This document shows positions 1 to 64,000 of a DNA stretch of 64,000 nucleotides, piece after piece (within the stretch, counting starts at the first letter, position 1; every line of letters begins with the position of its first letter). Under the pieces are notes generated by a model. The model was not told the DNA's origin, ran no database searches, and was given only the letters and a program-made list of their open reading frames with translations. The position numbers and the translations under genes were made by a program. This DNA is from Bolinopsis microptera (taxonomy: Eukaryota; Ctenophora; Tentaculata; Lobata; Bolinopsidae): positions 12,387,365 through 12,451,364 of the forward strand of contig NC_087082.1 of the NCBI RefSeq assembly GCF_026151205.1, in the 5' to 3' direction.

Positions 1-919
1 ACATATTTCTAACATTATTCGGATAAATGTTATAATTTCAAGTTACTTATATTGTGTTATAACAGTTCAATCTATTATGTGATTGAATAACTCAATTATT
101 ATGTTCCATGACAAGTTATACCTGAGAGTAAGTTTAGGTCCTGCGCAAGAGCACTCCTGTTTTCAAACTTAGTCAATATTTCCTCCCCGACTGGTGGTTC
201 TGTCTTGTAGGTCTGGTAACTGTACGCTGTGGATTTTACAAGTATCAGCAATACCCATAGTACCGTGCCCCACAGGGTAGACAGAATGGTTTTTAATTAT
301 TTTAATATTTTATTTTATGTAAGTCGATTCGAAAAAAACATAAACCGGTAGACTAAAAGCCGGCCATCAATCAAAAAAAGTTCGGCTATTGAGCAGAAAA
401 ATGTATTCGATGATATTTAATAATTCTGTTCTTTTATTAGTTAGTTTTGGTAATGTCGAAATAACCGTTGCTGTATTTTACATCTGTTAAAGAAAAACAT
501 TGCACCAAACTTACTTGACTCTTCATTGTCCACGTCACAACTTGGATAAGATTCTGTTATCTCAGACATAGTGCAGTCTTACTAATAACGGAAATACATT
601 AATATTAAGAGTCGAAGTTGTTACTTTGACCATATGGTTAATATTAAACAATGAATGGAACAGCAGGTGAACCGTCTCTCTGGGTTATATTATGTAATAA
701 TCGAATTAGTAGCCATATCAAAAGAAGGTGTTTCCTCACTTTCCTTTCAGAGCTGTTATTACTGTCTAATGTTTATGAAACAAAACAATAAGAAGTTCGC
801 AAACTTTAATGATCTTGTTAACACCTGCTGCCCTTTATAAGCGGTACAGATCCCTACAGAAAACATCACTTACAATATTTTTAAATTTTATCATTTAACT
901 CTTGGGCCTTAGCAATAAC
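1..919. other. intergenic, no gene recognised
   Basis: AT-rich sequence with only short open frames. A 61-codon frame at 655-840 has no recognisable domain. The last part is presumably the promoter and 5' leader of the secreted protein gene starting at 920, but I see no clear TATA box. Confidence 0.4.
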
Positions 920-1351
920 ATGAATTTGTTTCGTCTGTTCTATATCCTTCTGCTGTTGGATCTTTCCTTCCAGAGTGGCTTGAAGATTATAAAGTCAAAT
1001 GGACAACTAGGACCAGAACCTTGCGCATTCACTTGCGTCGGAACAACTGGAAGGGATACAACAAAATGGAATGACGATAGAGCGGGCAAAGTCTGGATAG
1101 ACGTGGACATGTCAGCCTGCAACTTTGTTGATGTTCCAGTCATAACAACTACTGTGGAAGGGGCAGCTCACCACGATTATTTGGTTGGGACTTCTTCAGT
1201 TTTCTTCACAAACAAGAAGGGATTCAGGATCCACCTCATGGGCCAAGTACCTACTGCTTATCTGCCTAATGTCACTTGGAAGCCAGTTGCAGAAGATGCA
1301 GTAAAATATCATTGGAATGTGAATTGGAGTGCGTTTGGATATGAGTGTTAG
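920..1351 (+). CDS. small secreted protein, single invertebrate-type extracellular domain
   Basis: Intronless 143-residue protein. I start at the ATG at 920 because it opens directly onto a hydrophobic signal peptide (MNLFRLFYILLLLDLS); the frame is open from 902 but has no earlier ATG. The mature part begins near a CAFTC motif, runs through WIDVDMSACNF, an HHDYLVGTSS stretch and GFRIHL, and ends WNVNWSAFGYEC. This pattern (VDxSxCxF, a His/Trp turn, GFRxxL, W-x-(I/V)-x-W) matches, from memory, a small domain found alone or at the end of secreted proteins in cnidarians and other invertebrates; its biochemical role is not known to me. Four cysteines could form two disulfides. A real, intact secreted protein is likely; the family assignment is tentative. 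Confidence 0.7.
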   Translation: MNLFRLFYILLLLDLSFQSGLKIIKSNGQLGPEPCAFTCVGTTGRDTTKWNDDRAGKVWIDVDMSACNFVDVPVITTTVEGAAHHDYLVGTSSVFFTNKKGFRIHLMGQVPTAYLPNVTWKPVAEDAVKYHWNVNWSAFGYEC

Positions 1352-2852
1352 ATATTAACATTTAATTGATTAAGAAGTTAAATTATATTTTTAAATTAAA
1401 CAATAGTTTTATTCACTAATTTAATAGAATATTGAATAACAATTTTAGTATGATTTGAAATAATCTCTATTCTCGGAAATGCAGTCGGAAAAAGTCCCAA
1501 GCGGATTTATAAGTGGCAACAAACGTTATTGTTGAAAAATAGCAAAAAAACTAATTTTTTTTGGAGACCCTCAATCAGTATAATCAGCATATTATGTGAT
1601 ATGGAATCACACTGGTCCAGGCAAACAGTCTTTTAAAGTGCCGATTAAGCCATTGACGGCTCTTCCTTGGAATATTGCTTGGCTCTTAATCCAACTTCAA
1701 AAATGAGAATAACATAAAAAATCACCAAAACACAACGTTAAGAAATATTACACTTTTTTAGTATTATATGTTCTACTCCTGGGAGGTGGTTTAATTAATC
1801 GTAAGCTGTTAATTAATAATTAATATGGTTTACAGTACATTCCAGCGCATTCTAAACTTTCAGAACTTTGCTCCATAGCTGTACGTGAAACCTTTGTTAG
1901 TTTCACTAATTACAAACAAATTCCTTTTAATACACACCGTAAACCCTCCGAAATTTGATATCAAACTTTAAGATAAAAATGATCATGCCAGGTAATTTGA
2001 TTATTTATTTAGCTTTAAATCATGTTCGCAAATCTGAAGGGAATCTTGTTTCAGGCTTCAGCCAAGATCGTCTTTCTTTAATTTACACTGTTTTGTATAC
2101 CAACAAGTTGCTTGTCAAAACCATAGTTAAAGCGAACGTATCTTATTTAGAGGATAAAATTTCTCTAAACATGGCCACGTACACGTATGTCATTTTGGGT
2201 GACATGGACCATGTTACTATTTATAAAGCCAGACGATGAGATGATATATATGTTACCATTTTACTGACACCACGACATCAACTTTAACAGAACTTTTCGC
2301 GAAGACCGTGAGAGATATACCATCGAACATTTTTCGGCTGAGTTGAATATTTTTATTGCCTTTTGACTAGTATGAAGAAATACAAAATTGGCCAAGGAAT
2401 AAGAAATTTGGCCCCCTAAGTGGTGTCAAAATCGCGACAATTATTGTAGTCTCTTGATACCACTTTAGGGTTAGACGGGTTCCTGCTCGTAATCGTTAAT
2501 TTATCAGATACACTTAGGTGCCTGGTGCACTTATACTGAGAGGCTGCCTTGCGAAATTAAAAGTGGGCTATTTAAACGAGGCAGATTCTTTGTTCAGAAG
2601 CTTTCAAATAACATTTATTTAAATTTACTACACCAAAGCAGTGTACTCAACGTTAAACATTGTGTTATTGTATTTTGTATTCGAAATTTGTAGCCCTATT
2701 TATTCGTACCTTTCAAGTATCATTTAAACGTACGTTAACGTTTGAATAAAGTTGCCATTATATGCTCAAAATGAGACCGAAACTCAATAGATTGAATTAC
2801 CGGGATTCTATAATTTATTTTCACTATTGGTTATAAAATTAGTAGAATAATA
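1352..2852. other. intergenic, nothing recognised
   Basis: AT-rich. A 94-codon open frame at 1955-2239 has no signal peptide, motif or family resemblance and is probably chance. Confidence 0.4.
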
Positions 2853-3434
2853 ATTTATTTTTAATTGTAGTTGACGAAATGAGAGTCTCCACTCAGTGTG
2901 TTAAAACATAATTCTTTGTCGACGTTTCGGCTACATGCCTTTGTCATAAACAGGACGTACTGAAAATTTATTTATTTCTGGGTTTTCAATTATTTAAATA
3001 CTCAATTGTCTGAGTCCGTAAATGAAGGTGATTGGATAAAATATACTTGGAAGTTAATGTAATATTGAACTTATTAACCTAGATAATTTTTGATTACTCA
3101 GTTTTATGAAGGAGCTATCTTGGTAAAATGTTTGTAGTACTATGAGGAATTGTTCACGACTTGTTGCGGTGTGGATTCTTTTAGCCGTTATATTTTATGT
3201 TTCTTTTGGAAAAAATTTGTGATCGTTGTTGAATGTTGGGTTTCGAGATGTTATTTGTTGTTGTTATATTTCGTAATATTAATAGATTATTTTAAAATTG
3301 TATCTTTGCAGCTATGTAAGTTTTCAGTACGTCCTGTTTATGACAAAGGCATGTAGCCGAAACGTCGACAAAGAATTATGTTTTAACACACTGAGTGGAG
3401 ACTCTCATTTCGTCAACTACAATTAAAAATAAAT
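2853..3434. mobile_element. foldback/MITE-like element with 114-bp terminal inverted repeats
   Basis: The left arm 2853-2966 and right arm 3321-3434 are inverted copies that appear essentially identical over about 114 bp, including the core GACGTTTCGGCTACATGCC. The roughly 354-bp centre has only a 68-codon chance frame. Ends lie in AT-rich sequence, so the target-site duplication cannot be set with certainty. The near-identity of the arms suggests a recent insertion or arm-to-arm gene conversion. No transposase, so non-autonomous. Confidence 0.85.
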
Positions 3435-4058
3435 GATTGACCCACTCATAAGAGCAAAACAAGATTACCAGAATAATAATTTAATATTAATGCAATTTGG
3501 TACTCACTCAGTGTGAAATTCGTAGAATATGCTTATAGAGTAATGTTTCTAAGATGATTTTAATGCCAACCACTATTCGGTCAATCAGGCAAACCTTTCC
3601 AAATGACATTAGTATTTTGTATACAAGGAAATTTACCATCATACGTAAAATACAAATACAGTACATTTACGGACAAAGACACATTGTACCTAATTGTACA
3701 CTACAATCAGCCGTTAGTTTCAGTTGATGACGATGTTATTTGAAAGTTTTTAAATCTAATGCCAATTTTCATGTTGCTTTAGCTTTTTATCTCTTAGTAT
3801 TAACATTCGGCATCCAAGCATTAATTGATTTCTCCTCATTCCATTTGCCACTCTTCCTCCTGCAACTTCCCATAGATTTCCCCGGATCCAGCCTTTCTTA
3901 ATAAAAATATTTGTATCAATTAAATAAGTTCAGAATTCTCTGCTAGTCTTAGTTTTTTAGCTTGTCCTATTCTTTATCATTATTATGTGATACCAAACAA
4001 CGTGGTAAGGTAATTTGAAAACCTACAATATCAGAAATCCTCCAGATCTCAAAACCAC
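3435..4058. other. intergenic, promoter side of the PLC-like gene
   Basis: AT-rich, no coding signal. It must hold the promoter of the gene starting at 4059, but no TATA box stands out. Confidence 0.35.
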
Positions 4059-7000
4059 ATGATTTTCCTCCTATTCCTTCATATCTTCCACCATGTGAAC
4101 GCTCAGGAGGATTTAGCTAGATTCGTCTTAGCATTAAGAAATGAATTCTCAGACACGTGTCCCCCTGTAAATAATATTACGGATAAACGAGCTTGCTGGC
4201 TGAGAATCTCTCAGCTTACATTCCCAGGTGAATTACACAGGTCTCAGCTTACTTTACCTCTTAATAACCTTGTTAGAGTTTGAGAAATTGGTTGGTTTCC
4301 CTGATGTAGATCAAGTGATCTTTTTTGAATAGTTTTATTGATGTTGCGGTTCCCCACGATAATAAGATTATTTTGTAAACTGATGGAAAATCTCGCAATG
4401 GTTTTAAAACTGTCAGCTTAACTTAATATCAATCTGGTAGCCATTTTGTTATTCTAAATAATATTATGCTCTGAACACGTAATCCTCACAGCTTAACGTG
4501 AAGGCCAAATTACTGCATGAATTTGCTTAATTGATAAACCAACTTCCCAGGAACACACAACAGTGCAGCTAGAGATGATCTGAAACTGAGTTTCTTGAAC
4601 ATGCCTGTACCAGACTGTAGACATCAGAACCAGAAACTTACCATTACTCAGCAGCTGGAACTGGGAGTCAGATCCCTGGACATTGATGTGGCGTATAGAC
4701 AGGCTGCTGGGTCAAGGTTAATTTAACTGATCATATTTGGTCTTTTTGTAAATATAAGTTGTTTAATTACTTATACGATCAGTCAGACAACCATGGAACA
4801 ACAAAATTTATTATACTGAATCTTCTGCACTGGTGTGGGTAACCGAACCGCAGGAGAAATATTATTTGATCAATGGCAATATGTCATTACTACTTGACCG
4901 AAATCCATTTTACAGCCAAACCCTAACTTTCTGTGAAAATCAATTAACAATACACAACTTTGATAAAATCATCATCCTTTTCACTCAACAGAGTGAAGGA
5001 TAATGCAGTTGTAACACACTGTGCAGGTTTGTGCGCTTATGGAGTGAAACTAGAGTCTGTCCTTACAGAAATAGCACAGTAAGTACTATGAAGTCGTATT
5101 GAATAGTTTATAGTAAGAAACATATTTTTTTAGTGACACTGACAGATGTGCTGATTTATTTTTACTGAATTTTTAAATATATTATAGTAGTTGTTATATA
5201 ACATACATCCATTTTTTATTCCCAGATTTTTGGATAAGAACCAGCATGAAATTCTGATGATACGGATAGTAGACTTCAGTGTTGACAGTGAGGCACATAG
5301 AATGTTACTAACTCAGGCAATAGTGGAGCTGGTCAGAGATACTATTGGCATCAGGTTGGGAGATAAACTATGATTAATTGAGGAACAAAATTTTAATTCA
5401 AGTGTCAAATTAAAATGGGAATTTAAAGAGAATTTCTTGACATATTTACATAAGTATATATAATGAGATGAATTACATATCAGGAGACTAAACTATCACA
5501 CCGATCCTCTGGTGTTATCTGCTTTGGTCATGAAACGAAATGTTTTCTTCTACATTAACACAGATCTCTGGTTTCACATCAAGAGAATCAAATACACATT
5601 ACGGTTTGTGGTCTTGTATTAGAGGATATACTCCTTTAACAGGACATTTTTATACTTGAATCCTGAACTCCAGAGACTGGAAAAGATTAACTTAAGATTC
5701 AGATCCATAAATATTATAGTACCAACACTAACAGCAGCCAGTAACTTCAAAATAACTTATCAAAAATCTCAGAGAGATGAGAAAGTTCATCCGGCCACAC
5801 AAACATCTGGCAACTTGGTGGCAGCTACATCATCACATTTACTATACATGTGACCTGAAAACGGGTTCAATAAATTACTTCAATAATTCCAAGAACCAGG
5901 AGCTCATGCAAAGCTTCCCTTGGTTACCCATCATTTCAGGTTTTAACGGACCCTTGACTAAAAGTATTTTCATATTTGATATCAATGCCAAGTGTACAAG
6001 ATGTTTGTTGATGCTATAGTGCGTTCAGGAATTTTTTGTACAATCCTAACATCACATTTCTGTTTCAGATTGGTATGATCCAGGCACAGAGATGGGAATC
6101 TGTTTGACAGACTCAGCTGAGGAGTGTAGAGAAACTGTTGGGGTCAACATTCAGTTAACTCATTACTTACAGCACAACTTGTATGTAGTTATAGGACATT
6201 TTTTGCTGGATATAACTTTGTTTGTAATGAGTAGTATTAAAATAAGTAAATAACTTTTGTGAACGTAATGAAATTAAAGACATAGCAAAGTGAGAAAATG
6301 TTTATCGATTAAGATTACCGCATTAAGGACAATACCTGACATTGCAGAGTACTTTGCCCCACTGGAGAGTAAGATCATGCATGTGCTCATTCCAGCCCTC
6401 CTCGGTCGTCCAGTCAACCAGCACGAGAGAGATATCCTCGAACTTCCTGTTCGATGTGGCGGGCTAGGCATCATCAATCCTGTCAGAATAACATCCCGTG
6501 AATATGCTTACTCAGTAGCGGTAACTAAAGACCACGTGAGTCTGATCAACCAACAAGACCCGGATATCACCAAGCTGGACATGGGCAAGATAAAAGAAAA
6601 GAAAGAAGAACTGAGGAAACAGAATGAGGAGTTTCTCTCCCAAAGGTTCAAGGTGCTCCACAAAGAATCAGATTATCAACTAAAGAACCACTTAGACCAA
6701 GCAAGAGAGAAGGGAGCCTCAACATGGCTTTCGACACTACCACTGAAAGACCTCAACTATGTTCTGAACAGGCAGGAGTTCCAAGACAGCATACGCTTAA
6801 GGTATGGTTGGAAGATCCAAGGAGTGCCCTCTAAATGTGCTTGTGGAAATGTTAACAGTATCTACCACGCCCTTGACTGTAAAATAGGCGGATACGTTAG
6901 CATGCGCCACAACGCTATTAGAGATACTGCTGCTTTCTTCCTCTGAGAAGCAAAGTGTAAAGACGTAAGGATAGAACCAGCACTCCTGACAGTCCAACCA

Positions 7001-9304
7001 AGCTCCTTCTCAAGAAAGACCGACACTCAGGATGAAGCCCGTCTTGATGTTGCAGCTGTCGGATTGTATGCACCCTTTGAAAGAACATTCTTTGACATTA
7101 GGGTCACACATCCTAACTGTGACACAAACACATTTAAGACGCTAGATAAGATCTATAAAGATCACGAGAAAGAAAAGAAAGATTTGTATGAAGAGAGAGT
7201 ACTTGTATGAAGAGAGAGTACGTAATTTGTTTACAATTATCAAAATTTGTTGAGCCCAGCAGCTTACTTCCTTTCCTCTCTTCCCCCGTCGTCTGGAGCG
7301 TGTGATTTTTGTTGATATCCGAGCTCTTATTTTTATCTTTTGGTTAACTTTCTGTGATTGTACTCGGTATTTTCGTCCCGGCCGAGTGGGACGATGCTTG
7401 CTCGCCAGTTAAGCTATACTGTAGATGACACTAATTTCTACAAACCACAAAATATGAAATATAAAATGTGTCCAGTATGGCGCAAATGCATAATTTGATA
7501 ATTTCTCGACGCTGTCGTCGGGGTGAGAGTTATCTGAACCAACTGCATACCCCTACGACTGCGTCACCACTGGTGAGCAGGCATTTGTTTGTTGTTTAGT
7601 TGTGTTGAAAGGGAACATTACTTGATTAATTCATCCATTCGGATTTTAATAACGATGAGCTATGATATACCGTTCATCTTAGACTATTGGATCAATCTTA
7701 TTATATGATTAGATTTTATAAACGAACTTGGCACACAAAAGATTATAATGCGGAGGTTGGCTGGCTCTTCTATAATAAATACGACACTTCAATTTACAGA
7801 ATGCTTGCTAGAGATAAGACAAAATATTATCAGACTATACATGCAGCATGAGTAACTGGTGGATAAGCCTTCGGTAAAAACGGATCCGGAAAAGTCAATG
7901 CGGCACTCGGGTCCTTGGTATTGTCGTTGGTATATTGTCCATTATCTACGTTCTGCTTTCGTAGTTTAAACAATAGTGAGTTCTAATTATACAGCTTTAA
8001 ACCGATTAAGTATGAATGAATGAAATACCTGACAATCCGCACTCTTATAATCCAAAAGCATGAGTAACTCGTAGTGATGTATGATTTCTAGAAACTTTAA
8101 ATTAATTTTGGCGCTCACAGGTCCTCGTGAATATGTGATCGCCGCATAAGGTTCTGTAAATGCGCAGGGCACCTTCAAGCTTAAATTATTCACCTTACTG
8201 AGGCAGTCAACCAACGCGCGGCTTTATTTTCATGATATGATATGTTTTGATTGTTATTAATAAATACCAAAATTTAAATTTGTTTTCAAAAAAAACTTCA
8301 GTCAGAGAAAGGATCCTTTGTCCCTCTAGTCTTCACAACCTCTGGAGGTATGGGACCGCTATGCACTGTATTTGTAGATCGTGTCTCTGAGATGATAGCT
8401 GACCACAAAAAAGAAGCCAAGAGCCAAGTCAAAAATCATATCAGAACACGATTCAGATTTGATCTGTTAAGAAGTACACTCATTGCACTAAGAGGAATCA
8501 GAGGAAGATCAACGGCCCAGCATCTTGAACTGCATGACATCTTCTTCAACCTCATCCCCCAGAAGATGAGCTTTGAAGTCTCCTAGATTTGTTTATGTAA
8601 ATTTTGATATTTTACTGTACTATTTTATGTTGTATATAATTTTACGGACGAAATGATCCCAGGGGGGACTCCCAACCCACCGCTTCGGCGGGTAGTTGAC
8701 ACACCGTTCACAAGCAAGAAATAAAACAAAAGTTTAATAAAACAAAAGTTAAATTTATTACCAATTATTCAATCAATACATATCATAAATTCTAATATTG
8801 GAAACACAATGCAGAATGGATGTCTTAAACTATAATTTTGTTGTCACTAATAATCTATTTACTTTCAAAGTTGAAATTTAGTTAAGTATGAAATGCCACC
8901 ACATCATAGTTAGGGTAAAATATAATTCTTAAAAATTTTAAAATTGAGAAGATTGCTCTATGACTTAAAATTTAAAATTTAGCAAAGAGCCACTTTGGTA
9001 TACTTGCTGTGAGGTGTCTCAGCTACATGGGTTGGGGGTCCCCCCTTTTTTTATTATTTTTTTTTAAAGGTATTAATTTATTAATCGATTTTGTGTACGA
9101 TCCTGTTTAATAATAAGTTATGCAATAACATTTTATCCACATCTCAGTACCAAGGACTATTGTTTCAGTAACAGAACGATAAACCTACTGATGACCGACT
9201 TTACAGGAGTGGATACCATTGAGACTGCTCGTCAGATGAATCTTCTTAACATTGAAGTTTTCATTGAAAACAAACAGGTTCAATTTGGAAGTCAATCTAG
9301 CTGA
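4059..9304 (+). CDS. secreted PI-PLC X-domain-like phosphodiesterase (spliced)
   Basis: Exons supported by phase-compatible GT..AG sites: 4059-4227, 4551-4716, 4992-5078, 5226-5354, [one uncertain exon], 6069-6180, 9148-9304 (TGA). The protein starts with a signal peptide ending near HHVNAQ. The exon 1/2 junction makes FPGTHNSA, the GTHNS catalytic-histidine motif of the family. Exon 2 continues with QQLELGVRSLDIDV, the hallmark X-domain segment. Exon 3 gives VVTHC and VLTEIAQ, exon 4 FLDKNQHEILMIRIVDFS, and the last exon INLLMTDFTGV. Between 5354 (phase 2) and 6069 (phase 1) one exon is missing; the acceptor before 5643 opens a frame with LNPELQRLEKINLR but I found no phase-correct donor. 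The last intron (6181-9147) contains a decayed retroelement. PLCX-domain enzymes act on phosphoinositides or GPI-like substrates; a secreted enzyme or binding protein is inferred. Confidence 0.8.
5643..5850 (+). other. candidate region for the missing PLC-like exon
   Basis: After a good polypyrimidine-AG acceptor (ends 5642) the frame compatible with the 5354 donor stays open to about 5850. The encoded LNPELQRLEKINLR followed by INIIVPTL resembles the part of X-domain proteins that follows the third catalytic strand. No donor here gives the phase needed by the exon at 6069, so either an intron is overlooked or the gene is damaged. Confidence 0.35.
6290..7209 (+). pseudogene. retroelement polyprotein fragment: post-RT region, zinc motif and nuclease-like segment
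   Basis: The frame encodes LIPALLGRPVNQ and LPVRCGGLGI (thumb-side region after reverse transcriptase), a charged helix, then a zinc-binding pattern CACG...HALDC followed by GGYVSMRHNAIRD, and ARLDVAAVG...FFDIRVTHP, which resembles a PD-(D/E)XK-type nuclease region of site-specific non-LTR or related elements. An in-frame TGA at 6944 replaces an expected arginine (CGA to TGA is the simplest change); reading continues in the same frame to LYEERV before the next stop. A 19-bp tandem duplication (TTGTATGAAGAGAGAGTAC) marks the point where similarity breaks near 7209. Clade not determined. Confidence 0.65.
7210..8290. other. insertion splitting the retroelement, origin unclear
   Basis: This roughly 1.08-kb block lies between two halves of a coding sequence that should be continuous (EERV at the left, EKGSFVPL at the right). 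I see no terminal inverted repeats, coding potential or poly-A tail. A 75-codon minus-strand frame (7987-8214) is unrecognised. Confidence 0.45.
8293..8586 (+). pseudogene. retroelement polyprotein, extreme C-terminus
   Basis: Continues the element after the insertion: EKGSFVPLVF, SGGMGPLCTVF, EMIADHKK, then FDLLRSTLIALRGIRG. The GSFxPLVF...GGMG block is the usual C-terminal signature of the same polyprotein type as 6290-7209. Open from about 8293 to the TAG at 8584. Confidence 0.65.
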
Positions 9305-9353
9305 ATGCTTTTGTTTGTTAAACTCCAAACTTTTATATTAAATAGTTATAATT
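9305..9353. other. 3' flank of PLC-like gene
   Basis: Short AT-rich stretch after the stop codon; no canonical AATAAA is obvious before the foldback element begins at 9354. Confidence 0.3.
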
Positions 9354-10282
9354 TTAATTGACGATGTCAATTCATCTCAGCTCGGCGCGGCACAGTAGCG
9401 CATCTCGCCGATCTAGAGAGGCGCTGTGAGAAGCATTATTGAGTGCGCGGCGCGGCACAGTAACGCATCGCGCTACAATTATAATTTAACTTTCAGCTAT
9501 GCACCTCATGAAATAAAGTACTATATTCCTATATTTTTTTTAATGCAAATAATTTTTTTGCAAATAATTCAATATTGATATTGTAAAGTTAAAATTATTT
9601 CAGGGGTATCTCAGTTTCGATGTAGCACACTCACACCATATGACAAAGTACCCTTTCGGAGAGTCAGAGAAGTAACATAGCATAGTAAAAGAAAGATTAC
9701 TGCAAAAAAAGTTCATTGAAAAGATACATATTGATTCGGTTAAAAACCGGAAAGTTAAATCAAAAAATTAAAAACTGAATTTATGTGCAATGATCAGCAC
9801 AACTGAACTATACGATTCGATATAATATTATCAATGTAAAATTTAATATGATGAAACATAAACAAAAATTTGAGAATTATCCATTATCGTTTTTAGCAGG
9901 ATTTTCTATTCGATGTCCAAACTATTTTTATATACACGTAAAGCATACATAACAGTGGTTAAATGATTTTATATTTATATTCATAATCTTGTAAAGATCC
10001 ATTATCAGCAGCAAAAAACTATAGTTTTCTTTGAAGATTTAGAATCTACCAAGATATTTTACGAGTATCACCTGTTTTCACATAGCCATGTGTATACGCG
10101 TACTGCGTGACGCGCTTGTTTCACAACGCGCGCTACTGCAAGCGAGAGGGCTTTAGTTAGAGCAATCACTTGTAGCGCGATGCGTTACTGTGCCGCGCCG
10201 CGCACTTAATAAGGCTTCTCACGGCTAGATCGGCAAGATGCACTACTGTGCCGAGCTGCCATGAATTGACATCGTCAATTAA
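9354..10282. mobile_element. foldback element with imperfect GC-rich inverted termini of about 115 bp
   Basis: Left arm about 9354-9478 and right arm about 10170-10282 are inverted copies, including ATTGACGATGTCAAT at the outer edge (itself a palindrome) and GCGGCACAGTAACGCATCGC in the inner part. The internal 0.7 kb is AT-rich and non-coding. Related sequence recurs near 10845-10870 and 51610-51715, so this is a dispersed family in this genome. Outer edges are TTAA-like, but I cannot prove a target-site duplication. Confidence 0.75.
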
Positions 10283-10605
10283 AGCAATCACCTGTTAAAA
10301 GTTTTATTAGCCAAGTTTTATTAGCCTTCGGCGGCGCGCGCTTCGCGCGCGAAAAGTGGCATGCAACGCATGTCAAGGTGCACGTTAAAATTAAATTTAC
10401 TCGGATTTTCAAAATTTGTGTATCATTCATGACCTTTAAATTTAAAGCTTTACTAATTTATTGCAAAATAATCTTTTCATACAATTAAAATTCACATAGC
10501 CATAGCACATGAGTTTTCGAGTACTGTGTGACGCGCATGTTTCATAAGCCACAAGCGCGTGCTATAACTGCAAGTGCGGGGGCTCTAATTAGAGCAACAA
10601 TAAAA
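10078..10605. repeat. direct repeat pair of about 95 bp, GC-rich
   Basis: The block at about 10078-10170 (TCACATAGCCAT ... GTGACGCGC ... CTGCAAG ... TTAGAGCAA) recurs at about 10488-10605 in the same orientation. A further inverted partial copy lies near 10710-10760, and another relative near 51150-51195. These look like pieces of one repeat family with a GCGCGCTACTGCAAGCG core. Confidence 0.6.
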
Positions 10606-11100
10606 TATTTTCACCCTTATTGATCATTTTTAGAAACATTTATTGACAACTGTTACATTAAAAAATAAAAAAGATTTTCCTAAAAGGGCCCCAGATTTGG
10701 TTTATCCAGAGCCGCGCCTTTGCGCTTGCAGTAGCGCGCCCACAGTGGCGCGAAAGCCTCTGATAATTTAAATGTGTAAAACTTGGAAGACTTCGCCGCT
10801 TTGACGCGCCGCGCGAACTAGCATTCCTGCTTCGCATAGCAACGATCTCGACGGATTGACATCGTCGATCAAAACCAATTCAAATAAAATTAGGCGTTCA
10901 GTATGTTAAAAGAATACAATATAGGTGTTTTAATATTGAATGGGCGTGGTCTAAAGTATTCGAATTTTCAAATTTTGACGACGGAATCCTCGAACCAGTA
11001 AGTACAGTATGCCATCTACAAAGCAACAGCCCTCAAATTTAAAACACGGCGGAGCTATTAAGGCCAACGTATGCCCACTGACTTTTGGCCCACCCTGTAT

Positions 11101-11189
11101 AGAAATTAGAAATTAGAAATTAGAAATTAGAAATTAGAAATTAGAAATTAGAAATTAGAAATTAGAAATTAGAAATTAGAAATTAGAAA
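11101..11189. repeat. 7-bp microsatellite (AGAAATT)n
   Basis: About twelve nearly perfect tandem copies of AGAAATT, 89 bp in total. No coding relevance. Confidence 0.95.
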
Positions 11190-12678
11190 GATCATTACAA
11201 AATTACATGTGTCAGATCCCAATCAGTTAAATAAAAGTTATTCAACCGAACAATAAAAAGAACATAATATCTTAAATAAATAATTAAAAGGTTTAAAAGT
11301 TTGCACGAAATAAGGATACTAAGTCATAGCTTACTTTTAGGAAATCTTTCACGAAATAGATTATAAACAAAATTTCTGGTCTCCAAAATGTAATCCTCAT
11401 GAAATAATTTACTGAATTGACTATTTGTGAGTATGTTGTGAAGGTCTGTGCTGTTTCTTTGTCTGATCTCCTTGTAGACAGGACATTCTTTAAGCAAATG
11501 GACTTCGTCTTCTTTAATGATGTCACTAAACGGGAGCTCATTCAGGAGGTCTATGTATATATTTTATATATAATAACAACAAATTACTTTTTTGTAAATA
11601 ATTTACTTGGGTAATAATGGTTAATAAATTTATTCAAATCAAGAAATTAGACTATAATTCGGCGTATTCACCATTTGTCGACTGGGCGGTGCTCAGTCTG
11701 TCATTCCGCCGAAGCTTTATGAACATAATAGCCTGGAGTTAAATGATGATATAATATCATGGATCTTATAAAGGCATCCTTCAGTTAAATACAAATTTGA
11801 AGGGAAAATTTATATTTATTTTATGAATTATATTTGAGTGTACTGACAAATCTGTTGAATTATGAATTGTGGATTGTGAAAAAGGAGATAAACACCAGCA
11901 GGCCATCCCAACGCTGGGAATGACCTACCCCTGTGCTGTATCTTGTTGTACCACCAAGTGTGAGAAGCCCTATAGTCTTCCTAATTATTTAAATACGTTG
12001 TATGGGATATAGCATTGCTATTTGAGGTAGAAAGCTTTTAAGTTTACTTTTTGTTTAATGTTAGCGATTGAAAGTAAATAATAGATTTTTGTTTTCCTAT
12101 GTTTATAAAAATGTAAGTTTTTCCAGTGATTTCTCTCCGTGGAGACAGAGGTGCGAGAAAAAACATTGTTGATATAAACAGTCTAGATCTTAACTTGGAG
12201 CCACAAGGCCAAGGGTAATTTTTAATTGTTAAGGGAATTTTTTGAATTCTTAAAGGGTTGATTTTATATAGGGTCATTGCTATATTATGTGTATATTGTT
12301 TGAATAATTTTATATATTTTTAAAAATGTAAGTTTGGGGAAGGTTGTAAGTGATTGATTTATCGTCTAGTTTAATCTTGACAGATTGACTGGGAGGATGA
12401 TACTTAATATCTGTAAGAGGTAACTCAACAGAGACTATGATACATCCTTGAGTAGTTCAAAGCACTGGTTTCCCCAAATCCACCAGCCCATCAAGATTTG
12501 TGTTTAAAAAAGTTGAGTAAAAACCTGATAACCTAACACGTAGTCGTCATAAAGATGATTATACACAATGTAAGTGCCCACTGCAACAAACAGTCCAAGC
12601 CTTAACTGAACAAACATCCCTTGAGCATCTCTGATCTAGGGAGTGTTTATCACGTTCAGGTCCAAATCGCACATAGTA
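11190..12678. other. intergenic, nothing recognised
   Basis: AT-rich. A short piece near 11655-11740 (GTCATTCCGCCGAAGC) belongs to the repeat family also present at 50810-50865 and 51910-51990. Open frames of 65-82 codons here have no resemblance to known proteins. Confidence 0.4.
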
Positions 12679-12891
12679 GGGCAAGAACCGAGAGTGCCCA
12701 ATGACAATTTTACGACAAGATGTGACAATATGAGCAGGTAATGACAGAAAATGACAGGAAATGACAAGGAATGACAAGGAATGACAAGGAATGACAAGGA
12801 ATGACAAGAAATGACAAGAACAGACAGGAAATGACAGGGAACGACAATATTCAACAAACCGTGGGAAAAAGGGCACTCTCGGTTCCTGCCC
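12679..12891. mobile_element. 213-bp inverted-repeat element with an internal minisatellite
   Basis: Ends are 21-bp inverted repeats with one mismatch (12679-12699 and 12871-12891, core AACCGAGAGTGCCC). Most of the inside (about 12736-12843) is a run of 10-bp units of the type AATGACAAGG. Open frames across it (12559-12899, minus strand) are translations of the repeat, not genes. Likely a tiny non-autonomous transposon whose interior expanded. Confidence 0.7.
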
Positions 12892-13685
12892 ATGCCCATA
12901 GTAGCAGGTTACAGAGTACTAAGTACTTTTTCTTAAACTTCTCCAATGGATGATTTTCTGTCAGGTGCTTTAAGAATTGAAATGCCTTTGGTCATTGTGC
13001 AATTCCTCCTGCTGTACTGAAAACTAGTGGGGTGATGGTGGCTTTTCGGTGTGTACAAAAGCTTCCAGGCCCGCACATTCCTTGCCCTGTTAGTTGCTTG
13101 TCCGTTTACAATCCAATTAGCAGTTAAGGACAGAAAGTCATATACACTAAATGAGCATTATATTTTCATTGTTATAATTTGTTGATTCTGTAAAATGTGC
13201 TAAAATTAAATTTTTTTTCATTGATTTCTTGTTTCATTGAACATCCAGAACTCTTTGATTATATTCAAGTTTTTCGTTATTATCGTGTCCTAGGTGAATC
13301 TGTGAGATGCTCATGTCACTGTTGGACTGGCCTTATGGGTAAAGTACCCTTACATCTAGTCTGCGAATACTCTTTCTAACAGAAGACTTGTACTGACATC
13401 TAGTCTTCCACTCTATTGTGCCATTTGATAGTTCAATTATTGGTGGCACAGAGAGTAGCTGCAACCCTGTTTCAGCTTCTTTATTAATTTCACATTTCCT
13501 ACATTTCAAATTTGGTACAAGCCAGCCTGATTTCTTAATGGCTATATATTTCTAGCTTATTAGGTCCTCAAGGTGGGGCCATGTCATTCTATTTATTACA
13601 ATGCAAATTATATATGATAAAAATAACATATTATTACACAGTTCAAGGCAAATGTAACCACTTGTTGAGGACAATGGTGTAAAGA
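12892..13685. other. upstream region of the LAP gene
   Basis: Mixed sequence with no gene. It should contain the promoter or 5' UTR of the LAP gene that begins at 13686; no TATA box is clear and additional non-coding 5' exons cannot be excluded. Confidence 0.35.
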
Positions 13686-48620
<34,935 letters not shown>

Positions 48621-48695
48621 TGTAACTTACAACTTACAACTACTAACTAGACTGTACTGACAAGACTGAACGACTAAGACTGAAGTGACAAGAAC

Positions 48696-48701
48696 AATAA
48701 A
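48696..48701 (+). terminator. polyadenylation signal of the LAP gene
   Basis: AATAAA 76 bp after the LAP stop codon, in a plain A-rich 3' UTR. Confidence 0.75.
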
Positions 48702-49954
48702 TTACAATACTGATTCGTGTTTTTGTTCAAAGGGCTTTTTCAGTAGCACAAGTTTGTTTGAAATTGAAATATGAAATTTTCCAACGCCATTTAATCCCAT
48801 TTGGTTGTCACGGTTTTCCAGCGCTCCTAAAACTCGGTTGTAACTATTCATGATTCAGGTTAATAACGATCATATTCACCACTTAAAAGTTCATTTTTTC
48901 CACAAAGAGCATTAATTCTTACCACATACACGGTGAACGATTTTTTCTCAAAAAATCGAACACCTACCTTCTGCAAAATACATTTTATCAATTATATATC
49001 ATAAAAATATTATGTTTCATTTGAGTTATTCAGATTTTTATGGACTATTTTATTATACGACTCAGTAAAGCCAAAGGATCGTGTGCGAAATGATATATTT
49101 TCAAAATGAAAAAATTGTGATATGCATGATTATCGATTGATGCTAGAATGACCATGAATTTAAATTCGAAAACAGAAAAGCAGGCTTTCCCAAGAGTGTG
49201 GTTAAATTTAGATTTTGTTACAAAATATTTTGTATTAAGGGTACATTTTATTAAATGAGACTGTTTTAAAGTTCGCTTGCCAGTACAACATTTTAGGATG
49301 GGCCAAGGCAATTTATATCAGTTTATCTCACAACTGTCTCCATTAATTGTGAATATTGGTTAGGGCATATTCTATATGCAAAAATTAGATAAACATGATA
49401 AATTGATAATGATAAAATGCGTTGATTTTCTTGAATTGGTTGGCCCAAACCTTGGCAAAGCAATATTTCTGCTTAACTGCACTGCAATTCTTTTGCGAAT
49501 TGCAAATAACTGCCTTTTCGTGTACATGAATGTTATAAAGTGTAAATGTTGGCAGATAATGTAAGGCACGAAATTTGCAACGAGATTAACGATTTAGGAA
49601 TTTCAAAATACCACGTGATGTATAAATTGTGCTGATGTGATTTAAACGTTGAGGCAAGACTTCAAGGTATTCCACCCAACACGCTCTGTTGTGTATTTTG
49701 TGCGATTAAATTTTCTAAACCTTAATTGTAACAGTACCATGATCCGAATTTCTTTAAAAATTTGTGTCTTACTTTCTATACTCACTCACAGTAATCTCGT
49801 GGCTCTTGATTTGAGCCGCGCAACCGGGGCACGTGCACGGACTGAATTTACAAAATTGAGGAGTCATGAGCTATGAGTGCTTCAGCCACTGTTTACGCCA
49901 AATTTGACTACTGTAGATTAACACTATTATTTCTAATTTATGAATGAAAATTGA
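48702..49954. other. intergenic, nothing recognised
   Basis: AT-rich with several short open frames on both strands at 49045-49876, none with a recognisable feature. Confidence 0.4.
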
Positions 49955-50080
49955 CACTTGTGAGCATGCAGGATTCGCTAAACCAATAGTCAATATTGCC
50001 TAAGTGCTATGGTCATTCACTTGTGAGCATGCAGGATTCGCTAAACCAATATTCAATATTGCCTAAGTGCTATGGTCATT
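49955..50080. repeat. two tandem 63-bp units
   Basis: Unit CACTTGTGAGCATGCAGG... occurs at 49955-50017 and 50018-50080 with a single visible difference (AATAGTC against AATATTC). Recent local duplication. Confidence 0.92.
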
Positions 50081-50152
50081 TGTCATTGGTCGATGGTTTT
50101 CTTTTTGAAAGCTATGCACGCACTTTAAGGACGCGAAGGTCGAAATCCAAAA

Positions 50153-51122
50153 TGGTTAACGGGTGATACTCGTAAAATATTTGTTCCAAATATTAGGACC
50201 GTCGACGGGTCCAACTCGGCGCGCGTCCTGGTAGGTTATAAACCTACAACAAAATGGCAGCTACAAGTTTTTCAGTTTTAGATTAAATTGTTAAAAGTAA
50301 GCTTGGAGTTGGAATTAATTAAATTCGGCTAAACCAGTATTACTATTATACAGTATTATCGTTCATTATAAGTATCACAGTTTACCCGGCGCGCGCATTC
50401 GCGATTTGTGAATGTGGCTCTTAAGTCCTATTCGCTATTTTTGGTCCAGCGGCTCGCAGGGGGGGGGACCAATGGGGAAATTTTCCAATCCTCAGCCCGC
50501 TTACCTCATTAAAAATAAAATCTTTCCCATTTTGTTTTGCAATTTTAAGACAACATAGCAAATTTGATGAGTGTAACATAAATTTCACTATTTAAACTTC
50601 CTATCTAATAACTACGAAGAAGTTTTAATTTACACCTGCTGTCAACTCAGTAAACTAAATAATTATTTGTTGACATGATACACGCTCAACGTTTTAAACC
50701 CCTTTTCGCGCGAGAGACTAGCAGTAGCAACTGGCAACACGTAAAGCAACAAGCAAACTTACCTAGCTTGCTAGCCTATTCATTACCTGGGGACCTCAGG
50801 CTATCATGTTCATAAATGGATGAATAGAGATTCGGCGGAATGACAGGCTGAGCGCGGCCCAGTAAGCCTATTCACTATTCCTCGATCGTCTCACATAGAA
50901 AAATTAAAGCGCCGCGCACAGGGATTGGCGAGCCAGGTAACACGCAAGCTAGATAATAAACATGCCACAAGGAAGCATTTGGTCGCTGAACTGGAAAAAA
51001 ATCTTGACTCACCTCGACCATTTGTAGGTTTATAACTTTCCAAGACGCGCGCCGAGTTCAAAGTTGGACTCATCGACGGTCTTATTTGAAACAAATATGT
51101 TAAGAGTATCACCAGTTAACTC
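50153..51122. mobile_element. foldback element with about 100-bp imperfect inverted termini
   Basis: Left arm about 50153-50255, right arm about 51022-51122. Both contain GTGATACTC, ACCGTCGA, a CAACTCGGCGCGCG core and TATAAACCTACAA in inverted order. Interior non-coding, with a run of G near 50460. The same TATAAACCTAC/GCGCGCGTCC motif forms the palindrome at 51750. Confidence 0.75.
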
Positions 51123-51993
51123 TAACATTTAAACCCTAACTGCTAACCACGCGCTCTCGCTACTGCAAGCGCAAGGGCTCTGGATAGAGCAAACCCTAAC
51201 GAGAAATTAGACTAACTTCTTTATTGCTTATATGTGTTATAAATATAATGTTATAGTTATACGCGCGGTCATATCACGTTATCGAGACAGTTTTTAGCCA
51301 ATATCTCACCAGGGGAGCATTTTAATCCTGGGGGTGATTCGGAATCAGCGTCTGAAAATACATCGATCGAAGTTGGTTTCAACTGTGAACTGTCGGGGCC
51401 CGTTTAGAACAACCTTGAAGATCGTTGTCAGCTGAGGGGGGGGGTTTCCGAATGATAAAACGCTAGTGTAATTTTGACACAAAAGCTATGTTCCAAAAAA
51501 TGATTACGTAATATGTGAACGACCCCTTATGCCTTATGCCGCGGCCCACATTTCATAATATGCTGTCGATATGGTGTTTGTAAATTTGAAATTTGGAAAA
51601 CGTAAAAGTTTCCAATTTGTAGCGCGATGCACTACTGGGTCGCGCGCGCATCAAATAATGCTACTCGCAACCACAGATCGGCGAGATGCGAAGGATAGAC
51701 ATCGTGAATCAAGTTTCCAATCAAAGCAATTGTTGTACATTTGACATTGTAGGTTTATAACCTACCAGGACGCGCGCGTCCTGGTAGGTTGTAAACCTAA
51801 AACAATTGGTAAATAATGTATGAGTTTTAAACTAATTACAACACTACAAATTTGTTACATTTATTGAGAATTATGTAATGTAACGTGATGAAAATATTTT
51901 AAACGAGCATATCTTACTGGGCCGCGCTCAGCCTGTCATTCCGCCAAATCTTTATGTTAATGAACATGATAGCCTGGGGTCCTCAGGTAAAGC
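50771..51993. repeat. inverted repeat pair of about 85-95 bp overlapping neighbouring foldbacks
   Basis: Blocks 50771-50865 and 51910-51993 are inverted copies (GGACCTCAGGCTATCATGTT, GGAATGACAGGCTGAGCGC, GGCCCAGTAAG). A third relative lies at 11655-11740. The arms overlap those of the adjacent elements, implying nested or recombined foldback insertions. Confidence 0.7.
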
Positions 51994-52527
51994 ATATCCT
52001 GTCCAAACCCAGGATGCACAACATGAAGAATTCGTTGTAACTTAGTTTCAAAAGCATCAAGCGTGCAGCATTAATATAATATAACTGCTCCTATATTTAA
52101 TATAGTTTGAGGATTCCTCCCTCTCCTCACGTCAGACAATGGCGTTTCTATTGTTGCTAATATCACACAATACATGGGCGTGCCCACAGGTCACAAAGCC
52201 TTCGTTTAGTTAGTTTCTGGTAAACCGATGCAGGGAAGTTATTGTATGTTGTAATGTGTAGAGGTGTGCAATGGTACATAGTGAGGTCCCGCAATTGTGA
52301 CGAGCGTGCTAAATCACTTTACAGTCGATCTTCGAGATTGTTCTAAAAGGGCCCCCGACAGTTGAAACCAACTTCAATCGATGTATTTTCGGACGCTGAT
52401 TCCGAATCACCCCCTATGACATAGGATTAAAATGCTCCCCTGACGAGATATTGGCGAAAAACTGTCTCGATCACGTGATATGACCGTATAAGGGAGTTAG
52501 TCCAATTTTTCGTTAGGGTTAGGGTTT
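51191..52527. mobile_element. foldback element with 200-240 bp inverted termini
   Basis: Left arm about 51191-51427, right arm about 52324-52527. Shared inverted segments include CGGTCATATCACGT, GTGATTCGGAATCAGCGTC, TACATCGATCGAAGTTGGTT and the terminal CCCTAACGA-type sequence. No coding region inside. The right terminus merges with the TTAGGG-like tract. Confidence 0.78.
51750..51799. repeat. 50-bp near-perfect palindrome without spacer
   Basis: Two 25-bp arms (TAGGTTTATAACCTACCAGG and five more bases, then the inverse) with one mismatch and a CGCGCGCG centre. Capable of cruciform extrusion. Each arm matches the end of the neighbouring foldback at 50225-50250, so it may be two transposon ends joined head to head. 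Confidence 0.88.
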
Positions 52528-52595
52528 CAGCATATGCTTTTGTTAAGGATTGGGTTAGGGTTAGGGTTGGGATCAGATTAGTTAGGGTTTAGAAA
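52511..52595 (+). repeat. degenerate telomere-like TTAGGG tract
   Basis: Contains GTTAGGGTTAGGGTTTCAG, then GGGTTAGGGTTAGGGTTGGG, then GTTAGGGTTTAG, separated by other bases. TTAGGG is the general metazoan telomere repeat. Too short and impure for a chromosome end; an interstitial remnant or part of the foldback terminus. Confidence 0.7.
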
Positions 52596-53823
52596 AGTCG
52601 TTCAGGACCAGCTAGAGAATAAGTTGAAAATGTCACGTGACAGTCGAGTGTAGAGTGATTAATCATCATCCCAATTGTGACCTGAAGAGGCATTATTGCA
52701 ATGAGATAACTTTAAGCTCTTGTGTTACATTACATGGCATATCACCTGGATCAGCAGCATGTATGGATTGACTAAGAAAAAGTAGACCCAGCTAGAGCGA
52801 TGTAACATTTTAATATGCACTAGAATTGAAAGTTGCTCAATGAGGCTAATGCGCGCAGCGCGTTTGTTTACACCTAAGAAAATGCTTACAATTTGTTTTC
52901 AGTACTATGATATTTTCCATGCGCGCTTCACTGGAACTCTCTTCAGTGTAACACTTTCTATTTTTGGACAAATTGAAAAAGCTCTTAAAACCAGGCGACT
53001 GAAGTCAAACAAATTGAATTATATTTACATTCACACTTTGGCAAGCTTTACATCGGCAGCACAGAAAACATGTTATATAAATAGAATCTTTACAAAAGCT
53101 ACAAGTTGTCACAACTAAGAAATATTTGCCCAACGCAACCGTTCATCATGGATTGGCCGGTCTGGGCAAGTTCAAACTTGAACAAAATCGTCAAAGTAAA
53201 AACGTGAGAGGCACTCTTTGTCTTTGACGTGGCAAATCTATGAAATTGCGCCTTGAAACATCACACCATTGCAACTGTATACATGCAGACTATGCTCAAA
53301 CAGTAAATCGATAGTGTGTAGAATGTAAACCAGTGATCTAATATCATGTTAACCTTGTTTTAAGTTGGATATTTGCCACTTGTCAAGGAGTCTAATAAAA
53401 TGAAGATTCCTTTCATCGGGTATCTGAATCAGACCAGTCTGGTTAACATTTTTCACACATGTTAGTAAACTAAACTTTTACAAATCACATTTCTTAATTA
53501 AAATACCAGACCGCCCTAATATAATGCAATAATTCTAAATTATTAATTAGCCGTCATGTATTATATCATTACATTCGGTAATTTTATGAAGCAAGAGTTA
53601 TGTCCTAATCACCTAATGCCTAAATTTTAGAACAATACTCCTTCATTCTCGTGTGTGCACAAATATATTTCTTTGAAACAAGACTTTCAGATTCTTAAGA
53701 GAGTAATTACAGAGAGGAATTTAAATTTCCAGTTTAAATCTCAAATCTTAGTTTTATTTCACAATTCAGTCCCTTCATACACTGAGTTTTAGATCAGTGA
53801 CACTACTGGGAGCAAATTGCTTT
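52596..53823. other. intergenic, nothing recognised
   Basis: AT-rich with a 92-codon frame at 52840-53118 that has no family resemblance. Confidence 0.4.
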
Positions 53824-54050
53824 TTGAAACTAATGTCCCACCACATTCCCACAGGCACACGAAGTCCTGCACAACTCAAGAAATAAACTGGAAATTAAGT
53901 AAAATATAAAAGTTAGTTTTAAATTGAGCAGCCCCACAAATTGTGTCAACGAGGGACAGCTGGTGAAGTGGGGACATACTTCGGTATAAAACTAATGTCC
54001 CACCACAAACCCGCAGGCACACGAAGTCCTGCACAAACGCAAAAATAAAA
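53824..54050. repeat. direct repeat of about 62 bp, copies about 163 bp apart
   Basis: AAACTAATGTCCCACCACA ... GGCACACGAAGTCCTGCACAA occurs at 53827-53887 and 53990-54049 with a few differences. Local duplication of unknown origin. Confidence 0.8.
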
Positions 54051-55332
54051 AGGGGACAAACAGTTGGAGGATATTGAAGAGGAGAGATGCTGTATATAAT
54101 ATGAAGAAATTGTTGAAAGTGGAATAAAATATAAGTTTTTTGTAACTCTTGCTTCATTTTAACATTCGCTTATCTTTTGTTTCATATTTTTGCTCAAAAA
54201 CTTCTCTGAAATTTAAGGAAAATGCCAACAGGGCAAACTCTAGTCCATTATCTCCGCTGAGTACATTACCACAAATTCATCCTCGTCAAGACAGGATCTT
54301 TAAAATGTTCATGAATCTCTCGAGACTTGGCCGATGGACCACGACGGAGCACAGTTCATTGCTAGATCTCAGCCACACAGTCGGTCGTGGAGCTAAACGA
54401 TAATTGGGTAAAATAAAACACTACAGACAGTTGTCACGTGGCAGGACAAGAGAGGCGGCCCAAATCACGCGATCTCCTCCTTTAGAACGGAACAGTACAT
54501 AGGCGGCAGGAAATCCTGTCGTCGGTGGACTGCCCTGTTTTAAAGAGACGGTCACGTGACCTGACATGTGATCAGTCCATCCTCCTCCTCTCTGTTCCTG
54601 GAAAAACCTGGGAGCACACTTTATTTCTTAGGCTAGCTGGTCTTGAAAAGTATTTTGACGGTAGTGAGAGGGTCGGAAAGTAGTTTTTATCGCACGGCCC
54701 ACTTTAGCATCCCAGACTTTTCACCATCATCTCGTGATCCTCTGTCACTCGATCTAAAAATAGAAATCATTTCCCTAAATTGAGGCCGTAATACACTAGA
54801 AGCCAAAGATAATCTTCATAAATGCTCTGCAAGTCGTATCCTATGAATACATGCCCGTCTATTAATGTAATCAGATCTGGGTTCTTGCCTGGAAGCAAGA
54901 TAGAAAGAGACAAATAACGACAACTAGAGAACCACACCCACGTGACGTCATATCTCGGTTGACGTCATCAACAGCCTGACATCGTCATGATGACGTCACA
55001 ACGTGCGATCACTCTATACCATGTGAAATATGTTCAATATTACAAGTGTACAGTAATAATTGTGCTTGAGGGCGCAAGTGCACGGGCTCAAGGGTTTAAA
55101 GTCCATTATATGTCTCATAAAATCATAATGCCAATTCAACATGAGGCTCTCAAAAGAGATCTATAACATCTTCAAACTTGATAACTTCAGCAATGTTCTA
55201 TCTGTGGTGGAATTCAATTCCTAATAACATGTCACAAAATATGCTCGTTATCATAGTCCAATCGTAATCATGCCGTTTTAAAGCTATACCACATGACCCA
55301 GTCCAAATTGTTTGCTCAATGAAGCGGGGGTC
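54051..55332. other. intergenic, nothing recognised
   Basis: Mixed composition, with several TGACGTCA/TGACGTCAT motifs between 54940 and 55000. No convincing coding region; an 84-codon frame at 54149-54403 is unrecognised. Confidence 0.4.
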
Positions 55333-55390
55333 GTTGAGAATCCTCAACTAAGAAAACTAATCGTTGAGAACACTCAACTGAGGTACTTTT
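55333..55390. repeat. bipartite dyad element, copy 1
   Basis: Dyad 1 at 55333 (GTTGAG-AATC-CTCAAC) and dyad 2 at 55363 (GTTGAG-AACA-CTCAAC), 30 bp start to start. The box reads ACTTTTCG (CTTTT at 55386), the only copy with A instead of the first C. See the finding on the whole cluster. Confidence 0.93.
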
Positions 55391-55597
55391 CGCATTCCAC
55401 CAAGATTAATCCAAAACAAAAACGTGCAGATATTGACGATAATTATCGGACACCAAGGTACACAATTCATTACACCAGCTCCAGATAACGTATCAGATCT
55501 CTATAGCTGTGTTACAAAGAACCCAAATACACTGACCATATCATCCATATAGATAAAGGCAAGATTGAGACACTGAAATATATGCCAGATAAATGGT

Positions 55598-55658
55598 GTT
55601 GAGGGTTCTCAACTTGGCGTATGAGAAACATCGAGAACACTCGACTATTGGACCTTTT
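55598..55658. repeat. bipartite dyad element, copy 2
   Basis: Dyad 1 has an unusual centre (GTTGAG-GGTT-CTCAAC). Dyad 2 at 55630 is ATCGAG-AACA-CTCGAC: position 3 co-varies (C with G), position 1 is an A-C mismatch. Step 32 bp; GACCTTTTT box. Confidence 0.92.
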
Positions 55659-56454
55659 TACCCATATATAACAAACCATATAATATAACGACCATTTCAT
55701 AGTAGGAAGCGACACGAGCTTACATAACACGAAAAAGGAAAAATCATAGGTTCCAGCACATCTTTAAAGGCCTCTGCCGATAGTTATAATACATCACAAT
55801 CGATATAGAAAGGTTAAAGATATCTTATTCAAGCCTAAGAGCGTTACGTATATATCATGTTTTCATACACTAATTTGAAACACACTTTCGATCAGAATCG
55901 ACCAACTTCATGATAAGATTCCACAACAAAAGCCCATGCAATTCATTAGAGCACTGCTACAGCTTAGATCAACTGTTAAACAACAAGAACAGAAAACATA
56001 TCAATTCACAAACTGAAAATTACCGGTCAAATTTTAAACAGTTTTAAACGGTTTGTGATATTAGTGCTACAAAAATTCGATGACAAGCATAAGCAGTGCG
56101 TCATGGAACACGTACGAATAATCTAGAAAGAACACTGTTATGCTACATACCGAAATTCTGAGGTTGACTTATTATTACTGGCAAACATAACGTTAATCAA
56201 GAGTTATAATGTCGGCTGGACGTTTTATAGAACAAAGTACAACGAATAGCGTTACTTATAGAGCGGTCACAGACTGGATATAATATATAACAACTGATGC
56301 GATAACATTCTAGAATTTACAAGGGGACCTAACTTCAATCTGAATTTAAAGAAACGATAAAATCACAACTCAACCATACTATTAATGAACAGACGATAAG
56401 ATTAAACAATATATTGATAGCCAAAAATTATATACAAACTATCTAAAGTAGAGT

Positions 56455-56513
56455 GTCGAGAAAACTCGACTAGACGTATAGAGGTGTTGAGAACTCTCAA
56501 CTATTTACCTTTT
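56455..56513. repeat. bipartite dyad element, copy 3
   Basis: Dyad 1 GTCGAG-AAAA-CTCGAC (compensated T3 to C), dyad 2 at 56486 GTTGAG-AACT-CTCAAC, step 31 bp, then TACCTTTTCG. Confidence 0.93.
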
Positions 56514-58079
56514 CGATAAGCGGCTTTATTCGATGTTGCTAGCCGGCCTGCCACTTGCCACTTTCATTCCATGTTGACATGATGTAATATATAGTTGCTC
56601 CGAATTACCACATTTGCCACAATATTCAGCTAGGGTAAATACAACTCTCATAGAAAGGGGTGGTTAAAAGCTAAGATCTCTTTTAAGACCTGCTATCTGC
56701 GAATATAATGATTTGCTACACTTTCGTGCCTTTGCTGCCATGATAAAATAATCATTAGTGCCTGGTGCCTAAAAATAGTTGTGCTTTGCACTTCTGAACG
56801 TCGGCTTTTAGCCTTATAGACGTATCATATTAAATACCGTTTTAAACGGGTTTTATAAGAGCTCATTGAGCCGTGAAGTCGCCAGTGATATACTGACTCG
56901 GCACATTTGTTTAATAAACAATTGATCTATTGAATAGGGCATAGGCACACAGTTTATAAGACGGATTCCTCCGAACAAATCATAGCACAATTAGGTAATT
57001 CAACCATAATTTGCGTCACAGGCAAACAACACTTTCCTCTCTATCAAACCTCTTGCGAACAAATAATGCTTTAACTCTTTGAATTCCGAAGGGAAGGCGA
57101 GGGGTGAGGTGAACTGCGAAGTGATGAGGACTATGATCTGAAGACGTTGATGAGAGAAAGAAACAGGAACTGGACACGATAGGGGTGATTCTATTACTCT
57201 GGTCCTAGAGATCGAGGTGGTTATTATCCCCAAAAGTGGGAATCATTTAACATTTAAACGGCAAATACGTTTACTTTCTTTTCAGGTTAGAAATATATTA
57301 TGGACAAAAGTTCATGCCGTTACCCTGGTTACCATACGCTACCGCTGTGTAGAGCCAAGTACGGGAAAGGAAGCATTAGTTGATGTTATAGTTGATGATA
57401 GTGGTCACTTCACCGTTAGCTAATAACCATTCACATCCAAAGAGGGTACCATCTTTGCTATCTATCTCCGAATCTTGCTTATCTGAAACATCTGTGAACC
57501 CTAACCTTGACCTTTTGATAAAATAACGTCCAGAAATATACACATAGGGAGTTGCCTAGAGTGAGCATCATATTAGAAGAAACAATGATCAAACACTACC
57601 TTACTGTCACCAAATTCACCAGGATTAGCTAGAGGCCAATTGCGGTGGTACCAGTCTTTAAGAAAGGGCTGAGGTACAACTATGAGGTCCAAAGTAAAAC
57701 CAAGGGTCAAAGTCATAGAATGAGAAAGGGATAGAACGGCGAGCGAACAGGAACGATCTGTACTTCTTACCACGACCAACTTTAGAGCCCCGCGTCCGAT
57801 TCCAATTGATATCACCCAATTAAGATAAGCTGAGCATACTGACCGTATCTGCTCGTCAAGGACGTATCTCCCCGCCTTCTACTGCTGGACCCTGTGACTG
57901 AAAAATAACGCCAACTTCCTAAAATAGCGATTATGGTTGCCTTACATCAGAACAGAACGTGCAAACTTTGTACAGAACTTTGAACAGAGGGTGTGAAATC
58001 TTTGAAACCAAACAGAGGTATGAAGAAATGATCACGAACTGGCTTTATACCCATGCCATAGTGACCATATTTACCATGA
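56514..58079. other. spacer between dyad elements 3 and 4, no clear gene
   Basis: Two minus-strand frames (57000-57233, 77 codons; 57573-57815, 80 codons) look vaguely alike, both with Ser/Val/Leu-rich stretches followed by Pro-Phe segments, but similarity is too weak to call paralogues. No domain recognised. Confidence 0.3.
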
Positions 58080-58140
58080 GTTGAGAATACTCAACATTTA
58101 TCATGAATTGATGTTGGGAACGCCCAACTTTTGACCTTTT
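58080..58140. repeat. bipartite dyad element, copy 4
   Basis: Dyad 1 GTTGAG-AATA-CTCAAC. Dyad 2 at 58113 is GTTGGG-AACG-CCCAAC: position 5 changed A to G with the matching T to C on the other arm. Step 33 bp; GACCTTTTC box. Confidence 0.94.
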
Positions 58141-58297
58141 CTGTGGCATATTTACTGCGTTTGCATCTCCGGAAGCAACTGTAAGAGAAAGTGTGGCATT
58201 GTGTGGTTGAATTCAGTGGACTTGAACCTCTTGCTCTGAAATATCAGAAGTGTGGCAAAATAGAACTCCAAGATTGAAGATATATCACCTAATACCG

Positions 58298-58360
58298 GTT
58301 GAGAATCCTCAACTTTACAGATAGACAAAACGTTGAGAACACTCAACTATACAGCCTTTT
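58298..58360. repeat. bipartite dyad element, copy 5
   Basis: Dyads at 58298 (centre AATC) and 58332 (centre AACA), both with consensus arms, step 34 bp; AGCCTTTTT box. Only 218 bp after copy 4. Confidence 0.94.
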
Positions 58361-59257
58361 TGATATATCTCAATACCTGGATTCTTTGAGCTCATGATAT
58401 CAACATCGACATAGCGATGGAAATTAGTGATCGAGCTTTGAATATAATAACACATAAATGTGGTGGTACTTGAACTCACGAATGTCGTGTTATATATTAA
58501 TTGGGGTATAATCATCCCATTTTAAGGCTTACTTGTAGCCATACTTGGGCTCATTTGGCACCATTAATGAATATCACCTTTGAATTGAATTGGATATAGC
58601 GGGGAAACTTGCCGCATAACTCACGAAACTCACAACCCGCAAATGGATCTGCTAGTTTTTCAAACTGCTTTCTGTCTTTTATCTCATTAGTCTATCACTG
58701 GAACAAACCATTTCTGTGGAATTATAGCTTTCAGAATACTGTGGAATACTGGAATAGGTTGATTGTTCTTGGTACGTTCACTTTGACTCAAAATGATGTG
58801 AAAACGATCTGACCTGACTGGATATAAACGATATCTATCTTCGTATGGGATATGGCCATAAACTTGGTTCTGTAATTGCGTGTTTCAACATTTTACACAG
58901 ACAATTACCGATATACCATACAACCTCATTTGCAGCTTAGTTGTAGGACAGCCGGAAGAGAAGTATTTAACAGCTTCCTCCACGGTACATATTCTAGCTT
59001 GTGAATGATAACTTCAGATGAGTGTGTAATAGACTCTCACTTCAAGTGACATCACCCAGCAACAGAGGATGACTGAAGAACTTGTGAGGGGCAAGGAACT
59101 GAAAAGAGGTTAGAAGAAAAATGCGACAAATCGAATGGGCTTCTGAATCAATGACACAATAACTATGAACTGCAATCTGAACGAAAACACAGCACTGAAT
59201 TCATTATGTGCTGTACAGAACTGGTTGACTACAGGGTTCTTTTTTCTACAACTGAGA

Positions 59258-59318
59258 GTTGAGAATACTCAACTAGAATAATTGAGGTTGTTGAGAAATC
59301 TCAACTAAGGAACCTTTT
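59258..59318. repeat. bipartite dyad element, copy 6
   Basis: Dyads at 59258 (AATA) and 59290 (centre AAAT), consensus arms, step 32 bp; AACCTTTTC box. Confidence 0.94.
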
Positions 59319-59640
59319 CACAGGAATTCCTGTTAAATATTGCTACCATATCATATCCACCCAAGGAGTAAAAGCTTCAAATTGCATAGTCTATCATATA
59401 TATGTATATACATATTTATATACGACACAGTTCCTATAGGTTGGGATTTTAACATAGTTCTATCAGAATCAGCAAGAGTTCTATCTGACTGGGTTGAAGT
59501 GTACAGGAAGAGAATACAGATAATTACATGAAGTTCATAAAACACATTGTCCTGAATAATTAGGGCCTGCCAAGGACAAATCAGTTCGTGAGAGGTGCTC
59601 CAAGCAAGTGTAGATTGGCTGATATTATGTTGACTGAAAT

Positions 59641-59702
59641 GTCGAGAATGCTCGACTGAAAGTGTTAAACTATGTTGAGGACACTCAACTGAAATACCTT
59701 TT
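59641..59702. repeat. bipartite dyad element, copy 7
   Basis: Dyad 1 GTCGAG-AATG-CTCGAC (compensated), dyad 2 at 59674 GTTGAG-GACA-CTCAAC, step 33 bp; TACCTTTTG box. Confidence 0.94.
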
Positions 59703-60266
59703 GTGCGATGGCGCATTTGCCTCGGTGCTGTTATGGCTGTAGTGGAGAGGGCGGCACACGCAGACGGCGTTATCGCTTTTTGGCTTCCAAATTTATCACG
59801 ATGAAAGGAAGGCTAAGTGTCGGCATAGCGTAAAGGTGTGGCGCTCAGGGATTGTGTCGGCAGCGAACCTTAAATCCTTCAGTGTACAGCAAGAATTGCG
59901 TGCACTGAAATGTGAGTGTGGCTGAGTTATGCCAATCATGAACAGCCATATTCTCGTCATAACACCCAAAAAAGAGGCAAGAGTAGATCAAAACTCAACA
60001 TAAGGAACATAATGTAGATCATTGAAAATAGAAGACAGACCCTATTACCGACAAACCTATCAGTCCTGACAAAGAGGATGTAACCTGACTCGAAACGTGG
60101 GACTGTGATCTGTTATCTGAGACATAGCAAGGACTTCACGTTATCGGGGGATGTGCGGATATCACGTGGGTTGCGGGGTACCGGTACCGTCGTGTACTAG
60201 AATCAAACTGCAAGGACTCAAACTAAGCAGGCATGCTCTGAGGTCAGCTCTGGTCAGCAAGACTGT
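59703..60266. other. spacer between dyad elements 7 and 8, no gene seen
   Basis: Less AT-rich than average, with no open frame of note. Confidence 0.35.
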
Positions 60267-60330
60267 GCCGAGAATACTCAGCTAAAGGTTATGGATTGTT
60301 GTTGAGAATTCTCAACTAGGGAGGCCTTTT
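60267..60330. repeat. bipartite dyad element, copy 8
   Basis: Dyad 1 GCCGAG-AATA-CTCAGC: position 2 is compensated (C with G), position 3 is a C-A mismatch. Dyad 2 at 60301 GTTGAG-AATT-CTCAAC, step 34 bp; GGCCTTTTCG box. Confidence 0.9.
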
Positions 60331-60452
60331 CGACGGTACCGTACATGAACCGGCAATAACATAACATAGCAACGTAGCACAGAATCCGCGTAACATCACA
60401 ACGTCGACAGTAACATGTTCTCGGCGCCAAGAAGACACGGTGACAGGCTGAG

Positions 60453-60519
60453 GTTGAGAATTCTCAACTCGTTGTTAAATTGAAAATATTGAGAATGCTC
60501 AATAAATGACAGGCCTTTT
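60453..60519. repeat. bipartite dyad element, copy 9
   Basis: Dyad 1 GTTGAG-AATT-CTCAAC. Dyad 2 at 60488 is ATTGAG-AATG-CTCAAT: position 1 compensated (A with T). Step 35 bp, the longest; GGCCTTTTT box. Confidence 0.92.
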
Positions 60520-60674
60520 TATTTTCTTATCATCATTATATATCATCGTAGTATGGATACTCGCTGCGCTGGCGGTTATTCGTGCGTCGTTCTCAACGGT
60601 CACGCGTAAGATTTGGTCACTGCATACTGTCGCCTCCCTCTGTATAGCGCACATCTCATTTTCTCTCCGGACTG

Positions 60675-60740
60675 GTTGAGAATACTCAACTTAGGTTGGT
60701 AGAATTCGTTGAGAACACTCAACATAGCACTTTACCTTTT
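60675..60740. repeat. bipartite dyad element, copy 10
   Basis: Dyads at 60675 (AATA) and 60708 (AACA), consensus arms, step 33 bp; the box TACCTTTTCG follows 12 bp after dyad 2, the longest gap of the canonical copies. Confidence 0.94.
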
Positions 60741-60856
60741 CGATGTTACTATTTGATAACTTCTCCTCGCTCTATTCGCTCTCCTCGCAATTGTACAGCT
60801 AAGATCCGTGGCTCCCCCTCGCTAGCTCTACGTAGATTTCCCCTCTTCCGTACTTC

Positions 60857-60918
60857 GTCGAGAATACTCAACTGTATTTGATAAAGTGTTGAGAACACTC
60901 AACTGTTTGTTACCTTTT
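60857..60918. repeat. bipartite dyad element, copy 11
   Basis: Dyad 1 GTCGAG-AATA-CTCAAC with a C-A mismatch at position 3; dyad 2 at 60888 consensus with AACA. Step 31 bp; TACCTTTTC box. Only 182 bp after copy 10. Confidence 0.93.
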
Positions 60919-61878
60919 CATTCCCAGCAAGTTGCTATTACCGTACCGGACTCCCACTTTCTCGCTTGTTCTCTCAAAGCACATCCCTCCTGTTCGCGTT
61001 CAGTAGGCGTTTAACCCCCAAATTTTAGAGTCTGCTGCAATCCGGTTGCAGGTTAGGCACTTCCTCATCCTCCTCCCAGTCGACCTCTTCCCAGAGAAAT
61101 TATCTCAACCTGTATGTACATAAGTTATCAGTTTTGATAACTTAAGCCTCCAAAATTATCGGGGCCTCCCTTCAAACACATAGAAAACACACTATGCTAT
61201 TTTATACCACCATCATTTTCCTGTAAACCTACATCAAAGACTTTTCAAACCTTAATACCCACTGTTTACCCGTTCACCATTCAAGCTCAAGATCTAGAAT
61301 AACGTTTACTCTGCTTAAAGTGTCAGGCATAACTCAGAGCAAATATCTTCACCAGATGTTTGAGACAAACTGTATCCCTGCTAGACTTCTCTTGCAAGAC
61401 TGGATTCTGGCGTTGTTCACAGCTCTAGATACTGCTCCGACTTGGTGTTCACGAGGTTACACTGGCACGATCAAAGCTGCGTTTTCAGCGTGGACATCAA
61501 GCATATATCAGCTGTGATGGTGATGTTAGTGGGCAAACCGCCCACTCAAAATATCTATATCACATATAATTCATTTTAGTATTACCGAGCCATCAGTTGC
61601 TCATACTTAGTCAGGTATGCTTACAGTACAAGGTCAGGATTATCATGCTCAACTACTTGGAGGCCCAATATGATTGAGGACACATTATGGTACCTGTACC
61701 AGAAGATTCGAAGAGATAAGTTTCAGGGTGATCGGGGTCAGCCAGGCCGAGGGTGAATGAGGTTGTAACACACAGCATCTCAGCTCTGAAGTACCGATAT
61801 CTCAGCTAGCAAACACACGCGGGCAGGAGTACCTCTTCTCACTCTGACGTCCTCTTCAGTGACGCCCTCTTCATTCAC
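60919..61878. other. spacer between dyad elements 11 and 12, no clear gene
   Basis: Pyrimidine-rich start. A 65-codon frame at 61320-61517 (plus strand) has no recognisable feature. Confidence 0.35.
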
Positions 61879-61939
61879 GTCGAGAACACTCGACTGTATC
61901 TGTTGAGGGGTGTTGAGGTTTCTCAACTTGCTTCCTTTT
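61879..61939. repeat. bipartite dyad element, copy 12
   Basis: Dyad 1 GTCGAG-AACA-CTCGAC (compensated, and with the centre normally seen in dyad 2). Dyad 2 at 61912 GTTGAG-GTTT-CTCAAC. Step 33 bp; TTCCTTTTG box. Confidence 0.92.
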
Positions 61940-63268
61940 GTTTTACATGGGAATGGCCATGTTTGCGCAGTTCACGCAAAGGTAGTTACGAGAAAGCGTA
62001 ACTTTCAAAACAGCGCTGCCGAGTAGCCACCAAGCGAGGACGAACAAAACGTCAGTCAAACGAACTCCTTATCCTTCTACGACGCGTTATATAACTCAGG
62101 TCACGTTTGTGAAGCCGGAAACGTACGAGTAGGTAGACGCGGACGGTCCCGTTAGAGGGCTGGAAATTTATCAAGGGAACCTCGGAAAGATACATCAAGA
62201 CGGGCAAGACTGTTGTTTTCACGATGAGCTTCCATCTGTAATACAAAAACCATTCAGACATTTAATTTTCAGTTAAATTAGGGAAATTAGACAAAATTTT
62301 ATTATTCTTATATTAGTAGTATTACACGTTATTCAAGAAGACATGGTCCGGTAATTAATGAACTAGTTCTACCTGAAAAAACAGCTCATCAGACAACCAC
62401 ATCACCCTCTAGGTTTAAGAGATAACAGACTTTAGAGTGTGGCCATTGAAGCGGTACGCGAGGGATCTCTCACTCTCTCTCTCTTGCAGCTCATTAGTCG
62501 ACACTCGTTGTTGAACCTACATACTGTTAAGAACCTGCTCTCTGCAAAGTTCGTGGAGCAAAACACTGAGTGGAGCTGTCGGGACGTGTACATGTTACAT
62601 TCTCCTCATGTCTCGTGCAACGAACGTGTCCGTGTTGACTGTCAGCCTTCAGCTCTCGGATCACACATCACGCACGCCTGTATGCTGTGAAAATATGTAC
62701 ACTGTACAGAGAACAAAACAAAGGAATGAGGTGGCCACTATTTCACTGCCAGCGTGTATTAACATTGTGTGATCATATCATGTCAACGTGAAATAATGCA
62801 TCAGAAAATAATTAGGTCAACGTGATTAAATTGTCCTGACATGTTGATATAAATGCATGTCACATTCTCACACAGTTTTGTTAACTATTAAGTTCACTAA
62901 CTGAATAATAGCATTGCGAAACTTACAGTTTCCGCAGAAGCCGCTTGTACAGTGTACACAGGGTATAGGGGTTAAGAGGACTGTCAGATGTCTCTAAATG
63001 TAGGAATTCTCAGTTCGTCTCTTGTGTCACCTCTGCACTCCTCTTCTCTTTTCTCTCTCCAGCTCCCGTCTCTTCAGTTGTTCCTCCAGCTCCCGTCTCT
63101 TTGTTCGTAATTCTGTACTCCACATTCCTCTCCCAGCTCACTTCGTTTATCTAACCCTACCAGCTCTCACATCACTGCTCCTAAGTCGTGTACTGTCTCC
63201 ATCACATCAAGATCACACTCCTACTCGCTTGCGTACCTGCAATCTGCATCCTCAATCTCCTCCTGGTC
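61940..63268. other. spacer between dyad elements 12 and 13, no clear gene
   Basis: Contains a CT-rich tract (about 63015-63150) over which a 114-codon frame is open. An 83-codon frame at 62439-62690 is unrecognised. Confidence 0.35.
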
Positions 63269-63556
63269 ATGTCGTCGAGTCTCACCGTACCAGCCAATAT
63301 CTTACACCACCAGTCACGTCAGAAACCAAGTCTGTCAAGCAGGAGAGACTCTCACCGGGTCGTTAGAACACTTGTCAGTCAGATCTCGCACAATGTAGCT
63401 GAGTCAGCAGTCAGATCAGGGAAGGTTCAGCACGTAACGCTATTAGGGGGGTCTCTGCACGATCTTAACTATGCTCCGGAGACACGAACTCTAGTTAACC
63501 TGTTAGCACCACAAATAACTTTCACATCTTACTATGATACCGACTCTAAAATCTAA
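63269..63556 (+). CDS. possible small protein, unrecognised
   Basis: 95-codon frame from the ATG at 63269 (the frame is open from further upstream). It is Ser/Arg-rich at the start and more protein-like later (SGKVQHVTLLGG, TRTLVNLLAPQ). No signal peptide, domain or family recognised, and no neighbouring gene supports it. May be chance or one exon of a gene. Confidence 0.2.
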   Translation: MSSSLTVPANILHHQSRQKPSLSSRRDSHRVVRTLVSQISHNVAESAVRSGKVQHVTLLGGSLHDLNYAPETRTLVNLLAPQITFTSYYDTDSKI

Positions 63557-63685
63557 AATTGATCATAGTGCGAGATGGTTGCAGGGTTTTTAACACTTAG
63601 ATAAAATAAGAGAAACACGAATTACACGCTTACGTTTGTCAAGGTGACCGTAGAGCTTGTGAGACTGGGTGTCCATGAGTTGACT

Positions 63686-63781
63686 GTTGAGAATCCTCAA
63701 CTAGCAGTTATCAGGGTTGTCGAGAACTCTCGACTTGTCACCGGGAAACTGGGAACAGTCCCGAGTACAAACGGTCCTTTT
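63686..63781. repeat. bipartite dyad element, copy 13 (variant with a third hairpin)
   Basis: Dyad 1 GTTGAG-AATC-CTCAAC; dyad 2 at 63719 GTCGAG-AACT-CTCGAC (compensated), step 33 bp. Instead of the box within 12 bp, a third inverted repeat follows (63742-63763: CGGG, bulge AA, ACTG, loop GGAA, CAGT, CCCG), and TCCTTTTC comes only 13 bp after that. Confidence 0.85.
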
Positions 63782-64000
63782 CTTTATTTTTCATCACTTA
63801 TCTCGGGGAGACCGGGAAACCTCCGTCAAAACTGTAACTAACAACACCGAGGTAACGCTAGTCGCTATCAGGCGGGCAGGGACTGCACGGGGCACAACCT
63901 GTTGCCCTGTAATGGGGAATTTTGTGTCAGTCTTACCGACTAACGACCAAAGTTTTAAACAGTAAAATTTACGGACAAGAAATTTGCGTGAAAATGGCCA

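Follow-up and report, generated by a model that had tools for sequence, protein, structure and literature searches.

A 27-module hairpin array in the genome of the ctenophore Bolinopsis microptera as a candidate protein-binding non-coding RNA

The histone mRNA 3' stem-loop comprises a 6-bp stem and a 4-nt loop within 16 nt and has a purine-rich partner box, integron attC arrays consist of palindromic sites in one orientation with unrelated stretches between them, and the repeats of Xist are clustered in one region. The non-coding RNA NORAD is described as having at least 12 repeated units of short motifs and short stem-loops, and as binding Pumilio many times (PMC4947167). The account of Xist and Spen describes a structural signal, bound by RRMs, that is shared by the A-repeat of this host non-coding RNA and by ERV RNAs (PMC7282817). 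The array described here resembles NORAD in that many repeats of a motif and stem-loop, 27 modules in all, lie on one strand. Unlike NORAD, in whose units sequence outside the motifs is also kept and the Pumilio sites UGURUAUA are present (PMC4947167), the array keeps nothing outside a box and its hairpins, and is known here from genomic sequence alone.

The array consists of 27 elements across 19 kb on contig C11 of Bolinopsis microptera, from position 55,333 to about 74,160 in the numbering of the window (the whole 64,000-nt stretch of DNA analysed), and extends up to about 12461524 on C11; a SPAG1-like gene is its neighbour. The 13 elements of the initial annotation were all recovered and form the first half of the array; 14 more lie beyond the window, where the array was followed in adjoining sequence (L026/L027; 103.6-kb stretch examined). 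The observation is therefore real and larger than first reported, and the single orientation noted for the 13 extends to 27/27. Within the window, the dyads of an element start 30-35 bp apart, CTTTT follows dyad 2 by 7-12 bp in 12 of the 13 elements (42 bp in the thirteenth), and CCTTTT is found in 11 of these 12, element 1 being the sole one without CC (Table 1). Spacing is irregular, 182-1,807 bp start to start, and no two-dyad element was seen at 1-55,000, again as first described. The spacers are without mutual similarity, and the 60-nt flanks have an identity of 0.25-0.26 versus 0.27 for random stretches, supporting the earlier proposal that sites are kept in place while the sequence around them is lost. 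Copies aligning together with their flanks were not seen, and an interpretation of the array as a transposon family or tandem satellite was rejected, as its copies do not align beyond the motif.

Table 1. Array elements inside the window (window numbering)
Feature	Position	Strand	Components
Element 1	55333..55391	-	dyad 1 55333-55348, dyad 2 55363-55378, box CTTTT 55386-55390
Element 2	55598..55659	-	dyads 55598, 55630; box 55654; dyad 2: minus-strand G-U
Element 3	56455..56514	-	dyads 56455, 56486; box 56509
Element 4	58080..58141	-	dyads 58080, 58113; box 58136; two-sided change GTTGGG/CCCAAC in dyad at 58113
Element 5	58298..58361	-	dyads 58298, 58332; box 58356
Element 6	59258..59319	-	dyads 59258, 59290; box 59314
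Element 7	59641..59703	-	dyads 59641, 59674; box 59698
Element 8	60267..60331	-	dyads 60267 (minus-strand G-U), 60301; box 60326
Element 9	60453..60520	-	dyads 60453, 60488; box 60515; two-sided change ATTGAG/CTCAAT in dyad at 60488
Element 10	60675..60741	-	dyads 60675, 60708; box 60736
Element 11	60857..60919	-	dyads 60857 (minus-strand G-U), 60888; box 60914
Element 12	61879..61940	-	dyads 61879, 61912; box 61935
Element 13	63686..63782	-	dyads 63686, 63719; CTTTT at 63777
Array, part inside window	55333..64000	-	continues past the window

Both dyads and the box are present in 21 of the 27 elements, and dyad 2 and the box only in the other six, giving 48 hairpins. Two candidates were left out of this count, one matching weakly at box 77082 and a dyad at 65108 that pairs well but has no box. 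Read on the minus strand, the module starts with 5'-GAAAAGG, which is followed after 6-13 nt (41 in one) by a short, 6-bp hairpin with a loop that is mostly NGUU (NGTT in 20/27 dyads 2) and, in 21 modules, by a second 6-bp hairpin, usually 14-28 nt further on (5 in one), with a loop that is mostly NAUU (NATT in 16/21 dyads 1). CTTTT is preceded by C in 26/27 elements; its presence in 27/27 is partly by construction, as a nearby CTTTT was a selection criterion beyond the window. Box and loops are asymmetric and largely kept across the array, and a comparison of the elements reveals little information outside box and hairpins. A k-mer search of the spacers found ATTTCAG 11 times versus 2.0 expected, without a constant position with respect to the box.

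These elements are not expected by chance. From base composition, about 0.003 occurrences of GTTGAGNNNNCTCAAC are expected per 64 kb. Exact matches to GTYGAGNNNNCTCRAC are found at 22 of the 26 element dyads in the window, and these 26 dyads account for all but two of the 28 window sites within two mismatches; positions 1-55,000 hold two single sites with two mismatches (9218 and 51003). A lone paired site near CTTTT, at 36,201 in the reverse-strand numbering of the 103.6-kb stretch, consequently lies beyond the window. The genome-wide pattern search called for at the outset, using the minus-sense AAAAGGN{5,17}RYYGAGNRTTCTCRRY on 264.65 Mb, returned 22 matches, 19 of them in the array, versus none for the reversed control, and relaxed patterns returned 59 versus 3 and 76 versus 3. 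A covariance model was limited to eight equal-length modules, five of them from the array, because MAFFT did not keep the box in register when aligning across it; in 104 kb it had 22 matches at E <= 0.015, 21 on the array minus strand and one on the plus strand at a known element. None of 4227 Rfam 15 families reached gathering level in the window or L026/L027, the sole sub-threshold hit in 55-64 kb being snoR99 (E 0.43, 62791-62897), and no description of the module was found in open-licence papers, in queries that did not include the motif letters themselves.

The stems covary. In 19 of the 21 double elements, 228/228 cells are paired and two-sided changes occur at 7 of 12 pairs; the two-sided cells number 14 versus 1.8 in shuffles, with 0/500 shuffles as high. 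Similarly, 37 of the 48 hairpins (27 distinct) have 162/162 cells paired and two-sided changes at 5 of 6 pairs, and the stem at 67745 has been replaced whole (CCTGGG/CCCAGG). Complete pairing is partly by construction, as hairpins were chosen partly for pairing, which does not apply to the two-sided changes. Counting further pair types, as a structure control, gave no support for structure (68/500 shuffles as high). A bistable long hairpin over both dyads was chosen by several minimum-energy folds, yet was rejected, as pairing of arms between the two dyads has no two-sided cells. With G-U allowed, pairing is complete for 48/48 hairpins on the minus strand and 44/48 on the plus strand, and the best of 20,000 arm shuffles had 41 fully paired hairpins. 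Within the array, each of the four one-sided changes gives a G-U pair on the minus strand but not on the plus strand (two-sided sign test, p 0.125); outside the array such changes are of mixed polarity, two G-U in the sense direction and two A-C against it, and by folding energy the plus strand comes out slightly ahead (-17.1 versus -16.1 on minus). The minus strand is likely the RNA strand. Taken together, two-sided stem changes, the kept box and loops and the minus-only G-U pairs indicate selection on RNA structure and not on a DNA dyad, a reading that is well supported by these patterns and agrees with the repeated RNA double hairpin among the initial suggestions, the interpretation as a whole being partly supported.

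Such a structure could be a protein-binding RNA module of which a long non-coding RNA contains many copies, a reading that we hold tentatively and at somewhat less than even chance. The minus strand of the array would be transcribed as a non-coding RNA of about 19 kb, an RNA-binding protein would recognise the box and the loops on their short stems, and the transcript would thus present 27 modules (48 hairpins) to this candidate protein, as a sponge or scaffold. A speculative partner is the RRM/RS protein encoded by a gene that we modelled at C9:3,763,787-3,768,427, or a relative, proposed because two single-hairpin modules sit in its intron 3 in the sense orientation; this link is positional and was found after the fact. 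Splicing factors often carry autoregulatory sites in their own introns. The C9 RRM had no match in the protein database searched. Among solved structures SPEN ranks first (whole-sequence E 1e-6), a score that sums weak matches, none of them strong enough to reach the cut-off alone, and the RRMs of SR proteins do reach it by themselves (E 1.2e-5 to 1.5e-4), so that kinship with SPEN is not established. We do not claim that the C9 modules mark a poison exon: in-frame stops are present, but among the donors of the intron this one ranks 19th. GAAAAGG as a splice donor was likewise rejected, its last G being followed by T in only 16/27.

The module recurs elsewhere in the genome with other stems, as AAAAGG-AGTGAG/CTCACT-GAAGAG/CTCTTC and, twice, as AAAAGG-GGAGAG/CTCTCC; the two modules in the C9 intron belong with these. 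In the L083 family (nine matches, eight with the module, no Rfam match) it forms the end of a conserved stretch of ~240 nt that is predicted to fold stably (z -2.76, 2/200 shuffles as low). A tandem array on C3 also carries the module, and copies in the C3 arrays align beyond the motif; in the second C3 block the full 6-bp stem is missing in 9 of 10 pattern hits. The copies of the repeat TE1, unlike the elements of the C11 array, align beyond the motif and have two hairpins 12 nt apart, GTTGAG with loop NATT and GTCGAG with loop TACT, which lie downstream of a reverse-transcriptase frame in two loci (RVT_1, E 1.4e-8 and 1.7e-8), the frame at L036 ending about 150 nt before them. The dispersed repeat TE2 has GTTGAG-NATT-CTCAAC plus GTGGG-AACT-CCCAC, and two more unclassified dispersed families (17 and 10 hits) have AAAAGG-13 nt-GTCGAG/CTCGAC. 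Genome-wide counting of single dyads was set aside as misleading (278 sites versus 8 control); among 23 inspected sites outside arrays (L001-L004, L053-L071, with L059 much diverged), all but L064 were TE1 or TE2 by eye. On viral contigs, two TTGAG dyads occur at 21 loci, of which L011 and L021 were inspected. Genuine histone stem-loops are found elsewhere (RF00032, seven matches at C5:1.77-1.96 Mb, two over the cut-off), the window and L026/L027 have no gathering match, 55-64 kb gave nothing at E <= 1, and the histone purine box is on the opposite side from the array box, so identity with this element was rejected. The ctenophore chromatin-loop motif was likewise rejected as a different signal, being reported as GC-rich (PMC12221973).

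That modules are found in repeats counts against the RNA reading, as it also fits a mobile-element origin. It is unlikely, in our estimate, that the module is a signal recognised by a protein of a retroelement, such as a reverse transcriptase, and carried also by hitch-hikers, the array being a decoy or an old by-product. The position of the TE1 hairpins, the TE2 hairpin and the boxed hairpins of the two unclassified families favour this idea, but none of the 60 BLAST rows for the compared repeat loci falls in 54.9-75 kb, which covers the array, and no AAAAGG box was seen by the TE1 or TE2 hairpins in the copies inspected. Moreover, the mutually unrelated flanks of the array elements indicate that these are not 27 retrocopies. 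Many small RNA genes, each element being the 3' domain or processing signal of its own short transcript with a variable upstream part, would suit the irregular spacing and the L083 segment that a module closes, yet they are unlikely: no common upstream motif was found at a fixed place, with neighbours starting as little as 182 bp apart there is scant room for promoter and gene, and there is no Rfam match.

Hairpins acting at the DNA level, as cruciforms or single strands, in recombination, replication or protein docking, would covary too, and their one orientation, irregular spacing and unrelated intervals resemble an attC-like cassette array. Unlike attC arrays, there are no long reading frames between the sites; frames in 55-75 kb, compared by length, are short, the longest stop-to-stop being 153 aa. 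A piece of about 700 bp moved from 66948-67637 to C7, 96% identical and the single informative case of exchange, breaks outside the elements, which weighs weakly against the recombination signal suggested initially, and the module pair in the putative C9 intron lies in its sense direction. We thus regard this explanation as quite unlikely. The other initial suggestion, dyad-symmetric sites for a dimeric DNA-binding protein, is consistent with near-perfect palindromes and with a distance in the window of about three helical turns, but appears very improbable, as half-sites change with their own partner arm (14 two-sided cells versus 0 across dyads), box and loops lack symmetry, and whole stems are swapped (at 67745, and AGTGAG and GGAGAG elsewhere) with the centre largely kept, the opposite of a half-site code.

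Returning to a protein-binding RNA module, its wider form would be an undescribed ctenophore RNA code, in which AAAAGG and 6-bp hairpins with NRYU loops are common to a 19-kb, 27-module non-coding RNA, mobile elements and an RRM/RS intron, and are read by the RRM/RS protein; this we consider doubtful, the more so as the SPEN match is summed from weak ones and a reverse transcriptase is in the expected place in only one of four repeat families. Any likeness to Xist and Spen would lie in TE1, with its reverse-transcriptase frame, having an array-like stem and NATT loop with no box seen (compared as DNA), in box and hairpin occurring in two unclassified dispersed families, known from genomic DNA, and in SPEN heading the solved relatives of the C9 RRM, via summed weak matches.

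MicroRNAs have been reported absent in ctenophores, and a module that proved to be an RNA signal would represent a new structured RNA family in a phylum reportedly without them (PMC6211395). The array is an unusually clean natural experiment, with dozens of covarying hairpins and all else randomised, so that the recognition rule can already be seen, and could serve to fish for the protein. An RNA signal of this kind would also be relevant to the question of how mobile elements and the non-coding RNAs of their hosts come to have signals in common. Should the RNA code prove true, it would be an independent counterpart of the Spen-retroelement-Xist triangle, in a sister lineage of other animals.

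The thirteen two-dyad elements claimed in the initial annotation were confirmed in position by direct reading of the window, which spans C11:12387365-12451364, and reading 40 kb beyond it shows that the array runs on to ~74,160 (window numbering), giving a total of 27 elements in 18.8 kb, a count that leaves out 65108, a dyad lacking the box, and 77082, where the match is weak. Both dyads are present in 21 of these elements, the other six having dyad 2 and the box only, and over the full 103.6 kb read the other strand holds a single element match. The CTTTT box, whose presence is part of the search criterion for elements beyond the window, is preceded by C in 26/27 elements and followed by C in 21/27; outside the elements, alignment columns carry at most about 0.3 bits, and no mutual similarity was found among the array spacers (113-2,509 bp). 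The acceptor-like ATTTCAG occurs 11 times in these spacers (55,000-75,000, minus strand) vs 2.0 expected, at no fixed distance to the elements.

The array dyads are a pairing signal. Their stems vary (GTTGAG, GTCGAG, GCTGAG, ATTGAG, GATGAG, GTTGGG, GTTGAA, CCTGGG), and the opposite arm changes to match. Two-sided changes occupy 14 cells, compared with 1.8 in shuffles, in 19 of the 21 double elements (the other two, whose gaps are unusual, are omitted), and 16 cells, compared with 2.8, in 37 of the 48 array hairpins, a set omitting ten dyad-1 rows and one hairpin that crosses a locus border. The count of further pair types in the 19 double elements was not exceptional (68/500). Judged from sequence, the reading of the array elements as RNA structure is well supported. 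The minus-strand loop is NATT in 16/21 copies of dyad 1 and NGTT in 20/27 of dyad 2, the loops thus being unlike between dyads; their general rule is N-R-Y-U. When dyad 1 was paired with dyad 2 instead, no cell held a two-sided change. Four of the 48 array hairpins carry a one-sided stem change, and minus-strand RNA is favoured because all four are G-U on the minus strand and C-A on the plus strand, four cases giving only p = 0.125; the G-U polarity of modules elsewhere in the genome is mixed.

The AAAAGG-hairpin module recurs in the genome. The pattern with the stem found in the window has 22 matches vs 0 in the reversed-pattern control: 19 in this array, two on contig C9, and one on C7, where 700 bp of the array recur with 96% identity and no target duplication is apparent by eye. 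When the stem is relaxed, the matches number 59 vs 3, distributed as 20 in this array, one on C7, two on C9, eight with AGTGAG/CTCACT, one with GGTGAG/CTCACC, and 17 and 10 in a pair of dispersed families. With no constraint on the three outer pairs, the count is 76 vs 3, including 14 on C3 and two on C6, with 20 of the 76 lying outside every family followed. The GGTGAG module on C4 is followed by GGTAACCT tandem repeats, which score sub-threshold for miRNA families.

Coordinates of the array, module and window features
Feature	Location	Loci	Remarks
Elements lacking dyad 1	65408, 66695, 68823, 72136, 73624, 74128		window numbering
Array piece copied to C7	C7:1555031-1555730	L045-L046	source 66948-67637 (window numbering), two elements
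Two AAAAGG-hairpin modules	C9:3765384, C9:3765491 (span C9:3765384-3765520)	L052	107 bp apart; intron 3 of modelled gene, sense
RRM/RS gene	C9:3763787-3768427		modelled by eye; RRM then RS-rich exons; 3' end open
AGTGAG family	C1:342 kb, C11:4764 kb, C10:8569 kb	L083, L086, L087	also C4:14400 kb, C11:6938 kb
C3 tandem blocks	C3:719468-725733	L089, L090	14 AAAAGG-hairpin pattern matches; periods 146 bp and about 91 bp
Single module	C4:11494434	L088	GGTGAG-AACC-CTCACC
Two single-hairpin modules	C6:9350011, C6:9350370	L091	359 bp apart; AGAGAG/CTCTCT and GGAGAG/CTCTCT
Dispersed repeats		L001-L004, L030-L044, L053-L071	one or two GTTGAG/GTCGAG hairpins
Two adjoining carboxylesterase ORFs	36357-41020		second carries ShK domain

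The AGTGAG family is a small set of structured repeats, about 240 nt in length, with an AAAAGG two-hairpin module at their end, and it repeats the whole design of the array: AAAAGG, 6 nt, an AGTGAG/CTCACT hairpin (loop UGCU, UGUU, UACU or CACU), 17 nt, and a GAAGAG/CTCTTC hairpin (loop AACU or GAUU), the second stem being broken in 2/6 aligned copies. Its segment has nine genome matches, one a 53-nt piece that lacks the module, and no Rfam match was found in L083, L086 or L087. The unit of the first C3 block reads AAAAGG, 8 nt, GGAGAG-UAUU-CUCUCC, 25 nt, GGAGAG-UAUU-CUCUCC, with hairpin one intact in 4/4 units and hairpin two in 3/4; in the second block, the full 6-bp stem is missing in 9/10 pattern matches.

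The intron hosting the C9 modules is 2,264 bp long, and the first module overlaps a splice-acceptor-like tract. The RRM of the modelled gene matches Pfam RRM_1 (E 4.1e-7); SPEN ranks top among its solved relatives (E 1e-6), but only by summing weak matches, and SR-protein RRMs match it on their own (E 1.2e-5 to 1.5e-4). Protein searches with this RRM found no match, and the gene model is therefore unconfirmed. Splicing factors commonly regulate themselves through their own introns, and for this reason the predicted RRM/RS protein is the leading, if weakly supported, candidate partner of the module.

Similar hairpins occur in dispersed repeats. TE1 has one with the array-type NAUU loop and a second with UACU, and in L036 and L038 these lie downstream of a reverse-transcriptase frame. 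The hairpins of TE2 form a similar pair; near two TE2 copies there are retroelement frames, but these sit at the opposite side of the hairpin. Two dispersed families with box and GTCGAG hairpin gave no Pfam match in the one frame tested and are unclassified. The likeness of these repeats to the array may reflect either a common protein or a common origin; the repeat loci compared with the array have no match inside it.

Right of the array, the minus strand carries a TPR gene resembling SPAG1 (E 2.8e-15), and left of the array, a plus-strand frame around 45 kb looked by eye like a LAP/Scribble-type candidate, an identity that no search confirmed. Further left, the second carboxylesterase ORF (39101-41017) is covered over 87% of its length, at 100% identity, by an annotated Bolinopsis microptera protein of 1,075 aa, and 29,719-32,223 holds 2.5 kb of strongly strand-skewed repeats of GAGGAGGACTGAG type. 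Reading frames in the array are short (longest 153 aa). Module and array are placed in no known family; by analogy with NORAD and the Xist A-repeat, their architecture suggests that a selected RNA module may build a 19-kb multivalent non-coding RNA.
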